In this document: in pieces, positions 1 to 64,000 of the stretch | Layout of the letters: every line of letters begins with the position of its first letter | Position numbering within the stretch: position 1 is the first letter of the stretch | NCBI GenBank assembly: GCA_949298985.1 | Contig: CASFYV010000029.1 | Coordinates: forward strand, 38,457-102,456 | Reading direction: 5' to 3' | From: an uncultured bacterium | Lineage (GTDB): Bacteria > Cyanobacteriota > Vampirovibrionia > Gastranaerophilales > Gastranaerophilaceae | Length of the DNA: 64,000 bases | Position numbers and translations under genes: made by a program | Notes under the pieces: model-generated | Told to the model about the DNA's origin: nothing | Database searches by the model: none | What the model saw: the letters and a program-made list of their open reading frames with translations, nothing else

Positions 1-1352
1 TTCCTTTTCTAATTGCAGCATCAACAGCTTTTTTAATAGCAACGACATTAAAAAAAATAGTAAAAGGAACTTCTAGTATCAAAGGAATCAACGACATAAA
101 AAAATCGGAAGCACTATGTATTGTGACTTTTTCTTGGCTTTTCGCGGGTATTTTTGCGGCAATGCCATACATATTTTTTGGAATTTCCCCAATAAATGCT
201 TTATTTGAAGCAACATCAGGAATAACAACGACAGGTGCAACGGCTTTAACAAATTTTAATTATCCAAATGCTCTTTTCTTTTGGAGATCTTTCACGCAAT
301 GGCTTGGTGGAATGGGTATTATAGTCTTATTTATTGCAATTTTACCTCAATTTGCTATTGCGGGGAGACAACTATTTTTTGCAGAAGCTCCGGGACCAAC
401 TGAAGACAAATTTACTCCAAGAATAAAAAATACAGCAGCCGCTTTATGGAAAGTTTATGCAGGGCTTACATTATTAGAAATAATTTTACTAAAAATATCA
501 GGAATGAGTGGCTTCGATGCAATATGCCATTCTTTTTCATCACTTTCTGGAGGAGGTTTTTCTCCAAAAAGTGAAAGTATAATCGGATATTCTCATACAA
601 TTATGTGGATTATTACATTTTTTATGTTCTTTGCAGGCGTTAGCTTTAACTTACAATATAAAGCTTGGACTAAATTAAATCCTCTGTACCTATTTAAAAA
701 TGAAGAATTTAGAACCTATTTTTATATAGTACTTGTCTTGGGAATATTATTAACGTTTTCATTATTCTCAAATATGGAATATAGCTTATTTGACAGCCTT
801 ACACATTCATTTTTTGGAATTTCTACTTTAATATCTTCCACAGGATTTTGCACTGCTGATTTTGCAAAATGGGATTATGTAAGTAAAATTTTACTATTCG
901 CATCTATGATGGTAGGCTCTTGTGCCAGTTCCGCAGGTGGTGGACTTAAAATTATGCGTTGGCTTCTAATTTTCAAAATAATGAAAATTGAAATGACCAA
1001 AATATTACACCCCAAGGCTGTTTACAATATCAAAATAGGAAAATATTCCGTCCCGAAAGATATCATGTATCAAACTTTAATGTTTGTATCTTTCTATTTT
1101 ACAATATTAGCAGTATCAGCTTTTTTAGTTGCAATCATTGAAAAAAATACAACAATTGGAATTACAGGAAGCGTTACTACGTTAGGTAACATAGGTCCTG
1201 GCTTTGGTTCTGTAATAGGACCTTTAGGAAGCTTTGCACCATTACATAATTTATCTAAAATTATTTTAATTCTTGATATGTATATCGGACGTTTAGAGTT
1301 AATCCCATTTTTAGTTTTATTCCAAAAAGATTTATGGAACTGGAAACAATAA
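1..1352 (+). CDS. trkH: TrkH-family potassium uptake protein, 5' end outside the window
   Basis: Membrane subunit of a Trk/Ktr-type K+ uptake system. The frame is open from base 3, so the gene starts upstream of the window; a GTG at 123 is internal. About 449 residues are visible. All four selectivity-filter loops of the SKT superfamily can be seen: TTTGATAL (about nt 222-245), SSLSGGGFSP, SSTGFCTADF and TTLGNIGPGFG, each between hydrophobic helices. Family members are about 450-490 residues, so little is missing. The regulatory TrkA partner would be expected upstream, outside the window. Confidence 0.9.
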   Translation, partial: PFLIAASTAFLIATTLKKIVKGTSSIKGINDIKKSEALCIVTFSWLFAGIFAAMPYIFFGISPINALFEATSGITTTGATALTNFNYPNALFFWRSFTQWLGGMGIIVLFIAILPQFAIAGRQLFFAEAPGPTEDKFTPRIKNTAAALWKVYAGLTLLEIILLKISGMSGFDAICHSFSSLSGGGFSPKSESIIGYSHTIMWIITFFMFFAGVSFNLQYKAWTKLNPLYLFKNEEFRTYFYIVLVLGILLTFSLFSNMEYSLFDSLTHSFFGISTLISSTGFCTADFAKWDYVSKILLFASMMVGSCASSAGGGLKIMRWLLIFKIMKIEMTKILHPKAVYNIKIGKYSVPKDIMYQTLMFVSFYFTILAVSAFLVAIIEKNTTIGITGSVTTLGNIGPGFGSVIGPLGSFAPLHNLSKIILILDMYIGRLELIPFLVLFQKDLWNWKQ

Positions 1353-1413
1353 AATTATTTTCTCTTCTTTCGTGTTAAAATATTAAATAATACAAACAAA
1401 GAGGATTAAGAAA

Positions 1414-2022
1414 ATGTCTATAAAAAAAGTTGTAAAATATGGAGAAACTTCTCTTAGACAACCATCTAAAGAAGTACATAAAGTATCTCAAAAAATAAAA
1501 GTTTTAGTAGAAGACTTATTAGATACAATGTATAAAGAAAATGGAGTAGGTCTTGCGGCTCCACAAATAGGAGAAAATTATAGAGTTTTTGTAATTGATG
1601 TTTCAACAGGAGATGAACCATTAAATCCTATCGTTTTTATAAACCCTAAAATTATAAAAAAATCAGGTGCTGTAATTAGTCACGAAGGTTGTTTAAGTTT
1701 CCCCGAAGCTTTTACCGATGTAAGACGTTATGCAAATGTTATGGTTAAAGCTCTTGATAGAAACGGAAGACCATTCGTTCTTGAAGCTAAAGATGGAAGT
1801 TTACTTGCAAGAGCAATTCAACACGAATTTGATCATTTAGACGGTATTTTATTCATAGACCATGTAATTAATAGATTTGAAGCGGAAGAAGTCCTAAAAA
1901 AATGTAATCTTCCAAGTATCGATTTAGAAAAAATTCTTAATGAACCTGAATTACAAAAAGAAATCGATGTTTTACTGGAAGAAAAACTAAAAAAAGAAGC
2001 AGAACAAAAGAAAGAAAACTAA
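1414..2022 (+). CDS. def: peptide deformylase
   Basis: Removes the N-formyl group from nascent proteins. The three metal-site motifs are present in order: GVGLAAPQIG, EGCLSFP and QHEFDHLDG (HExxH type). At 202 residues it is longer than a typical 165-180-residue enzyme because of a Lys/Glu-rich tail after about residue 165. The ATG is preceded by AAAGAGGA. fmt follows 18 bp downstream, so the formylation and deformylation enzymes appear to be one transcription unit, a common arrangement. Confidence 0.95.
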   Translation: MSIKKVVKYGETSLRQPSKEVHKVSQKIKVLVEDLLDTMYKENGVGLAAPQIGENYRVFVIDVSTGDEPLNPIVFINPKIIKKSGAVISHEGCLSFPEAFTDVRRYANVMVKALDRNGRPFVLEAKDGSLLARAIQHEFDHLDGILFIDHVINRFEAEEVLKKCNLPSIDLEKILNEPELQKEIDVLLEEKLKKEAEQKKEN

Positions 2023-2040
2023 AGAAACTAGGTTTATAGT

Positions 2041-2970
2041 ATGATAAAAATTGTTTTTTTTGGAACACCAAGCATTGGACTAAAATCATTAGAATATTTC
2101 CACGATTCAAAAGAATTTGAGGTACTTGCAGTAGTTACTCAACCTGATAAACCTGCCGGAAGAGGACATAAACTTACAGCAAGCCCTATCAAGCAATTTG
2201 CTATAGAAAATAATATTCAAGTATTCCAACCTAAATCTATTAGAAAAGAGCCTGATATCATAAACGAATTAAAAAAACTTGAGCCTGACTTTTTTGTAAC
2301 ATTTGCTTTCGGACAAATTTTATCACAAGAAGTTCTTGATATACCAAAGTATGAAACTATAAATCTACATGTTTCTTTATTACCTAAATATCGTGGGGCA
2401 AATCCTATTCAGAGAGCAATTATAAATGGTGATAAAGAAACCGGGATTTGCACAATGATTACAGAACTCGGCCTAGATTGCGGTGATATTTGTCTTACAT
2501 ACCCTATAGAAATTACCTCCTGTATGAATTGTATGGAGCTATTTGAAATTTGTGCTGAAAAATCTCCGGAATTACTTGCTAAAACTTTAATCGGTTTAAA
2601 AGAAGGATCTATAAAACCGACTCCTCAATGCGAAAATGGAGTATGCTTTGCAGATAAACTAACAAAAGAAGAATGCAAAATTGATTGGAATAAATCAGCA
2701 GAAGAAATCCATAATTTAGTAAGAGGAATTTATAAATGTCCCGGAGCTTATTTTGAATTTAGGGATAAAATTATAAAAGTTATGCAAACAGAACCTATTG
2801 AAAACACAGAAGACAAAGACTCTCAAATAGGAGAGTTTGCACATATTTCAAAACACGGAATAGATGTCAAAACTGGCAACGGCTATTTAAGACTAATCAA
2901 AGTAAAGCCTGAAGGAAAAAGTGAAATGTTTGCAAGAGATTGGGCAAATGGTATTGGAGTTAGACAATAA
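2041..2970 (+). CDS. fmt: methionyl-tRNA formyltransferase
   Basis: Formylates initiator Met-tRNA using 10-formyl-THF. The N-terminal formyltransferase fold shows the SLLPKYRGANPIQRAI signature with the catalytic Asn/His region around residues 105-125. A C-terminal tRNA-binding domain follows (about 205-309). The length of 309 residues is normal. It lies 18 bp after def. Its stop directly abuts the stop of convergent dusB, with no space for a terminator between them. Confidence 0.95.
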   Translation: MIKIVFFGTPSIGLKSLEYFHDSKEFEVLAVVTQPDKPAGRGHKLTASPIKQFAIENNIQVFQPKSIRKEPDIINELKKLEPDFFVTFAFGQILSQEVLDIPKYETINLHVSLLPKYRGANPIQRAIINGDKETGICTMITELGLDCGDICLTYPIEITSCMNCMELFEICAEKSPELLAKTLIGLKEGSIKPTPQCENGVCFADKLTKEECKIDWNKSAEEIHNLVRGIYKCPGAYFEFRDKIIKVMQTEPIENTEDKDSQIGEFAHISKHGIDVKTGNGYLRLIKVKPEGKSEMFARDWANGIGVRQ

Positions 2971-3957
2971 CTAATTTTTAACTAAAATTCCATCCAATAC
3001 TTTTAAAATTTCATCTAAGTTATCCATCAAAACTAGTTCACCTCTTAATTTTGATGCTCCTTGAAATCCATTTATATAATAAGGATAAAATTTTCTTACA
3101 AATTTAATCCCAACATTTTCACCCCTGAATTCGACTTCTTTTAAAAGATGTTTTTTCATATATTCAACTTTTTCTTCCAAAGTTGGAGCAGATATATATT
3201 CACCAGTATTCAAATATTTTTCAATTCTACCAATTAATGTAGGATCACCTAAAACACCTCTACCTATTGCAACACCATCAGCCTCAGATTCTTCAAGACA
3301 CTGAACTGCGGTTTCTATTGATACAATATCACCATTAGCAAAAACCGGTATATCAACATTTCGTTTTAATTCTGCAATTTTCTTCCAATCAGCTTGACCT
3401 GAATACATTTGAGAACGAGTTCGTCCGTGAATTGTAATAAAATCTGCCCCTGCTTCTTGCATTTGTTGTCCAAATTCTACATAATTTAACTCATCAAAAG
3501 TATACCCTAAACGAAATTTTACACTCAAAGGAATTGTAATTTGAGATTTTACTGTCCTTACAATTTCTTGAGCCAGTTTAGGATTACGCATCAAAGCACA
3601 ACCATCAGTTCCTTTTACAACTTTATTTACAGGACAGCCCATATTAATATCTATCATATCTGCAAACTTTTGAAGATAATTAGCACAAGATGCTATCATC
3701 TGCGGCTTATGTCCACTTAACTGATAAGAAATAGGAGAATGATTATCATCCCTTGCCACCATATCAGTTTCTTTTACTTGTGTCAAAGCTTCTGAACTTA
3801 TCATCTCTGTTGTTAAAAGACAACTTTTAGAATGTTCTCTTACCAGCGATCTTAATACATAATCAGTAATTCCAGCCATTGGTGCAAGTGATACTCTGCT
3901 TGATATAAGGAGTTTTACATCTTTTGAGAATGTTTTTATCGTATTATCTTCAGCCAA
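2971..3957 (-). CDS. dusB: tRNA-dihydrouridine synthase (DusB type)
   Basis: FMN-dependent reduction of uridine in the tRNA D-loop. Visible motifs are LAPMAGITD near the N terminus, INMGCPVNKV with the catalytic Cys, HGRTRSQMYSG, and PVFANGDI and GVAIGRG for flavin/phosphate binding. The 328-residue length fits the family. The gene begins only 6 bp downstream of the TPR-protein stop, so the two are probably co-transcribed. Dus paralogue assignment (B versus others) rests on the motif wording alone. Confidence 0.9.
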   Translation of the reverse strand: MAEDNTIKTFSKDVKLLISSRVSLAPMAGITDYVLRSLVREHSKSCLLTTEMISSEALTQVKETDMVARDDNHSPISYQLSGHKPQMIASCANYLQKFADMIDINMGCPVNKVVKGTDGCALMRNPKLAQEIVRTVKSQITIPLSVKFRLGYTFDELNYVEFGQQMQEAGADFITIHGRTRSQMYSGQADWKKIAELKRNVDIPVFANGDIVSIETAVQCLEESEADGVAIGRGVLGDPTLIGRIEKYLNTGEYISAPTLEEKVEYMKKHLLKEVEFRGENVGIKFVRKFYPYYINGFQGASKLRGELVLMDNLDEILKVLDGILVKN

Positions 3958-3963
3958 TTATAT

Positions 3964-6093
3964 TTACCCCCCTATATATGGCTTTAAATCTTCCATCCTA
4001 CTTTTTGCATATTTTAAATATTCATCATCTGTTGTATAACTTGAAATAAACTTCTGATAATATTTAAAAGCCTCTTTATAATTTTCTAAAGTATCATAAT
4101 CAACTGCTAACATATAATTTGCAATTGGAAATTCATTAGAATATTTTAAAACATTTAAATAATCGTTAATAGCTAGTTTATGTTGCTTCTGCTCATCATA
4201 AATCAAGCCCCTATAATAATAAGCATAGGCATTTGAACTTTCTTTTCTCAAAACTTCATTAAATTTCAATAACGCATTTTGATAATTATTCTTTTCAAAT
4301 AAATCTATACCTTCATTCAATATCGAAACCGAACCGTTTTGAGTAACATAAGACAATAATTCCTTTGCCTCGGATTGAGGATTTAATTTTATAGCCTTAT
4401 TTAAATAATTTTCAGCTAAAGTCCAATTTTGCTGTTCTGAATACAAATACCCTATATAGTAAGGAATTTCAGCATTATTAGGATTAATTTTTTCAGCTTT
4501 TTTATAATACTCGATAGCATTATTATAATCTTCTAGTGCTTGATATGATGCAGCAACTCCCAACATAGAATCTTCTGTTGGAGGATTTATCGCTAAATAC
4601 TCTTGAATAGCTTTTTTATAATCCTTATTTTCATAACTGGAAGAAGCACTTGCTAATCTTGTTGAAGTCAAATCTTTTTGTACATCTTGCAAAGTCTTTA
4701 ATACTAAATTATTTGCAGGGAACTTAACTTTAGCATCATTTAAAACGGAAATCGCATTATTATAATCATCTTTGGCAACATAACAGATTGCTAAATTCAC
4801 ATACGCATCAACCTTTGAATTATTTTTACTTAACACAGATTTATATGCAGATATAGCTTCGTCTATTTTATTTTCTTTGTGTAATTTATAAGCATAATCA
4901 TATAACTCATCCACAGAACCATTCTGTACTAAATAGTCAATATATTCATTTGGAGTCAAAGTGTCTTTCATAACTCCTGCAATTTCGGCTTTCGCACCTG
5001 CATTATTTGGATCTATTGATAAAATTTTTTTATACAAACCCAAAGCCGTTTTACTATCACCCATTTCTTTATAAACTTGAGCTTTATACAACAACGCTTG
5101 AGTATTATTCGGATATAAAGTTAATACCGAATCATAAGATTGAATAGCTTTCTGATATTCTTTTCTTTGTTGAAACAATGTTCCTACATTTAAACGAGTC
5201 GTAACATTAGAAGGATTTAGTTGTTCCGCCTTACCATAATAACTTAAAGCTGTTTCAAAATCACCTTGAGCTTGTTTTATCGCACCGATATTTGCATTTA
5301 ATTCAGCATCACTAGGAGTTTGTGCCAACTTCTTTAAATAAATTCTCTCTAAAGCATACAAAACTTCCATATCGCCCTTAGAATTCGCTAAAGCTTCATT
5401 ATACTGAACAACTGCTTCATCAAATCTACCCAACTTATCTAAAGTTCTTGCATACTTCATCCTTAAAACCCCGTCATTTGGTTTTAAATCTAAAGCAATC
5501 TTATAGTAATCAGCCGAACGTGGTTCATTCCCCAAAAGTTTTAACAAATCTGCTATTTGAGAATTAGCATCAGCTGCAAATTTTTCACTCTCACCTGCTT
5601 TTAAAAACTCATATGCTGCCGCAGAAAAATTTCCAATTGCTCTCAATTCTTCCGCTTTATTATATCTTGACAATGCGGTAGTATCAAAACTTATAACCTT
5701 CAAACATTGATTTAAATTATCCGTAGCTGAAGCTATCATACCCGCTGAATTTTGTACAGACTGTTCCTTTGTCGGATACATTCTTAAATAAAATAATGCA
5801 CTTCTAAAATCGTTCGCAGCTTTTTCATAAATTTTTTCTTGATTAGCATAATAAGTAGCCCTAGCTAGATATGCATTAATTAGACCAATCCTAGCTGAAT
5901 TATCTAAATAATTTATCCTTAATGCTTTTCTAAATTCAACAATAGAAGACGAATACTGATTTTGCATCAAATAATTTTGTGCAGCATTATAATGTTCTGC
6001 AAAAGCTCCAGTTGGAGCTGAAAAAACAGGTAAAAAACTACAACCTACAAATAACGATATAAAACAAACTGTCCCTAAAAACTTTTTTCTCAT
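3964..6093 (-). CDS. secreted tetratricopeptide-repeat protein
   Basis: 709 residues: a Sec-type signal peptide (Lys/Arg start, hydrophobic core, likely cleavage after VFSA near residue 26), then about a dozen TPR units to the C terminus. Many units have the classic Tyr/Ala/Asn-Pro spacing, for example ALRIN, KALDLKPND, KILSIDPNN and KKAEKINPNN. It is a protein-interaction scaffold acting outside the cytoplasmic membrane; no catalytic motif is seen. A Cys at residue 18 (FVGC) is not a good lipobox because Phe occupies -3. No clear Shine-Dalgarno precedes the ATG. dusB follows 6 bp downstream. Confidence 0.75.
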   Translation of the reverse strand: MRKKFLGTVCFISLFVGCSFLPVFSAPTGAFAEHYNAAQNYLMQNQYSSSIVEFRKALRINYLDNSARIGLINAYLARATYYANQEKIYEKAANDFRSALFYLRMYPTKEQSVQNSAGMIASATDNLNQCLKVISFDTTALSRYNKAEELRAIGNFSAAAYEFLKAGESEKFAADANSQIADLLKLLGNEPRSADYYKIALDLKPNDGVLRMKYARTLDKLGRFDEAVVQYNEALANSKGDMEVLYALERIYLKKLAQTPSDAELNANIGAIKQAQGDFETALSYYGKAEQLNPSNVTTRLNVGTLFQQRKEYQKAIQSYDSVLTLYPNNTQALLYKAQVYKEMGDSKTALGLYKKILSIDPNNAGAKAEIAGVMKDTLTPNEYIDYLVQNGSVDELYDYAYKLHKENKIDEAISAYKSVLSKNNSKVDAYVNLAICYVAKDDYNNAISVLNDAKVKFPANNLVLKTLQDVQKDLTSTRLASASSSYENKDYKKAIQEYLAINPPTEDSMLGVAASYQALEDYNNAIEYYKKAEKINPNNAEIPYYIGYLYSEQQNWTLAENYLNKAIKLNPQSEAKELLSYVTQNGSVSILNEGIDLFEKNNYQNALLKFNEVLRKESSNAYAYYYRGLIYDEQKQHKLAINDYLNVLKYSNEFPIANYMLAVDYDTLENYKEAFKYYQKFISSYTTDDEYLKYAKSRMEDLKPYIGG

Positions 6094-6150
6094 AACTACA
6101 TATTACTATAATCTAAATTTATTGTGAATACGAAAGGAGTGGAATAGATT

Positions 6151-6180
6151 TTTGTAAAAATTTGTTAAATTTTGTAAATT
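6151..6180. promoter_or_regulatory. three 10-bp-spaced TTTGTAAA-type repeats (HLR1-like)
   Basis: Three direct repeats start at 6151, 6161 and 6171: TTTGTAAA, TTTGTTAA and TTTGTAAA, exactly one helical turn apart. On the minus strand adjacent pairs approximate the cyanobacterial HLR1 consensus (two (G/T)TTACA(A/T)(A/T) blocks with 2 bp between), with one mismatch in the middle block. They lie upstream of the secreted TPR gene (minus) and of the candidate small RNA (plus). RpaB binding is inferred. Confidence 0.45.
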
Positions 6181-6219
6181 TTTCTTGACAGCATGTTCCA
6201 TGTACAAAAAAAATATAGT

Positions 6220-6310
6220 AGCATGCATGTATCAACTATCCCCAAATCTCCTCCCAAAATTATAAAGAGATAACTTACACTGACTCAAAATATTGAGTCA
6301 GTTTTTATTT
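6220..6310 (+). ncRNA. candidate small RNA with CU-rich anti-Shine-Dalgarno segment
   Basis: A stretch of about 90 nt without a usable ORF ends in a strong plus-strand intrinsic terminator (6279-6310), although both flanking genes are on the minus strand, so the terminator has no annotated gene to serve. Upstream are TTGACA (6185-6190) and TATAGT (6214-6219), but their 23-bp separation is too wide for a standard promoter. The body contains TCTCCTCCC (6247-6255), complementary to Shine-Dalgarno sequences, as in some regulatory RNAs. Transcription is not shown. Confidence 0.4.
6279..6310 (+). terminator. intrinsic terminator of candidate small RNA
   Basis: 10-bp perfect stem ACTGACTCAA / TTGAGTCAGT with an AATA loop, followed by TTTTTATTTT. 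The T-run is on the plus strand only. Confidence 0.75.
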
Positions 6311-6323
6311 TGACTTTTTCCAA

Positions 6324-6512
6324 TTAAGCTAACAAATCTGAAAGTAAAATCGCATTTTCTTCTGCTTTTAAACTATTAGAAATACGATTACGCTTAATGT
6401 AAACTCTTAAAGCTTCTCTGATTAACTCACTTCTTGTTCTTTGTTCTGAATTTGCGATAGTGTCGACTTTACTCAAAAAATCGTTTGACATTGAAATTAA
6501 TACTCTTGCCAT
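6324..6512 (-). CDS. ribbon-helix-helix (CopG/MetJ-type) DNA-binding protein
   Basis: 62 residues: a short basic beta strand (MARVLISMS), then two helices with the RHH core (SEQRTRSELIREALRVYIKR). Such proteins are dimeric repressors, often of toxin-antitoxin or plasmid-type modules. The ATG at 6512 is chosen because GGAGG lies just upstream; an upstream TTG (6527) would place that Shine-Dalgarno inside the coding sequence. No toxin gene follows downstream; the next thing is the candidate small RNA on the other strand. The operator is unknown. Confidence 0.75.
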   Translation of the reverse strand: MARVLISMSNDFLSKVDTIANSEQRTRSELIREALRVYIKRNRISNSLKAEENAILLSDLLA

Positions 6513-6593
6513 ATTCCCTCCAATCAAGCTTATTATATCATATAAATAAATTATTACAATATTATATCTTGTTTATATTTCAAATGTAAAGAA

Positions 6594-6650
6594 TTTGTTA
6601 CATTTAATCAAAAAAAAGCAATTTTACTAAACTTAAATACTTTTTATATA
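6594..6650 (+). promoter_or_regulatory. putative promoter region shared in sequence with the 32386 gene
   Basis: TTTGTTAC (6594-6601), TAAACTTA (6628-6635) and ATACTTTTTATATA (6637-6650) precede the gene at 6676. The same three elements in the same order occur before the gene at 32386, and the 14-mer ATACTTTTTATATA is identical. The distance from the 14-mer to the ATG is 25 versus 26 nt. The -10 is probably the TATATA end; there is no GCCG-type sigma-28 -10 here. Function is inferred from the shared layout. Confidence 0.45.
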
Positions 6651-6675
6651 CAAGAGTATAAAACGAGGTCTTAGA

Positions 6676-8346
6676 ATGTATAACTTTTCATTTATAAACC
6701 ATGATATGTTAAGCCCTTGCTGGGGAGATTCTTTTAGATTAAATTATAATCTAGGTCTTTCTCAAATAGCTTCTAATGCTAGTTTATTTATGACACCTAC
6801 ATTCACACCTTCTACAATGTTTGAATACCCTATGTTTGGGATGTATGGCAATGGTCTATTAAATCCTATGATGGCTATTAATCAAACAATGCAAAGTTTT
6901 GGTGGCGGCTGGAATAACGGATTTAACTTTGGAAATTTCCAAAACTGGTTCAACACTAATCCTTGGAATTGTGGTGGTGGCGGAGGAAATAGTTCCAAAT
7001 TAACTGATAGTGAAAGAGAAGAATTAGCTAAAGTTAAAGATGATGTTGAATTCTTAAAAGGTTTATTAAAAGAAGTTAAAACAACAGCTAAAGATGATAT
7101 TGACAGAGACACTTTAAGAAAAATCGAATTAGCATTAACAAAATCTTCAAGTGCAAAAACTGAACTAGAAAGAAACAAAGAAATTTTAGCAAGCTTACAA
7201 GAAGCTTACAAATCTATTGATAAAGACATCGTAAAAAAAGTAACTCCTACATTAGTAGAAGTTAAAGGTGATTTATATGAATCAGGATTTGACTTTAGCA
7301 ATTCTGACAATAGCTACGAATTTGTACCAGATAAAGATCAAGTAGATAATACTTCTGATAAAGTTATTGCAATTTCTAGTGCAATAAATGATATTAGAAG
7401 TGCAAATAGAACTTGTAAAGAAGTTTCAGGTATTCAAAAGCACGAAGTTTTAAGAATATTAAGTGCTTGGAATGATCAACATAAATCAGATAATGAAAGA
7501 TCAATCATACGTGCTATAAATAAACAAATCAAAGGTATTACAGCCACAGATGAAAAGAAAGATGTTGTAACCGGAGTAATTAGCCCGCTTGCAACAGCTT
7601 TAATGCAACAAACAACTTCTATATTAAATAGTAATAGTAAAAACTTTGAAAAATCTGTAAAAGAAGCTGTTGAAAAACAAATTAAAGATTTAACAGATGC
7701 TTTAAATAAAGCAAAAGACGAAGCAAATGAAACAAACTTAAATGATTTAGCAGATAAATTTGAATCAGTTTATTTATCAGCAAGAAAAATCTCTGCTATG
7801 AGTGCTCAAAAAGCAGTAGCAAACAAATATAGCTTTGTTGATAAAATCGAAACAGGAAGAGAAGACGACGTATTTACAGATGAATTATTCAAAAAGGCAA
7901 CTATTGAAGATTTAAAAAAAGAAGGGTTCAATGGTGACGACTTAAAATTTGACAGCTTTAAACTTAAAAAGGCTAATACACCTGTTGATCCTAAAATTAC
8001 TCCAGAATTCTTAGAAGAAAAAGGTTCAAAAGTTACTCTTAAAAATGCAAGAAGAGTTACTTTAAGAGGAGATTATTACAAATATGATAATAAGTATTAC
8101 AAAATTGAAGATGGTAAAGCAAAAGAAATTACAGATGTAACAGAAGCTTCATCTACAGCAACAACAAAAGGGAATGAAAATAATGAACCTAAAAAAGAAG
8201 ACATAGTAAAAAATGAAAATAAAATCAAAGCATACAAAGATGGTGAAGAATTAGTTGGCAAATTCTACGAATATCAAGGCAAAATATATAAACTAGATAG
8301 AGAAGGAAACCCAGTTCAACTAAACGGCGTAACTAAAAAAGCTTAA
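6676..8346 (+). CDS. Gly/Asn-rich coiled-coil protein of unknown function
   Basis: 556 residues, family not recognised. Residues 1-110 are rich in Gly, Asn, Phe, Met and Pro, with no Sec signal peptide, ending in a GGGGG run. Residues about 115-400 are charged and helical, with coiled-coil character. The C terminus carries two related blocks of about 25 residues: DYYKYDNKYYKIEDGKAKEI and, near the end, KFYEYQGKIYKLDREGNPVQ. The EF-hand gene starts 14 bp downstream behind GAGGAG, so the two form an operon. The hydrophobic N terminus plus coiled coil is repeated in the protein at 32386, which also shares the promoter motif. Surface or secreted location is a guess. Confidence 0.7.
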   Translation: MYNFSFINHDMLSPCWGDSFRLNYNLGLSQIASNASLFMTPTFTPSTMFEYPMFGMYGNGLLNPMMAINQTMQSFGGGWNNGFNFGNFQNWFNTNPWNCGGGGGNSSKLTDSEREELAKVKDDVEFLKGLLKEVKTTAKDDIDRDTLRKIELALTKSSSAKTELERNKEILASLQEAYKSIDKDIVKKVTPTLVEVKGDLYESGFDFSNSDNSYEFVPDKDQVDNTSDKVIAISSAINDIRSANRTCKEVSGIQKHEVLRILSAWNDQHKSDNERSIIRAINKQIKGITATDEKKDVVTGVISPLATALMQQTTSILNSNSKNFEKSVKEAVEKQIKDLTDALNKAKDEANETNLNDLADKFESVYLSARKISAMSAQKAVANKYSFVDKIETGREDDVFTDELFKKATIEDLKKEGFNGDDLKFDSFKLKKANTPVDPKITPEFLEEKGSKVTLKNARRVTLRGDYYKYDNKYYKIEDGKAKEITDVTEASSTATTKGNENNEPKKEDIVKNENKIKAYKDGEELVGKFYEYQGKIYKLDREGNPVQLNGVTKKA

Positions 8347-8360
8347 AAGAGGAGAATATT

Positions 8361-9287
8361 ATGACAACGATAAATCATATTTATGAAGAAATTTTTAAAT
8401 ACGCTCAGAACGAACTTCCAACAGTTAAAGAAAGAGATTCTTTAGTTGATAGTATCTTTGAAAAACTTGATACTGATAAAGATGGAAAACTTAGTGAAAA
8501 AGATGGAATGAATGATTTTTATAAAGAAGCTTTTGGGCTAGATACAAAAACTTCTATTTCAAAAGAGCAACTAAAAAATGAAATTGAAAACATTGCTTAT
8601 GAAATGAGTTTCATAGAAGACAGTAAGTTACCTGAAAATGATTTTTCATCAACATATGTAACGCCTGAAGAAGCAGAAAAAATTAAAGAGTTAGGAGCTG
8701 CAAATGGTGCTGCTGTATATAGACTTATTAATGGCGACACTCCTGATCACAACTATACAACTGTAAATAAAATCTTAGAAAAAATTAATAAAAACAATGT
8801 TGTAGATTTTATTCAAGGTTTTAATGTCGCTAATGGAGCTAGCCCAGAAGGTTTATTAGAATATTTGGACGATGAACACGATTCAGTAAATCCAATTAAA
8901 ATGGAAAATAAAAAGAATATCATCACATCACTTCTAGAAGCTGCAAAAGAAAAAGGTTTAGAACAAGATGGTGATTACATGGAATTACAAACAATTTTAG
9001 AAATGTATAATTCAGACGGAGCATTTGCAGGACAAGAAAAATTTAACCAAAAAATGAATAGTAACTGGGAAAATATATGTAAATATTCTGCCTCAGGAGC
9101 GGCTAGTTGTGGAACTATCGGAGGGTTCTTGGGTGCTGGATTTTTTAGTTGGGCAACAGCTACTACAGGTGCAATTATTGGTGGAATTGGAGGAGCAATT
9201 ACAGGATTCTTTGACCATAATACTTACAATGAAAGAATTGATGAATTAATGAATAGTTTATGCAAAAAAATAAACAATGCAAATTAA
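8361..9287 (+). CDS. EF-hand protein with C-terminal glycine-zipper segment
   Basis: 308 residues, not a known family. A canonical 12-residue Ca2+-binding EF-hand loop is at 37-48 (DTDKDGKLSEKD; Asp at 1, 3 and 5, Gly at 6, Asp at 12). Near the C terminus (about 245-285) a Gly/Ala-rich hydrophobic stretch (GTIGGFLGAGFF and IIGGIGGAITGFF) looks like a glycine-zipper membrane hairpin. There is no signal peptide. Second gene of the unit beginning at 6676; an intrinsic terminator follows. Confidence 0.75.
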   Translation: MTTINHIYEEIFKYAQNELPTVKERDSLVDSIFEKLDTDKDGKLSEKDGMNDFYKEAFGLDTKTSISKEQLKNEIENIAYEMSFIEDSKLPENDFSSTYVTPEEAEKIKELGAANGAAVYRLINGDTPDHNYTTVNKILEKINKNNVVDFIQGFNVANGASPEGLLEYLDDEHDSVNPIKMENKKNIITSLLEAAKEKGLEQDGDYMELQTILEMYNSDGAFAGQEKFNQKMNSNWENICKYSASGAASCGTIGGFLGAGFFSWATATTGAIIGGIGGAITGFFDHNTYNERIDELMNSLCKKINNAN

Positions 9288-9321
9288 ATTAAAACAGATG
9301 TAAGATAGGTATTTAAAACAA

Positions 9322-9359
9322 ATTTCCGGAGGAATTTAATTCACCCTCCGGATTTTTTT
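9322..9359 (+). terminator. intrinsic terminator after the EF-hand gene
   Basis: Stem TCCGGAGG / CCTCCGGA around a loop of about 12 nt, followed by a run of seven T. It sits between convergent genes. Confidence 0.85.
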
Positions 9360-9909
9360 ATACTTTTTCCAAGATTATTTTTTCTAATTCTTTTACAGCA
9401 TTTTCCACTGTATCATTTACCACCATATAATCAAACTGTCTAGAGTTTTCTATTTCCAGTTTTATTGAATTTAGCCTTCTTTGAATTGCTTCTTCTGTTT
9501 CAGTATGTCGACCTCTTAAACGTTTTTCTAATTCTTCGATAGAAGGTGGTGCTATAAATATTAATACCGCATTATCCATCAGCGATTTAACTTGTAAAGC
9601 ACCTTTTGTATCAATTTCTAGAATAAGATTCTCGTCATTTTCTAAGCATTTTTCTACAAATTCACGTTTCGTGCCGTAAAAATTGCCTGAAAATTCTTCC
9701 CATTCTAAAAATTCATTATTATTGATACAGTTTTGAAACTCATCCTTACTCAAAAAGAAATAATTTACCCCATCAATTTCTCCATCTCTCTTGCCTCTCG
9801 TTGTGCAAGAAATTGAAAGTCTAAAATCTGAATTTCTGCGTAAAAATTCTTTTATAACGGTACCTTTACCCACACCAGATGAACCTGATATTACATAAAA
9901 CTTCTTCAT
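9358..9909 (-). CDS. gmk: guanylate kinase
   Basis: Phosphorylates GMP to GDP. The P-loop GSSGVGKGT is at residues 9-17. The GMP-binding region (SCTTRGKRDGEIDGVNYFF) and lid (RLRGRHTETEEAIQRRL) are recognisable. The 183-residue length is normal. Its start overlaps the stop of the preceding decarboxylase gene by 4 bp, so translational coupling is likely. Confidence 0.95.
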   Translation of the reverse strand: MKKFYVISGSSGVGKGTVIKEFLRRNSDFRLSISCTTRGKRDGEIDGVNYFFLSKDEFQNCINNNEFLEWEEFSGNFYGTKREFVEKCLENDENLILEIDTKGALQVKSLMDNAVLIFIAPPSIEELEKRLRGRHTETEEAIQRRLNSIKLEIENSRQFDYMVVNDTVENAVKELEKIILEKV

Positions 9910-11690
9910 GAATCCTCCAATAAAGATTTGTGAACTACTGTTTCAAAAAGAACCTTTTCTGATGGTTTAACTACTATATTTTCTTCTTTTTTTTCTTCTT
10001 CTACAACTTGAACTTTTTCTTCTTCTTTTTTTATAATAAAATCTTCTTCCATCACCTTTTTATCAGAATTCTTATTTTTAAAATTCGCTATCAAATCTTT
10101 TATTAAAACCGGCATGTCTAATTTAGAAGTACATATTTCTAAATAGCACATTTTGTTCATAATTTGTGTTACTTTCAAAGCCTTATCAAAATCTTCTTCA
10201 GTAGTAACCTTTGTTGACCAAACTTCTCCTTCAAAAACTCTTGCAAACTTTGAATAATTCATTTGAACAATATTATTAAACTCATCATCAACATCATTTG
10301 ATAATACTCGCTCTATCGTATAACCTTTATTATTAAGAACAATCACGATTGGTTTTATACCAAATCTTAACATATTACCAATTTCCATAGCTGTCAACTG
10401 ATGAGAACCTTCACCCGTTATCAAAACAACTCTTGAATTAGGTTTAGCTAAAGCTACCCCCAAAGTTGCAGGCGTTGCCCAACCAATTGAGCCCCAAAGA
10501 GTTTGAGTCTGTATATCAACATTTTGCGGGAATTTTATTTGTACCACCCCTTGTGGAATAATTCCTGTCTCAGCTACCACTATATCATTTTCCTTAATAA
10601 ATTCCTGTAACCTTGGATAAATATATTCAGATGTTAATTCCTTATTAGAAGCTTCAACTTTTTCGTATCCAATAATTGGTTTTTCTATTTCGATTTCTCT
10701 TGTTTTAACTAACTTTGTAACAGAATCTAAAACATCTGACATTTTTACATTATCATATCTAATTCCGTCAACATAAGTATATGTACCATAAATTGCAATA
10801 TGATTATCTAATTTATAAGGAAGATTAAATCCGTAAGAATTTAAATCTGTATAAACAGGACCTACTGCTATTAAACAATCCGTATCATTGACAGCTTTTT
10901 CAGCAATCGGATTTTTAAATTTTGAGTAATAACTACCCAAATACTTATCATAATCCATATCAATAAGATTTGTACCCATCAAGAAATTTGTAACAGGTAT
11001 AGCAGATTTTTCAACAAATTCTCTATATTCAATCTTTGCATCAAACCTCTTAATCAAAGAATCACCTAAAATTACAGGATTTTTTGATTCATTAATCTTT
11101 TTAGCAATTTTTTCCGAAACTGTTTTTAAAATATCTTCATCACTAAACCATTCATATGAAACATCTCTATCTTGAATTTCCATTTCTGCAATATCAACAG
11201 GGATTGCAATATATACAGGTTTTCTCTCTTTTACAAAAACTTTAAAAATCCTATCTATTTCTATTTTTGCATTCGCTTTATTTAAAAATGCAGTTGTTGC
11301 TGTAACATTTTTAAAAGCTTCTGCAAAAGCAAAATAATTCACATCCTGAAAATTATGATGAACTCTGGTTTTATTTTCAATTAATTTTGTAGCAGGAACT
11401 CCAACAATGCTCATAACAGGAATATTTTCAGCCATACTACCTGCAATAGCATTTATAACACTTAATTCTCCTACACCATATGTAGTGACAACTGCCCCAA
11501 AACCTTTTATTCTAGCATATCCATCCGCGGCATATCCAGCATTTAATTCATTAATACAGCCCACCCATTTTGTATTTGGATTATTTTCTACTGCATATAA
11601 CATATTAAAATTATAATCACCTGGAAGCCCAAATATATGATTAACACCCAACTCTTCTAACTTTTTTACTAAATATTCGGCTACTTTCAT
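9906..11690 (-). CDS. thiamine-diphosphate 2-oxoacid decarboxylase (pyruvate/indolepyruvate decarboxylase family)
   Basis: Non-oxidative decarboxylation of a 2-oxo acid to an aldehyde. The N-terminal PYR domain has NELNAGYAADGYAR with the TPP-activating Glu, followed by VHHNFQD with the His pair typical of PDC/IPDC. The C-terminal domain has GEGSHQLTAMEIG and ends the Mg-TPP motif at NNKGYTIE. The substrate (pyruvate, phenylpyruvate or indolepyruvate) cannot be told. The enzyme core ends near residue 540. A Glu/Lys-rich linker follows, then a short hydrophobic-containing end (VLFETVVHKSLLEDS). That tail is unusual for the family. Shine-Dalgarno GAGGGGGA. Operon with gmk. Confidence 0.85.
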   Translation of the reverse strand: MKVAEYLVKKLEELGVNHIFGLPGDYNFNMLYAVENNPNTKWVGCINELNAGYAADGYARIKGFGAVVTTYGVGELSVINAIAGSMAENIPVMSIVGVPATKLIENKTRVHHNFQDVNYFAFAEAFKNVTATTAFLNKANAKIEIDRIFKVFVKERKPVYIAIPVDIAEMEIQDRDVSYEWFSDEDILKTVSEKIAKKINESKNPVILGDSLIKRFDAKIEYREFVEKSAIPVTNFLMGTNLIDMDYDKYLGSYYSKFKNPIAEKAVNDTDCLIAVGPVYTDLNSYGFNLPYKLDNHIAIYGTYTYVDGIRYDNVKMSDVLDSVTKLVKTREIEIEKPIIGYEKVEASNKELTSEYIYPRLQEFIKENDIVVAETGIIPQGVVQIKFPQNVDIQTQTLWGSIGWATPATLGVALAKPNSRVVLITGEGSHQLTAMEIGNMLRFGIKPIVIVLNNKGYTIERVLSNDVDDEFNNIVQMNYSKFARVFEGEVWSTKVTTEEDFDKALKVTQIMNKMCYLEICTSKLDMPVLIKDLIANFKNKNSDKKVMEEDFIIKKEEEKVQVVEEEKKEENIVVKPSEKVLFETVVHKSLLEDS

Positions 11691-11785
11691 TTGCAGTCCC
11701 CCTCGATTTGTGACAATTTTATCACAGCAAAAAATCTATTTCCAGTAAAGATTTTATAAAAATTTCATGTTAAAATCATTACATT

Positions 11786-12910
11786 ATGGATAAACTTTTT
11801 TCAGATAAAATTAATATACTTAAAGCATTAGCAATAATACTTGTTGTATCAGGGCACTTAGAATTTAGATTTTTTGACATGTTCCCGCCTTATTCTTTTC
11901 AGTTAACATTATTTTTCTTTATTTCAGGAATGCTTTTTAAAGACAAATACTTAAATAATGTAGGAGAATTTATTAAACGCAGAATAAAAAGCCTGCTTGT
12001 TTTATATTTTCTATATTCAGCTTTCTATTGCATTGTTACAATAATAATTGAGAAACTTACCGGAAAATTTTGGGGAATGGAATTAAGTTTCAAAAACTTC
12101 TTTATAACCCCTTTTCTAAATGGACATCAATTTGATCTTTCTTGTCCTATGTGGTTTGTAATGCAATTATTTATTACTATGGTAACTTTTCTATTCTTGC
12201 AAAGACAGTTCAGAAACTTACCTGAAAAAATAAAATTTGCTATTTATACATTAATGGGATTTTCTGCAATTCCACTATCTAAAATATTCACTCCTATTTT
12301 ATTTTCAATAAATAACTCTAATACCTTAACTACAATTAATCCAGTTGCTTTAATAATAGTAAGAACATTATTTTCATTATTTTTCGTATATTTAGGACAC
12401 TTCTATACAACTAAAATTGAAGGGAAATACAATATTTTCACTCCTAAAATTTTAGCTTGGGTAATTTGTATTCAAGCAATTTTATGGCATTTTAATAGAG
12501 ATTTTAATCCAACACATGGTATCGGTCTAAGCTATGTACTTGTTTGGGCAAGATTTGATTCTCAAATTATTGTTCCAGTTTTAACAAGCATTACAGGAAT
12601 TTGGTTTTCGCTATTTTTCATACACGTTACATATGACTATTTAAAAGATATAAAATTCATTAAAACAATTGGTGAAAACACATATCATATTATGGCAAAC
12701 CACCTTTTTGTTATGTTCATAATAACTGCCATTATTTTTAAAATAAATGGAATTCCATATGAAGAAAGAAATCTGCACAACATTTATTGGATTTATAATC
12801 CGGTACAAAATACATATTTATATTTTGTACTTACGATGCTTATTTCAACTTATTCAGGAGTTGTACTCAAATATATTAAAAGCAAAATTCCTTTTATAAA
12901 AGAGTTATAA
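11786..12910 (+). CDS. integral membrane acyltransferase (acyltransferase 3 family)
   Basis: 374 residues with about ten hydrophobic helices. The N terminus has the family pattern: IxxLKALAIILVVSGH with the catalytic His near residue 24, then FFISGMLFKDKY. Members O-acylate surface polysaccharides or other carbohydrates; the substrate is unknown. A TAAAAT -10 candidate at 11771-11776 would start transcription within a few bases of the ATG, and no Shine-Dalgarno is seen. The 3' end overlaps the convergent rsmG by 17 bp. Confidence 0.8.
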   Translation: MDKLFSDKINILKALAIILVVSGHLEFRFFDMFPPYSFQLTLFFFISGMLFKDKYLNNVGEFIKRRIKSLLVLYFLYSAFYCIVTIIIEKLTGKFWGMELSFKNFFITPFLNGHQFDLSCPMWFVMQLFITMVTFLFLQRQFRNLPEKIKFAIYTLMGFSAIPLSKIFTPILFSINNSNTLTTINPVALIIVRTLFSLFFVYLGHFYTTKIEGKYNIFTPKILAWVICIQAILWHFNRDFNPTHGIGLSYVLVWARFDSQIIVPVLTSITGIWFSLFFIHVTYDYLKDIKFIKTIGENTYHIMANHLFVMFIITAIIFKINGIPYEERNLHNIYWIYNPVQNTYLYFVLTMLISTYSGVVLKYIKSKIPFIKEL

Positions 12911-13499
12911 TTACAAGATTTCTTTTATAAACTTCATCCAAAGGAAGAGTATATTCAATAATTTCAGAAACTTTTGCATTATATTTTTTTAAAACATCCT
13001 GAGCATTTTCTAATTCTATTAACGCTTTTTTTGATTTGTATGCAATAAAATACCCATTTTTTTTCAAAAGTGGAAGTGCATATTCACAAATTTTTGCTAA
13101 ATCAGCAACAGCTCTACTTGTTATAATATCAAACTTTTTATTTTTAATATTTTCAACCCTATCGCATATTGTTGATAAATTTTTAAGACTCAATTTTTCT
13201 TTTAAATTTTCTATAGAATTAATTTTCTTTCTAATACTATCTATTCCCACTATTTTAAATTGAGGATATTCAATAGCTATCGGAACACAAGGAAATCCTC
13301 CCCCACATCCTATATCAAGAATTTCAGCTTTTTCTATTTTATATTTTTCGAAAAACATTTTTATACTCAAAGAATCATAAATATGCTTTTCATATAAATA
13401 CTTTTCATCATTTTTAGAAATCAAATTTAACTTCTTATTTTCTTCTAAAAAAGCTTTCATATAATTCGTAAAATCGGATTTTATATTATAATTACTCAT
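12894..13499 (-). CDS. rsmG: 16S rRNA (guanine-527-N7)-methyltransferase
   Basis: SAM-dependent methylation of G527 in 16S rRNA. Motif I is ILDIGCGGGFPCVPIAI and the downstream acidic strand is IVGIDSI; TSRAVADL is also typical of the family. The ATG at 13499 (201 residues) is preferred; the frame extends to a TTG at 13520, but that lies further inside the preceding gene. With this start the gene overlaps the ATPase-TPR stop by 8 bp (ATGAGTAA), which suggests translational coupling. Confidence 0.9.
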   Translation of the reverse strand: MSNYNIKSDFTNYMKAFLEENKKLNLISKNDEKYLYEKHIYDSLSIKMFFEKYKIEKAEILDIGCGGGFPCVPIAIEYPQFKIVGIDSIRKKINSIENLKEKLSLKNLSTICDRVENIKNKKFDIITSRAVADLAKICEYALPLLKKNGYFIAYKSKKALIELENAQDVLKKYNAKVSEIIEYTLPLDEVYKRNLVIITLL

Positions 13500-15756
13500 A
13501 TTTTTTCTCAAGTTCCTCAAAGTCAGAAGATTTCATCCTCAATTTCATATCTTTAATTCGTTGTTCTATTTTATTAACATCAACAGTTGTTCCTAAATTA
13601 ATCGCATATTTTCTTGCTTTTAAATATTCTATCAAAGCTTTTTTGTTTAAAGATATATTATCATAGTAATAATCCCCAAGAGCCAATGATGATTCAACTA
13701 AATAAAAATCTTCATTTATAAATTCTGCACACTGTTGAGCCTCTAATAAATAATTTAACGCTTTTTTATCATTTTCTTCTATAGCTATTTTTGCCAAATA
13801 AGATGACGTGTAATAAATCCCGTCATAATTATTATTACTTTTTTCTATTTTATACGCTTTTTCAAAACAATCCCTCGCATCTGAAAAATTTTCATTATCA
13901 AAATAACAAGAGCCCATATTAGAATAAGCTAAAGCCTTATATTGATTATTTGAATTTATAGAAATACATTTTACATAGTATTCTAAAGCTCTTTGCTCAT
14001 CACCTTTATCATCATTTGCCAATGCATACTTAAAATAGAGTTCCGCTAGTGTTTCATCCTGCGTATTCTCATCTAATGAAGTTAAAGCCTTTTCATAATA
14101 AGAATAAGCCTCCTCCGGAGAATTTTTTGCCGAATATATATTTCCCAACAAAGTACAAGATTGAACCATTAAAGATTGAGGAGTATCTACTGAATAAATA
14201 ACTTTTTTTATAGTTTCTACAGCTCTCTCTAACTTATACATCAAATAGTATAAAACAGTAAGTTCATAATACAAATAATTTAAATTTATTACTTCATTAT
14301 TCTGCTTATAATAAACTTCTACAAGCTCATAGTAATGTTGAGATTTAGAATATTCCTCTATTTCTTTATATAATCTAGCTAAATCCAACCTTGCTTCGAC
14401 AACAGTCATTAAACCAATATTATCTAAATCTATAACTTTTAAAAATTCTTCAATTGCCTCTGTATATTTTTTGTCTTCTTGTAATTTTTTAGCTTTTTCC
14501 AATATAGAAGTTAAGTTATTATCTTCAACAATATTTTTAACGTTTTGATTATTATTTACACAAGAAAACTCTTCTTTTTTTTCATCCACTTTACTAAGCT
14601 TAACTTTATTATTTTCTATATCATAAATTCTATTATTATGGAACTCTATCTCTGCTCTTAAAGCTTGTCTTGAAATAAGAATTTCTCTAGACTGAATAGG
14701 CTCCTTTAGTTGCTTTTCATAAATACTAATAATATATTTACGTAATTTTATTTCTGTTTTAACAGGGATTGAAATATCTATATTTTGTAAAAAATAATCC
14801 TGCACATATATAACTTCATTAACAACAAATATCATTAAATTAGCTTTTAAATATTCAATAGAAAAATCATCAAAAAGTTCAAAAACAGCTAAAGCATTAT
14901 AAGAAATTCCATGTCTTATCAAGCACAAAAACCAAAAGAAATTTCTAATCGTTGTCGGAATAAGATTTATATAAGTCATTCCTAAATATGAGTCCCAAGA
15001 TATACCCGACTTTACATATTTTTCCAAAAATTCATTTAAAGAAATTTTCATTGCCTGAACAATCTTACAAGCCAAAGCAGTGTAATAATAATAACCTCTC
15101 GTATACTTATAAAAATCATTCAAAGTAATCTCACTACAAGTTATACCATTTATTTCCAAAAATTCTTTAAAAATATCTTTTGAAAAACCTTTTAAAAAAA
15201 TATTTCTTCCAACAGGAATTCCAGAAAAAACATTTTGCAACAACCCCCTTGTTGAAAACAAAAACTTTATATTATCATTTTGATTTAATAACTCTTCAAA
15301 ATAATCTGAAATCAAACTTTTATTTTCTTCTAAAATATCATCGAAAGAATATAAAACTATAATAAAAGGTTGTTTTATTGAAGAAATGTACTGACTAAAT
15401 TTTAAATTTAATGTCATTATTTTTGCATTAAAACTCACAATATTTGACATTGAATTTTTTTCAATAACACTATTAAAAAATAGCAAAATATCATCACAAA
15501 CAGTAGATTCTTTACAATAATACTCTAATTTTATAACATCACTATTTACAAAATCCATTAAATAATTAATAAATTGCCTTTTTCCAGTACCCAAAAAACC
15601 ATGAATATACAATAACTTCTCATCTGTAGATAAAAAATCTACAGCTTTTATAAGTTCAGCATAACTATTCTTTAATAAACTAGGATTAATCTTTTCTGAA
15701 ACAGGTAACTTTATATTTTCAATATCAATATCTTTATTTAAGAACTCATATTTCAT
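13492..15756 (-). CDS. STAND-like ATPase with C-terminal TPR repeats
   Basis: 754 residues. The N-terminal NTPase-like region (about 20-330) has the P-loop GFLGTGKR at 53-60. The residue after the Lys is Arg instead of Ser/Thr, which would weaken Mg-ATP binding. A Walker-B-like strand (FIIVLYSFDD) lies near residue 135. A helical linker follows, then TPR units from about 420 to 720 (for example YTEAIEEFLKVIDLDN and EAYSYYEKALTSL). This layout is shared with signalling ATPases of the STAND/AAA_16 type. The partner is unknown. It is co-transcribed with rsmG. Confidence 0.65.
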   Translation of the reverse strand: MKYEFLNKDIDIENIKLPVSEKINPSLLKNSYAELIKAVDFLSTDEKLLYIHGFLGTGKRQFINYLMDFVNSDVIKLEYYCKESTVCDDILLFFNSVIEKNSMSNIVSFNAKIMTLNLKFSQYISSIKQPFIIVLYSFDDILEENKSLISDYFEELLNQNDNIKFLFSTRGLLQNVFSGIPVGRNIFLKGFSKDIFKEFLEINGITCSEITLNDFYKYTRGYYYYTALACKIVQAMKISLNEFLEKYVKSGISWDSYLGMTYINLIPTTIRNFFWFLCLIRHGISYNALAVFELFDDFSIEYLKANLMIFVVNEVIYVQDYFLQNIDISIPVKTEIKLRKYIISIYEKQLKEPIQSREILISRQALRAEIEFHNNRIYDIENNKVKLSKVDEKKEEFSCVNNNQNVKNIVEDNNLTSILEKAKKLQEDKKYTEAIEEFLKVIDLDNIGLMTVVEARLDLARLYKEIEEYSKSQHYYELVEVYYKQNNEVINLNYLYYELTVLYYLMYKLERAVETIKKVIYSVDTPQSLMVQSCTLLGNIYSAKNSPEEAYSYYEKALTSLDENTQDETLAELYFKYALANDDKGDEQRALEYYVKCISINSNNQYKALAYSNMGSCYFDNENFSDARDCFEKAYKIEKSNNNYDGIYYTSSYLAKIAIEENDKKALNYLLEAQQCAEFINEDFYLVESSLALGDYYYDNISLNKKALIEYLKARKYAINLGTTVDVNKIEQRIKDMKLRMKSSDFEELEKKYE

Positions 15757-15823
15757 ACAAAGATTTTAAATGATTTAAAGACAATTTGCAAATATTTTGA
15801 TATAATTCAAAAAGGAGGATTTT

Positions 15824-16432
15824 ATGATATTTAAACTTATAGAATTAGGAATTATTGGATTAATAGCATACCTTATCGGATCAATTCCAACCGGCTATCT
15901 AATTGTTAAAGCAAAAACCGGAGAAGACATTAGAAAAATTGGTTCAGGCTCTACCGGTGCAACAAATGTAAAAAGAGTACTAGGGAAAAATTACTTTTTC
16001 TTAGTAATGTTTCTTGATGCCTTAAAAGGAGCTTTACCAGTAATTTTGGCTAAAATATTTGCAACCGTAGGAACTTCCATTGGAATAGCTCCTATAATTG
16101 CAGCAATTGCAGTAATAATTGGACATAGTAAATCTATATTTTTACAATTTAAAGGTGGAAAATCTGTTGCATCAGGCGTTGGAACTATTCTTGCTCTTAA
16201 TTGGATAGCAGGGTTAATAATAGCCATTGTATGGGGAATTATTACATATTCAACTAAATATGTTTCAGTCGGATCTATAATTGCGTTATCACTTTCACCT
16301 TTTATAATGTACTTTTTACATGCTCCAGTTGCATATATTATATATTGTTCTTTAGGTGCCATTTATATTGTATATTTGCATAGAGAAAATATAAAAAGAT
16401 TAATACAAGGATGCGAAAATAAAGTAAGATAA
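15824..16432 (+). CDS. plsY: glycerol-3-phosphate acyltransferase
   Basis: Acylates G3P from acyl-phosphate, the first step of phospholipid synthesis, in the membrane. Family motifs are visible: GSIPTGYLI, GSGSTGATNVKRVLGK and KGGKSVASGVG. The 202 residues have five or so hydrophobic helices. Strong Shine-Dalgarno AAGGAGG before ATG. Confidence 0.93.
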   Translation: MIFKLIELGIIGLIAYLIGSIPTGYLIVKAKTGEDIRKIGSGSTGATNVKRVLGKNYFFLVMFLDALKGALPVILAKIFATVGTSIGIAPIIAAIAVIIGHSKSIFLQFKGGKSVASGVGTILALNWIAGLIIAIVWGIITYSTKYVSVGSIIALSLSPFIMYFLHAPVAYIIYCSLGAIYIVYLHRENIKRLIQGCENKVR

Positions 16433-16449
16433 TAAATAATTAATAAACA

Positions 16450-16483
16450 AAAATAGGAGGTTTTTAAAACCTCCTATTTTTTT
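16450..16483 (+). terminator. intrinsic terminator between plsY and rpsP
   Basis: Stem AAATAGGAGGTTTT / AAAACCTCCTATTT with a T-run on the plus strand. A-richness on the left arm makes it usable from the convergent rpsP side too. Confidence 0.85.
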
Positions 16484-16493
16484 GTAACTTAAA

Positions 16494-16874
16494 CTATGCT
16501 TGAGCTTCTTCTGAAGCAGGAGCTTCAGCTTCTTCAGCAGCTTTTGCTGCTTCTTCTGCAGCACGAGCTTCTTCTTCAGCTTTCTTAGCTAAAGCTTTCT
16601 TTGACAATTTAACTTTTTCAGATTTTTTGTAATTTAAAGAACCATCTTCATTACAATTTGCCATCAAATATTTAACAGTATCTGTAGGTTGTGCACCTTT
16701 TTTTACCCATTCATTAGCAGATACAATATTCAATTTCATTTCTTTTGTTTTTGGATTGTAATAACCTAATTCTTCTACAGGTTTACCTTCTCTTTTTGTT
16801 GTTGAATTAATTACAATAATTCTGTATGTTGGAGCTTTTTTTGCACCTAATCTTTTTAATCTGATTTTTAACAT
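16494..16874 (-). CDS. rpsP: 30S ribosomal protein S16
   Basis: The core (residues 1-80) is typical of S16: MLKIRLKRLGAKKAPTYRI, ELGYYNPKT, and GAQPTDTVKYL. The total of 126 residues exceeds the usual 80-90 because of a Lys/Ala/Glu-rich helical tail (about 88-126), likely disordered or helical. An upstream leader contains a 9-bp hairpin (ATAAGAATA / TATTCTTAT, about 16941-16966) that could regulate it. Confidence 0.93.
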   Translation of the reverse strand: MLKIRLKRLGAKKAPTYRIIVINSTTKREGKPVEELGYYNPKTKEMKLNIVSANEWVKKGAQPTDTVKYLMANCNEDGSLNYKKSEKVKLSKKALAKKAEEEARAAEEAAKAAEEAEAPASEEAQA

Positions 16875-17071
16875 TTCTTTTTCCTTCTTTTATTTTAGAA
16901 ATACAAAATTTGACTGCTGATTTTATATTTCACATACTACCATAAGAATATAGCCGCTTATTCTTATATCAAACAGATTCAAGAGGATATAATCTGTCCA
17001 ACTATAGATAACCACAAAAACAGTTCATAATCAATAGAAAAAGTTATTTATTAAGAAATTTTTACGTTTCG

Positions 17072-17273
17072 AGTTTGCGGAAAAATTGACATTTTTCTCG
17101 CAAACTTCTTGGAATGGTTTCGCATCTGGTAGTGTGTGCTATCCCACACACTACCAGATGCTCACACACCTAAAATCGGATGTGAAAAATCTCCAAAATT
17201 TGCGAGAATGAGCTTTTGTTCTTTGTACAATGCTCCTGCTCTCGCCAGTCAATTTTTGAGATTTTCCACATCC
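17072..17273. repeat. cluster of three hairpins filling the rpsP-17281 gap
   Basis: The 406-bp gap (16875-17280) has no credible ORF. It contains hairpin A at 17072-17106 (15 bp with one bulge), hairpin B at 17122-17161 (17-bp perfect arms, 6-nt loop) and hairpin C at 17178-17273 (16-bp outer arms with one mismatch and further pairing inside). None has a T-run typical of a terminator. It may be a REP/MITE-type element or a structured RNA; no transposase is adjacent. Confidence 0.6.
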
Positions 17274-17280
17274 TCTATCT

Positions 17281-17925
17281 TTAAATATTAAAACTTTTTC
17301 TAGAACCCTCTTCGTGATACAAACCACCACCACAAATTGTTTCTATAACCTTTAAAACAAACTCTCTTGAAGCATCCGAGCTATTCAAAAAGAATTCTCT
17401 ATTTGACAAATGCCTAATTTTAAATATTGAATTTTGAGCTTTATCAGCAGGAACAAAAAGAGATGCAACCTCCTTATCCAACAAGACTTCCATCATCTCA
17501 TTTCTTGATTTAATACCTTCCATAAGCTCATTATAATTTCCGTTTATAGCCATTATACGACCGGAAAACATTGGAGCAGCACCCTCTCTAAACAATGCTT
17601 GAGGCTCATAATTACACCTTGTGGTTAAACTTATTGTATGCCACAAAATATTTATTACAACCACGCTTTTTTCTTTATCATATTCGACATAAATATTTTC
17701 AGTAGTTATTCCTCTAGCTGAAAAAGACTGCTTCAAAGAATCTGCGATAGCCTTTAAGTTGTCAATCATTTCTGAAAAAATCTCTGTAGTATTCAAAGTC
17801 GCACGCTGGTAATCCAAAAACTGCTTATACATATGACTTGAAACAAGCCCTATTCTTTCTTGGATTAGCGAGGATTTTCGAAAAGATGTTTCCATATTAT
17901 TAAAATTTTCGTAGCCTTTACTCAA
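17281..17925 (-). CDS. conserved-looking protein of unknown function
   Basis: 214 residues, soluble, family not recognised. Predicted helical N terminus (1-80), a mixed strand region (about 85-125, IYVEYDKEKSVVVINILWH), then a helical C terminus. No catalytic motif seen. A TTG start at 17925 is chosen because AAGGAGG lies 10 nt upstream; the first ATG is ten codons later. The hairpin cluster lies immediately downstream. Confidence 0.65.
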   Translation of the reverse strand: MSKGYENFNNMETSFRKSSLIQERIGLVSSHMYKQFLDYQRATLNTTEIFSEMIDNLKAIADSLKQSFSARGITTENIYVEYDKEKSVVVINILWHTISLTTRCNYEPQALFREGAAPMFSGRIMAINGNYNELMEGIKSRNEMMEVLLDKEVASLFVPADKAQNSIFKIRHLSNREFFLNSSDASREFVLKVIETICGGGLYHEEGSRKSFNI

Positions 17926-17982
17926 GTTTATAAAGCCTCCTTATATAATTGTACACGCAAAATGATAAGTATGTAAACATGA

Positions 17983-18000
17983 TATGTTAACTTTTGTAAA
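17983..18000. promoter_or_regulatory. HLR1-like direct repeat
   Basis: TATGTTAACTTTTGTAAA; on the minus strand it reads TTTACAAA-AG-TTAACATA, one mismatch from the HLR1 consensus. It lies between the 17925(-) start and the 28-residue ORF at 18072(+). Twenty bp further on the plus strand is TAAATTTT (18021-18028). Weak on its own in AT-rich DNA. Confidence 0.3.
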
Positions 18001-18071
18001 TTTTTTACCAAATTATGTTATAAATTTTTAAAAATGTGGAACGGAATTAATGTAGGAAAGGAGTATTAAAA

Positions 18072-18158
18072 ATGGAAATTTTAAATTTAATATTATTCGG
18101 ATGTATTTTTTATATAGCATTAATTGGAATACCAACTCTTTGCGAAAAAAAACATTAA
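18072..18158 (+). CDS. 28-residue single-pass membrane peptide
   Basis: Short ORF: Met-Glu, then about 20 hydrophobic residues (ILNLILFGCIFYIALIGIP), then a short tail ending CEKKH. It is preceded by AAAGGAG with 8-nt spacing, among the better ribosome-binding sites of the window. This is strong support for translation of such a short frame. It overlaps the convergent 18155 gene by 4 bp. Size and topology resemble small regulatory membrane peptides; type I toxins are another possibility. No homology can be claimed. Confidence 0.55.
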   Translation: MEILNLILFGCIFYIALIGIPTLCEKKH

Positions 18159-21100
18159 TTCATCAAACGAGATAATTTATCACCAGATATTGCGATTTGG
18201 AGTTTTTGTTCTTCTGATTCAATATTTAGGGATGTAATATTCTGTGCTTTTATGATGTCAATAAAGAGTTTTTCAAAAAGTACATAAAAGATTTTTGCTT
18301 GATTATCATACTTCTGTAATAATGCCAAAGTATCATTCACCTGCAATAGTGCTTCTTCTGTTTTATTATTTTTTAATTTTAATAATGAATCAAAATATTT
18401 AGTAAGAATATTAATATTAAAAATTGCACTATTTTTGGAAAATTTTAATATATCATCATATATTGCTTGTGCTTTTTGTATAATACCAATATTGGCATAA
18501 GAATAAGCAATCAGTAAATCACAAAACAATTCCAATTGTTTTTGATTTATATTCTCAGCTAAAAGTTTTGCTTGATAGATATTTTGAGCAAATACTTTGT
18601 AATCATTCTTATGCTCACTAAACTCTTGTAACAATAAATATACTATTTTGGCAAAAGCAGAAGAATTTTCAATATTTGTCGGAACAAAATCTTTTCCATT
18701 TAAATAATCTCTTATAGCAAGAATACAATCTTTATCTTCTAATTCATCACCTAATGCATTTTTTACATTATCAAAATATTCTTCCAAATCATCATCCATA
18801 ATTAAAACTTTTGCTAAACCAACCAATCTGAAAGTTTCAAATAAATGTTCCATAAATAAATTTATTGAAAAACTATTAGGTTTTATCTTGTCAAGGATTT
18901 CAGGCTGCAAAACATTCAGAATATCATTAGCAACTTCTACACACTGAACATAATCTCCTATATTATAAAGAATCTCTATATTAACTAATGATAATAAGAA
19001 AAACTTAACATTTAAAACCCCATTAACCAATAAAACAGGATTTTCCATTCTTGTATAAATATTATGTAACAAAGTCAATGCATCCGTGTAATTTGAAGAA
19101 ATCAAAGCTCCTTGAAGCATTAAATTAGATAATTTAGAAATTTTTTCATCATCATTCTTTTCAAAAGCATCGACTAAAAGAATATTTTCTATAGAATAAA
19201 TTTTTGAAGGTGAGTAATTATATAAATTTAACAAAATATTTTCATACACTTCCTTCTTATTTTCTTCTAATTCCTCTTTGGTAATATTAGATTTTATATT
19301 TTCTATTAAAGACAAAAAGCCTAAACAATTTTTTAAATACGCATCAAAATCTCCAACTGCCATAGAAAACTTTGAATTTTTCCATAAAATTAAATACTCT
19401 TCTTTAAAGATTTCTAACTTACCTAATATCAACAAAGTAGTTGTATCGTCTAATTTAGAACCTATTTTGGCTAAAATATTTTTACAAATAAAAACTTCTG
19501 CTTCTCGTTTCAAGGAAAGTTCTAATGCTGATTTCATAATATGATAGTCATTTAAATATACAATACCATTTCTTTCATATACAAAACCTAAATTTTCCAA
19601 TAAAGAAATATTCTTTTTTATATCTTTTACCCCTAAAGCTTCCAATGTAAGAAAATCAATTCTTTCGCCCAAATAATAAAAATAGGCTAATATCATAGAA
19701 GCATCCTGATTTTTTGAAAGATTTTTTAATCTTGCCTTGATAAGTTCCGGTAATTTAATTGGTAAAATCAAAGATAAATTATCTTTTACCAATAAGCGAT
19801 TTTCAAAATTTACTAAAATCCCCTTTTCCATAAGGTACTTAATAGCATTGTTAAAATATAACAAAGAACCATTAAAATTCTCAATGATTTTTTCATAATA
19901 AAAAGATTGAATAAAATCACTGGCTTCCTCTTTTATATTGGATAAAATAGAATCTATATCTGTTTTTTCTATAATATATTCAGAATAAAGTTCCGTTCTT
20001 AACAAATTCCTAATTTTATAATGAACAGGAAATTCCAAAGATGTTATAAAAACAAAAAATGGAACAATATTTTTATATTTATCAAAATATAGTTCCAAAG
20101 TTTGGATCGTTGTATCATCTAAATATTGAAACTCTTCAAATATTATCACATAATCCTTAAGTAAACTCAAAAAGCCGGAAAAATCCTCCATATAAGCAAA
20201 TCTTGCATCTTCGGGAGTTGAAGCTTTTCTTGAAATTCCATTTATCAATTCAACTATAGAATTAAAAGTTTTTAGTTTAGAATTTTGAGGAGCTAACGAA
20301 TTACAAAAAGACCACTCATTAAAATCCTTAAATATCTTCTCAAATACACCCCAAGGTTTAAAATTTAATTCTTCTGAACAAACAACTCTTAAAACTTTTT
20401 TATTTTTATTTTCAAAATACTTTACCAATTCTGAAGTTGAAATTCTATTCTCAATATCTGCTCTTATAGAAATTATCTTATTATCATCCAATTTATCCAA
20501 TAAAGAAGTTGAGTTAGTTTTATAAAAATTAGACTTCGCATTAATATCAAACACCTTAAAAGAATAAACATCATCAGATTTTATCTGAACATTTTTATTA
20601 ATTTCAGTCCTTTTTACATCAGTAACAAAATCCTCTTGTTTAAATTCATCCGGAGGTAAAACATAATTATCTAACAAAATTTCATAATACGAAATATTTT
20701 GCCCATTACTTTCTACTGTATATAAAGAATCCGTTTTATAATCCTTACTTACACAATCATAAGAAAACTGATCTAGAATAACTTGTATTCCTTTCAAATA
20801 TTTTTTATCTTGTTTTTTTGTATTTAAAAGTTTTATATCATTCTGTAAAGTTGGTAATATCAATAAATCTGAAGAATTCTTTTTTATTATTGAAATATTC
20901 AATTTTAAAGAAGTTCCTAATTCATCAATAATTTTTTGATTTATAAGAGACAACGAATTAACTATTTTTAAAGCAAACCTCACTGCTTTGTTTACAGAAG
21001 TCGGAAACGACAAATCTCTATTATAATTAACTACAAAAACATCATTATATCTAATTATAGTAGCATCTATATCTTTAAATTGAGCCGTTAAAATATTATT

Positions 21101-21445
21101 TAATTTGAAATAAAACTTTGAAAATAAATCTTGAGAAGCGAGTATTTTTCTAATATTTTTAAGGGCAGCAAATTTTATTACAAGTGATGCAAATTCATCA
21201 GATTCACATTCTTGAAGAGCTAGACTTGATTTTATTAAAAAACCACACTTACATTTATCTTGAGAAGTTGAAACAGTCTTACCGCATTTGGCACATTTTG
21301 TCAAAATTATATACCCACAGTCCTCACAAACAGAAGAGTGATTCATACTACCACAATTTGGACATTTTAAAGATATAACTTTTTTACAAAACGGACATTC
21401 TGTAGATTTATCAGGAATTTCTCTTTTACATTTTGGACATTTCAT
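18155..21445 (-). CDS. zinc-ribbon protein with cyclase-like and degenerate ATPase regions plus TPR-like helices
   Basis: 1096 residues. Residues 1-70 hold about five Cys-x2-Cys knuckles in series (CPKC, CPFC, CPNC, CEDC, CAKC, CKC), a chain of zinc ribbons. Residues about 80-230 resemble a class III nucleotide-cyclase fold (for example ATIIRYNDVFVVNY), without verified catalytic residues. About 290-540 looks like an AAA_16/STAND module, but no intact P-loop is seen; IISIRADIENRISTSEL stands where it would be, and IIFEEFQYLDD resembles Walker B. The rest is helical, TPR-like. It is divergent from the ZorA-like gene with about 75 bp between starts. Likely a signalling scaffold. Confidence 0.6.
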   Translation of the reverse strand: MKCPKCKREIPDKSTECPFCKKVISLKCPNCGSMNHSSVCEDCGYIILTKCAKCGKTVSTSQDKCKCGFLIKSSLALQECESDEFASLVIKFAALKNIRKILASQDLFSKFYFKLNNILTAQFKDIDATIIRYNDVFVVNYNRDLSFPTSVNKAVRFALKIVNSLSLINQKIIDELGTSLKLNISIIKKNSSDLLILPTLQNDIKLLNTKKQDKKYLKGIQVILDQFSYDCVSKDYKTDSLYTVESNGQNISYYEILLDNYVLPPDEFKQEDFVTDVKRTEINKNVQIKSDDVYSFKVFDINAKSNFYKTNSTSLLDKLDDNKIISIRADIENRISTSELVKYFENKNKKVLRVVCSEELNFKPWGVFEKIFKDFNEWSFCNSLAPQNSKLKTFNSIVELINGISRKASTPEDARFAYMEDFSGFLSLLKDYVIIFEEFQYLDDTTIQTLELYFDKYKNIVPFFVFITSLEFPVHYKIRNLLRTELYSEYIIEKTDIDSILSNIKEEASDFIQSFYYEKIIENFNGSLLYFNNAIKYLMEKGILVNFENRLLVKDNLSLILPIKLPELIKARLKNLSKNQDASMILAYFYYLGERIDFLTLEALGVKDIKKNISLLENLGFVYERNGIVYLNDYHIMKSALELSLKREAEVFICKNILAKIGSKLDDTTTLLILGKLEIFKEEYLILWKNSKFSMAVGDFDAYLKNCLGFLSLIENIKSNITKEELEENKKEVYENILLNLYNYSPSKIYSIENILLVDAFEKNDDEKISKLSNLMLQGALISSNYTDALTLLHNIYTRMENPVLLVNGVLNVKFFLLSLVNIEILYNIGDYVQCVEVANDILNVLQPEILDKIKPNSFSINLFMEHLFETFRLVGLAKVLIMDDDLEEYFDNVKNALGDELEDKDCILAIRDYLNGKDFVPTNIENSSAFAKIVYLLLQEFSEHKNDYKVFAQNIYQAKLLAENINQKQLELFCDLLIAYSYANIGIIQKAQAIYDDILKFSKNSAIFNINILTKYFDSLLKLKNNKTEEALLQVNDTLALLQKYDNQAKIFYVLFEKLFIDIIKAQNITSLNIESEEQKLQIAISGDKLSRLMN

Positions 21446-21520
21446 AGTTTTGATTATAGCCTAAAGTTTGGATTTATGCTATACTTAAGGAAATGTAATT
21501 TTAAAATGGAAGAGAAAATA

Positions 21521-22402
21521 ATGACAATTATATCAATATTAATAGAACCTGCAATTCTTATAATAACAGTATTTTTTCTGTTATTCATAATGACAATACT
21601 AAAAAATTATAGAAAAGTTAAATTAAATTTGTGTTCAATATATGAATACTTAAAAACTTTAAATAAAAATGAATTATCATACAGATATCAAGAATTAGAT
21701 AAATTTATGAGTTCAAACGACTTTACAAGCACTGCTTGGGAAGATTTCAAAAAAGCACTGATATTCCCGGAAAAACTATATGTAGCATCACAAAATGCTA
21801 ATAATGATAATTACAGACCTGAGATTTATTTAACCCTTGATGCTTCTTATTTTTTCAATGAAGAATCTCTTATTTATTCAAAGATTAATCACAAATTCAT
21901 ACAAACAATGCCAACCCTATTAACAGGTTTAGGTCCATTTTTTACATTTTTAAAAATGGCAATTGCATTTACCGAAGTAAACTTTGCTATAGAATCTAAT
22001 GTAGGAAATTCCCTAAACGGGCTTATTGCCAACATTCAAATAGCAGCACTTTGTTCTGTTTTTGCAGTAGGATATTCTCTTGCTTTTATGTTTATTGAAA
22101 AAATTCTATACAATAAAATGTGTAAGAAATATTATTTACTTATTCAAAAAGAATTGATACGTTTATTTGATGTTGTAACTAGTGAAAAATTCTTAATCGA
22201 TCTAGTAAAAGAATCGAAACTTCAAAATATTACTAATGAAAAAATCCTAAAATCATTACCTGAAGACTTTGCAAAAGCCGTTTCTAAAAGTATTAATGAA
22301 ACCACTACACCATATTTAGAAAACATATTATACAGCTTAAATAAATTAAACGAGCAAAACTCTAAAAACTCTGGTGGAGATATTGTTGACAAACTATTTT
22401 AG
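21521..22402 (+). CDS. MotA/TolQ/ExbB-type channel protein resembling ZorA
   Basis: 293 residues from ATG 21521, chosen for GGAAGAG 6 nt upstream; in-frame ATGs at 21476 and 21506 are possible. An N-terminal helix (about 6-28) is followed by a cytoplasmic helical domain. Two further helices carry MPTLLTGLGPFFTFLKMAIA and IAALCSVFAVGYSLAFMFI, the pattern of MotA/ExbB pore helices and especially of ZorA (LxGLGxxxTF). The C-terminal region (about 215-293) is helical and ends near the membrane-partner gene. 19 bp separate it from the MotB-like gene. No ZorC/D/E candidates are adjacent. It could also serve a different ion-driven motor. Confidence 0.65.
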   Translation: MTIISILIEPAILIITVFFLLFIMTILKNYRKVKLNLCSIYEYLKTLNKNELSYRYQELDKFMSSNDFTSTAWEDFKKALIFPEKLYVASQNANNDNYRPEIYLTLDASYFFNEESLIYSKINHKFIQTMPTLLTGLGPFFTFLKMAIAFTEVNFAIESNVGNSLNGLIANIQIAALCSVFAVGYSLAFMFIEKILYNKMCKKYYLLIQKELIRLFDVVTSEKFLIDLVKESKLQNITNEKILKSLPEDFAKAVSKSINETTTPYLENILYSLNKLNEQNSKNSGGDIVDKLF

Positions 22403-22421
22403 AATTCAAAAAGGATAAAAT

Positions 22422-23111
22422 GTGAGATTAAAACTAAAAAAAGAAGATAATAGCCAAGATAATATATTTTGGGTAACAATGACAGATTTAATGACGGCAC
22501 TGGTGCTTGTTTTTATGGTTTTATTTTTTTATACATATATGACTAGTACGTATGAACGGTTAGAGAGTGGTATTGAACAACAAAAAGCCGCAGAAAATTT
22601 AGAGAAATCTTTAAAAGAACAAAATATAGAAGCTACAATTGACGGAAACAAAGGTATTGTAAAAATATCTGATTTAGAATTATTTGAAATAAACAGTTAC
22701 GAATTATCAGAAAAAGGGAAAAAATATCTCAATAAATTTGCTCCTGCTTATTTTAATTCATTATTCACAAACGATTATCTTAATAAAAATATTGCAAAAA
22801 TCATAATACAAGGTCATACTGATTCACAAACATATAAAGGAAAATTTTCCGAAGACGAACAATATATGAAAAATATGGAATTAAGCTTAAAAAGAGCATA
22901 TTCTGTTGCAAATTATATGATAAGTACCCAATATAACAAAGATAACGGAAACAAATTAAGAAAAATGATAATAGTGGAAGGTGCAAGTTATTCTTCACCA
23001 ATACTTATTAATGGGAAAGAAGATTTTGCAAAGAGCAGAAGGGTTGAATTAAAACTTGTTATGAAAAATGAGAAAAAGCAACAAGAAATAACCCAACAAG
23101 AGCAGAAATAA
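22422..23111 (+). CDS. MotB/OmpA-like protein resembling ZorB
   Basis: 229 residues. A short basic N terminus is followed by one transmembrane helix with FWVTMTDLMTALVLVFMVLF. The Asp before the helix core matches the proton-binding Asp of MotB/ZorB. A C-terminal peptidoglycan-binding OmpA domain (about 85-215) has IIIQGHTDS and a terminal RRVELKLV. A GTG start with AAAGGA upstream is used. It pairs with the preceding channel gene, as in MotAB, ExbBD and ZorAB. The 3' end overlaps the convergent chromate-transporter gene by 53 bp. Confidence 0.7.
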   Translation: MRLKLKKEDNSQDNIFWVTMTDLMTALVLVFMVLFFYTYMTSTYERLESGIEQQKAAENLEKSLKEQNIEATIDGNKGIVKISDLELFEINSYELSEKGKKYLNKFAPAYFNSLFTNDYLNKNIAKIIIQGHTDSQTYKGKFSEDEQYMKNMELSLKRAYSVANYMISTQYNKDNGNKLRKMIIVEGASYSSPILINGKEDFAKSRRVELKLVMKNEKKQQEITQQEQK

Positions 23112-23592
23112 TAATATAAATTATTGGATCTTTTTTAGAATTCCAGCTCATTATCAAAAGAACCCCCAACAAAACCATAGCTTTTAAATCTTTGATTTCA
23201 GGTTTTAAAAGTCCTAAAGCTACAGAAGTTAAGAGTGCACAACTTATTGGTTTTAAGGTTGCTATAATTGATTTCACATAAAAATTATCACTAAATTTTC
23301 TTAAAAGTTTCGAAACAATTATTACAAGAAATAAAGAGGGTAACATCTCTGAAGTTGTAGCAAGAGCAGAACCCAAAACACCAGCTGTTTTAAGTCCAGC
23401 ATAAGTTGCTACATTTATACCAACAGGTCCAGGAGTGATAGATGCCACCGCAACCATTTGGGTTAACTCTTCTAAAGAATACCAATTATAAACCTGAGAA
23501 ATATGGTATAAAAAAGGAATTGTTGCATACCCACCACCAAAAGAAAACAAACCTATCTTAAAGAATTCTAAACAAAGATGAAGAAAAATCAT
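23059..23592 (-). CDS. chromate transporter family protein, half-size subunit 2
   Basis: 177 residues with about five hydrophobic helices. Signature GLFSFGGGYATIPFL near the N terminus and SITPGPVGINVATYAG of the CHR family. It is one of two tandem half-length proteins that together equal a full ChrA; the other overlaps it by 4 bp. Substrate in vivo may be chromate/sulfate or unknown. Its C-terminal coding end overlaps the convergent ZorB-like gene. Confidence 0.85.
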   Translation of the reverse strand: MIFLHLCLEFFKIGLFSFGGGYATIPFLYHISQVYNWYSLEELTQMVAVASITPGPVGINVATYAGLKTAGVLGSALATTSEMLPSLFLVIIVSKLLRKFSDNFYVKSIIATLKPISCALLTSVALGLLKPEIKDLKAMVLLGVLLIMSWNSKKDPIIYIIISALVGLFLVAFSHFS

Positions 23593-24143
23593 TCTTTTTC
23601 TCCTTTTCTTGTTTTTTCAAAAAATCTTTTATAAAAAACACCAAAAACAGTAAATATTAAAATTGTTTGAATTGGTGATAATTTTATAAAAATCAATCCT
23701 AAAAGAGCAAAAGCAAAAATAACATAGAAAAAGAAATCTCTTATAGATTTTTGCCACATTTCTCTAACTGTTAACATTATTAAAGCAATAACAGCGACTC
23801 CTACCCCCCATAAAGCGCCTTGAACATATGAGTTTTCGGTTAGAGTACCCAAAATAGATGCTAATAAAACAATGCACAAAAATGGGACAGATGTAATACC
23901 AAACATTGCAACAACTGCACCCCATTTACCTTTAAGCTTATATCCTATAAACATAGAAATATTAGCGGCTATTAAACCCGGTAAAGATTGACTTATCGCA
24001 AAATAATCTATTAAATCATCATGAGATATTAACGCACGTTTTTCAACAAATTCACTCGTCAAAAGAGGCAAGATTACATACCCACCTCCAAGCAATAATG
24101 CTCCAATTTTAGTAAATATTAAAAACAATTCTATTAATGACAT
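23589..24143 (-). CDS. chromate transporter family protein, half-size subunit 1
   Basis: 184 residues, hydrophobic. The CHR signature appears as KIGALLLGGGYVILPLL and SQSLPGLIAANISMFIGY. Its start overlaps the bioB stop by 10 bp and its stop overlaps the second half-subunit, so SDR-bioB-chr-chr form one tight minus-strand operon. Confidence 0.85.
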   Translation of the reverse strand: MSLIELFLIFTKIGALLLGGGYVILPLLTSEFVEKRALISHDDLIDYFAISQSLPGLIAANISMFIGYKLKGKWGAVVAMFGITSVPFLCIVLLASILGTLTENSYVQGALWGVGVAVIALIMLTVREMWQKSIRDFFFYVIFAFALLGLIFIKLSPIQTILIFTVFGVFYKRFFEKTRKGEKE

Positions 24144-25051
24144 TTTACTAACTTACGACCTAATTTATTAATCAATTCTTCATCTTCTTTAGGAGAAAAA
24201 CCTGTTGTAGTTAAATAATTTCCCACAATTGTAGAATCTACACAATATTTAAATGCTTTTTCAATATTTCTTTCAGACAATCTTGCCTTTTTTCCACCTG
24301 CTAATCTTATAGACGAATTAGGACAAGCTATCTTAAATATTGCCAATGTTCTTAAAACATTTTCTTCATCAATTTTATTTCCATAATTTTCAAATGGAGT
24401 ATTTTTTATCGGCGTTAATATGTTAACAGGAATACTATCCGGATTAATTTCAGCAAGCTCTAAAGCCATTTCAACTCTTTGTTCAACAGATTCACCCATT
24501 CCAATAATGACACCACAACAAAGCTCAATTCCGTATTTTTTTACCAAATTTACTGTATTTATTCTATCTTCATAAGTATGTGTTGTACAAATTTCAGAAT
24601 GATAAGACTTACAAGTGTTTATATTATGATGAAATCTTACCAAACCTACTTCTGCAAGTTGTTTAGCTTGATCTTCATTTAAAATACCTATACTTGCACA
24701 ACTTTTAATACCTTCTTTATTAAGAGCCTTAATCATTTCAAGCATTGTATCAAAATCACTTTCATCAGGAGTTTTTCCTGAAGTTACTATTGCTACCCTA
24801 TCAGCCCCGTTTTTTACACTATCTTTTGCAACATCAACAACAGTTTCTACTGATAACAAAGGATTTGTTTCAATATTAGTATTGTAATGAGAACTCTGTG
24901 CACAATATTTACAATTTTGTGAACACTTACCCGTTCTTGCACTAATAATTGAACAAAACTCAAATTCATCTTTTAAATAATTTTTTGCTTTATTTAATAA
25001 CGTTTCTAAATCTGAGTTATATAAGTTTAATAATTCTTCTTTTGTATACAT
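24134..25051 (-). CDS. bioB: biotin synthase
   Basis: Radical-SAM enzyme inserting sulfur into dethiobiotin. The [4Fe-4S]-SAM motif CSQNCKYC (CxxxCxxC) is near residue 45. Downstream are CASIGIL, RFHHNINTC and IRLAGGKKARL, typical of BioB; the Arg of the last is the [2Fe-2S] ligand region. The ATG at 25051 (305 residues) is supported by AAGGAG 6 nt upstream; an earlier frame start at 25072 is rejected. Other bio genes are not in the window, so the source of the precursor is not visible. Confidence 0.93.
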   Translation of the reverse strand: MYTKEELLNLYNSDLETLLNKAKNYLKDEFEFCSIISARTGKCSQNCKYCAQSSHYNTNIETNPLLSVETVVDVAKDSVKNGADRVAIVTSGKTPDESDFDTMLEMIKALNKEGIKSCASIGILNEDQAKQLAEVGLVRFHHNINTCKSYHSEICTTHTYEDRINTVNLVKKYGIELCCGVIIGMGESVEQRVEMALELAEINPDSIPVNILTPIKNTPFENYGNKIDEENVLRTLAIFKIACPNSSIRLAGGKKARLSERNIEKAFKYCVDSTIVGNYLTTTGFSPKEDEELINKLGRKLVKCH

Positions 25052-25061
25052 AAATTTCTCC

Positions 25062-25751
25062 TTAATAACCAACGCTTAATCCTGCACATAAATTTATAGA
25101 TTGTCCTGTAACCCCTTTTGCATCATCTGAAATCAAATACTTAACCATGCCTGCAATTTCAGAAGGATGAACAAATCTTTTTTGTGGTACAGTTTCTAAA
25201 ATTTCATCTCTTGAAAATTCGCTATCCGAAATTGATTCGTTTCCTAAATCTGTATCAACCCAACCAGGATTAATAGTATTTACAGTTATACCAAATTCAG
25301 CAAGTTCTAACCCTAAAGCTTTTGTTGCACCAATAAGTCCGGCTTTTGTCGCAGAATACAAACTTGCATTAGCTTCTCCCATAACTCCACTAATTGAACC
25401 TATATTTATAATACGTCCCCATTTATTTTGTTTCATATATGGAACGGCTTTAGATATAAGATACAAAGGCGCTTCTAAATTAGTTTTTACAATGTGAGAA
25501 AGATCATTTTTATTAATATTTTCTATAGGCGAATAAATATACTCTCCTGCATTATTAATTAAAATATCTATATTATTTTGTTCTATATATTCACCTAATT
25601 TCTCATATTCAGATGCTAAATCACACACAAAATAATTTTTATAATCTTTAAATAAATTTTCATTCCTTGCAGAAACAAAAATCTCGCCATTTAAAGTTTG
25701 TGCAATAACTTTTCCAATTCCTCGACTAGCACCAGTAATAAGTATATTCAT
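25062..25751 (-). CDS. short-chain dehydrogenase/reductase (FabG-like)
   Basis: 229 residues. NAD(P)-binding TGASRGIG, NNAG, catalytic Ser (GSISGVMG) and YSATKAG are all present, then NTINPGWVDT. This is the classical SDR catalytic set. The substrate is uncertain: 3-oxoacyl-ACP reduction is the usual annotation. The position directly before bioB (10 bp) might mean a role in pimeloyl/biotin precursor synthesis, but that is inference. Confidence 0.85.
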   Translation of the reverse strand: MNILITGASRGIGKVIAQTLNGEIFVSARNENLFKDYKNYFVCDLASEYEKLGEYIEQNNIDILINNAGEYIYSPIENINKNDLSHIVKTNLEAPLYLISKAVPYMKQNKWGRIINIGSISGVMGEANASLYSATKAGLIGATKALGLELAEFGITVNTINPGWVDTDLGNESISDSEFSRDEILETVPQKRFVHPSEIAGMVKYLISDDAKGVTGQSINLCAGLSVGY

Positions 25752-25772
25752 AAAAAAATACTCCCTATGAAA

Positions 25773-25800
25773 ATTATATCATAAGGAGAAGGAATGTTAA
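25773..25800 (-). promoter_or_regulatory. putative sigma-70-type promoter of the SDR-bioB-chr operon
   Basis: Reading leftward: TTAACA (25800-25795), 16 bp, TATAAT (25778-25773). GGGAG lies between it and the ATG of the SDR gene. Confidence 0.45.
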
Positions 25801-25807
25801 GTCAAAA

Positions 25808-26278
25808 TTAAGTTAAAAACTGTGCTTGATAATTGTAGTACGTCATCGTTGCATTTTGCTCACTAGGTTTGTTTGATAAACCAAACACGCTTTGAGCTTC
25901 TGTTTTTAACCCTGCAAAATAAGTCATAGCTTGACCATCAATTGCACTTTGACTCAATAGTTGAATTGCGTTATTAAACGCAGCATAATCTTTTTCATAA
26001 TCACCAGTAGCTTGAACTCCTATTTGAGCACATAAACTTGCCCAAGGTATAACTTTTTGGTTATTTTGATTATCAATCTGCTCTTGTACCTGTTTCGAAT
26101 ATTCAGCATACATTGCAGCATCTAATTTCTTCAAATCATCAGTTTTACCAGTAGGAGTAATATTAAAATCATCAAAAGCTCGTTCAAGAGCAGCTGAATT
26201 AAAAGGTACACGACCTAGATACGAATACAAATTCGCACTAGTGTAAGAATATACTCCGTTTACTGTGAAGTTTGACAT
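25808..26278 (-). CDS. small lineage-type protein of unknown function
   Basis: 156 residues, not recognised. Tyr/Asn/Ala-rich, mostly helical after residue 30, no signal peptide or membrane helix. The ATG at 26278 is used because GAGGTG precedes it; an upstream GTG at 26287 overlaps that site. It is divergently transcribed from the 26546 gene, and both have the sigma-28-like plus HLR1-like promoter layout. The downstream neighbour is the SDR gene with its own promoter. Confidence 0.6.
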   Translation of the reverse strand: MSNFTVNGVYSYTSANLYSYLGRVPFNSAALERAFDDFNITPTGKTDDLKKLDAAMYAEYSKQVQEQIDNQNNQKVIPWASLCAQIGVQATGDYEKDYAAFNNAIQLLSQSAIDGQAMTYFAGLKTEAQSVFGLSNKPSEQNATMTYYNYQAQFLT

Positions 26279-26308
26279 GATACACACCTCATATATGATA
26301 TATAACGT

Positions 26309-26370
26309 ATATCGTCATTTTTTCTAAAAACTTTAGCTTTTTTTTAATAAGTTTTACAAAACTTTACAAT
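26309..26370 (-). promoter_or_regulatory. sigma-28-like promoter with upstream perfect HLR1 match (for 25808-26278)
   Basis: Minus strand: -35 TAAAGTTT (26335-26328), 11 bp, -10 GACGATAT (26316-26309), against the FliA consensus TAAAGTTT-N11-GCCGATAA. Seventeen bp further upstream (26353-26370) the plus strand reads TTTACAAAACTTTACAAT. That fits the HLR1 consensus at every constrained position (TTTACAAA-2-TTTACAAT). Relative to the predicted start the site lies at about -51 to -68. Binding by RpaB and use of sigma-28 are inferred. Confidence 0.55.
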
Positions 26371-26421
26371 TCACTCTCCAAAAGCTTATATAACTGTATT
26401 TTTATATTTAAGAAATTTACA

Positions 26422-26484
26422 TATTTAAAGTTTTGTAACAAAAATTTCAAATTTACTAAAGTTTAGAAAAAAAAATGCCGTTAA
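26422..26484 (+). promoter_or_regulatory. sigma-28-like promoter with upstream HLR1-like site (for 26546-28327)
   Basis: Plus strand: -35 TAAAGTTT (26457-26464), 12 bp, -10 GCCGTTAA (26477-26484). An HLR1-like element TATTTAAAGTTTTGTAAC (26422-26439) ends exactly 17 bp before the -35. It is in the same orientation relative to transcription as in the divergent promoter. The shared core of the two elements is TAAAGTTTTGTAA. Confidence 0.55.
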
Positions 26485-26545
26485 AGATGAAAAAGTAGGA
26501 TTGTACTGTCAAATATTAAAACGAAAATAATGAAAGGAGTATTAT

Positions 26546-28327
26546 ATGGAAATTAATGCACAAAGCGTAGCAAAAGCTATTAGCGAAGGAAAAATCAGTT
26601 ATTTTGAAGCTCTCAATACCTATAAGGGTATAAAAGAAGAAGAAATCAATGCAGAATTAAGAAAATTAGGAGGTGACCCAGGAGCTCCTATTGATGGGTT
26701 TGAAGCAAAAAATAAACCTAAAAACGAAAAAGTTTTGTATTTAGTCAAAGACGATACCTATTATCAAAATGAAAGAATAAAATACAACAATGAAGCTGTC
26801 CAAGCAAAAGAAAAGATGAAAGAAGCTTGGAATAATGGAAATTATTTAGATGCAGCTTTATCATTCGGCAAAGGACTTTTAGCCGCCTATAGAAAAGAAA
26901 CAACGCCAGAAAATATGAGCGAAGCTATGAGACAAGATGCAGGATTTGGAACTATTGCTAAATATGCAGTAGCACTTGGAGCCGCTGGAGCAGCTTTTGC
27001 AAGTTGTACGAATGAGATTTCTCAAAATGTAATGATTCCAATAAATCAAAATAGTTCATTAGAAGAAGCTATAAATGCATTGTTAACAGGTCAAGAAGTT
27101 ACAAATCAAATTCTAGCAGCTATTTTAGAAAAAGAAATAAGTAACGGAGCAACTCTGGAAGATATAAAAAATTTGGTAGGAAATAATACATTTGTCTTGG
27201 ATGCAATTCTTAATGCAATAACTGAAGGAAACAATCTATTAACAGAAATAAGAAATTCTATTGATTCCGGAAACGAAGCGATATTAGAAACCTTAATCGA
27301 TATTAAATCAAGTATAAAAGTAATTTCAGATTTAGTTGTTTCGCAACCAGATTATAGCAAACAATTAGAAGAAATTAAAAACGCCATTGAAAAAGGAAAT
27401 AGTAGTACCCAAGATATTATAGCAATGTTAAATAATTTATTTAACGAAGTTGTTAAGAATGGAGATACACAAGTTGATATCTTAGCAAAACTTGAAGAAA
27501 TTCAAAACTCTAATAAATCAGATGGTGAAAAATTAGCTGCAATGTTAGAATTATTGAAAAACATAGATTCTACAACTCAAGATATCAGTAAAAAACTGGA
27601 TGAAATCAAAGATAAATTAGATTCATTATCTGGAACAGGTGGTATTAGTAAAGAAGATATAAATGCTATTATTGATGCTATTAAAGAAAATGGTGAAAAA
27701 ATTGATGCAACAAATCAATTGTTAGCAAAAATGCAAGATCAGGATGAAAAATTCCAAGCTCAAGTCTTAAAATTACTAGCAAATGTCGGAGCTGATTATA
27801 CAGATGTTCTTAACAAAATATTAGATGCAGTAAACAATGGCAACGCTAAACTAGATGATATTACTAAATTGCTTGGTAAAATGCAAAATCAAGATTTAGA
27901 ATTCCAAAAGAATGTCTTGAATGCTATTGAAAAATTTGAAGCTGGAAATATTGAAGCATTACTTAATAAAGTACTCGAAAAAATGGATAGTAACACATCT
28001 AAAATTGTAGATGCTATCAATAAAATAGGCGATAAAATAGATATTGAGGCAAACAAAAACGATGAACGATTTAAAAAAGTTGATGCATTTATGAAAGAAG
28101 TCCTAGATAAATTGTCGTCAGCTCCAGGATATGATAATAGTAAAATTCTAGAAGTATTAAGTAAATTAAGTAATATGTTAAACACCAAACTTGAAGAAAT
28201 TCTAAATGCAATCAAAGATCATGATGTTCATGTAACAGTTGATGTAACAGGAAAAGTCACTTGCGAATGTGATTGCGGGAAACCTCACGAAGGTATTCTA
28301 GGTGACTTAGAAGATGCTTTAGGATAA
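26546..28327 (+). CDS. long helical repeat/coiled-coil protein of unknown function
   Basis: 593 residues, family not recognised. Residues 1-130 are mixed charged sequence with no N-terminal signal. Residues 137-153 form a hydrophobic Ala/Gly-rich stretch ending AAFASC, with Cys154 in a lipobox-like setting but far from the N terminus. From about 160 to 560 there are many imperfect repeats of about 35 residues with the pattern ILxAIxxGNxxLxxI (for example LNAITEGNNLLTEI and LDAVNNGNAKLDDI), giving a long helical rod. The C terminus has CECDCGKPH, a possible metal site. Shine-Dalgarno GAAAGGAG. Probably a cell-surface fibre or tether; inferred only. Confidence 0.65.
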   Translation: MEINAQSVAKAISEGKISYFEALNTYKGIKEEEINAELRKLGGDPGAPIDGFEAKNKPKNEKVLYLVKDDTYYQNERIKYNNEAVQAKEKMKEAWNNGNYLDAALSFGKGLLAAYRKETTPENMSEAMRQDAGFGTIAKYAVALGAAGAAFASCTNEISQNVMIPINQNSSLEEAINALLTGQEVTNQILAAILEKEISNGATLEDIKNLVGNNTFVLDAILNAITEGNNLLTEIRNSIDSGNEAILETLIDIKSSIKVISDLVVSQPDYSKQLEEIKNAIEKGNSSTQDIIAMLNNLFNEVVKNGDTQVDILAKLEEIQNSNKSDGEKLAAMLELLKNIDSTTQDISKKLDEIKDKLDSLSGTGGISKEDINAIIDAIKENGEKIDATNQLLAKMQDQDEKFQAQVLKLLANVGADYTDVLNKILDAVNNGNAKLDDITKLLGKMQNQDLEFQKNVLNAIEKFEAGNIEALLNKVLEKMDSNTSKIVDAINKIGDKIDIEANKNDERFKKVDAFMKEVLDKLSSAPGYDNSKILEVLSKLSNMLNTKLEEILNAIKDHDVHVTVDVTGKVTCECDCGKPHEGILGDLEDALG

Positions 28328-28352
28328 TATATTAGACATATCCAAAATTTAG

Positions 28353-28381
28353 GAGCGAATTAAATTAATTCGCTCTTTTTT
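28353..28381 (+). terminator. intrinsic terminator of the 26546 gene
   Basis: Near-perfect palindrome GAGCGAATT / AATTCGCTC with a 5-nt centre, followed by TTTTTTT. It sits between convergent genes. Confidence 0.85.
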
Positions 28382-29421
28382 TATATTCTTTTTTGAGATT
28401 TAGGATCAAGAATATCTCTAATTACATCACCAAGTAAATTAAATGAAAGGACAGCAATAAAAATTAATATCCCAGGAGTTAAAAGCCAAGGTCTATAAAA
28501 AATATTAGTAAATTCTTGAGCTTCTTTTAACATATTTCCCCAGCTTGCATCAGGCTGCTGAATCCCTAAACCTAAAAAGCTTAAACCTGATTCTGCCAAA
28601 ATATAAGAAGGAATACTCAAAGTCATAGCAATAATTACATAACTTGTAGTTTGAGGCAAAATATGTTTTAGAATAATTCTTAAATTAGAAGCTCCAATAG
28701 TTTTAGCAGCAGATACAAAATCCTCATTTTTAATTGACAGCACCATACCTCTAACAACTCTTGCAAAGCCTGCCCAACCAATAAGAGCTAAAATTACTAC
28801 AATCAATCCAAATCTTTGAACACTTGTCATGCCTGTAGGAAGAATAGCAGCAAGAATTATTAAAAGATAGAAACTAGGTATTGCCATAACAGCTTCTGCA
28901 AATCTCATCATAAGAGTATCTACTATTCCACCAAAGTATCCTGAAATTCCACCATATAAAAGACCTATCGGAAATACTATTAAAAGTGCTAAAAAACCAA
29001 CTGTCATAGATATTCTTCCACCAAATAACAGCCTTGAAAAAACATCTCTACCATTAATATCAGTACCTAATAGATATAATTCTCCACCGTCTTGTACTCC
29101 AAACAAATGTCTTTTACCTCCAACTTTTGGTAATAATTTCAAGTAATATTTTTGACTCCTATCTTGTTTATAAATTGTCTGCATAAGAGTCGGCTCAAAT
29201 TCTCGTATATAATTATATGTATAAGGTCTTGATAATTTACCTTTTTCATCTATTGTATAGACTTTTGAAGGTGGAGCATAAGCTTTATCCCTATTTGAAT
29301 AACTACTTGAATAAGGGGCAATAAAATTTGCAAAAAGAATTATCAAATACAACACTACAAGAGTAAAAAATGATATTCTCGCAAATTTATCTTGAAATAA
29401 TTTAGCAAAAAATTCCCTCAT
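28381..29421 (-). CDS. peptide ABC transporter permease (OppC/DppC family)
   Basis: 346 residues. N-terminal helix, a long extracytoplasmic segment (about 35-130), then five helices. The coupling EAA motif is recognisable around FVSAAKTIGASNLRIILKHILPQ, and SGLSFLGLGIQQPDASWG is typical of OppC/DppC. The gene overlaps oppB-like by 4 bp. It works with the permease and binding protein upstream; no OppD/F ATPase genes follow. Confidence 0.88.
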   Translation of the reverse strand: MREFFAKLFQDKFARISFFTLVVLYLIILFANFIAPYSSSYSNRDKAYAPPSKVYTIDEKGKLSRPYTYNYIREFEPTLMQTIYKQDRSQKYYLKLLPKVGGKRHLFGVQDGGELYLLGTDINGRDVFSRLLFGGRISMTVGFLALLIVFPIGLLYGGISGYFGGIVDTLMMRFAEAVMAIPSFYLLIILAAILPTGMTSVQRFGLIVVILALIGWAGFARVVRGMVLSIKNEDFVSAAKTIGASNLRIILKHILPQTTSYVIIAMTLSIPSYILAESGLSFLGLGIQQPDASWGNMLKEAQEFTNIFYRPWLLTPGILIFIAVLSFNLLGDVIRDILDPKSQKRI

Positions 29422-30389
29422 TTTGTCCCCCTAACTCTAGGATCAGTAAGCATTAATAAAATATCAGCAATAAGGTTTCCTAAAATAAGCATAATTGTCC
29501 CCATCATCAAAGAAGCCATAACAAGATTTATATCTGATTTCATAACGGCTTCTAGAATTAACCTTCCTAACCCGGGATATTGAAATACGTATTCAGTAAG
29601 AGCAGCTCCGCTTAACAATCCTGCAAATTCAAAGCCTAATAGAGTTATCATAGGATTTATGGCATTTCTAAGAGCGTGCTTAAAAATAACCTTAAATTCA
29701 CTTAGCCCTTTTGCTCTTGCAAATTTTACATAATCGCTATCCCAAACTTCAAGCATATTCGCTCTCATCTGTCTTTGTAATCCGCTTAAAGATATCGTAA
29801 ACAAAACCACAGTTGGTAATACTAAATGTTTTGCTAAATCGAAAAATTTTCCTATTAAAGAAAATTCATTAAAATTATAACTAGTAAGCCCTCCAACAGG
29901 AAACCAACCTGTCTTTACTGCAAAAATTAACAATAATATTGCAAAGAAAAAAGACGGGATTGCCATTCCAACACTTGAAACAACTGTTAAAGTTCTATCA
30001 AAAACTGTTTCTTTTTTCACTGCTGCAAAAATACCAAGTGGAATTCCTACTATCCATGTCATAAAAACTACAATTGAAGTTAGTAAGAGCGTATTAGGAA
30101 TTCTCTCTTTTAATTTAGTTGAAACTTTTTCACCAGCAGAGGTATAACCCAAATCTCCTTTTAGAAAAGACTTCGCCCAAGAAATATACTGAATATAAAT
30201 AGGTTTATCCAATTTTAAACGCTTAATTTCCTTATCTAAAGTTTCTTGAGAAATTGAAGGATTTAACCTTAATTCTGCCAATGGATCAATTGGAGCAAGA
30301 CGAATTATAAAAAAACTAATAATTGATACTATTATTAAAAGAGGTATCACTTGCAGTATTCTTTTTGATATATACTTAAAAAACTCCAT
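29418..30389 (-). CDS. peptide ABC transporter permease (OppB/DppB family)
   Basis: 323 residues, about six helices. Family features: IIRLAPIDPLAELRL after the first helix, GDLGYTSAGEKVSTKLKERI, and the EAA loop YVKFARAKGLSEFKVIFKHA. It follows the binding-protein gene by 2 bp and overlaps the second permease by 4 bp. Confidence 0.88.
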   Translation of the reverse strand: MEFFKYISKRILQVIPLLIIVSIISFFIIRLAPIDPLAELRLNPSISQETLDKEIKRLKLDKPIYIQYISWAKSFLKGDLGYTSAGEKVSTKLKERIPNTLLLTSIVVFMTWIVGIPLGIFAAVKKETVFDRTLTVVSSVGMAIPSFFFAILLLIFAVKTGWFPVGGLTSYNFNEFSLIGKFFDLAKHLVLPTVVLFTISLSGLQRQMRANMLEVWDSDYVKFARAKGLSEFKVIFKHALRNAINPMITLLGFEFAGLLSGAALTEYVFQYPGLGRLILEAVMKSDINLVMASLMMGTIMLILGNLIADILLMLTDPRVRGTK

Positions 30390-30391
30390 TT

Positions 30392-32218
30392 TTACTCCAC
30401 ATAAATTTCATCTAAATTGTAAATTAATCCGCTTAAAGGTGTCGGATAGATATTCTTAAATTTCTTTCTAATAGCCGTAATTCTTATTGGCGAATATAAA
30501 TAAATAATAGGTTTTTGATTATAAATAATTGTTTGGTATTTATCATATAAAGGTTTTCTTTCATCAAATAATAATTTTAAAGCCCCTTCTTTAAAAATTT
30601 CATCCAAATCCTTTTCCCAAGATAATCTATCATCAACAGAATAATTCGCAGGTCTTTGATTAAACATATGCAGACTGCCTTTAGAAGTCCAAACATTTTT
30701 TCCATCATGCGGTTCAAGAGGAGATCCTGTTAACCCCATTATTGCCATATCCCAATCATATGTATTTGTAAGCTTATTTACCAAAGAATTAAATTCTACT
30801 GGTTTGAAATTAACTTTCATCCCCAATTCTTCCAAATCCTGTTTTATCATCACACCCAATGCTTCTCGTTCAAGATTTCCTGCATTAGTGTATAAGTCAA
30901 ATTCAACTCGGTTACCTTTATTATCATATAGCTTTCCATTTCTTAATACAAAACCTGCTTTTTGAAGGCTCTTTCTTGCAACTTCAATATCAGAAGGATG
31001 ACCTTTTATGTATTTATTTAAATATATTGAATTCAAACTCTCTGCAGTAAATAAAGGTTCTGCAACTCCTGATGCTATATTTTGTACCATATTTTTTCTA
31101 TCAATCGCCCAATCTATAGCAGCACGAAAATCTCTATTTCCAAACCATCTTTGCTTAATAGGATTTACATAAAACTTTCCATTTTTATCTTTTCTATTAT
31201 TTAAATTTATAACTAAAAATAAAGTTCCAGTATCAGCTCCTAAATTATATACTGAATAATCTGATTTAGCTTCATTCAATTTATATTGAGCTACATTTGA
31301 ACCTCTAATAGATAAAACATCAAGCTCTTTTGCTTCAAATTTTAAAATTTCATTATTTGTATCGCCAACAATTAAATATACAACTTTATCCAAATATGGT
31401 AACTGTTTATTTTCTAAATTTATCTTGTAATAATTTGGATTTCTTACAAAAACAACTCTTTGAGCGGCTACATATTCTTTTAATTTAAAAGCACCACTTG
31501 ATACAATATCTTTTGGATTAGTATTTGGTGATAAAAAAGCATTAAATACAGATTCTCCATTATCAGAATAAGGTTTAAAATAATGTTTAGGAACAATAGG
31601 ATAACTCAATTGTCTTAAAAATGGTGCAAAAGGTCTTGGAGTTGTAAACTTAACTGTATAATCATCAATTTGAACAAGACTTGGTAACTTACCATCAACT
31701 ATCATCGCATCCATAGTAGAAGGATTTCCTAATCCTTTAAATACAATTTCTTTATACGTATAAATTACATCTTCTGCTGTAATTAACTTTCCATCAGTCC
31801 ATTTTATACCTTTTCGTAAATGAATTATATAGTCATTCCCATTAACTTCAAAACTCTTAGCTAAAAGTGGTTGGACCTCTCCAGTTCTGGGATTAGTAGT
31901 TACTAAACCATCATACAACATGCCTGCCATAGATGATGATGTAGCATCTTTAGTATTACACGGATTAAAAGTCTTAGGCCCTTCTCCTATCGTAGAAACT
32001 ACAAGTTCTCCTCCAAATTTTCCGAGAGGAGCTTGTGATTGTAAGTAATCTATACCATTTATCGCTACATTTCTTTCTTTTGCAGGATAAACTATCTCTT
32101 TTATATCTGCATTAATAACATTATCAGAATATTGTTCAGGAATATCAGCCATTATACAAGCTTTTAAAAATAACCCGACAATTAGTATTAAAAAAATTAT
32201 TCCCCAAATTCTCTTCAT
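30392..32218 (-). CDS. peptide-binding lipoprotein of ABC transporter (SBP family 5)
   Basis: 608 residues. The N-terminal signal ends in LKAC (Cys at 21), a near-lipobox with Lys at -2, so it is probably a membrane-anchored lipoprotein. SBP_bac_5 features include GPKTFNPCNTKDATSSSM, EDVIYTYKEIV and WTDGKLITAEDV. First gene of a three-gene unit with two permeases. The likely substrate is oligopeptides; nickel or others are possible. Confidence 0.85.
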   Translation of the reverse strand: MKRIWGIIFLILIVGLFLKACIMADIPEQYSDNVINADIKEIVYPAKERNVAINGIDYLQSQAPLGKFGGELVVSTIGEGPKTFNPCNTKDATSSSMAGMLYDGLVTTNPRTGEVQPLLAKSFEVNGNDYIIHLRKGIKWTDGKLITAEDVIYTYKEIVFKGLGNPSTMDAMIVDGKLPSLVQIDDYTVKFTTPRPFAPFLRQLSYPIVPKHYFKPYSDNGESVFNAFLSPNTNPKDIVSSGAFKLKEYVAAQRVVFVRNPNYYKINLENKQLPYLDKVVYLIVGDTNNEILKFEAKELDVLSIRGSNVAQYKLNEAKSDYSVYNLGADTGTLFLVINLNNRKDKNGKFYVNPIKQRWFGNRDFRAAIDWAIDRKNMVQNIASGVAEPLFTAESLNSIYLNKYIKGHPSDIEVARKSLQKAGFVLRNGKLYDNKGNRVEFDLYTNAGNLEREALGVMIKQDLEELGMKVNFKPVEFNSLVNKLTNTYDWDMAIMGLTGSPLEPHDGKNVWTSKGSLHMFNQRPANYSVDDRLSWEKDLDEIFKEGALKLLFDERKPLYDKYQTIIYNQKPIIYLYSPIRITAIRKKFKNIYPTPLSGLIYNLDEIYVE

Positions 32219-32301
32219 AAATAAAAGGATACCATATTTTATAAATTTTTGCTTAATCCATAGGGCTATATTTTGATTTTTGATAAATTAAATATATTAA
32301 G

Positions 32302-32359
32302 TTTTGTAACGATTAATAACAACAATGAAATTAGGTAAATTTTAGATACTTTTTATATA
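32302..32359 (+). promoter_or_regulatory. putative promoter region shared in sequence with the 6676 gene
   Basis: TTTTGTAAC (32302-32310), TAAATTTT (32336-32343) and ATACTTTTTATATA (32346-32359), the last identical to the 14-mer before the 6676 gene and 26 nt from the ATG. The TTAAGTTTTGTAAC stretch also matches the proximal half of the element at 26422-26439. Confidence 0.45.
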
Positions 32360-32385
32360 TGTAAGACTAAGATGGAAGTATAAAA

Positions 32386-33345
32386 ATGGTATTAAATCTA
32401 AACGGATACAATATGAATAATGGTTTAATGGGACTATTCCAAAATGGTCTTAGCTCTTTTGGCGGATACTCAAGTTTTGGAGTTGGCGGCTTTAGTAGTA
32501 GCATTTTCTCAATGGGAAGTAATTATTTCGCTAATTGCTATGGTCAAGTAGATTATGATGCTATGGCTGGATTTGGAGTAGCAAATGCATTAATGGGAGT
32601 CGCAACTCAAGCTGTAAACAGTTATTTATCACAAAGACCTGCAAAAGTAGATCACCAAGAAGAAGCAAAAAATGTTAAAGGTGCTATTTCTGAAAAAGAA
32701 GCTAAAAAAGTTGACTTAGCTAATGATAAAAAAGCAGCAGATGAAAAAGTTTCTACAGCAAGTGCAGAAGTAGAACGTTTAGATAGAGAAATTAAAACAA
32801 CAGAAAATAACATAGACAAACTTAAAGCAGAATACGATGCTGCAACAAAAAATAATGAAACGAATAAAGCAAGTGAATTAAACACTCAAATACGAGAAGC
32901 TAATGAAAAACTAAAAAAACTACAAGAAGAAAAAACAAAACAAGAAAAAATCGTAGAAGAAAACACTGAAAAAGTAACAAAATGCACTGAACAAATCACC
33001 ACATTAGATAATGAAATAGCTCAATTAAAAATAGAATTAAAAGAACATCAAGATACGATTAATGACAACTTATTAAACAAAGCTGATGGTCTAAGATTAA
33101 CACGAACATCAGACGAAGAGTATTCTAAAAAAGTTATTGATGGCAAACTTGATGATAATACTACTTATACAAAAAACGATTTTCAAACAGCAATTCGCAA
33201 TTTTAGAAAGGCCGTAGAGTCTTCAGATAAAAAAGAAAAAGCTCAAACTTTAGTTGATATGTATAAAAGATTATCGGTAGAAGAACAAAGTTCAACATTT
33301 AAAAAGGCTACTGAAATCGCTTATGAATATTTACAACAAGCATAA
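32386..33345 (+). CDS. Gly-rich hydrophobic N terminus plus coiled-coil protein
   Basis: 319 residues, not recognised. Residues 1-85 are rich in Gly, Ser, Phe, Asn and Met without a Sec signal (LFQNGLSSFGGYSSFGVGG). Residues about 90-230 are a strong coiled coil full of Lys/Glu heptads, and the rest is helical. The architecture and promoter motif match the protein at 6676, so they may be distant paralogues or at least co-regulated. An intrinsic terminator follows. Confidence 0.65.
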   Translation: MVLNLNGYNMNNGLMGLFQNGLSSFGGYSSFGVGGFSSSIFSMGSNYFANCYGQVDYDAMAGFGVANALMGVATQAVNSYLSQRPAKVDHQEEAKNVKGAISEKEAKKVDLANDKKAADEKVSTASAEVERLDREIKTTENNIDKLKAEYDAATKNNETNKASELNTQIREANEKLKKLQEEKTKQEKIVEENTEKVTKCTEQITTLDNEIAQLKIELKEHQDTINDNLLNKADGLRLTRTSDEEYSKKVIDGKLDDNTTYTKNDFQTAIRNFRKAVESSDKKEKAQTLVDMYKRLSVEEQSSTFKKATEIAYEYLQQA

Positions 33346-33365
33346 GAAAATAATTTAGAATTTCT

Positions 33366-33404
33366 AACGTCGAGTTTTATTAACAAACTCGACGTTTATA
33401 TTTA
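33366..33404 (+). terminator. intrinsic terminator of the 32386 gene
   Basis: Stem AACGTCGAGTTT / AAACTCGACGTT with a 7-nt loop, followed by a T-rich tail. Confidence 0.8.
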
Positions 33405-33485
33405 TCTAATTCGGCTATTTATTTAACAAATTATTTATTCTTTAGTATATTTATGTTATCATTACTATAATTGGAGAGGATTATT

Positions 33486-36128
33486 ATGATAAATTTTTTG
33501 TTAAAACTATTAGGCGATCCTAATGAGAAAAAAGTAAAAAAAATATTAGGTATAATTGACCATATAAATGCTTTAGAACCGGAGTTTGAAAAATTAACAG
33601 ATGATGAACTTAGAGCAAAAACTAAAGAGTTTAAAGAAATTCTATCAAAACGACCAACATCAGATAACGAAAAAGCTGATAGAATTTTAGAAAAAGAAAC
33701 TCTGGATAAAATCTTACCTGCGGCATTTGCAACAGTAAGAGAAGCAGGAAAAAGAGTTTTAAATATGCGACATTTTGATGTCCAATTAATTGGAGCATAT
33801 TTTTTACATAATGGACATATTGCAGAAATGAGAACAGGTGAAGGTAAAACCCTTGTTGCAACATTAGCGGCTTATCTTAATGCTCTTACAGGAAAAGGGG
33901 TTCATGTTGTAACTGTTAACGATTATCTTGCAAAACGTGACAGTGAATGGATGGGAAAAATTTACAAATTCCTCGGACTCTCTGTTGGGGTAATTCTTTC
34001 AAATCAACACGATGCAGAAGAATTTGAACGAAAAAGAAACGCTTACAACTGCGATATCACATATGGTACCAATAATGAATTTGGATTTGACTACCTTAGA
34101 GACAATATGGCTTCTTCAAAAGAAATGCTTGTCCAAAGACCTTTTAATTATGCGATTATAGACGAAGTTGACAGTATTTTAATTGATGAGGCTAGAACTC
34201 CTTTAATCATAAGTGGACGTGTTGAAAAATCTGCTGATACATATACTTTAATGGCAAAGGTAGCACCACAACTTCAAAAAAATATCGACTACGAAGTTGA
34301 TGAAAAAAATAAAAATGTTATCCTCACAGAAGATGGCATTGATAAAGCACAAGAAATTATTGGCTGCAAAGATTTATTTGACATAAATAATCAGTATGCA
34401 CACGATTTATTAAACGCCTTAAAAGCAAAAGAGCTATTTATAAAAGATACTGATTATGTAGTTAAAGAAGGTGAAATCATGATAGTAGATGAATTCACCG
34501 GACGTTTAATGCCGGGAAGACGTTGGTCTGATGGTTTACACCAAGCTATTGAAGCTAAAGAAGGTGTCGAAATCCAAGATGAAACTCAAACTTTAGCAAG
34601 TATAACTTTCCAAAACTTATTCAGATTATATCCTAAACTTTCTGGAATGACAGGAACCGCAATGACAGAAGAAGCTGAATTCGGTAAAATTTACAACCTT
34701 GAAGTTACTGCTATTCCTACTAACAAACCTGATATCAGAATTAATCATCCTGATGTAATTTATAAAACAGAAAGAGCAAAATATAATGCTGTTGTTAATG
34801 ATATCATTGAACAAAACAAATTAGGAAGACCAGTTCTTGTAGGTACAGTAAGCATTGAAAAATCTGAATACATTTCAGCTTTATTATCTAAAAAAGGAAT
34901 AAAACACAACGTTTTAAACGCAAAACAGCACGAAAGAGAAGCGTATATAATCGCACAAGCCGGCAGAATTGGAGCAGTTACAATTGCGACTAATATGGCG
35001 GGACGTGGAACTGATATTCTTTTAGGAGGTAATGCCGAATTTTTAGCAAAAGAAGATTTGGAAAAACAAAATATAACACCTGATAATCCAAATTATGATG
35101 AATTAAAAGAGAAAGCTTTACAAAAAGCAAGAGAAATTACAGAAAAAGAACACGCAAAAGTTGTTGAACTTGGAGGATTACACGTTATCGGAACTGAAAG
35201 ACACGAATCCAGAAGAATTGATAACCAACTAAGAGGACGTGCTGCTCGTCAGGGAGATCCGGGTTCTACAAGATTTTTCTTGTCTCTAGAAGATAATTTA
35301 ATGAGAATTTTCGGAGGAGATAAAATTACTACTCTTATGACTATGCTTAATGTAGAAGAAGATATGGCTATTGAATCATCACTTATTACAAGACAAATTC
35401 AATCTGCTCAAAAGAAAGTTGAAACTTATCATTTTGATATAAGAAAAAGTGTTCTTCAATATGACGATGTTATGAATATTCAAAGAGAAAAATTCTATGC
35501 TCAAAGACGTAAAGTCCTTGAAGGTAAAGATTTGAGATCTGATATTGAATATATGATAGATAAAGAAATTGACAGATTACTAAAAAGTTATATTACTCCG
35601 GAAATGAATCCTGAAGAATATATCCAAGAAGACTTAGAAACATTAATAAAAGAATTACATTCAACAATTCCTCAATTATCATATATAACTATTGATGATA
35701 TCGGAAACTATAGATATTCAAAGATTTATGATTCATTACGTGATGCTGCGCTAAAAGCTTATAAAGAACACGAAGAAGAAATTATTAATTTCTATAACTC
35801 TATTTCAGAGCAATACAATCCAGATTTTGAAAAACAAGAATTATTTGCAGAAAATAATATAATGAGATCTTTAGAAAGAGATATTTTATTAAGAGTTGTT
35901 GATAATCAATGGATTGATCACTTACATAATATTGACATGCTAAAAGATGGTATTGGACTTCGTGCTTATGGACAAAAAGATCCGTTAATTGAATACAAAA
36001 AAGAAGCTTATGACCTTTTCAATAAAATGATGTTTGAAATCCAAAGCAACACTGTAAAATACCTGTTTAGAGCTAAATTTGGAATACAATTTGTTTCAGA
36101 TGACGGTATAGAAGTTTTTGAAAACTAA
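33486..36128 (+). CDS. secA: preprotein translocase ATPase SecA
   Basis: Motor ATPase of the Sec pathway. Walker A is [13 protein letters not shown] near residue 100; [19 protein letters not shown] is Walker B plus the SecA signature. [10 protein letters not shown] and [30 protein letters not shown] are also clear. The ATG at 33486 with GGAGAGG upstream is chosen over a TTG at 33471, giving 880 residues. The usual C-terminal Cys/His zinc tail is absent; the protein ends at the helical scaffold, which implies no SecB-type docking there. Confidence 0.97.
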
Positions 36129-36144
36129 AAATTTAAAACTAACT

Positions 36145-36177
36145 AAAAAATCACCTTTTTTAAGGTGATTTTTTTTT
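36145..36177 (+). terminator. intrinsic terminator of secA
   Basis: Stem AAAATCACCTT / AAGGTGATTTT with a TTTT loop, then a long T-run. Confidence 0.88.
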
Positions 36178-36259
36178 CTAAACAACTACCCAATTATACA
36201 ATATAATAATTTTCATTTTAGTTATATTCTATGGTAAATTAGAAATAAGGAGTAACAAA

Positions 36260-36652
36260 ATGAATAAAAATGTAATTATTATTTTATCAATTTTTATCGT
36301 TCCGCTTGTTATATACTGGGGACTAACAAAAGACAAATTAACAACACCTCCATCAATTGCCTCAACTGGTGCTGAAATTATAAAATTTTCTTCACCAATG
36401 TGTTATGAATGTCAAGAATTAGAAAAGGTTTTTGAAGAAGTATTCCCTAATTACAATCGAGATATTACACTAAAAAAAATAGATGTTACTCAAAAAGATA
36501 AACAAACAGCAGAATTAATAAAAAAATATGAAGTAAAATTAGTTCCAACAACTGTATTTAAGAATTCAAAAGGTTTAACAACAAGACGCATTGAAGGAAC
36601 AATGCAACCAAAAATTTTAGAAAATTATTTGAAAGAGATCATAGATGGATAA
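36260..36652 (+). CDS. membrane-anchored thioredoxin-like protein
   Basis: 130 residues. An N-terminal hydrophobic anchor (about 4-22) precedes a thioredoxin fold with the redox motif CYEC near residue 49. LVPTTVF carries the cis-Pro loop. Eight bp overlap with the CcdA-like gene. The pair should move electrons across the membrane: CcdA passes reductant from cytoplasmic thioredoxin to this extracytoplasmic protein. The final target is not visible in the window. Confidence 0.85.
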   Translation: MNKNVIIILSIFIVPLVIYWGLTKDKLTTPPSIASTGAEIIKFSSPMCYECQELEKVFEEVFPNYNRDITLKKIDVTQKDKQTAELIKKYEVKLVPTTVFKNSKGLTTRRIEGTMQPKILENYLKEIIDG

Positions 36653-37355
36653 TTTAGTACAAATTTTTTCAACAGAAATAACAGGAATACATATTTGGAT
36701 GTTAATGTTCCTAGCTTCTTTTGCAGGTGGAATAATAGCATCAATTTCACCTTGTTCATTGGCAATGCTTCCTTTAATAGTAGGATATGTTGGCGGGTAT
36801 TCAAAAGAAACTCCAATAAGAACTTTTATTCAACTATGTTGCTTTATACTCGGAACTGCTATTGTTTTTTCTGTAATAGGAATTATTTGTGCCATAACAG
36901 GTAGTGTATTTGCATCCGCATTAGGAGGGTATTTTACTCTAATAATTGCATCATTACTTATAGTTATGGGACTTAAAATTACAGAAATCTTAGACTTTGA
37001 AATGCCTGTAATAATAAAATCTATGCCAGTTAATAATACGAATTCTTTATTTTTATATCCAATATTACTAGGTATAGCATTTGCCCTTGCTGGAACTCCT
37101 TGTTCTACTCCTATTTTAGCAGGAATTATGGCATTTGCAGCTATGGGAAAATCTCTTTTGGCAGCTGTTTTAATGTTGTTCTTATTTGCTTTAGGACAAG
37201 GAATTATATTAATTATCGCAGGGTTATTTACATCTAGCCTTAAAAATATAAAACAACATTCTAATATAACAAACGTAGTAACAAAAATAAGTGGAATACT
37301 TCTTATTCTAGTTGGGATTTATCTATATTACAAAGTGTTTAGTCCACTAATTTAA
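36645..37355 (+). CDS. ccdA: CcdA-type thiol-disulfide transmembrane transporter
   Basis: 236 residues with six hydrophobic helices. The two conserved Cys-Pro elements are ISPCSLAMLP in the first helix and AGTPCSTPILAG in the fourth. This is the CcdA/short DsbD family. It starts inside the end of the thioredoxin-like gene. The 3' end overlaps the convergent C_GCAxxG_C_C gene by 9 bp. Confidence 0.88.
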   Translation: MDNLVQIFSTEITGIHIWMLMFLASFAGGIIASISPCSLAMLPLIVGYVGGYSKETPIRTFIQLCCFILGTAIVFSVIGIICAITGSVFASALGGYFTLIIASLLIVMGLKITEILDFEMPVIIKSMPVNNTNSLFLYPILLGIAFALAGTPCSTPILAGIMAFAAMGKSLLAAVLMLFLFALGQGIILIIAGLFTSSLKNIKQHSNITNVVTKISGILLILVGIYLYYKVFSPLI

Positions 37356-37793
37356 AAATCTTCTCTCAATAATTTCAGAAGCTATTTTAATACAATTTTC
37401 ACAAGGTCTTTCTTCATAGTATTGTTCTGTTCTCGCAGATGGAATATAAGAATCAGAACCTTCTTCAAGACCTAAAATTTCTCTACAAATTATAGTCCCA
37501 CATTTAGATTTAAACTCTTCTGCAAGTTCTTGAATAAGCTTATAATGTTCCGCTTTAGCAATATCATTATTAGGAGAAGTATACCCTTTTAAAAAACCAG
37601 CAATCATAAACATTGCAGAAACTGCACCACAAACTTCTCTAAGCCTCCCCATGCCTCCACCAAAAGAGGAAGAAAGCTTTAACGCAGTTTTGTCATCCAA
37701 CCCGACTAAATCAGCAAAAGCCAACAAAACTGACTGAGCACAATTATATCCTTCTCTAAAATTATTACAAGCTTTTTTTGAATAAATACCCAT
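37347..37793 (-). CDS. C_GCAxxG_C_C family redox-type protein
   Basis: 148 residues from ATG 37793; the longer open frame to 38012 crosses the divergent gene and is not used. Conserved Cys pattern: NCAQSVL, then EVCGAVSAMFMIAG (the CGAxxG core), CGTIICREILG and PCENC near the C terminus. Members are predicted metal- or redox-binding, often near transporters or oxidoreductases; here the neighbours are the CcdA/thioredoxin genes. A TACAAT box 6 nt upstream of the ATG suggests a leaderless transcript. Confidence 0.8.
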   Translation of the reverse strand: MGIYSKKACNNFREGYNCAQSVLLAFADLVGLDDKTALKLSSSFGGGMGRLREVCGAVSAMFMIAGFLKGYTSPNNDIAKAEHYKLIQELAEEFKSKCGTIICREILGLEEGSDSYIPSARTEQYYEERPCENCIKIASEIIERRFLN

Positions 37794-37799
37794 AAAAAT

Positions 37800-37805
37800 A
37801 TTGTA
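37800..37805 (-). promoter_or_regulatory. -10 box positioned for leaderless transcription
   Basis: TACAAT on the minus strand with only 6 nt before the ATG at 37793. No Shine-Dalgarno is present between. The -35 is weak. Confidence 0.4.
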
Positions 37806-37872
37806 CAATAAAATGAACAAATAAAAAATAAAACTCGTTATATAATTGTAGAACTTGAAAGGAGAGTTTAAT

Positions 37873-38211
37873 ATGACAGACGAAAACAAAATTATAGAAG
37901 AAAAAACAACTTGTTTATGCCAAAACAAAGAATTCAGACATTTCGTAACAATAGCGGGCGGAAGTTTTGTCGGAGTATTTCTAGCATTAAGCCTTTTTGC
38001 AGCACTACACAAACCTCCAATGCCTCCAACTCCTCCAATCGCACCTTGTCCTTATGGATATCAAATGCCAAGACCCTGTCCTCATCATCATTTTGATAGA
38101 CAAGACCGAGGGGATTTTCATAAAAAAATGATAAAAAAACATCGTGCAGATAGAGCAGATAGACCAATCCCCCCAAGAGAAGATAGACCGGCTCCTGAAA
38201 TTGACGATTAA
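37873..38211 (+). CDS. small single-pass membrane protein with Pro/His/Asp-rich tail
   Basis: 112 residues from ATG 37873, chosen for AAAGGAG 8 nt upstream (a TTG at 37855 would absorb that site). A cytoplasmic N terminus with CLC is followed by one membrane helix (about 27-47). The tail is rich in Pro, His, Arg and Asp (PCPHHHFDRQDRGDFHKKM), suggesting metal or protein binding. Not a recognised family. Divergent from the C_GCAxxG gene, with about 80 bp between. Confidence 0.6.
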   Translation: MTDENKIIEEKTTCLCQNKEFRHFVTIAGGSFVGVFLALSLFAALHKPPMPPTPPIAPCPYGYQMPRPCPHHHFDRQDRGDFHKKMIKKHRADRADRPIPPREDRPAPEIDD

Positions 38212-38262
38212 TAAAAATTTTAAAAGTCTGCAAATTCCCATAATATCAAGATATAAAATCGT

Positions 38263-38300
38263 AAAAAGAAGAAGTAAAAAAACTTCTTCTTTTTGCTTGC
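38263..38300 (+). terminator. intrinsic terminator of the 37873 gene
   Basis: Stem AAAAAGAAGAAGT / ACTTCTTCTTTTT with an A-rich loop, followed by GCTTGC. Confidence 0.75.
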
Positions 38301-38344
38301 TATTTAAAAATGTTTATGAGAGAATAAACTTGTGACAGTTTAAT

Positions 38345-38471
38345 AAAAAAGACTTATGGCAAGGTAGCTCCCTGAGTGAGTGTAACGAACGAGATTATAG
38401 ATTTTGTGAGAGCAACGCTCGAAGCAACTGAGCCAATGATAATAAAAAAAAGACTTATGGCAAGGTAGCTC
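38345..38471 (+). repeat. direct repeat: partial duplicate of the tRNA-Met 5' end
   Basis: A 26-bp segment at 38345-38370 is repeated at 38446-38471. It covers the A-tract, GACTTATG and the first 12-13 nt of tRNA-Met (GGCAAGGTAGCTC). Between the copies lies about 75 bp of unrelated sequence (CTGAGTGAGTGTAACGAACG and onward). The layout looks like a remnant of an insertion at the tRNA or a duplication; no integrase is present. Confidence 0.6.
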
Positions 38472-38532
38472 AGTTGGTGAGAGCGCACGGCTCATACCCG
38501 TGAGGTCGAGAGTTCGAATCTCTCCCTTGCTA
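38459..38532 (+). tRNA. tRNA-Met (CAT), elongator type
   Basis: 74-nt cloverleaf. The acceptor GGCAAGG pairs with CCTTGCT (one G-U) and the discriminator is A. The anticodon stem CACGG/CCGTG encloses CTCATAC, anticodon CAT. The T-arm is AGAGTTCGAATCTCT. The 3' CCA is not encoded. The G1-U72 pair argues against the initiator. A tRNA-Ile with modified CAT cannot be fully excluded. Confidence 0.93.
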
Positions 38533-38660
38533 TTTTATTTTGTCTTTTTCACGGGTTATTCACCGTCCGCAGATTTTCAATCCCAATCGAATCGGACTCA
38601 AGTTTTCGTCCGCTTCTTTTGGAGCACACGGCTCCCTCTCGCAAAACTTGACATTTAGCA

Positions 38661-38684
38661 GTAGGTTGGGGTTTCTACCCCAAC
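38661..38684. repeat. REP-like palindrome, upstream copy
   Basis: A 24-bp unit starting GTAGGTTGGGG and ending CTACCCCAAC, with the core stem GTTGGGGT / ACCCCAAC. Its exact reverse complement occurs at 38969-38992 inside the adjacent transposase gene. The rest of 38533-38710 has no ORF and contains another stem, CAAGTTTT / AAAACTTG, enclosing GGAGC / GCTCC. Confidence 0.8.
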
Positions 38685-38710
38685 AAAAATCTTTGATATA
38701 AAATTAAAAT

Positions 38711-39241
38711 ATGAATTATAAACGTATTTTTATCAAAAATAGTTTCGTTCATATAATTATTGTTTCGTACAATCGTAAAAATATATTTATTGAAAATATA
38801 GAACTTTTACGTCTATCATTTAGAAATGCAAAACAATTTTTTAAATTTGAGCTTGTAGCAATATGTATTCTGCCTAATCATATTCACATAATATTAAATC
38901 CTGACAATATTAAAGAATATCCTAAAATTATTACTTCTATAAAATATTATTTTTCTAAAAATTATAATGTTGGGGTAGAAACCCCAACCTACGGTTATTT
39001 AAATAAGGGTGAAAAAGGTATCTTTCAACGCAGATATTTTGAACATACAATTCTTTCAGAAGAAGAATTAAACAATCAAATTGACTATATTCACTACAAT
39101 CCTATAAAACATAATCTTGTAAATAATGTTAAGGATTGGGAATATTCATCTTTTCACAAGTATGTCAAACAAAATTTGTATGATATTAATTGGGGAAGTT
39201 CAAAAGATGTTGAAAATATCATAAATTTAGATTTTGAATAA
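38711..39241 (+). CDS. REP-associated tyrosine transposase (RAYT, Y1/HUH family)
   Basis: 176 residues. HUH motif in ILPNHIHIIL (about residues 57-66), catalytic-Tyr region NQIDYIHYNPIKHNLV (about 136-151), then WEYSSFHKY. These are RAYT/IS200-like features. Single-copy RAYT proteins act on REP palindromes at their ends. Here the matching palindrome lies 27 bp upstream and again within the gene, in frame, encoding VGVETPTY. No second end is obvious. The frame is intact. Confidence 0.85.
   Translation: MNYKRIFIKNSFVHIIIVSYNRKNIFIENIELLRLSFRNAKQFFKFELVAICILPNHIHIILNPDNIKEYPKIITSIKYYFSKNYNVGVETPTYGYLNKGEKGIFQRRYFEHTILSEEELNNQIDYIHYNPIKHNLVNNVKDWEYSSFHKYVKQNLYDINWGSSKDVENIINLDFE
38969..38992. 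repeat. REP-like palindrome inside the transposase coding sequence
   Basis: Exact 24-bp reverse complement of 38661-38684, within codons for about residues 87-94 of the transposase, keeping the reading frame. Confidence 0.85.
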
Positions 39242-39607
39242 TCAATCTTTGTGTTAATCTTGCTCAAATCATGTTGTAATTTAACGGGACATTTTATCTG
39301 AACGCATAAAAAGATTATTCGGCAAAGTTGGCTTTGTGTTTGAACTTTGACGGTCGGAAGTAATCGTTTTATATGTTACAAAACGGTCTTTTACTGGTCT
39401 TGATTATCCGATTACTGTCCAAGAATTGTCTTAAATTTTCTATTTTAAAACCAATGTTATAGCCTATTTCGTCCTCATAATTTTACTTGTACGGATAAAA
39501 CGATTATTTTACATTTTAAGCAAATAAAGTCCGGTTCGTATATTGAATAAAATTATGTCCTAATGATATAAAAGAAGGAAAAAAGGAACACATTTCCGAC
39601 TTCAGAG
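39242..39607. other. gene-free degraded stretch
   Basis: No intact ORF. On the minus strand short open pieces remain, such as GYNIGFKIENLRQFLDSN ending at a stop, and SIYEPDFICLKCKI. They hint at decayed coding sequence, but neither is recognised. No tRNA, terminator or repeat was seen. Confidence 0.4.
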
Positions 39608-39811
39608 TTAATCTGTATGTATGGACGAATATATAAGTATAAGCAAAGCTTTTAGAGCCTCTCTCGTTGAAAAAATTGCTGCAAGCGCCATTTTTAAATC
39701 GTTCATCCCTATTAATGTTTCAAGGGGAAGTTTTGTTTTGGCTAAACCAAAAAGTTTTTTATTTTATTTAGTAAAAATTAAATCATATTTTGTATAATCT
39801 TTATTTGACAT
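39608..39811 (-). pseudogene. small gene interrupted by an in-frame stop
   Basis: ATG at 39811 with GAGGTT just upstream. The frame reads MSNKDYTKYDLIFTK, hits TAA at 39764-39766, then continues in the same frame as NKKLFGLAKTKLPLETLIG and onward to TAA at 39608. That gives about 66 residues with one nonsense codon. The Shine-Dalgarno overlaps the end of the preceding ORF, as in an operon. Product unknown. Confidence 0.5.
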
Positions 39812-39812
39812 T

Positions 39813-40082
39813 TTAACCTCCTACGCTTTCTTTAACATAATCATTTAAAATACAAAAAATACTTTCTTCATCCAAAAGAAGTTCCATATTCAGTTTTTCA
39901 TCATTTAATTTATAAATATTTTGAACAGCTGCTATAGATACCGTATCTTCATTCATAACTGGAATAACATCAAATCGATATTTCCCAATAGGGGTGCATT
40001 TTTTATTGCGACAATAAATCCCTAAATCAAAATTTTTAATTAATTTTTGGTTATGTAATAAAATCTTTTCATTATTAGACAA
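39813..40082 (-). CDS. small protein of unknown function, in a decaying region
   Basis: 89 residues, not recognised; GIYCRNKKCTPIGKY has a Cys pair, and the rest is acidic and helical. There is no clear Shine-Dalgarno. Neighbours on both sides are broken, so this may be a remnant of a larger gene rather than a full protein. Confidence 0.4.
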   Translation of the reverse strand: MSNNEKILLHNQKLIKNFDLGIYCRNKKCTPIGKYRFDVIPVMNEDTVSIAAVQNIYKLNDEKLNMELLLDEESIFCILNDYVKESVGG

Positions 40083-40192
40083 AATTTTTCTTTAGTTTGA
40101 AATAAGATTTTATACTGCAAAATATTTGTATAAACAGCAGCTAAATCACTGAGGAGTTATAAATACACAGCTTTTTGTTCATAAGTTGCAGC

Positions 40193-40554
40193 TTAATAGT
40201 ATTTTTTATAACTTTTAGTTTTATCTCTATTTTTCAAAATGGCTTCATAACTTGCGACAAAAGGAAGTACAAAAGCATTATCACTCAGTCCATTATTTCC
40301 GAATTCAGGTGAAAATCTTCGTTAATATCTAAAAAACTATCCATATAAATTTTTTTGGATTCAATTAAGTTATTAATTATTACTTGATACAATTCTTGTT
40401 TGCCACCAAAATAATAAGAAATCATACAAATATTAATATCTGCACTCTTGCAAATTTCTCTTATACTTATACCATCATATCCTTTTTGAGCAAAAAGTTT
40501 AATTGCTACATTTAAAATTTTTTCTTTAGAATTTTGATCAAATTTCTGCTTCAT
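40193..40554 (-). pseudogene. truncated/frameshifted TetR-family regulator
   Basis: The intact N-terminal HTH domain (residues 1-60) is clear: KEKILNVAIKLFAQKGYDGI, SIREICKSADINICMISYYF. The frame then ends at residue 89 (TGA at 40285), against about 190 residues in the family. Just before that stop another frame continues for about 33 codons (NNGLSDNAFVLPFVASYEAI and on) to TAA at 40193, consistent with a frameshift and loss of the ligand domain. DNA binding may survive. Confidence 0.6.
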
Positions 40555-40570
40555 ATTATTATATATAAAA

Positions 40571-40580
40571 CAAACGTTTG
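40571..40580. promoter_or_regulatory. TetR-type operator palindrome
   Basis: CAAACGTTTG, a perfect 10-bp palindrome 16 bp upstream of the TetR-family ATG and between it and the divergent efflux-adaptor remnant. Typical placement for autoregulation. Confidence 0.55.
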
Positions 40581-40676
40581 ATTTATCAAAAGCTAAGCAA
40601 TTTTTTTTATTAATAATTTAAACTTACTCAAAAATATTCTAATAGTCATTTTAACTGTTATAAATAATCATTTCTG

Positions 40677-41117
40677 GTGTTTCTTTATAATATTTATGAT
40701 GGTCAAGCAGTAGATGTTTATATCCCAGAAAAACCTCCGCAAAAATTTAAAGGATATATTTCTCAAATTTCAGGTAAGCTGGACAATATATCGCGTTCAA
40801 TGGAAGTCGCTCTTATTATTCCAAATGATGAAAAATCAGTTTTATATAATGGGCTTTATGTTAAAACCAAAATTAATATTAAAGGCAAAGAAAAGATTTT
40901 AACAATAAATCCTTCTTGTTTAGTTACTTTAAATTCTCCTGAACAGCATGTAATACAAGTAAAAGATGATTCTACAATACATTTCTTAAAAATAAAACAT
41001 GGAAGAGACTTAGATGATAGAATAGAAATATTAGAATGGCTGAAGGGTGATGAACTTCTTATTACAAACATAAAGGATGTTTTAAAAGAAGGACAAAAAG
41101 TTAAATATCAAAAATAA
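40677..41117 (+). pseudogene. C-terminal remnant of an efflux periplasmic adaptor (RND/ABC membrane-fusion protein)
   Basis: 146 codons from a GTG. YDGQAVDVYIPEKPPQKFKG, then SRSMEVALIIPN and LYNGLYVKTKINI match the beta-barrel and proximal domains of MacA/AcrA-type adaptors. The N-terminal anchor, lipoyl and hairpin parts are missing: the frame closes at a TAA (40665) and no ribosome-binding site precedes it. With the truncated TetR gene alongside, this is a decayed TetR-controlled efflux locus. Confidence 0.65.
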
Positions 41118-41121
41118 ATTT

Positions 41122-41823
41122 TCATATTTGAGTTTTATTTAATCTGGCAGTAATTCTTCTGATTCTTTCTTTTAAATAATCACTTTCTCTTTGTTGTCCT
41201 AATTCAATATAAATGTTTTTAGATTTTTCATAAAGATTTATAGCATCTTCAGGTTTTTTTCTCTCTAACATTCCAGCTATGTCAGAGTATGTAAATGCAA
41301 GTTGTGTTTTTACGCTTTTTTTGGATGTAGGAGCTCGATGAATACTTACGTAATTTTTTAAATTTTCATCATAATTCTCTATAACATTTTTACAACAAGC
41401 TTTTTTTTGTCTAAGTATACTAAAAAGAGCTTTTCTATCATTATTATTCCTATATAAATATTCTAAATCAGTTAGTCTTGCAAGTTCGTGAAAACCATCT
41501 TTATTTTTTCGACTATTTTCCAGGGCAATTTTTAGGAAATCTTCGGCTTTTGGAAAATTTAAATTAACGCAAATTTTACTTAGTTCATTTATAAATAAAT
41601 CACTTAAACCGAATTGGCCGTTTTCGCTTAATTGTTTTGATAAGTTTAAAGTTTTTTCACAAAAATCATCAACTTTTTTTTCTCTAATAAATAAATCTCC
41701 AATAGTTTTAAAATCAGATTTTGTAGAAACAATATCTTGAGTTTTAGCCAAGCAACGTTCGCTAAATTCTTCATAAGCTTTTGTTATAAAATTTTGATCC
41801 CCTAATCTAAATAAAACTTTCAT
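41122..41823 (-). CDS. helical TPR-like protein of unknown function
   Basis: 233 residues, soluble, all-helical appearance. Degenerate TPR units near the C terminus (AFTYSDIAGMLERKKPEDAI, NLYEKSKNIYIELGQ). It ends 4 bp from the adaptor remnant and is divergent from recG. Function not inferred. Confidence 0.6.
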   Translation of the reverse strand: MKVLFRLGDQNFITKAYEEFSERCLAKTQDIVSTKSDFKTIGDLFIREKKVDDFCEKTLNLSKQLSENGQFGLSDLFINELSKICVNLNFPKAEDFLKIALENSRKNKDGFHELARLTDLEYLYRNNNDRKALFSILRQKKACCKNVIENYDENLKNYVSIHRAPTSKKSVKTQLAFTYSDIAGMLERKKPEDAINLYEKSKNIYIELGQQRESDYLKERIRRITARLNKTQI

Positions 41824-41893
41824 ATATTAATAAAGTATCATAAGTAGAAAAAATTGCGTTATTTATTACTTTTGGTAAACTAAAGATTTATAG

Positions 41894-41899
41894 TATAAT
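41894..41899 (+). promoter_or_regulatory. -10 box of recG, leaderless arrangement
   Basis: TATAAT with 6 nt before the ATG at 41906, so transcription should start at or next to the start codon. A -35-like TTGGTA lies about 16 bp upstream. No Shine-Dalgarno. Confidence 0.5.
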
Positions 41900-41905
41900 T
41901 TTTTC

Positions 41906-44269
41906 ATGGAAAATCTTGAACAGATAAAAAAAGCTATTGAAATTGAAGTAAAGTATAAATATATCAATATAAATGGTAAAAGTAGGAGTTTTTCTTCGTT
42001 TATATGTTCAGAATTAAGAAGAGAAATAAAATGTTCTAAAAATCCTAAGTGGAAAGTCCTTTTAGAACATTTTGAACGCTATCAGATGGATACACTTCCT
42101 CAAAGAAAAAAATCGTTAGAAAGACTTATAAATGTAATAAAATCTGAACTTAATCCACAAAAAGAAATTGAAAAAGATAACAATTTAAATTTAAAATCTG
42201 ATGTAATGTATCTTAAAGGGATTGGTCCTAAGATTGCTTATATATTGAATAAACTTGGTATTTATACGGTATCGGATTTATTATATTATTTTCCAAGAAA
42301 ACATGTTGATTATTCAACAAGGACAAAAATTCGAGATTTAGAGGTTGGAGAAAATACTACAATTTTTGGTGTTATTCGCTCTGTTGAAGCTTTTACAACA
42401 AAAAATAATTTAGGTGTTGTAAAGGTTAAAATAAATGATGGTACAGGTAATATCGGGTTGAACTTTTTTTCAGCAAGGAGTAGCAAGCATATTTTAGAAA
42501 GAATGAAATCACAATTTCCTAAAGGTTCTGGCATTATGGTTTCAGGAACTGTAAAATTAAATTCTTATGATGGGATGCTTACATTAGATAAACCAACTTA
42601 TTCTATTATGGATGAGGATATTTTAAATCCATCAAATCTAAATCTTGCAAGAATTGTTCCTATTTATTCTTTAAGTGAAAATTTGAATATTAAAACACTT
42701 AGAAAAGCTATTTTTAATGTAATTCAGCTTTTTAAAAATGATATTGAAACAGTTTTACCTAAATATATTGTTGATAAATATAATTTATTTGAAAAAAAAG
42801 AGGCTCTAGAGCAAATTCATTTTCCAAAAGACAATGAATCTTTGCAAAAAGCGAGGTTTAGTCTTGTATTTGAAGAATTCTTTTTGATTCAGCTAAGGCT
42901 TGCAATTTTAAGAGAAGAAAATAGTAAAAATATTTTATCTATTCCGCTTGAAATAAAAAAAGACGGGCTTGTAATGAATTTTATCAATTCGTTACCGTTT
43001 GAACTTACACAAGCCCAAAAACGTGCAGTAAATGAAATATTGAATGATTTGCATTCTGATAAACCTATGCAAAGACTTTTACAAGGAGATGTAGGAAGTG
43101 GAAAAACTGTCGTTGCAACTATTATGTTGCTTGCGGCCGTAGAAAATGGTTATCAAGCTGCGATTATGGCACCTACAGAAATACTTGCTCAGCAGCATTA
43201 TAATAATCTTATAAAATGGCTTACGCCTCTAGGACTTAAGGTAGAATTACTGATAGGAAGTATTGGTAAAAAACAACGAAGAGAATCTGAAACAAATCTA
43301 AGGAATGGGCAAGCAAATATTGCAGTAGGGACACACGCTTTAATACAGGATGGAGTTGAGTTTGCTAATTTGGGGGCAGTTGTAATTGATGAACAGCATA
43401 GATTTGGGGTAAAACAAAGGCTAGCTTTAAGAAAAAAATCTCAAAATCCGCAAATTTTAACAATGACAGCTACTCCTATTCCAAGAACGCTTGCGATTAC
43501 AATGAATGGGGATTTGGATTTAACAATAATTGATGAACTTCCAAAGGGTAGAAAGCCAATTATTACAACGCTTGCTAATTCAAGACGACAAATTTCTGAT
43601 CTTATAAGAAAAGAGGTAGATGCCGGACGTCAAGCTTATATTGTTTATCCTTTGATAGAAGAAAGTGAAACATTATCTGCTAAGGCAGCCACGATTGAAA
43701 AAGAAAAATGGCAGAATGAAATTTTTCCAGAATATAAAATCGGACTTTTACACGGGAAATTGAAAAATGATGAAAAAGATGATGTGATGGAAAAATTTAA
43801 AAACAAAGAATATGATGTCTTAGTTTCTACTACAGTAGTAGAAGTTGGGGTAGATGTCCCTAATGCAACAGTAATAGTAATAGAAAATGCTGAACGATTT
43901 GGCTTATCTCAGCTTCATCAGCTAAGGGGTAGAGTAGGTAGAAGTGATTTGCAATCTTATTGTATTTTATCTTCTAATACAAAATCACAAGAAACAAAGG
44001 CTCGTTTAAATATTATGACTCAAACAAATGACGGGTTTGTAATTGCCGAAAAAGATTTGCAGCTTAGAGGTCCTGGAGAATTTTTAGGCACAAGACAAAG
44101 CGGGCTTCCTGATATGATTATTGCTGATATAGTGAATGATGCAAAAGTTCTTGAATTAGCAAGGAGTGAAGCGATTAATTTTGTTAAAAACTATAATATT
44201 GAAGATTATCCGATATTAAAAGAAGCTAAAAGCCTTAATTATGATGGTGACCTATTCGAGGCAGGATAA
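41906..44269 (+). CDS. recG: ATP-dependent DNA helicase RecG
   Basis: Branch-migration helicase that remodels stalled forks. 787 residues. N-terminal extension of about 90 residues, then the OB/wedge domain (YLKGIGPKIAYIL, YYFPRKHVDYS). Helicase motifs: Walker A GDVGSGKTVVA, DEQHRFGVKQR, TATPIPRTLAIT, VEVGVDVPNAT and QLRGRVGRS. This full RecG set leaves little doubt. Its coding strand is clearly G/T-richer than plus-strand genes left of 38 kb. Confidence 0.96.
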   Translation: MENLEQIKKAIEIEVKYKYININGKSRSFSSFICSELRREIKCSKNPKWKVLLEHFERYQMDTLPQRKKSLERLINVIKSELNPQKEIEKDNNLNLKSDVMYLKGIGPKIAYILNKLGIYTVSDLLYYFPRKHVDYSTRTKIRDLEVGENTTIFGVIRSVEAFTTKNNLGVVKVKINDGTGNIGLNFFSARSSKHILERMKSQFPKGSGIMVSGTVKLNSYDGMLTLDKPTYSIMDEDILNPSNLNLARIVPIYSLSENLNIKTLRKAIFNVIQLFKNDIETVLPKYIVDKYNLFEKKEALEQIHFPKDNESLQKARFSLVFEEFFLIQLRLAILREENSKNILSIPLEIKKDGLVMNFINSLPFELTQAQKRAVNEILNDLHSDKPMQRLLQGDVGSGKTVVATIMLLAAVENGYQAAIMAPTEILAQQHYNNLIKWLTPLGLKVELLIGSIGKKQRRESETNLRNGQANIAVGTHALIQDGVEFANLGAVVIDEQHRFGVKQRLALRKKSQNPQILTMTATPIPRTLAITMNGDLDLTIIDELPKGRKPIITTLANSRRQISDLIRKEVDAGRQAYIVYPLIEESETLSAKAATIEKEKWQNEIFPEYKIGLLHGKLKNDEKDDVMEKFKNKEYDVLVSTTVVEVGVDVPNATVIVIENAERFGLSQLHQLRGRVGRSDLQSYCILSSNTKSQETKARLNIMTQTNDGFVIAEKDLQLRGPGEFLGTRQSGLPDMIIADIVNDAKVLELARSEAINFVKNYNIEDYPILKEAKSLNYDGDLFEAG

Positions 44270-44274
44270 AGTTT

Positions 44275-44631
44275 TTATGTTTTATCTAAATATGCACAAG
44301 GAATATTTTCTTCTCTAAGATATTGTATTCCCCACTTATTTAGTTCTATTATCGCAGGAATGAGAGATTCACCTCTTTGTGTAAGTGAATATTCTGTTTT
44401 AGGAGGTACTGTCGGGTATAGTTTTCTATTAATAATACCATCCCTTTCTAATTCTTTTAGCTGCTGAATCAACATTTTAGGAGTAGCATGCGGTATAAGT
44501 TTTTTTAGTTCGCTGTATCTTAAAGTTTTATCAATAAGGTGTCCAATAATAACACCTTTATATTTCCCGCCAATAATGTCCATAGTAACTTCTAGCGGGC
44601 ATTGATATTTTTCTTTTTTTAATTTTGTCAT
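44275..44631 (-). CDS. HxlR-family transcriptional regulator
   Basis: 118 residues. Winged-helix with the family pattern: CPLEVTMDIIGGKYKGVIIGHL, RYSELKKLIPHATPKMLIQQL and LERDGIINR. The N-terminal Cys (CPLE) is the redox-sensing Cys in some members. Divergent from the metallo-hydrolase at 44736, a frequent arrangement for HxlR regulators and their target. Confidence 0.88.
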   Translation of the reverse strand: MTKLKKEKYQCPLEVTMDIIGGKYKGVIIGHLIDKTLRYSELKKLIPHATPKMLIQQLKELERDGIINRKLYPTVPPKTEYSLTQRGESLIPAIIELNKWGIQYLREENIPCAYLDKT

Positions 44632-44647
44632 ATTAAATCCTCTAATT

Positions 44648-44663
44648 TACTTTTTGGTAAGTA
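44648..44663. promoter_or_regulatory. candidate HxlR operator
   Basis: Inverted repeat TACTT-N6-AAGTA in the divergent intergenic region. The octamer ACTTTTTG here also pairs with CAAAAAGT at 44687-44694. Confidence 0.45.
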
Positions 44664-44735
44664 TTATACATAAAAGTATATTCTTGTCAAAAAGTGAATA
44701 ATTATTTAAAATATAGTTGAAAAAAGGAGAATAAT

Positions 44736-45515
44736 ATGAAAATAACACAAATAAGAAATGCAACAATAAAATTAGAATATAAAAATACAACATTTTTGAT
44801 TGATCCTTGGTTAATGCCGAAAGATAGCATGCAAGGATTTGATACTGCAGTGAATTCAGATATTCGTCAACCAAGAGTTGAATTACCTTTTGAAATAAAA
44901 GATATTGTTAATGTGGATGCAGTTATCATTACTCATATTCATCCTGATCATTGGGATGAATGTGCCGAAAAAGCTATTGATAAGAATCTTAAAATATTTG
45001 TACAATCAGAATTTGATAAAGAATATATTAAGTCTAAAGGGTTTACTAATATTGAAGTATTAGCAGTTGAAGGTACTAAATATAAAAATATAACTCTCTA
45101 TAAAACAGCTACTCAACATGGAAAAAGAGAGATAATAAAGCCTTTGTGTGATTCTATAGGAATGCCTTATGATGCTATGGGTATAGTATTTGAAGCAGAA
45201 GGAGAAAAGAATTTATATATTGCAGGAGATACAATTTGGTGTGACGAAGTAGAAAATGCTTTAAATAAATATAAGCCAGATGTTATAGTTTTAAATGCAT
45301 GTGCTGCAACTGTTTTAAATGGTGAACGTTTAATTATGAATATTGATGATATAAAAAATGTGTTAAATAAAGCTCCAAATTCAATTATTATCGCAAGTCA
45401 TATGGATACAGTGAGTCATTTAACTTTAACAAGAAAAGATTTAAAAGAATTTAAAAAAGAATTTTATTTAAATAATTTATTGATACCAGAAGATGGGGAA
45501 TCTTTAGTATTTTAA
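44736..45515 (+). CDS. metallo-beta-lactamase-fold hydrolase (UlaG-like)
   Basis: 259 residues. Metal-site motif THIHPDHWDE (HxHxDH) at about residues 68-77; further ligands are the His in TATQHGKRE, Asp in IAGDTIWCDE and His in ASHMDTVSH. The fold is of the UlaG/DUF-type cytosolic hydrolases; substrate unknown. Good AAAGGAG site. Probably regulated by the divergent HxlR protein. Confidence 0.85.
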   Translation: MKITQIRNATIKLEYKNTTFLIDPWLMPKDSMQGFDTAVNSDIRQPRVELPFEIKDIVNVDAVIITHIHPDHWDECAEKAIDKNLKIFVQSEFDKEYIKSKGFTNIEVLAVEGTKYKNITLYKTATQHGKREIIKPLCDSIGMPYDAMGIVFEAEGEKNLYIAGDTIWCDEVENALNKYKPDVIVLNACAATVLNGERLIMNIDDIKNVLNKAPNSIIIASHMDTVSHLTLTRKDLKEFKKEFYLNNLLIPEDGESLVF

Positions 45516-45571
45516 ATTATTGTATATTGTCTTTGTTAGTAAAAGTTTGTAGTGTGTAATTTTTAGTATGT

Positions 45572-45600
45572 AGGTCGGTTTTACTAAACCGACCTTTTAT
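45572..45600 (+). terminator. intrinsic terminator of the metallo-hydrolase gene
   Basis: Stem AGGTCGGTTT / AAACCGACCT with a TACT loop, then TTTAT. Confidence 0.8.
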
Positions 45601-45622
45601 ACATCTATATGGATAAACACAA

Positions 45623-45713
45623 GAGTAATTTGACCGGTTGCGGGGTCAAATGGTTTGACTGCTTCCCACCCCTCAAACCCACGCCATATGCCGATTGTCC
45701 AAAATAATTACTC
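45623..45713. ncRNA. candidate structured intergenic RNA, multi-branch
   Basis: In a gap without ORFs. Outer stem GAGTAATT (45623-45630) / AATTACTC (45706-45713). Inside are hairpin TTTGACC / GGTCAAA (45629-45635, 45644-45650) and hairpin GGTTTGA / TCAAACC (45652-45658, 45673-45679). An alternative stem GTCAAA / TTTGAC would compete with both. G+C is above the surroundings. No known family matched; SRP RNA was considered and dropped. Strand undecided. Confidence 0.35.
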
Positions 45714-45811
45714 AAGTTGAGCTAATCACATTACTCAAACAAATTGTAACAGATTTACTGAGCTACATAAATAGTTAAGTTTGACTTCCGAAAACCCTTA
45801 TTGTCCCTAAC

Positions 45812-45832
45812 AAAAAAGGAGCCGAAGCTCCT
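45812..45832 (-). terminator. intrinsic terminator of tRNA-His
   Basis: On the minus strand AGGAGC-TTCG-GCTCCT followed by TTTTTTG, just downstream of the tRNA. Confidence 0.85.
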
Positions 45833-45843
45833 AATTTGATAAA

Positions 45844-45920
45844 TGGGGCGCCTGATGGGATTCGAACCCATGCATATCGGAACCACAATCCGAGGTCTTA
45901 ACCGCTTGACGACAGGCGCC
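45844..45920 (-). tRNA. tRNA-His (GTG)
   Basis: 77 nt including encoded CCA. An extra G at -1 pairs with C73, diagnostic for tRNA-His. Acceptor GCGCCTG / CAGGCGC, D-stem GTC/GAC, anticodon loop TTGTGGT (GTG), T-arm ATGGGTTCGAATCCCAT. Confidence 0.95.
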
Positions 45921-45961
45921 ATAACCTTTGCAAATTCTAGTATATCAAATAAATATTATAA

Positions 45962-45997
45962 AGCAAGAGGCTTGAATTTTTTTTCAAGCCTCTTGCT
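45962..45997 (-). terminator. intrinsic terminator of rpaB
   Basis: Long stem GCAAGAGGCTTGAA / TTCAAGCCTCTTGC downstream of the rpaB stop. The tail on the minus strand is T-rich (TTTATAATATTT). Confidence 0.75.
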
Positions 45998-46018
45998 ATT
46001 TTCAAAATATTTATCTTA

Positions 46019-46804
46019 CTAGTTAATTCTTTGGAACATATAGCCGATTCCTCGAGCAGTCAATATTAATTCAGGATTTGTAGGGTCAGCTTCTAGCTTA
46101 GAACGTAATCTTGAAATATGAACATCTACTACTCTTGTATCAATTCTATGATCTGCTGGATATGACCAAACATGTTGTAAGATTTCGTTTCTTGAATATG
46201 CTTGACCTGAATTGTTTACCAACAATTCTAATAAACTGAATTCCATACCTGTTAAACGTATTCTTTCATTTTTTCTGAATACTTGTCTTCTAGCTGTATC
46301 AATTTTTATAGCTCCGGTTGTAATTATGTTTTTAGCATTTTTACCACTACCAGATGTTGAACCTGATGAAGAAGACGCAGGAATAATAACATCTTTACTG
46401 ATAGTTCTTCTTAATACTGCTTTTACTCTTGCTTCAAGTTCTTTTGGAGAGAATGGTTTTATTACATAATCATCTGCTCCAAGCTCTAAGCCTGTAATTC
46501 TTTCTGAAACATCTCCCAATGCTGTTAATATAATGATTGGAACATCTGATGTTCTTCTAATTTCTCTAGTTACACCGTAACCATCCATCTTTGGCATCAT
46601 GACATCTAATACTACCAAATCAGGATTTGTTTTATTGAAAACTTCGACAGCTTCTTCACCATCTTCTGCAACTACAACGTCGTAACCGACCATCTTAAGA
46701 CGAGTTTCTAAGATTCTTCTGATACTTGCTTCATCATCCGCAACTAATATCTTTTGACGAGTTTCGCCTTCGCTCATCTCTTGTAATTCTTCATTCTCTG
46801 CCAT
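46019..46804 (-). CDS. rpaB: RpaB-like OmpR-family response regulator
   Basis: 261 residues. The receiver domain (about 15-135) has the phospho-acceptor Asp67 in LVVLDVMMPKMDGYGV, the acidic pair DD at 23-24, and a Lys in YVIKPFSPKELEARV. A winged-helix domain (about 165-258) contains GMEFSLLELLVNNSGQAYSR and DTRVVDVHISRLRSKLE. The stretches VADDEASIRRILETRL and ITGLELGADDYVIKPFSPKE closely follow cyanobacterial RpaB, which controls high-light and redox-responsive genes via HLR1 sites. A Ser/Gly-rich linker (about 140-155) joins the domains. The cognate kinase is not in the window. Confidence 0.88.
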   Translation of the reverse strand: MAENEELQEMSEGETRQKILVADDEASIRRILETRLKMVGYDVVVAEDGEEAVEVFNKTNPDLVVLDVMMPKMDGYGVTREIRRTSDVPIIILTALGDVSERITGLELGADDYVIKPFSPKELEARVKAVLRRTISKDVIIPASSSSGSTSGSGKNAKNIITTGAIKIDTARRQVFRKNERIRLTGMEFSLLELLVNNSGQAYSRNEILQHVWSYPADHRIDTRVVDVHISRLRSKLEADPTNPELILTARGIGYMFQRIN

Positions 46805-46826
46805 GCTACCACCTTTAATACTTGTA

Positions 46827-46844
46827 TTTACAAAAATTTATAAA
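46827..46844. promoter_or_regulatory. HLR1-like site upstream of rpaB
   Basis: TTTACAAAAATTTATAAA: first block perfect, second block one mismatch (TTTATA for TTTACA), correct 2-bp gap, 22 bp before the rpaB ATG. Suggests autoregulation. Confidence 0.4.
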
Positions 46845-46926
46845 CTTAATATTTATACATATATCTTAATAGAATTTAAACTTTTTTGCAAGGGGGTAAA
46901 TCTAGGGGTAATTAATATAAAAAGTA

Positions 46927-47751
46927 TTAAATTACCCTTCCATATATGATTCTGTCAATACCTACAAGGTCTTTTTCGATTTTTATATCTTCAAAATATT
47001 CAGCCATGTGTTTTTTTACTTCTTCAGATTCATTTATTCCGAGTTCAAATAATAACCAACCACCTTTTTTTAGATATTGAGGAGCTTGTTTTATTATTTC
47101 TTTGTAAAAATATAGCCCATTATCCTCTGCAAAAAGTGCTATTTCCGGTTCTTTTTCAACTTCTGCATCCAAATTTGTTCCTATTGGAATATACGGTGGA
47201 TTTGATATTATCATATCAAATTGTTCTTCTTCTCTTACTTTTGAAAACAAATCTGATTTTCTAAAAACTGCTCTATTATTAATTCCCAGTTTTGTCACAT
47301 TATCAAGTGCTATTCTTAAGGCATCGGATGATATATCAACTCCTAAAACTGTTGCATTTGTTTGTTTTGCAATTGTACAAGCTATGCAACCGCTCCCTGT
47401 TCCTATATCTAAAACATCAACTAAATCGTTTGCTTTTATAATATCAATAGCTTTTTTTACTAATATTTCAGTTTCGTCTCTCGGTATTAAAACATCTGAA
47501 TTGACTTTAAAATATTCTCCCATAAAATAGGCTTCACCAATAATGTATTGAATAGGATTTTTTGTTTTTACTCGGTACAATACTTTTTCATAAATTAGGT
47601 TTAAATCTTTTTCTGAAAGCTTTTTACCCATTAATCTATCTTTTTCAGTATAGTTACAAAAGTGCTCAAGCAGCATACACACTTCTTTTTTTGCTTCATT
47701 AGCTTCAATTCCGTTATCAGTCAATAATTTTGTAATCGTTTGAGTGTTCAT
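46927..47751 (-). CDS. prmC: peptide-chain release factor N5-glutamine methyltransferase
   Basis: Methylates the GGQ glutamine of release factors. 274 residues. SAM motif VLDIGTGSGCIACTIA and the catalytic ISNPPYIP are present, with an N-terminal helical domain. It begins within the preceding 168-residue ORF (35-bp overlap), an unusually long overlap for a coupled pair. Confidence 0.93.
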   Translation of the reverse strand: MNTQTITKLLTDNGIEANEAKKEVCMLLEHFCNYTEKDRLMGKKLSEKDLNLIYEKVLYRVKTKNPIQYIIGEAYFMGEYFKVNSDVLIPRDETEILVKKAIDIIKANDLVDVLDIGTGSGCIACTIAKQTNATVLGVDISSDALRIALDNVTKLGINNRAVFRKSDLFSKVREEEQFDMIISNPPYIPIGTNLDAEVEKEPEIALFAEDNGLYFYKEIIKQAPQYLKKGGWLLFELGINESEEVKKHMAEYFEDIKIEKDLVGIDRIIYGRVI

Positions 47752-48223
47752 TTAAAATTCTTTCTATTTCATCTCTTAAATCTAATTTTGACAAATTTTC
47801 TGTATCTTTTCTTTCTATAGAGTATTTTTTACATAACCTATTATAATAATATAATTGCTTTTTTGTAGGTTTTTCTTTTGACATTTTTACTTCTTGTAAA
47901 AATTTGCGTTTTCTTTTTTCAAATTCTTTATTTGCTTCAATAATAGGACGCTGTTTTTCTTTATATTCATAATACTTTATGCATTCTTTTATATAAGATT
48001 CTGTATCGTTTAAAAAAGCTCTATCATCTATTATGTTTTCTAAAAAAGGAAATCTTGATGCTTTTTGTTCTAAATAATATTTTTCATCATCAAGAAACTT
48101 GTCCATAATCTCTGAACAAGTTTTTCCTAAATTTTGTTTCACTAACGCTCTTAAATAATTACATATACCGCTTTTTTGTGTTTTATCAAAACCAAGGTAT
48201 ATTCGATTTTTTATTTGGTACAT
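47717..48223 (-). CDS. small basic helical protein, unknown function
   Basis: 168 residues rich in Lys, Glu and Tyr, all-helical look. The C-terminal block PTKKQLYYYNRLCKKYSIER followed by LSKLDLRDEIERIL resembles short modules found in several phage and bacterial proteins (PTxKQxxYIxxL), not enough for a name. It overlaps prmC by 35 bp. Confidence 0.55.
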   Translation of the reverse strand: MYQIKNRIYLGFDKTQKSGICNYLRALVKQNLGKTCSEIMDKFLDDEKYYLEQKASRFPFLENIIDDRAFLNDTESYIKECIKYYEYKEKQRPIIEANKEFEKRKRKFLQEVKMSKEKPTKKQLYYYNRLCKKYSIERKDTENLSKLDLRDEIERILNEHSNDYKIID

Positions 48224-48253
48224 TCTTTTCCGTTTTCCGCTTGGTTTTTTATT

Positions 48254-48439
48254 TTACCATTTTATCAAATCTTCAACAGAAAACTTTTTACTAGGTGGCG
48301 TATTTACAAATTTTACCAATTTTTCTGTTAGAGGATTTGTTTGATAGGGATTATTTTTATCAACTTCTCGTTTATTCTCTTTATTAATCATATCTTCATT
48401 ACTAATTAAAGTAAATCTCTTTTTGAAATCTTTATTCAT
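48254..48439 (-). CDS. 61-residue polar protein, unknown function
   Basis: 61 residues, Lys/Asn/Glu-rich, likely disordered. ATG is preceded by AGAGG. It lies 30 bp upstream of the 168-residue ORF in the same direction, so it could be its operon partner. Confidence 0.45.
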   Translation of the reverse strand: MNKDFKKRFTLISNEDMINKENKREVDKNNPYQTNPLTEKLVKFVNTPPSKKFSVEDLIKW

Positions 48440-48671
48440 TTTATACCTCTATATTAAATATCTCTTATGTATATATAAAGTATTTAATAAATAAAAAATT
48501 GCTAAATTTTTATCGTATTATTAAGAATTGTAACAAAATGCTAAGATTTTTTCAAATTTGTAAATATTTCGAAACAAAATAAGAGTTACCACTCGAAAAA
48601 ATAAAAACCTTTTGATACACTGGTGATATATGTCATTAGAAAGATTTCTAGTATTGGAAGGAAAGGATTAT

Positions 48672-50447
48672 ATGGATATATTTTCTATATTCACATTATG
48701 CGGAGGACTAGCGTTTTTCCTTTATGGGATAACAATCATGTCTTCTGGTTTGGAAAAAATTGCAGGTGGAAGGCTGGAGCGAATTTTAAAGAAGATGACT
48801 TCTAATCCGATAAAGAGTTTAATTTTCGGAGTAGGAGTTACTGCAGCGGTACAATCTTCTTCAGCTGTAACTGTAATGTTGGTAGGTCTTGTTAATTCGG
48901 GAATTATGAAATTATCTCAAGCGATAGGTGTTATAATGGGATCTAATATCGGAACAACAGTAACAGCTTGGATATTAAGTTTAGCAGGGATTCAGAGTTC
49001 TAATTTCTTTGTAAGATTATTAAAACCTGAATCCTTTTCTCCTATTATGGCTATAGTGGGTGTAGTAATGATAATGGCTGCTAAGTCTAATAAGAGAAAA
49101 AATGTAGGAGCGGTTTTAATTGGATTTGCGATATTAATGTTTGGTATGGAAGTAATGACTGATGCGATGTCTCCATTAGCGGATATGCCTCAGTTTACTC
49201 ATATTTTGACCGCGTTTACTAATCCTATTTTAGGAGTTGTGGTAGGTACTGTTGTAACTGCTATTATTCAAAGCTCCGCAGCTTCAATTGGTATTTTGCA
49301 AGCTTTATCAATGGTTGGTGGAATTACTTATGGAATGGCGATTCCAATAGTTATGGGACAAAATATTGGTACGTGTATTTCTGCAATGCTTTCTAGTATT
49401 GGTGTTAATACTAATGCGAAAAGAGTTGCTGCTGTTCACGTTTTATTTAATGTTTTTGGGGTGATAATTTGTCTATCAGCCTTTGAATTAGGAAATCTTA
49501 TTTTTAAATTTGATTTTGTTACAAGTAGCATATCTCCGTTTGGTATAGCTATGGTTCATTCTATTTTTAATATCGTTACGACAATATTGTTATTTCCATT
49601 CACTAAGTTTTTGGAAAGATCTGCAATGTTTGTTGTTAAAGATAAAAAAGTTAAAGATAAGAGTGTACTTTTGGACGAAAGATTATTACTTGCACCTTCT
49701 TTTGCGATTGCAGAATGCAATAGACAAACTATTAAAATGGCAGATATGGTTGAATTTAATTTTATTAATTCTACAAAAATGTTGAAAAGTTTTCATTATA
49801 AAAAAGCAGAACAAATCAAAAATAATGAGATAAAAATTGATACTTATGAAGATAAAATAGATTCGTTCTTGATTAAATTGTCCGGAAAAGAATTATCAGA
49901 AGAAGATAATAATAAAATCTCTCAATTACTTTTAACTATAGGTGATTATGAGAGAATTGGCGATCATGCATCTTATATTTTACAAATAGCCGAAAAATTG
50001 AAAGAAAGTAATAGAAAGCTCTCTCCTGAAGCAATTGAGGAATTAAAAGTTATTGTTCATGCGGTGTCTGAAATTTTTATGGTTTCGTTTGAAGCCTATA
50101 AAACGGATAATTTGAAATTGGCATTAGAAGTAGAGCCTTTGGAAGCTGTTATTAAGAAAATTATTCGTAAGGTTAAAAACCGTCACATTCAAAGGCTTAA
50201 AGAAGGGCTTTGTACTGCGGAAGTTAGTTTTATGTTTTCTGATTTGTTAAATGATTTAAGAAGAATTGCAGCTCACTGCGGAAATATTGCAACAAGTGTT
50301 ATTCAGTTACATGATAATACTTTGGATAAGCATGAATATAATCATAGAAATAAAGATGAAGATTTGCAATTTATAAGTAAGTACGAAGATTATAAATCAA
50401 GATATTCTGTTTCTAAGCATAAATCTATAGAAATGACGAATGTATAG
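48672..50447 (+). CDS. Na/Pi cotransporter family protein with PhoU-like domain
   Basis: 591 residues. The membrane part has two inverted repeats with the QSSSA motif: AAVQSSSAVTVMLVG and AIIQSSAASIGIL, plus GSNIGTT and GQNIGTC. This is the NptA/PNaS signature. The C-terminal PhoU-like helical domain (about 360-575) includes IGDYERIGDHASY. The ATG at 48672 is preferred because GGAAAGGA precedes it; the ATG at 48630 has none. Likely a phosphate importer regulated by its own PhoU domain. Confidence 0.9.
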   Translation: MDIFSIFTLCGGLAFFLYGITIMSSGLEKIAGGRLERILKKMTSNPIKSLIFGVGVTAAVQSSSAVTVMLVGLVNSGIMKLSQAIGVIMGSNIGTTVTAWILSLAGIQSSNFFVRLLKPESFSPIMAIVGVVMIMAAKSNKRKNVGAVLIGFAILMFGMEVMTDAMSPLADMPQFTHILTAFTNPILGVVVGTVVTAIIQSSAASIGILQALSMVGGITYGMAIPIVMGQNIGTCISAMLSSIGVNTNAKRVAAVHVLFNVFGVIICLSAFELGNLIFKFDFVTSSISPFGIAMVHSIFNIVTTILLFPFTKFLERSAMFVVKDKKVKDKSVLLDERLLLAPSFAIAECNRQTIKMADMVEFNFINSTKMLKSFHYKKAEQIKNNEIKIDTYEDKIDSFLIKLSGKELSEEDNNKISQLLLTIGDYERIGDHASYILQIAEKLKESNRKLSPEAIEELKVIVHAVSEIFMVSFEAYKTDNLKLALEVEPLEAVIKKIIRKVKNRHIQRLKEGLCTAEVSFMFSDLLNDLRRIAAHCGNIATSVIQLHDNTLDKHEYNHRNKDEDLQFISKYEDYKSRYSVSKHKSIEMTNV

Positions 50448-50463
50448 AAATATTTTATACAAT

Positions 50464-50500
50464 AAATGCTATGTGCAATTCTGTACATAGCATTTATTTT
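50464..50500 (+). terminator. intrinsic terminator, bidirectional
   Basis: Stem AAATGCTATGT / ACATAGCATTT then ATTTTGTT; it serves the transporter gene and probably the convergent 50502 gene. Confidence 0.75.
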
Positions 50501-50501
50501 G

Positions 50502-51236
50502 TTAAAGTTTTATTGTTCTGAATATTGTTGAATATTTGTGTGTTCCATAATAAACAACAATTGAAACAAAGTAATTTTCTAAATCATTTACTTCCAGATA
50601 AGTTTGAATAGGAGATTTTCTTTTGGTACTTTTAAATTTTCCTATAAAATCGAGAAATCCCATATGAATTTTTTGAGCGGTTGTTAATTTGGGTTTTGGA
50701 ATATGCTTATCGTAGAACATTTCTGGAGTATAATCTCTTTCATAAACTGGAATAATATATTTAACAACACCATTTTGTTTAAATAACATATACCATTTGC
50801 CGTCTTGTTCTCTTGGGGTTAATAAATAGTATCCAGGTTCAATAGTTATAGTTTTAAAATAGATAGGTGAATTTAGTCGAAAAAGGGGATATACTGACCA
50901 AGTTGTATCTTTCATATCATAGTATTGTTCAGGATCAATATTATGTAAGTATGAAAAATCAGGGACTTCTAAACCGTTATAAATTTCAGAGTAATTTTTG
51001 GTAGGTTTTGCTTTTTCGTAATTATGTGGAATTATTATTTCTTCAGAATTTGTCTGTACATTATCAGATTGTTGAGTTTCTTCGTTTTCATCTTCTTGAT
51101 CCAAAGAATTTGGATCAATATCATCATAAAATCCTGGCGGTGTTCCTGCATGTCCTCCTAAATCACTTGGAGGGATAGCTTTTACAGATAAAATTGTTAA
51201 ACTTAATATTATAAGTGTTATAAGCTTTTTTGACAT
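50502..51236 (-). CDS. secreted protein of unknown function
   Basis: 244 residues with a Sec signal peptide (MSKKLITLIILSLTILSVKA, cleavage near 20). An acidic Asp/Glu/Gln-rich segment (about 35-70) follows, then a compact strand-rich region with TIEPGYYLLTPREQDGKWYM. Family not recognised; probably periplasmic or surface-exposed. No obvious operon partner. Confidence 0.65.
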   Translation of the reverse strand: MSKKLITLIILSLTILSVKAIPPSDLGGHAGTPPGFYDDIDPNSLDQEDENEETQQSDNVQTNSEEIIIPHNYEKAKPTKNYSEIYNGLEVPDFSYLHNIDPEQYYDMKDTTWSVYPLFRLNSPIYFKTITIEPGYYLLTPREQDGKWYMLFKQNGVVKYIIPVYERDYTPEMFYDKHIPKPKLTTAQKIHMGFLDFIGKFKSTKRKSPIQTYLEVNDLENYFVSIVVYYGTHKYSTIFRTIKL

Positions 51237-51329
51237 ACAAATATTTTAATGTATCTTTTTAGAAAATCAAGTATTAAAACTTTACATTTAACCTTTAGCA
51301 CTGTATCATCTAGTTAAGGGAGAAAAAGT

Positions 51330-52364
51330 ATGAAAGAACAACTTGAAAATATTTATTCATCAGCTAAAGCTGATATAGAAAAAGCTCAAAATATTACTAA
51401 TCTTGATGAAATAAGACTTAAATACCTAAGTAGAAAAGGTGAATTTAATTCTATAAAAAAAGGTTTAAAGGATTTATCGGATGAAGATAAAAGAGTTGTC
51501 GGAGCTTTAGCTAACCAAATTACTCAAGATTTAGAAAATTTGCTAAAAGAGAAACACGAGTTGTTTTATCAAAAAGAATTGAATGAGAAATTACAAAAAG
51601 AGAGAATTGATATAACTTTAAGTGGTAAATATATTCCGGAAGGAAAGGTTCATCCACTTACTTCCACTACAAATGAAATTGTATCAATATTTCAAAATTT
51701 AGGATTTTCAGTTGTATCTCCTGAATTATCTCCGGAAGTTGAGACAGAATATTATAATTTTGATATGTTAAACGTTCCAAAAGATCATCCAGCAAGGGAT
51801 GTTCAAGATACTTTTTACGTAAAAGGTATGCCGAATGTTGTTTTAAGAAGTCAGACTTCTGGAGCACAAATTCATGTTATGGAAAATCAAAAACCTCCGA
51901 TAAAGGTAATTGCTCCTGGTCGAGTTTATAGAAATGAAAATATTAATGCGAGAAAGAATAATTTCTTTCATCAAATAGAAGGTTTGTACGTAGATAAGGA
52001 TATTACATTTGGGGATTTGAAAGGTGTTCTGAATGAATTTATAAGATTATATTTTGGAGCTGCGCGTCCTACACGTTTTAGAAGTAGTTTTTTCCCATTT
52101 ACAGAACCTTCTGCCGAAGTTGATGTTCAATGTATCATGTGTCAAGGAAAAGGTTGTAGAACTTGTTCCGGTACAGGTTGGTTAGAAGTACTTGGCTGTG
52201 GTATGGTTGATGTTAATGTTCTTAGAGGCGTTGGTATTGATCCTGATGTATATTCTGGGTTTGCATTCGGTATGGGAGTTGAAAGACTTGCAATGCTTAA
52301 ATACGCTATTGATGATATAAGATTGTTCTTTAACAATGATAAGAGATTTTTAGAGCAGTTCTAA
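51330..52364 (+). CDS. pheS: phenylalanine-tRNA ligase alpha subunit
   Basis: 344 residues. N-terminal coiled coil (1-90), class II core with HPLTSTTNEI, VLRSQTSGAQIH, RVYRNENINARKNNFFHQIEG and motif 3 FAFGMGVERLAML. The Cys-rich insertion CIMCQGKGCRTCSGTGW is normal for one PheS subtype. Shine-Dalgarno AAGGGAG. pheT does not follow, so the beta subunit must be encoded elsewhere. Confidence 0.95.
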   Translation: MKEQLENIYSSAKADIEKAQNITNLDEIRLKYLSRKGEFNSIKKGLKDLSDEDKRVVGALANQITQDLENLLKEKHELFYQKELNEKLQKERIDITLSGKYIPEGKVHPLTSTTNEIVSIFQNLGFSVVSPELSPEVETEYYNFDMLNVPKDHPARDVQDTFYVKGMPNVVLRSQTSGAQIHVMENQKPPIKVIAPGRVYRNENINARKNNFFHQIEGLYVDKDITFGDLKGVLNEFIRLYFGAARPTRFRSSFFPFTEPSAEVDVQCIMCQGKGCRTCSGTGWLEVLGCGMVDVNVLRGVGIDPDVYSGFAFGMGVERLAMLKYAIDDIRLFFNNDKRFLEQF

Positions 52365-53065
52365 TGAAAAAGCTTTGTTTAATTTTATGTTTGTTTTTAG
52401 CGAGTTCTATTACATCATTAGTTTTAGCAGGTTCTGAAAATTACCTTTTCGATCCTAATCAAATTAATAAGGAACAAGCTTATGTTAGTACAGTTGGATT
52501 TAATTTGTTAAATTCAAATGATATAGAAAATAGGGCTGTATTCTTTTTAGATAGTTCAAATAGAGTAAACGCTTTTTCTATAAATAGTTCCAGACAAATT
52601 GTTATATGTAGAGGAATGTATACTTTATTAACTAGTGATGATGAATTAGCTGCGGTTTTAGCTCATGAGATTTCTCATAATGTAGATTCGTATAATGGTA
52701 TTTTTAGAGGGGCTTTTAATCATTTTAATTACATTTTGTCTCCTCATAAATATGAATATAAGTCTGATAAGCGTGCTATAGATTATATGGTTAATGCAGG
52801 GTATCATCCTGTTGCAATGATTATTGTGATGAATAAAATTTTCCCTCAGTATAGATATGATTGGTGTAGCTCTCATCCTTTAACTTCCAGAAGAATGATG
52901 GAAGTGTATGAATATATTTATAAAAAATATCCTGAATTTTTAGTAAATAATCCTTATAAGAAAAATATTTATTATCAAAATTTTTTATTAACTTCTAAAG
53001 AAAATCGTGCTAAGCTTCAAGAAAAAATAAAAAATGATTCAAAGAAAAAAGTTAAGTATAAGTAA
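52364..53065 (+). CDS. secreted M48-family metalloprotease
   Basis: 233 residues. Signal peptide of about 22 residues. Zinc motif HEISHN (HExxH) at about residue 105, third ligand region EYKSDKRAIDYM (Glu/Asp), and SSHPLTSRRM near the C terminus, as in BepA/LoiP-type M48 enzymes. The start overlaps the pheS stop by 1 bp. Probably extracytoplasmic protein quality control. Confidence 0.85.
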   Translation: MKKLCLILCLFLASSITSLVLAGSENYLFDPNQINKEQAYVSTVGFNLLNSNDIENRAVFFLDSSNRVNAFSINSSRQIVICRGMYTLLTSDDELAAVLAHEISHNVDSYNGIFRGAFNHFNYILSPHKYEYKSDKRAIDYMVNAGYHPVAMIIVMNKIFPQYRYDWCSSHPLTSRRMMEVYEYIYKKYPEFLVNNPYKKNIYYQNFLLTSKENRAKLQEKIKNDSKKKVKYK

Positions 53066-53780
53066 AAAATTTATTTCATTATTTATTTTATTTTCAATGT
53101 TTTCTTCACAAGTTTTTGCTTTTATAGAAGATAATTTTGTAAATTCTACTTTAGATAAGAATTTGAAAATAACACCGAGAGTTTATTATTTTATAGAAGA
53201 TGATTTTGTAAATTCTACTTTAGATAAGAATTTGAAAATAACACCGAGAGTTTATTATTTTATAGAAGATGATTTTGTAGAAATTGGTAAAAATAAATTG
53301 TTTAAGAAAAAGAAAGTTGTAATACAAGAGGAGCTTCCCACTCATAGTTCAAGTTTCAATAGAAAAATATTTCAAATTAGAGAATTTGATAATTCTACCC
53401 CGATTTTTATAAAAATTAAAAATAATATAACTACAAAACAAAAGCCTCAAGAGGGTGAAATAATAGAGTTTGAAGCTGTAAAAGAGTTTAAAATAAAAAA
53501 TAAAATATACCCTGAAGGTACAGTAATAAAAGCAAGAGTTGAAAATGTTTCACCTAATTATACTATTGGAACTCCAGCAGATATTGTTATTGGTAATTTT
53601 CAGATAGAAGGTGAGGCTTTGCGTGGAGAAATTTCAAAAACAGGAGCCAATAGAGCTTTATGGGTTAAACCAATATCTTATATCGGGACTTTTTTCTTTG
53701 GAGCAGGAGCTTTTTTGTTATTTATAAGAGGCGGGCATGCTAAGATTAATCAAAATGAAGTCTTCACTGTTTATTATTAA
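53034..53780 (+). CDS. secreted protein with recent internal tandem duplication
   Basis: 248 residues. Signal peptide of about 29 residues (cleavage near VFAF). Two and a third copies of a 23-residue unit beginning FIEDDFVNSTLDKN follow, then a beta-rich region (about 95-215) with GEIIEFEAVKEFKIK and PEGTVIKARVENV. There is one C-terminal membrane helix (about 215-232). It starts 32 bp inside the protease gene. Not a recognised family. The duplication makes this allele longer than its relatives are likely to be. Confidence 0.65.
   Translation: MIQRKKLSISKKFISLFILFSMFSSQVFAFIEDNFVNSTLDKNLKITPRVYYFIEDDFVNSTLDKNLKITPRVYYFIEDDFVEIGKNKLFKKKKVVIQEELPTHSSSFNRKIFQIREFDNSTPIFIKIKNNITTKQKPQEGEIIEFEAVKEFKIKNKIYPEGTVIKARVENVSPNYTIGTPADIVIGNFQIEGEALRGEISKTGANRALWVKPISYIGTFFFGAGAFLLFIRGGHAKINQNEVFTVYY
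53121..53280 (+). repeat. 69-bp in-frame tandem duplication
   Basis: Unit 1 at 53121-53189, unit 2 at 53190-53258, partial unit 3 from 53259. Units 1 and 2 differ at a single base (AAT/GAT, Asn to Asp), so the duplication is very recent or under gene conversion. Confidence 0.93.
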
Positions 53781-54645
53781 ATAATTTTTTTTCTAATTCT
53801 ATTGCGGTTTTAGTTTTTGCAAGTCCGCCTTGAGAAGTTTCTTTAAGCAATGGTGACATTAATTGTCCTGTAATTTTAAGAGTATCTACTATTTCATCTA
53901 ACGGAATTTTACTTTCAACTCCACATAATGCAAGTTCCGAAGCTGTTACAGCATGGATAGCCAAAAATGCATTTCTTTTGATACATGGAACTTCTACTAA
54001 CCCACAAACAGGATCACAAGTTAGGCCGAGTATGTTTTTTAAAGCAAGCGCTGTTGCTTGTAAAATTTCAAGAATATTTCCACCAAGCATTTGAGTTAGA
54101 GCTGCAGCTGCCATTGCGGAAGCAACTCCGCATTCTGCTTGGCATCCCGCGACGGCACCTGCAAGTTGTACTTTATTTGAAATAATAAGTCCAATAAGAC
54201 CGGCAGTCATTAGTCCATTAATTTGTTCTATTTCTGGAATCTTTTTTTCTTCTGCTACTGCAATTATTACAGATGGGACAATTCCGCAAGAACCTGCTGT
54301 TGGACAAGCTACTATTCTTCCCATTCTTAGATTCTCTTCTGCTGTTGCGAGTGCATATGTTATGATTTTTTCAAATGTTTTTCCCAAAATAGAAGCTGTT
54401 GTGTAGTACCTTTTTTGAAGCTTTTCACAATCATCTCCACACCATTCACTGATAGATTTTTCTGTTGATTTTAAGCCGTTTTTTACAGCTTCTTTCATTG
54501 CTAAAAGAGTTTCTAGTGTTTTTATCTTTATAACATCAAAATTCTCATCTTGTATAAAAGATTCTTCTTCTAAAGCTATCTCATAAATTTTTTTATTTTC
54601 AGTATTACATTTGTTAATTAATTCTTCAAAGGATAATATTGTCAT
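53764..54645 (-). CDS. sdaAA: L-serine dehydratase, alpha subunit
   Basis: Fe-S-dependent deamination of serine to pyruvate. 293 residues. Cluster and active-site Cys are in TAGSCGIVPS, CQAECGVASAMA and TCDPVCGLVEVPCIKRN. The 3' end overlaps the convergent secreted-protein gene by 17 bp. Two-subunit form, with the beta gene overlapping by 1 bp. Confidence 0.93.
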   Translation of the reverse strand: MTILSFEELINKCNTENKKIYEIALEEESFIQDENFDVIKIKTLETLLAMKEAVKNGLKSTEKSISEWCGDDCEKLQKRYYTTASILGKTFEKIITYALATAEENLRMGRIVACPTAGSCGIVPSVIIAVAEEKKIPEIEQINGLMTAGLIGLIISNKVQLAGAVAGCQAECGVASAMAAAALTQMLGGNILEILQATALALKNILGLTCDPVCGLVEVPCIKRNAFLAIHAVTASELALCGVESKIPLDEIVDTLKITGQLMSPLLKETSQGGLAKTKTAIELEKKLFNNKQ

Positions 54646-55298
54646 TATTTTAACTTTCTTATATTTGTCACAAAATATACATCTTTTATGTTTTTAACTT
54701 TTTCAACAACATCCTCTCCAATAGGTATGTCGAGAGCTATGTACATACTTGCTTGACCACCTTTTGAACTTCTTCCGCAATGAAGAGATGCTATATTAAC
54801 TTTTTGTTTTTGTATAATATCACTGACTGTCGAAATCATTCCAGGCTTATCTTTGTACATAAGCAAGAGTGTGTCGTATGAACCGTTTATATCTGTGCTA
54901 AATCCATTTATGTTATTAATTCTAATTTCTCCAGCTCCAACAGAGTCTCCGGAAATTGTCATTTTGTCATCAATAATTATGTCTACAGAATTAGGGTGTC
55001 TGGAGATATCTTGAATATAACTAAAGGAATAATCCACATTATTGACTGTTTCAAATATATTTTTTATTGAGCTATCGTCAACTTGATAGCCAAGAATTCC
55101 AGCTAAAAGGCCTTTATCAGTTCCGTGTCCAAAACCTGTCGTTGCAAATGAATTATAAAGTACAAATTTTACTTTTGAAAAAGGAGCATTGTATATATTT
55201 CTTGCCATTAAACCTAGTCGAACAGCTCCTGCTGTATGAGAACTCGAAGGACCAACCATTATAGGAGAAATTACTGAAAAAATAGATTTTTGTTCCAT
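54645..55298 (-). CDS. sdaAB: L-serine dehydratase, beta subunit
   Basis: 217 residues. N-terminal SerDH_beta domain with IGPSSSHTAGA-type VGPSSSHTAGAVRLG. C-terminal ACT domain (about 140-217; MYKDKPGMISTVSDII) likely for serine-linked regulation. Between the response-regulator gene (2 bp upstream) and sdaAA. Confidence 0.93.
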   Translation of the reverse strand: MEQKSIFSVISPIMVGPSSSHTAGAVRLGLMARNIYNAPFSKVKFVLYNSFATTGFGHGTDKGLLAGILGYQVDDSSIKNIFETVNNVDYSFSYIQDISRHPNSVDIIIDDKMTISGDSVGAGEIRINNINGFSTDINGSYDTLLLMYKDKPGMISTVSDIIQKQKVNIASLHCGRSSKGGQASMYIALDIPIGEDVVEKVKNIKDVYFVTNIRKLK

Positions 55299-55300
55299 TT

Positions 55301-55912
55301 TTAATAATCATCCTCGTCTTCATTTTTTTTATCATTTATATAATTCGACATTATATTGAATAATGAATTTTGCCAGTCACTATTTTTTTCAAGGAAAAAA
55401 TCTGCACCTCTATTTTTGCATTGTTGTTCTATTTCTTTTCTAGGAGATGCTGTTATAACACCTACAATTGTTTTTTTACCGGCATTTGCAGCTATTTTTT
55501 TTAACTCTGTTAGTAATATAAACCCTTCTCTTTCCGTCGGAATGAATAAATCCATAACAACATATTCATAATTTCTTTTTTTGAACTTGTTCACAGCATC
55601 ATAAATTTCTTGTGAACAATCTATATCATAATCAAACTCTGACAACAAAACTTTTAATTGATATGTTATAACTCCCAAATCATCTACTATTAAAATAGCT
55701 GGACCTGTTGGGACATTCTCTTCCTCTACAATAGGAGATAGTGCTTTACTTTGTATCGGTTTTTTTGCATTCGCATTTAATTCTTTTAAAGTGTCAACAA
55801 TATTTAATAATTGTTTTTTTAAATCTATCAAATCAAAGTTTTTTGGACATTTAGCGTTGGTAATATTAAAAAATAATTCCAAAAATTCATCGTCTAAATC
55901 TATTGTTGTCAT
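55301..55912 (-). CDS. response-regulator receiver protein without output domain
   Basis: 203 residues. A helical N-terminal part (1-70), then a receiver domain: ILIVDDLGV with the acidic pair, phospho-Asp in YVVMDLFIPTEREG, Thr in GVITASPR, and Lys in FLEKNSDW. No DNA-binding domain. First gene of the unit with sdaAB-sdaAA; whether it senses amino-acid use is a guess. Confidence 0.8.
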   Translation of the reverse strand: MTTIDLDDEFLELFFNITNAKCPKNFDLIDLKKQLLNIVDTLKELNANAKKPIQSKALSPIVEEENVPTGPAILIVDDLGVITYQLKVLLSEFDYDIDCSQEIYDAVNKFKKRNYEYVVMDLFIPTEREGFILLTELKKIAANAGKKTIVGVITASPRKEIEQQCKNRGADFFLEKNSDWQNSLFNIMSNYINDKKNEDEDDY

Positions 55913-56016
55913 ATCTTCTCCTAGTAATAAGCTATTTAAATTATAACATGTTGTTTTTAATATTGTAAATATCTTTACTCCTTTGTTTAAATTATTTTCT
56001 TTTTTTTTAATTGCGT

Positions 56017-56022
56017 TATAAT
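56017..56022 (+). promoter_or_regulatory. -10 box, leaderless arrangement
   Basis: TATAAT 6 nt before the ATG at 56029, no Shine-Dalgarno. The -35 is poor (T-rich). Confidence 0.45.
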
Positions 56023-56028
56023 TTGGTT

Positions 56029-56895
56029 ATGAAGAAAATTTTATCTATTATTACATTATTTATTTGTTTACTTAATCCGGTTTTTGCTGATGACGGTAAT
56101 AAAAATTATTTTTATAATTTTTTTAATAATGATTCAAAGGAAATCAGATCATTATTAAAAGCTCAAGTTAAATATGCTAATAGAACTAATTTTAAAAAAT
56201 TTATTTCAACGTACGATGAAAGTTATTTAAATGCTGATGGCTTAGATCTTGAAAAATATTCAAACTTGGTAAAAGATGTTTGGAATAGTTATCATAATAT
56301 TGAATATAGATTAGAGATAAAAAATATAGCTATCAATGATGATAAAGCTATTGTGGAAGTTGTCGAAACTTCTAATGCTGTAATTCCTGCAGAAGCAAAA
56401 ATGGAAGGAACTTTAAATAGTATTTCAAATAGCATTTATTATTTAAAAAAGGTTGATGGAAAGTGGAAGGTTTATTCCGATAAAGTTAAAACTGAAAATA
56501 CTTCTATGTTATATGGTGATGCAAGATTTTTAGATATTTCATTGACTGCTCCAAATGAAATAGAAGCTAATACAGAATATACAGCATCTTTAGAATTTGT
56601 TCCTCCAGAGGGAGTTATTGCAATCGCTTCAATTGCTAATGATAAGGTTGAATATCCACAAAAACAAGCAAAAGAAGTTTTTAGAAAGCTTCCGGAGGAT
56701 AATATTTTAGAAAGATTATTTGTTTCAAATTCTGATAATATGAATGAGTACGTAGTGGCTTCTATTGGCTTAACTAAGGCTGATATTACAGATTTGAGTA
56801 TAAAGTTAAGCTTAACTGGATTTGGGTATCAAATAACAAGAGTCAATGTAATTCCTGTTAAAGAGGATAGAGATGCGGAAAACAATGTCAAGTAA
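56029..56895 (+). CDS. secreted protein of unknown function (NTF2-like first domain possible)
   Basis: 288 residues from the ATG at 56029; an upstream TTG (56011) lies within the -10 region. Signal peptide of about 20 residues (LLNPVFADD). Residues about 35-150 look like an NTF2-like fold (YANRTNFKKFISTYDESYLN, VEVVETSN, LKKVDGKWKVYSD). The second half is beta-rich, possibly immunoglobulin-like. Its 3' end overlaps lspA by 23 bp. Confidence 0.65.
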   Translation: MKKILSIITLFICLLNPVFADDGNKNYFYNFFNNDSKEIRSLLKAQVKYANRTNFKKFISTYDESYLNADGLDLEKYSNLVKDVWNSYHNIEYRLEIKNIAINDDKAIVEVVETSNAVIPAEAKMEGTLNSISNSIYYLKKVDGKWKVYSDKVKTENTSMLYGDARFLDISLTAPNEIEANTEYTASLEFVPPEGVIAIASIANDKVEYPQKQAKEVFRKLPEDNILERLFVSNSDNMNEYVVASIGLTKADITDLSIKLSLTGFGYQITRVNVIPVKEDRDAENNVK

Positions 56896-57364
56896 TGCAA
56901 AAATAGTATATTTTTTTATTTCGACAATATTTTTTGTGTTGTTTGATAAATATGTGACAAACTTGATTTTGGATAATTTAAAGAATTTACCTCAAAATCC
57001 ATTTTTTGATTTTTTTTATGTGGAAAATACAGGTGCTGCTTTTAGTATTTTGGATAATTATAAATGGTTTTTAATAATTTTTGCTGTTTTAGCTATTTTG
57101 ATGATAGTAATTTCGGTACTTAAAAATATTAGAAAAGCTTCGAGTTTAGCAGTTTTTTGGACAGCCATATTGATTGCAGGTATTTTTTGTAATGTTTATG
57201 AAAGAATAATTTTCGGTTATGTTAGAGATTTTATAAAGTTAAATTTTGTTAATTTTCCTGTTTTTAATATCTCTGATGTTTTTATTAATATTGGTGTTTT
57301 TGCTATAGTTATAATTATTATAAAGAATAATTATTCTAATAAAATTAATGAAGATAGTAATTGA
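56873..57364 (+). CDS. lspA: lipoprotein signal peptidase
   Basis: 163 residues, four hydrophobic helices. Aspartyl-protease motifs: YVENTGAAFSI, the first Asp in YVRDFI, and the second Asp in FNISDVFIN. It implies lipoproteins mature by the standard route here. It starts inside the preceding gene with GAGG upstream and overlaps the rlu gene by 17 bp. Confidence 0.93.
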   Translation: MRKTMSSNAKIVYFFISTIFFVLFDKYVTNLILDNLKNLPQNPFFDFFYVENTGAAFSILDNYKWFLIIFAVLAILMIVISVLKNIRKASSLAVFWTAILIAGIFCNVYERIIFGYVRDFIKLNFVNFPVFNISDVFINIGVFAIVIIIIKNNYSNKINEDSN

Positions 57365-58253
57365 TGAATTAAATGAAGAAAAACGTTTAGATGTATATCT
57401 TGCAGAGTATTTGCAAGATTTTTCGCGTTCAAGAATTCAGGCTGAAATAAAAAAAGGAAATGTATTATTAAATTCAAAAAATGTTAAACCTTCGTGTATT
57501 ATAAAACCGGAGGATGTTGTTGAATTAAATATACAAGATGATGTAAATAAAATTTTACCGGAGGATATTCCTTTGGACATTGTTTGGGAAGATGAGAATA
57601 TGCTTGTTGTTAATAAACCTTCCGGTATGTTAACTCATCCAACTAATATAGAAACGTCGGGTACTTTAGTAAATGCATTATTGAATTATTGTGGTAATAA
57701 TTTATCAGATATAAATGGGGTATTTCGCAGAGGTGTATTACATAGACTAGATAGAAATACTTCAGGTTTGTTAATGATTGCAAAAAATAATTTAGCTCAT
57801 GAATATCTAGTAAGTGAAATGAAAGCTGGAAGGATAGAAAAAAAATATAGGGCGATTGTTGCCGGAGTAATTAATGAAGATGAATTTGTTATCAATAAGC
57901 CACTAGGAAGAAATCCTAATCAACCTCATAAAATGGCTATAATTGAAAATGGGAAAGAAAGTATTTCAAAAGTTAAAGTTCTGGAACGTTTTAAAGAGGC
58001 TACTTTAATTGAAGTGCATTTAATAACAGGAAGAACTCATCAAATTAGGGTTCATTTATCAAGTATAGGACATCCTGTCTATAATGATACTCTTTATGGT
58101 TTTGGAAAAATGAAAATAAAAACGCAAGAACAAGTTTTGCAATCATATAAGTTGACATTTTCAAAACCTTTTAATGGAGAAATATTGTCTTTTGAAATTT
58201 CAGAAGATGAAAAATTTACAAAGGTTATTAATTATTTAAAATCACAAAATTAA
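57348..58253 (+). CDS. RluA/RluD-family pseudouridine synthase
   Basis: 301 residues. N-terminal S4 RNA-binding domain (about 1-70), catalytic HRLDRNTSGLLMIAKN with the Asp, and GRTHQIRVHLSSIGHPVYND. Likely modifies 23S rRNA as RluD does; the exact target is not decided. The stop overlaps the convergent sigma-factor gene by 4 bp. Confidence 0.92.
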   Translation: MKIVIDELNEEKRLDVYLAEYLQDFSRSRIQAEIKKGNVLLNSKNVKPSCIIKPEDVVELNIQDDVNKILPEDIPLDIVWEDENMLVVNKPSGMLTHPTNIETSGTLVNALLNYCGNNLSDINGVFRRGVLHRLDRNTSGLLMIAKNNLAHEYLVSEMKAGRIEKKYRAIVAGVINEDEFVINKPLGRNPNQPHKMAIIENGKESISKVKVLERFKEATLIEVHLITGRTHQIRVHLSSIGHPVYNDTLYGFGKMKIKTQEQVLQSYKLTFSKPFNGEILSFEISEDEKFTKVINYLKSQN

Positions 58254-59065
58254 ATAATACTTTTTTTAAGTCTTTCAGAACGATTTTCACTAAGTAAATT
58301 TTTCAATTTCATAATAGCTTGAGCATGAAGTTGTGAAATTCTGGATTCAGAAACGTTTATAGTTTCTCCAATTTCTTTTAAAGTCATGTTTTCGTGATAA
58401 TAAAGAACCATGATAGTTCTTTCTCTTTCAGGCAGTCTCTTCAAAGCATTCTCCAATTCTTTTTTTACATCTTTTTCTTCCATTTGTTCATGCGGAGCTA
58501 GTGTATGAGAATCTTGAATCGTGTCAATAATTTCTAAATCTCCGTCTGAAGAACCTTTTTTTTCATATATTGAAGTGACTGTTGTATCTTCTGCTAATAA
58601 TTGTTCTACTTTTTCTCGTTCTATACCTAAGTAAGTTGCAATTTCAGAGTTTGTTGCAGATCTACCATATTGTTTTTTTAATAATTCTTGTGCTTCTTTG
58701 ACGTCTTTAATTTTTTTTCTTACGCTTCTAGGTAAGAAATCTTGAGATCTGATTTTGTCAATAATATTTCCTCTAATTCTTACAAGAGCGTATGTTTCAA
58801 ATCTCGCACCCATTTTAGGAGTGTATTTTTCAATTGCATCAATTAAGCCTTCTACTCCGTAACTTGAAATATCTTCGTATGAAAATGTTGGAGGTAGGGC
58901 TACTTTAACACGTCCGACAACATATCTTGTTAGGTAAATGTATTGAAGGATGAGAGCATCTCTAAGAGCTTTGTTTTCATGGTCATCAAAATACTTAGCC
59001 CACATTTCGGCTAATTCTTCATTTGAAACTCTTTTAATATTTTTATAAGATGTATCCTGTTCCAT
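58250..59065 (-). CDS. fliA: FliA/WhiG-type (sigma-28 family) RNA polymerase sigma factor
   Basis: 271 residues. Region 2: FSYEDISSYGVEGLIDAIEK then GARFETYALVRIRGNIIDKI and RSQDFLPRSVRKK. Region 3: SATNSEIATYLGI. Region 4: LPERERTIMVLYYHENMTLK and then NVSESRISQLHAQAI. The spacing and RSQDFxPRSVR favour the sigma-28 group over SigB/F. No flagellar gene is in this window, so its regulon may be other than motility. Three sigma-28-like promoters occur in the window. Confidence 0.87.
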   Translation of the reverse strand: MEQDTSYKNIKRVSNEELAEMWAKYFDDHENKALRDALILQYIYLTRYVVGRVKVALPPTFSYEDISSYGVEGLIDAIEKYTPKMGARFETYALVRIRGNIIDKIRSQDFLPRSVRKKIKDVKEAQELLKKQYGRSATNSEIATYLGIEREKVEQLLAEDTTVTSIYEKKGSSDGDLEIIDTIQDSHTLAPHEQMEEKDVKKELENALKRLPERERTIMVLYYHENMTLKEIGETINVSESRISQLHAQAIMKLKNLLSENRSERLKKSII

Positions 59066-59145
59066 CCCTCTCGTGTCCCAATAAAAACATGTCTCATTCT
59101 ATTGTAACGTTTTATTAAGAAATAGCTATCATATATATAGATGAA

Positions 59146-59163
59146 ATTGTTAAAATTTGTTAA
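59146..59163. promoter_or_regulatory. HLR1-like direct repeat between the sigma factor and 59246 genes
   Basis: ATTGTTAAAATTTGTTAA; on the minus strand TTAACAAA-TT-TTAACAAT, each block one mismatch from HLR1. It lies in the divergent region of the sigma factor and a secreted Tyr-rich protein. Confidence 0.3.
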
Positions 59164-59245
59164 ATATTTGAATAGCCTCTAATTATGCCGAATTGGCTTA
59201 TGTGTAAATTGAGAATTTGTTTTTTAATAAAATTGGAGGATTTTT

Positions 59246-59896
59246 ATGTGTAGTTTAAAAATTAGATTTTTAGTATTTCTTTTTATATTTCAGTTTTTAA
59301 ATGTATCGGTATTTGCAAGAACTGTTGTGACTCAAACTCCGGTTTATCCGCATTATAATAGTTATTACAATAATTATAATAATATTGCTCGAACAAATTC
59401 ATTGAGAAATTCTTATTATAATCCAAGGCATCGTTTATATAGAAATCATAATAATTATGCTTATAAACCTTATTATAATAAATCTTTTTCTGATTTAAAT
59501 GCCTTAGAAAAATATTCTTTGAATAAAACGTATTCAAGAGAAAGTGATTTGCAAAGACTGCAAAGATTAGAGATGCAAGCTTTTGGTGCTGTACAAAGTG
59601 GTGATATAAGTACCAGATATGATAATGTGAGAAATGCTATACTATCAAGGCCAAAACAAAATTATAAAACTTCTTTATTGAGAAATATCGGTAATTATTT
59701 TTCAGGACAGATGACGGGGTTTACTCCTTCTTTTTCTAATGATCCTTTCTTTTCTGACTCAAGTTTTTCGAGGTTCCCTTATCCCACAAGTTATGGTAAT
59801 CGTTCTTATGACCAAGTTTCAGGTCCTTTAAGGAGTGGTTATTTTATAAATGATTATGGAACTTCATCAGGTGCTGGGGTAAAAATTCTTGATTAA
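59246..59896 (+). CDS. secreted Tyr/Asn-rich protein
   Basis: 216 residues. Signal peptide of about 24 residues (SVFA). Low-complexity Tyr/Asn/Arg region (about 30-75), then LEKYSLNKTYSRESDLQRLQ followed by RLEMQAFGAVQSGDI. The RLxRLExxAFG pattern, as I recall it, recurs in secreted proteins of Melainabacteria and cyanobacteria. The Ser/Phe-rich C terminus is probably disordered. Good GGAGG site. Surface location inferred. Confidence 0.65.
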   Translation: MCSLKIRFLVFLFIFQFLNVSVFARTVVTQTPVYPHYNSYYNNYNNIARTNSLRNSYYNPRHRLYRNHNNYAYKPYYNKSFSDLNALEKYSLNKTYSRESDLQRLQRLEMQAFGAVQSGDISTRYDNVRNAILSRPKQNYKTSLLRNIGNYFSGQMTGFTPSFSNDPFFSDSSFSRFPYPTSYGNRSYDQVSGPLRSGYFINDYGTSSGAGVKILD

Positions 59897-59909
59897 TTTT
59901 TATAAAGAG

Positions 59910-59950
59910 CTCCCAAATCAAATTTTAAAATGATTTGGGAGAATGTTTTA
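59910..59950 (+). terminator. intrinsic terminator of the 59246 gene
   Basis: Stem CTCCCAAATCA / TGATTTGGGAG with a 10-nt loop, followed by AATGTTTT. Confidence 0.75.
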
Positions 59951-60232
59951 AGGAAGGATAATGTTAAAGGATGCTCCATAATAAGGATAGCTGTAATAAC
60001 CTATTTCACAATATTGGTAAGGATGATTCCAACAGCAGCGCCTGGCTAACACCCCGCCTATTACGGCATTTCTGGAATAGTATTTGGGATGATGTTTAAT
60101 ATGTGGCGGATGATGATATCCAGGACCTGCAACTACTCTATGTCCTTTTGCATGTGGAGGCGGGGCTGCAAAAGCTGGAATTGCTAGATTGAGAGCAGAT
60201 AATAAACAAAAAATTGATAAAACTTTTTTCAT
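59948..60232 (-). CDS. small secreted His/Pro/Tyr-rich protein
   Basis: 94 residues. Signal peptide of about 22 residues (AFAAPP). The mature part is rich in His, Pro and Tyr (YHHPPHIKHHPKYY), with a Cys pair (RRCCWNHPYQYC), consistent with metal binding or a wall-associated role. Not a named family. Confidence 0.65.
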   Translation of the reverse strand: MKKVLSIFCLLSALNLAIPAFAAPPPHAKGHRVVAGPGYHHPPHIKHHPKYYSRNAVIGGVLARRCCWNHPYQYCEIGYYSYPYYGASFNIILP

Positions 60233-60325
60233 ACAAAAACCCTCCTATTTTACACTTTACTAAAAGACTTTTTATGTTTCTTATTTGTATAACGATTTGA
60301 ATATAAAATTGTTCATAAAATAAGT

Positions 60326-60359
60326 AAGGCGGATTTTGTAGAATACAAAATCCGCCTTA
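60326..60359 (-). terminator. intrinsic terminator of pepA
   Basis: 15-bp stem AAGGCGGATTTTGTA / TACAAAATCCGCCTT, 19 bp after the pepA stop. The minus-strand tail is ACTTATTTTA. Confidence 0.8.
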
Positions 60360-60377
60360 TGTTCCATATAAAAAAGA

Positions 60378-61781
60378 CTAGCCTTGGGCTAAAATGTAAT
60401 TTAAAAGAGTTCTTACTCCTGCGCCTGTTGCACCTTTAATTAATTCTTTTTGAGGTTTCTCAAGGAAAGCGACTCCTGCAATATCAATATGAGCCCATTT
60501 CACATCTTTTACAAATTTTTGTAAAAATACGCCGGCAGTAGAAGCTCCACCCCAGCGAGAGCCTGTATTTTTCATATCTGCAATGTCACTTTTTAAGCTA
60601 TCAAAGTATTCTTCCCAAAGAGGTAATTTCCAATATCTTTCACCACTTTTTTCTGCTGTAGTAATTAATTCGTTTATCATAGAATCATCATTACCCATAA
60701 TACCTGCAGCATTAGATCCAAGTGCTACCATACAAGCACCTGTAAGAGTTGCAATATCAATTACTTCATCAACTCCTAATTCACAAGCGTAGCAAAGAGC
60801 ATCTGCAAGAGTAAGTCTTCCTTCCGCATCAGTATTATCTACTTCTATAGTTTTGCCGTTTTTAGCTGTTAAAATATCACCAGGCTTGTAGGCACTACAT
60901 CCAGGCATATTTTCACAAGCTGCGATAATTCCATGGACTTCTACTTGTGGGTGGAATTCTTTTAAAATACTCATAATGCCTAAAACACAAGCTGCCCCTG
61001 ACATATCATCTTTCATTGTAAGCATTGATGAAGGTGGTTTGATATCAAGTCCACCACTATCAAATGTTATACCTTTACCGATTATAGCGATTCTCTTTTT
61101 AGGATTAGCTACTGAATATTTCATATGAATGAATTTAGGTTCTTGAATGCTACCTTTAGCTACTGCTAGGAATGCTCCCATTCCCATTTTTTCGCACTCT
61201 TCTTTATCATAAATTTTTGTTTCTAATCCAAAATCACAAGCAATTGCAGCAAGTTCACTTGGTGTTGCATATTGAGCAGGTTCATTTGCAAGATTTCTTG
61301 TAAATGCCATAGCTGAAGCTATTTTTTCAGCTTTATTTACTAAATCTTGATTTGCTTGTACATAGATTTCTTTTACTTTGTTATCTTTTTTTTCTGATTT
61401 GTATTTATCAAATGTATAATCTGCAATAAAAGCTCCCATCGCAAATTGTTCTGAATAGTCAAATTCAATTCCATCTAATGAGAATGCAACAGTTTTTGCT
61501 TCCATCTGCATTGCTTTTTTTATAGCTTTAGCAACTGCTTCTCTTAGCTTATTGGGATTAAGTTCTTCTTTTTTACCAAGTCCAAGGATAAGAACTTTTC
61601 TATAGATTTCTTTTCCATAGGTAGGAAGAAGATATGTTTCTCCAAACTTTCCTTTAAAATTATCTTGGTCTATAGCATAAGTATTTGCTAACTCACTAGA
61701 AGTTTTTTCTCCTTCGAACATGCTAACAACTAAGATATCTGATTCTATGTTTTTAGAATTCTCTACAACCTTAATTTCCAT
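60378..61781 (-). CDS. pepA: leucyl aminopeptidase (M17)
   Basis: 467 residues. Metal/active-site motifs: GKGITFDSGGLDIKPPSSM (Lys and Asp ligands), MKDDMSGAACVLG, and NTDAEGRLTLADAL. The N-terminal domain is of normal size. Cytosolic hexameric enzyme by family. Start preceded by GGAGA. Confidence 0.95.
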   Translation of the reverse strand: MEIKVVENSKNIESDILVVSMFEGEKTSSELANTYAIDQDNFKGKFGETYLLPTYGKEIYRKVLILGLGKKEELNPNKLREAVAKAIKKAMQMEAKTVAFSLDGIEFDYSEQFAMGAFIADYTFDKYKSEKKDNKVKEIYVQANQDLVNKAEKIASAMAFTRNLANEPAQYATPSELAAIACDFGLETKIYDKEECEKMGMGAFLAVAKGSIQEPKFIHMKYSVANPKKRIAIIGKGITFDSGGLDIKPPSSMLTMKDDMSGAACVLGIMSILKEFHPQVEVHGIIAACENMPGCSAYKPGDILTAKNGKTIEVDNTDAEGRLTLADALCYACELGVDEVIDIATLTGACMVALGSNAAGIMGNDDSMINELITTAEKSGERYWKLPLWEEYFDSLKSDIADMKNTGSRWGGASTAGVFLQKFVKDVKWAHIDIAGVAFLEKPQKELIKGATGAGVRTLLNYILAQG

Positions 61782-61865
61782 ATAGAATCTCCTTTCTTTT
61801 TAAGTGTATTTTAGCTAATAAAGAAAGGTTTTTAAATACTTTAATCGGATTATAAAATAAAATAT

Positions 61866-61894
61866 TTGACAATAAAAAATGTTTGTTTTACTAT
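61866..61894 (+). promoter_or_regulatory. sigma-70-type promoter of tRNA-Val
   Basis: TTGACA (61866-61871), 17 bp, TACTAT (61889-61894). The start would be about 6 nt before the tRNA. Confidence 0.65.
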
Positions 61895-61906
61895 AGATTG
61901 TGTTGA

Positions 61907-61982
61907 GGGCGTTTAGCTCAGTTGGTAGAGCGTCTCCCTTACAAGGAGAGGGTCAGAAGTTCGAGTCTTCTAACGCCCACCA
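61907..61982 (+). tRNA. tRNA-Val (TAC)
   Basis: 76 nt with encoded CCA. Acceptor GGGCGTT / AACGCCC, anticodon stem TCTCC / GGAGA enclosing CTTACAA (TAC), T-arm AGAAGTTCGAGTCTTCT. Confidence 0.96.
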
Positions 61983-61983
61983 T

Positions 61984-62021
61984 AAAAGAGATGATGACAT
62001 TAGTTATCATCTCTTTTATTT
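61984..62021 (+). terminator. intrinsic terminator of tRNA-Val
   Basis: Stem AAAAGAGATGAT / ATCATCTCTTTT directly after the CCA end, then ATTTTG. Confidence 0.85.
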
Positions 62022-62128
62022 TGAGTGTTTTGATAGCGAGAACTTCCAATATGCGAAACATATTCAAAGAAGTTCTGCGGATTTGCGAACGTACGATCTG
62101 AAGTTAGTAAAGATTGAGAAAATATGAA

Positions 62129-62157
62129 GAATATTAAAACGTAATGTTTTAATATTC
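62129..62157 (-). terminator. probable terminator of the 62173 gene
   Basis: 12-bp stem GAATATTAAAAC / GTTTTAATATTC, 16 bp beyond the stop; T-rich after it on the minus strand. The 62022-62128 stretch holds nothing recognised. Confidence 0.6.
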
Positions 62158-62172
62158 AGATTTTAGTTGCTT

Positions 62173-63744
62173 TTATTCACAGACATATCCAGTACAAACT
62201 ATTTTTTTACTTCCATCTGGTTGTTTCCTTATAATTACAACTTTTTCCAGATGATTATTTTCATCTAAAGATTCCATACCACATTTTTGCTTTTCAAGTT
62301 GAGTAGGCTCTAGACCATCAAAAACAATCTTACTTAGACCTTCTTCACCATTAAAACAATTTATTTGAAATATTGGTTGACTATTCATTCCATCTAACAC
62401 GCATTCTTTACCGATTTCAAGTTCTCGATTGCCTATTTTTATAATATCTCCTGATTCAATTTTATAAGAAGATTCTCCTGCATTTTTATCACTATGTTCC
62501 AATGTGATTGCACAACTGTCATTATCAGGATAATTTGTATAACCACTTACCCAATTATTTAAATCATTTTCTAATAAATTAGGATTTGTTATGTAAGAAA
62601 CAAATGAATTTTTGTTATTTTTGTTCATTGGATACCTTCCATATGTTTCATAATTTCCATATTTATCACTATTAGGTAATGCATTACGTTGTATTAATAA
62701 AGCCGTTGTCATACAACCAATTCTTTCACATTCTTTTTCTTCTTCTTTGTTATTGCCTGCTTTTCTACCTAAAAATTCTTTATCACAGTGATTTGCCTCA
62801 TGTAAAAGCATTGTAATCATATTTGCCATATTGTCGTAATCAGTTAAATTTTCATTAACTGAAATAAAAGGTTTTCCTCCAATTGTTAATTGTTGCATTG
62901 TATTTGATGTTTCACTATTATCATAATAAATTGTTTCTAAATAGCCAATTAATCTATTTCTTTTATCTGAGTCTATTCCTATTTTTTCTAAATCTTCATT
63001 TGAAAATGTTTTTAATAATTCTATAGCTTTATTTCTTGCAGTATCAATATTCTTTTGTAAATCTGGATTATTTGAGACTGTACTTAATTTTAATTTATTA
63101 TCAGCGATTAAATCATTAGGATATACTTTATTCACATTATTACCTGCGATTTTATATCGTTCCATTAAAGATAAGCCTGTTTCTTCTAATAATTCACACA
63201 AAATACTTTGTGTCATATCTCGTTGTTCAACATTATCAGGTAAATCTTTTAAATGATTTTGATAAACTTGTTCTAGCTTTGCTTTAATGTTTGTTTTATC
63301 AAAATTCTGTGGTAATTCTAAATTATCAATGTTTTCTAAAATAGCCAAATATGCTTTTTTACAAATTTTTTGTTTTTCATTTTCTTTTTGTGTTACATTT
63401 TCGTTATTTTGTGTTTTTTGATTTTTTTCTAATTTGTTTATATTTAATTTTAAGGCTTCATTTACCCAACCTACAATTTTATTCCAACAATCTTTAGATA
63501 TTTGGATTATATCTTCTGGATGTACTAAAAATTTGTTAGACTGTTTAGGATTTTCAACAACTTGTCCATTTCTAGTTGTTATTAAACTACCTTCTTTATC
63601 TATCTCTGTAATAATTTGATTCCAAATACTACTGTTAATTTGTTTACATTGATTTTCATCCAAACCTAATTCATTAGCAATACCTTGTGTAATGCCTTGA
63701 CCTGTTATTATTTGAAACTTTCCATCTGGATTAAAATTTACCAT
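62173..63744 (-). CDS. large protein with HEANH zinc-protease-like motif
   Basis: 523 residues, family not recognised and no signal peptide. Residues 1-100 are globular; 100-130 is a polar linker. A helical stretch of about 190 residues precedes HEANHCDKEF at 315-324, an HExxH zinc motif with Glu clusters 15-20 residues on (KEEEKECE) that could give a third ligand. The C-terminal 130 residues are beta-rich. The promoter is of the sigma-28-like type shared with 26278 and 26546. It could be a secreted or cell-associated peptidase; inference. Confidence 0.6.
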   Translation of the reverse strand: MVNFNPDGKFQIITGQGITQGIANELGLDENQCKQINSSIWNQIITEIDKEGSLITTRNGQVVENPKQSNKFLVHPEDIIQISKDCWNKIVGWVNEALKLNINKLEKNQKTQNNENVTQKENEKQKICKKAYLAILENIDNLELPQNFDKTNIKAKLEQVYQNHLKDLPDNVEQRDMTQSILCELLEETGLSLMERYKIAGNNVNKVYPNDLIADNKLKLSTVSNNPDLQKNIDTARNKAIELLKTFSNEDLEKIGIDSDKRNRLIGYLETIYYDNSETSNTMQQLTIGGKPFISVNENLTDYDNMANMITMLLHEANHCDKEFLGRKAGNNKEEEKECERIGCMTTALLIQRNALPNSDKYGNYETYGRYPMNKNNKNSFVSYITNPNLLENDLNNWVSGYTNYPDNDSCAITLEHSDKNAGESSYKIESGDIIKIGNRELEIGKECVLDGMNSQPIFQINCFNGEEGLSKIVFDGLEPTQLEKQKCGMESLDENNHLEKVVIIRKQPDGSKKIVCTGYVCE

Positions 63745-63750
63745 AGTTTT

Positions 63751-63813
63751 TTTACGGCATTTTAGGGGGAAATCTTTAGGTTAATTTCATAAATCTTTAC
63801 AAAATATCAACAA
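63751..63813 (-). promoter_or_regulatory. sigma-28-like promoter with upstream half-conserved HLR1 element (for 62173-63744)
   Basis: Minus strand: -35 TAAAGATT (63778-63771), 12 bp, -10 GCCGTAAA (63758-63751), 6 nt, ATG. Seventeen bp above the -35 begins TTTACAAA (63796-63803 on the plus strand), followed at the HLR1 spacing by the weak half ATCAACAA. The layout is identical to the two promoters at 26.3-26.5 kb. The RNA would be essentially leaderless. Confidence 0.5.
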
Positions 63814-64000
63814 TATTTTTTTATAAGCTCATAACATTAAATTAATAAATATTTAACACCACCTCAGTAGATTTTTACGAGCGTGTTCGGGATGACTCAG
63901 CCGAAGCAAAGGTGACTAAATGTCACGTTTGCTGAGAGGCGGGTAGTTTAACAAGCGAGAATTCTTTCAACAAAAAAACGAGAACCTAAACTCTATTAGA
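63814..64000. other. unassigned right-end segment
   Basis: No ORF. Locally G+C-richer. Contains hairpin GTGAC / GTCAC (about 63911-63925) flanked by CTCAG and CTGAG arms, and GTGTTCGGGATG reminiscent of, but not matching, 5S rRNA complement. The next gene must start beyond the window. Confidence 0.3.

Follow-up and report, generated by a model that had tools for sequence, protein, structure and literature searches.

The FliA class III promoters of E. coli and Salmonella consist of a -35 box TAAAGTTT and a -10 box GCCGATAA separated by an 11-bp spacer. In Synechocystis and Synechococcus the regulator RpaB activates photosynthesis genes in low light from the HLR1 element, KTTACAWW-N2-KTTACAWW, for which the accessible text of PMC13421787 gives an activating position of about -45 to -66. 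It was reported in 2013 that RpaB, RpaA and NblS are kept by non-photosynthetic relatives of cyanobacteria, and the accessible part of that report leaves their role open and allows that they may have another function (PMC3787301); RpaB was also reported in all three orders of Melainabacteria then known (PMC4040986, accessible part). No link between RpaB and sigma-28 was found among the literature matches listed. The window studied here, the whole 64-kb stretch of DNA that was analysed, holds a divergent promoter pair in which boxes of the first kind are combined with repeats of the second kind.

The divergent promoter pair and the regulators encoded near it

The two promoters lie back to back between the gene starts at 26278 and 26546. 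On the minus strand an HLR1 (RpaB-type) direct repeat, ATTGTAAAGTTTTGTAAA (26353..26370), is followed after a 17-bp gap by the sigma-28-type -35 box TAAAGTTT (26328..26335) and, after an 11-bp spacer, by the -10 box GACGATAT (26309..26316), leading to the ATG at 26278. On the plus strand an HLR1-like repeat, TATTTAAAGTTTTGTAAC (26422..26439), with one mismatch in its distal half, stands again 17 bp from the -35 box TAAAGTTT (26457..26464), and the -10 box GCCGTTAA (26477..26484) follows after 12 bp, leading to the start at 26546. The -10 boxes have two (GACGATAT) and one (GCCGTTAA) mismatches against GCCGATAA; TAAAGTTTTGTAA is common to both promoters, and the pair has 13 bp in common. Every coordinate that the first-pass annotation had given for boxes, spacers, HLR1-type elements and 17-bp gaps was verified, and so was its statement that 26353-26370 fits the HLR1 consensus at all constrained positions: no mismatch was found, and this is the only mismatch-free match within the window. 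Transcription from the minus promoter is predicted to start near 26301, judging by conserved T(+7)/purine(+8) columns. This would place its HLR1 at -69 to -52, with the distal edge (-69) 3 bp outside the published activating range of about -66 to -45, which the first-pass annotation had also named.

The arrangement is conserved. In the alignment of 13 promoters of the minus-gene family, the window's and 12 others, the orthologues keep both the boxes and the repeat, which bears out the expectation that orthologous upstream regions would retain the motif. A related species (L111) has the same divergent pair; the distal HLR1 half of its plus promoter is degenerate there too, and its plus-promoter spacer measures 11 bp, one extra A accounting for the 12 bp in the window.

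Genes for both proteins that would read this architecture are present in the window. The proposed HLR1 binder is the OmpR-family response regulator RpaB (46019..46804, minus strand; NCBIfam NF045944, 354.8 bits, cut-off 330), and the proposed reader of the -35 and -10 boxes is a FliA/WhiG-family sigma-28 (58250..59065, minus strand; TIGR02479, 233.8 bits, cut-off 189.6), whose gene is the only match over the cut-off in its own genome; such matches occur in 35 of 37 genomes. A search of solved structures with RpaB (E<=1e-30, 22 sequences) returned relatives such as MtrA, RegX3 and RpaA and no entry named RpaB. For the histidine kinase encoded next to a different regulator (L086) no NCBIfam family passed its cut-off, and no RpaB kinase was identified.

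Composite promoters in the genus and the spacing of HLR1

Spacing was examined at all 85 exact sigma-28 core sites of five fully listed genomes (of 37 searched), picked by the sigma-28 boxes alone. At 55 of the 85 the gap between the -35 box and an upstream HLR1 (at most two mismatches) is exactly 17 bp, while gaps of 16 and 18 bp account for three sites each; the 14 sites with such a repeat at gap 27 represent one repeat further up. When three mismatches are allowed, 67/85 sites have an HLR1 at gaps 15-19, all of them at gaps 16-18, compared with 6/425 in same-sized ranges further upstream. The fit to the published RpaB consensus is mismatch-free at gaps 15-19 in 34/85 promoters. Of 142 promoters, 106 have a second GTAA half-site, for which no selection had been made, 10 bp further upstream, and of 45 offsets no other one gives more than 3/142; this count omits five unrelated loci (Photorhabdus (two), Catenovulum, Lachnospiraceae and Thermacetogenium) that the column frequencies include, it retains L160, which carries an Acinetobacter label and whose site sequence was also found in G018:C133, and 35 of the 115 stretches have no printed origin, so that some of these may also be unrelated. 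HLR1 is not obligatory, because 18/85 cores have none at gaps 15-19 even with three mismatches allowed, and in the window's own genome one of seven cores has no GTAA at the fixed distance, the other six having it exactly 18 bp before the -35 box.

The scan for the combined motif that the first-pass annotation had proposed gave counts far over both the reversed-pattern and the simulated-genome controls. In the own genome TAAAGTTT-N10-13-GMCGWTAW occurs at seven sites versus none in the reversed control, and first-order Markov genomes (n=12) contain on average 0.08 sigma-28 cores and no composites. Throughout the genus the core (TAAAGTTT, 11-bp spacer, GCCGATAA; at most one mismatch) is present at 8-44 sites per genome versus 0-4 for its reversed control, and GTAA-N18 joined to the sigma-28 boxes is present in 22/22 genomes (420 sites at no more than one mismatch, 11-30 per genome) versus 0 in all 22 when GTAA-N18-core is reversed. 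The usual -35/-10 spacer is 11 bp; spacing is kept across species and the sequence between the conserved boxes varies. In the rest of the family few genomes have the exact composite (25/153 outside the two rich genera, 1-2 sites each), and it was found in none of the 203 genomes searched in the phylum outside the class. It was also observed that many sites per genome have the boxes and A-tracts in common.

HLR1 is enriched in its own right: the window has 34 HLR1-like sites (at most two mismatches) where shuffles give 17.5, and the own genome has 42 mismatch-free sites where the control has two. Thirty of these 42 were checked for a sigma-28-like core by script, and 19 of the 30 loci had none, which indicates that RpaB is not dedicated to sigma-28. 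At one of these 19 loci (L297) a sigma-28-like core is visible by eye.

Downstream genes and flagellar context

An ORF start preceded by a Shine-Dalgarno sequence lies 15-120 nt downstream of 77/85 core sites, compared with 1/85 in the reverse direction and 178/1680 at random positions. The minus promoter of the window precedes a 156-aa protein (MSNFTVNGVYSY...; 25808..26278, minus strand), a recurrent regulon member of unknown function with 445 homologous clusters (120 of them among the matches listed); neither Pfam (E<=1) nor NCBIfam (E<=0.1) has a family that matches it, and its AlphaFold models, from two runs, reach mean pLDDT values of only 64.9 and 62.6, too poor for a fold search. The plus promoter precedes a 593-aa, possibly coiled-coil protein (26546..28327, plus strand), a regulon member also of unknown function, with weak SMC-type matches and no Pfam family over its cut-off; it has 172 homologous clusters (120 among the matches listed), and its homologue in L111 stands behind the same divergent pair. 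When 100 downstream proteins (84 from relatives and 16 from the own genome, with long proteins truncated where the locus stops) were surveyed, few matched Pfam; among the 14 families found there was FliD, in two proteins, and no flagellin, motor, chemotaxis or photosynthesis family. A set of 212 downstream proteins falls into 64 clusters. In one genome (G013) FliD lies behind a composite promoter, and HD-GYP genes follow sigma-28 cores that have no good HLR1. An RpaB/sigma-28 set of lineage-specific genes had been predicted from the window alone, and much of that prediction is supported: the motif greatly exceeds its controls, sits upstream of genes and is conserved in orthologues, and the window has a gene for each of the two proteins. 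Its qualification as lineage-specific is too narrow, FliD being among the targets.

FlgM (PF04316, E<=0.001) was detected in 0/37 genomes by a search that recovers it in E. coli, B. subtilis and T. maritima, and since FlgM is short and divergent its absence by Pfam profile is weak evidence. Full-length FlhA, the flagellar export gate, was not found in the window's genome, which is 94% complete, so that a gap in the assembly could account for its absence. This genome retains one FlhB-like protein, which scores under both the FlhB and the SctU cut-offs. In two respects the regulon departs from a classical FlgM-gated late regulon: FlgM was not detected, and the downstream proteins surveyed are not mainly flagellar, motor or chemotaxis proteins.

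Proposed activation by RpaB, rival explanations and known systems

The window pair very probably belongs to a large composite promoter class of the genus, with sigma-28-type boxes and, in most of those examined, HLR1 17 bp upstream of the -35 box, in which RpaB likely activates the sigma-28 RNA polymerase. What is observed is that the boxes occur, prefer one spacing, are conserved across species and lie just upstream of genes, and that the window contains the two protein genes. Phosphorylated RpaB would occupy both TGTAA half-sites from the same side of the helix, in the region from about -69 to -52. Activators bound upstream usually contact the alpha C-terminal domain of RNA polymerase, and bound RpaB would probably do the same, leading to more transcription of the target. 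Because most sigma-28 promoters examined have HLR1 at a fixed distance, RpaB likely activates a large gene set, most of it without a known function. Since FlgM was not detected, nor a full-length export gate in the window's genome, it can be proposed that control by RpaB would stand in for the checkpoint that flagellum assembly usually provides, in which case the sigma-28 regulon would no longer be coupled to flagella and would instead follow the signal that the kinase of RpaB senses.

Chance in an AT-rich genome could be suspected from the -35 box TAAAGTTT, which alone is not enriched (298 in the window at up to one mismatch versus 309 in shuffles). The seven cores versus none, the 420 composites versus none and the near-empty simulated genomes speak against this, and chance is practically excluded; AT-richness was ruled out by the reversed-pattern controls, the simulated genomes and the HLR1 shuffles. 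Another possibility is that the upstream sequence is a promoter cassette copied by duplication, its fixed spacing reflecting common descent and not function. The boxes and A-tracts common to many sites per genome, like the 13 bp that the window pair has in common, would fit such copying, but spacing is kept across species while gaps and flanks diverge, and the downstream proteins fall into as many as 64 clusters, which makes a copied cassette very unlikely.

The repeat at these sigma-28 promoters could also be a genuine regulatory site whose binder is another OmpR-family regulator, for example an RpaA homologue. Three OmpR-family regulators were found in the own genome, and RpaB is not the only member of the family to bind direct repeats of 10-11 bp. 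RpaA is reported in the lineage as well (PMC3787301, accessible part). However, the repeat fits the published RpaB consensus at 26353-26370 and in the 34/85 promoters mentioned above, and only the regulator of the window passes the RpaB cut-off of 330, the other two scoring 200 and 208 bits; we therefore regard this alternative as improbable. It is likewise unlikely that HLR1 is a repressor site or a phase-dependent switch, from which upstream RpaB keeps the sigma-28 polymerase off until it is dephosphorylated. RpaB does repress from some positions in cyanobacteria, but the accessible text of PMC13421787 has repressing HLR1 sites overlapping -38 to +23, while here the predicted end is at about -52 and both boxes are free.

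If RpaB acts as an activator at these promoters, they offer a large, specific and testable predicted target set for the RpaB retained in non-photosynthetic gut relatives of cyanobacteria, a promoter architecture that joins an OmpR-family regulator site to sigma-28 boxes at a preferred spacing, and a regulatory handle on dozens of unannotated gut-bacterial gene families. They also suggest a way for an alternative-sigma regulon to outlive the organelle it once served. In a broader and more doubtful scenario, which we put forward tentatively, the cyanobacterial light and redox regulator RpaB predates or outlived photosynthesis and in this gut genus became the master gate of sigma-28 in place of FlgM. 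What was a flagellar regulon may in this way have become a programme under RpaB control, one that serves dozens of lineage-specific proteins, possibly exported by a type III route, and that survives loss of the flagellum.

Compared with the FliA class III promoters of E. coli and Salmonella, the boxes and the 11-bp spacer are the same, a FliA/WhiG gene lies in the window and FliD is found downstream. Different here are the RpaB-type site at a preferred spacing in most promoters examined, the lack of a detected FlgM, the small number of downstream proteins of flagellar families and the persistence of the boxes in the window's genome, where no full-length FlhA was detected. With the RpaB/HLR1 system of Synechocystis and Synechococcus the locus shares the 18-bp direct repeat, an RpaB equivalog and a site near the activating range, whereas the 14 Pfam families of the downstream proteins include none of photosynthesis and the partner of the repeat is a set of sigma-28-type boxes at a 17-bp gap. 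The RpaA, RpaB and NblS homologues of Melainabacteria (Di Rienzi 2013; Soo 2014) are the same proteins, likewise retained without photosynthesis (PMC3787301, PMC4040986); the accessible parts of those reports name no targets, whereas a predicted target set and its promoter architecture are given here.

The divergent promoters of the window

Two divergent sigma-28-type promoters lie between 26278 and 26546, and the boxes, coordinates and spacings that the first-pass annotation had assigned to them were all correct on re-examination. On the minus strand, an HLR1 direct repeat of the RpaB type (26353-26370) ends 17 bp before the -35 box TAAAGTTT (26328-26335), from which an 11-bp spacer leads to the -10 box GACGATAT (26309-26316) and further to a Shine-Dalgarno sequence and the ATG, at 26278, of a gene for a 156-aa protein (minus gene). 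On the plus strand, an HLR1-like repeat with one mismatch, in its distal half (26422-26439), also stands 17 bp before a -35 box TAAAGTTT (26457-26464), followed after 12 bp by the -10 box GCCGTTAA (26477-26484) and by the ATG, at 26546, of a gene for a 593-aa protein (plus gene). The same divergent pair is present in a related species (locus L111, MAG BRZ_DG__bin80), where the spacer of the plus promoter measures the standard 11 bp; the 12 bp in the window are therefore one additional A in a run. The 13 promoters examined in the minus-gene family, the window's and 12 others, preserve the half-sites, A-tract, -35, -10 and leader, except for one with a degenerate distal half and one with a 16-bp gap, so the motif is retained in orthologous upstream regions, as the first-pass annotation's reading implied.

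Association of HLR1 with the sigma-28 core

The genome to which the window belongs (31 contigs, 1.79 Mb) has seven matches to the core TAAAGTTT-N10-13-GMCGWTAW and none to the reversed pattern. In 12 genomes simulated with a first-order Markov model, cores occurred at 0.08 per genome, and the composite with the upstream element did not occur. GTAA stands exactly 18 bp before the -35 in six of the seven cores, and core plus GTAA with up to three mismatches is found at 16 sites, versus one in the control. An unbiased set was obtained by taking all 85 exact cores of five genomes irrespective of upstream sequence. Relative to the -35, 49 of these have GTAA at -22 and 56 have it at -32 (both in 39, one or more in 66); at other offsets it occurs in a mean of 0.9%. 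A full HLR1 with up to two mismatches ends exactly 17 bp before the -35 in 55/85 cores, with three at gap 16, three at gap 18 and 14 at gap 27, the last being HLR1 shifted one repeat unit upstream of gap 17. Allowing three mismatches and gaps 15-19, 67 cores carry HLR1 (59 at gap 17, four each at 16 and 18) and 18 do not; equally sized ranges further upstream gave 6/425. In 142 promoters whose selection used just the proximal GTAA, its distal counterpart was found exactly at offset -10 in 106, and in at most three at each other offset of the 45.

The majority pattern is TGTAAA-NWWT-TGTAAM-AATTT-N4-AAAAA-NNC-TAAAGTTT-T-N9-T-GCCGATAW. On the 3' side of the -10, a conserved T at +7 (0.79) is followed by a conserved purine at +8 (0.95), which suggests that transcription begins at these columns. 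With this start, the -35 would occupy -34 to -27 and HLR1 would span -69 to -52.

Distribution and downstream genes

The first-pass annotation had proposed scanning many genomes for the combined motif, and such a scan finds it throughout the genus: GTAA-N18-TAAAGTTT-N11-GMCGWTAW, with up to one mismatch, has 420 sites in all 22 genomes of the genus, the window's included (11-30 each), and the reversed control none in any. Elsewhere in the order, 6 of 15 genomes have 1-5 composites (14 sites; two control matches across the 15). By exact matching in 386 genomes of the phylum (taxon groups tallied by hand; one control match overall), composites were found in 13/13 genomes of the genus (5-19 each, 151 sites), 4/4 of one other genus of the family (2-15 each, 38 sites), 25/153 of the remaining family (1-2 each) and 1/3 from other families of the order (two sites), with 0/10 elsewhere in the class and 0/203 elsewhere in the phylum. 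At least 115 stretches in a scan of GTDB contigs carry the composite, the 80 titles listed being mostly Candidatus Gastranaerophilales, uncultured-bacterium or gut/rumen assemblies.

An ORF preceded by a Shine-Dalgarno sequence starts 15-120 nt downstream of 77/85 cores, compared with 1/85 in the opposite direction and 178/1680 at random positions. The 212 predicted downstream proteins, a script-chosen set including some repeats of single sites, form 64 clusters (38 singletons), the largest being a 51-aa family and the GMAASQARLL, MAETFNL and MSNFTVNGVY families, the last that of the minus gene (25808-26278). Among 100 downstream proteins, Pfam recognized 14 families with one or two members each, such as FliD in two, HD-GYP with GAF in two and EF-hands in a few; the FliD gene promoters have a full HLR1 in one genome (G013) and the distal half only in another (G008), and the cores of both HD-GYP genes lack a good HLR1. 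For the minus gene, 445 clusters are homologous; among the 120 listed, two carry a name from a source other than the window, both hypothetical proteins (one Gastranaerophilales MAG, one Cyanobacteria MAG). For the plus gene (26546-28327; 172 clusters), none of the 120 listed is so named.

RpaB, the sigma factor and a possible regulatory role

Both presumed partners are encoded in the window: RpaB (46019-46804) scores above the NCBIfam cut-off, two further OmpR-family regulators of the genome falling far under it, and the FliA/WhiG sigma factor (58250-59065) is the genome's sole match over its cut-off. The rpaB start codon is preceded at a distance of 22 bp by an HLR1-like site with one mismatch (46827-46844), through which autoregulation is possible. 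Two more, with two mismatches each (59101-59118 and 59146-59163), precede the fliA/whiG gene, and RpaB control may extend to the sigma factor itself.

A full-length FlhA-type export gate is present in all 21 genus mates; the search of the window's genome returned a C-terminal match only, and one FlhB-like protein versus two in the mates. A 493-aa protein of the window's genome that aligns only to the C-terminal half of FHIPEP (G000:C26:103292-104347, locus L206) has counterparts order-wide in 35 of 36 relatives (not G012), beside full-length FlhA proteins; most genomes in this order encode two proteins each of the FlhA type and the FlhB type. At one locus (L084) two FlhA-type genes are adjacent, the first over the FlhA cut-off and the second clipped by the locus end, its score not being comparable. 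The window also encodes an OmpA-family protein with a weak, below-cut-off MotB-like N-terminus (22422-23111), preceded in an operon-like pair by a protein without a Pfam family (21476-22402).

We infer that RpaB most likely binds the direct repeat along one helix face and, from this upstream position, most likely activates the sigma-28 polymerase. FlgM was detected in none of 37 genomes by a search that recovers it from E. coli, B. subtilis and Thermotoga, and flagella are apparently lost in the window's species; RpaB may therefore be the principal gate of the sigma-28 regulon, presumably in response to a sensed signal. It appears to have additional targets without sigma-28, since the genome has 42 mismatch-free HLR1 sites versus two in the control and, of 30 examined, 12 have a sigma-28-like core (11 by script, one by eye). 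At five loci of this genome (L293, L294, L309, L320 and L322) HLR1 without sigma-28 boxes is followed some 29-50 nt downstream by a CTTTATATA-like or CTTTATTTATA-like sequence, perhaps a second, sigma-70-like class of HLR1 promoters.

In the open-licence PMC literature, as far as available, that treats RpaB or the Gastranaerophilales/Melainabacteria together with sigma factors, flagella or a regulon, we found no report of an RpaB/sigma-28 link, and the word sigma is absent from the main texts of Di Rienzi 2013 (PMC3787301), Soo 2014 (PMC4040986) and a termite-gut study (PMC5877343). The portions available of these three describe RpaA and RpaB as kept without photosynthesis, and flagella as either present or lost; NblS is likewise kept according to the first two. 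In the available part of a 2026 review (PMC13421787), the HLR1 consensus is KTTACAWW-N2-KTTACAWW, and the element represses at -38 to +23 and activates at about -45 to -66.
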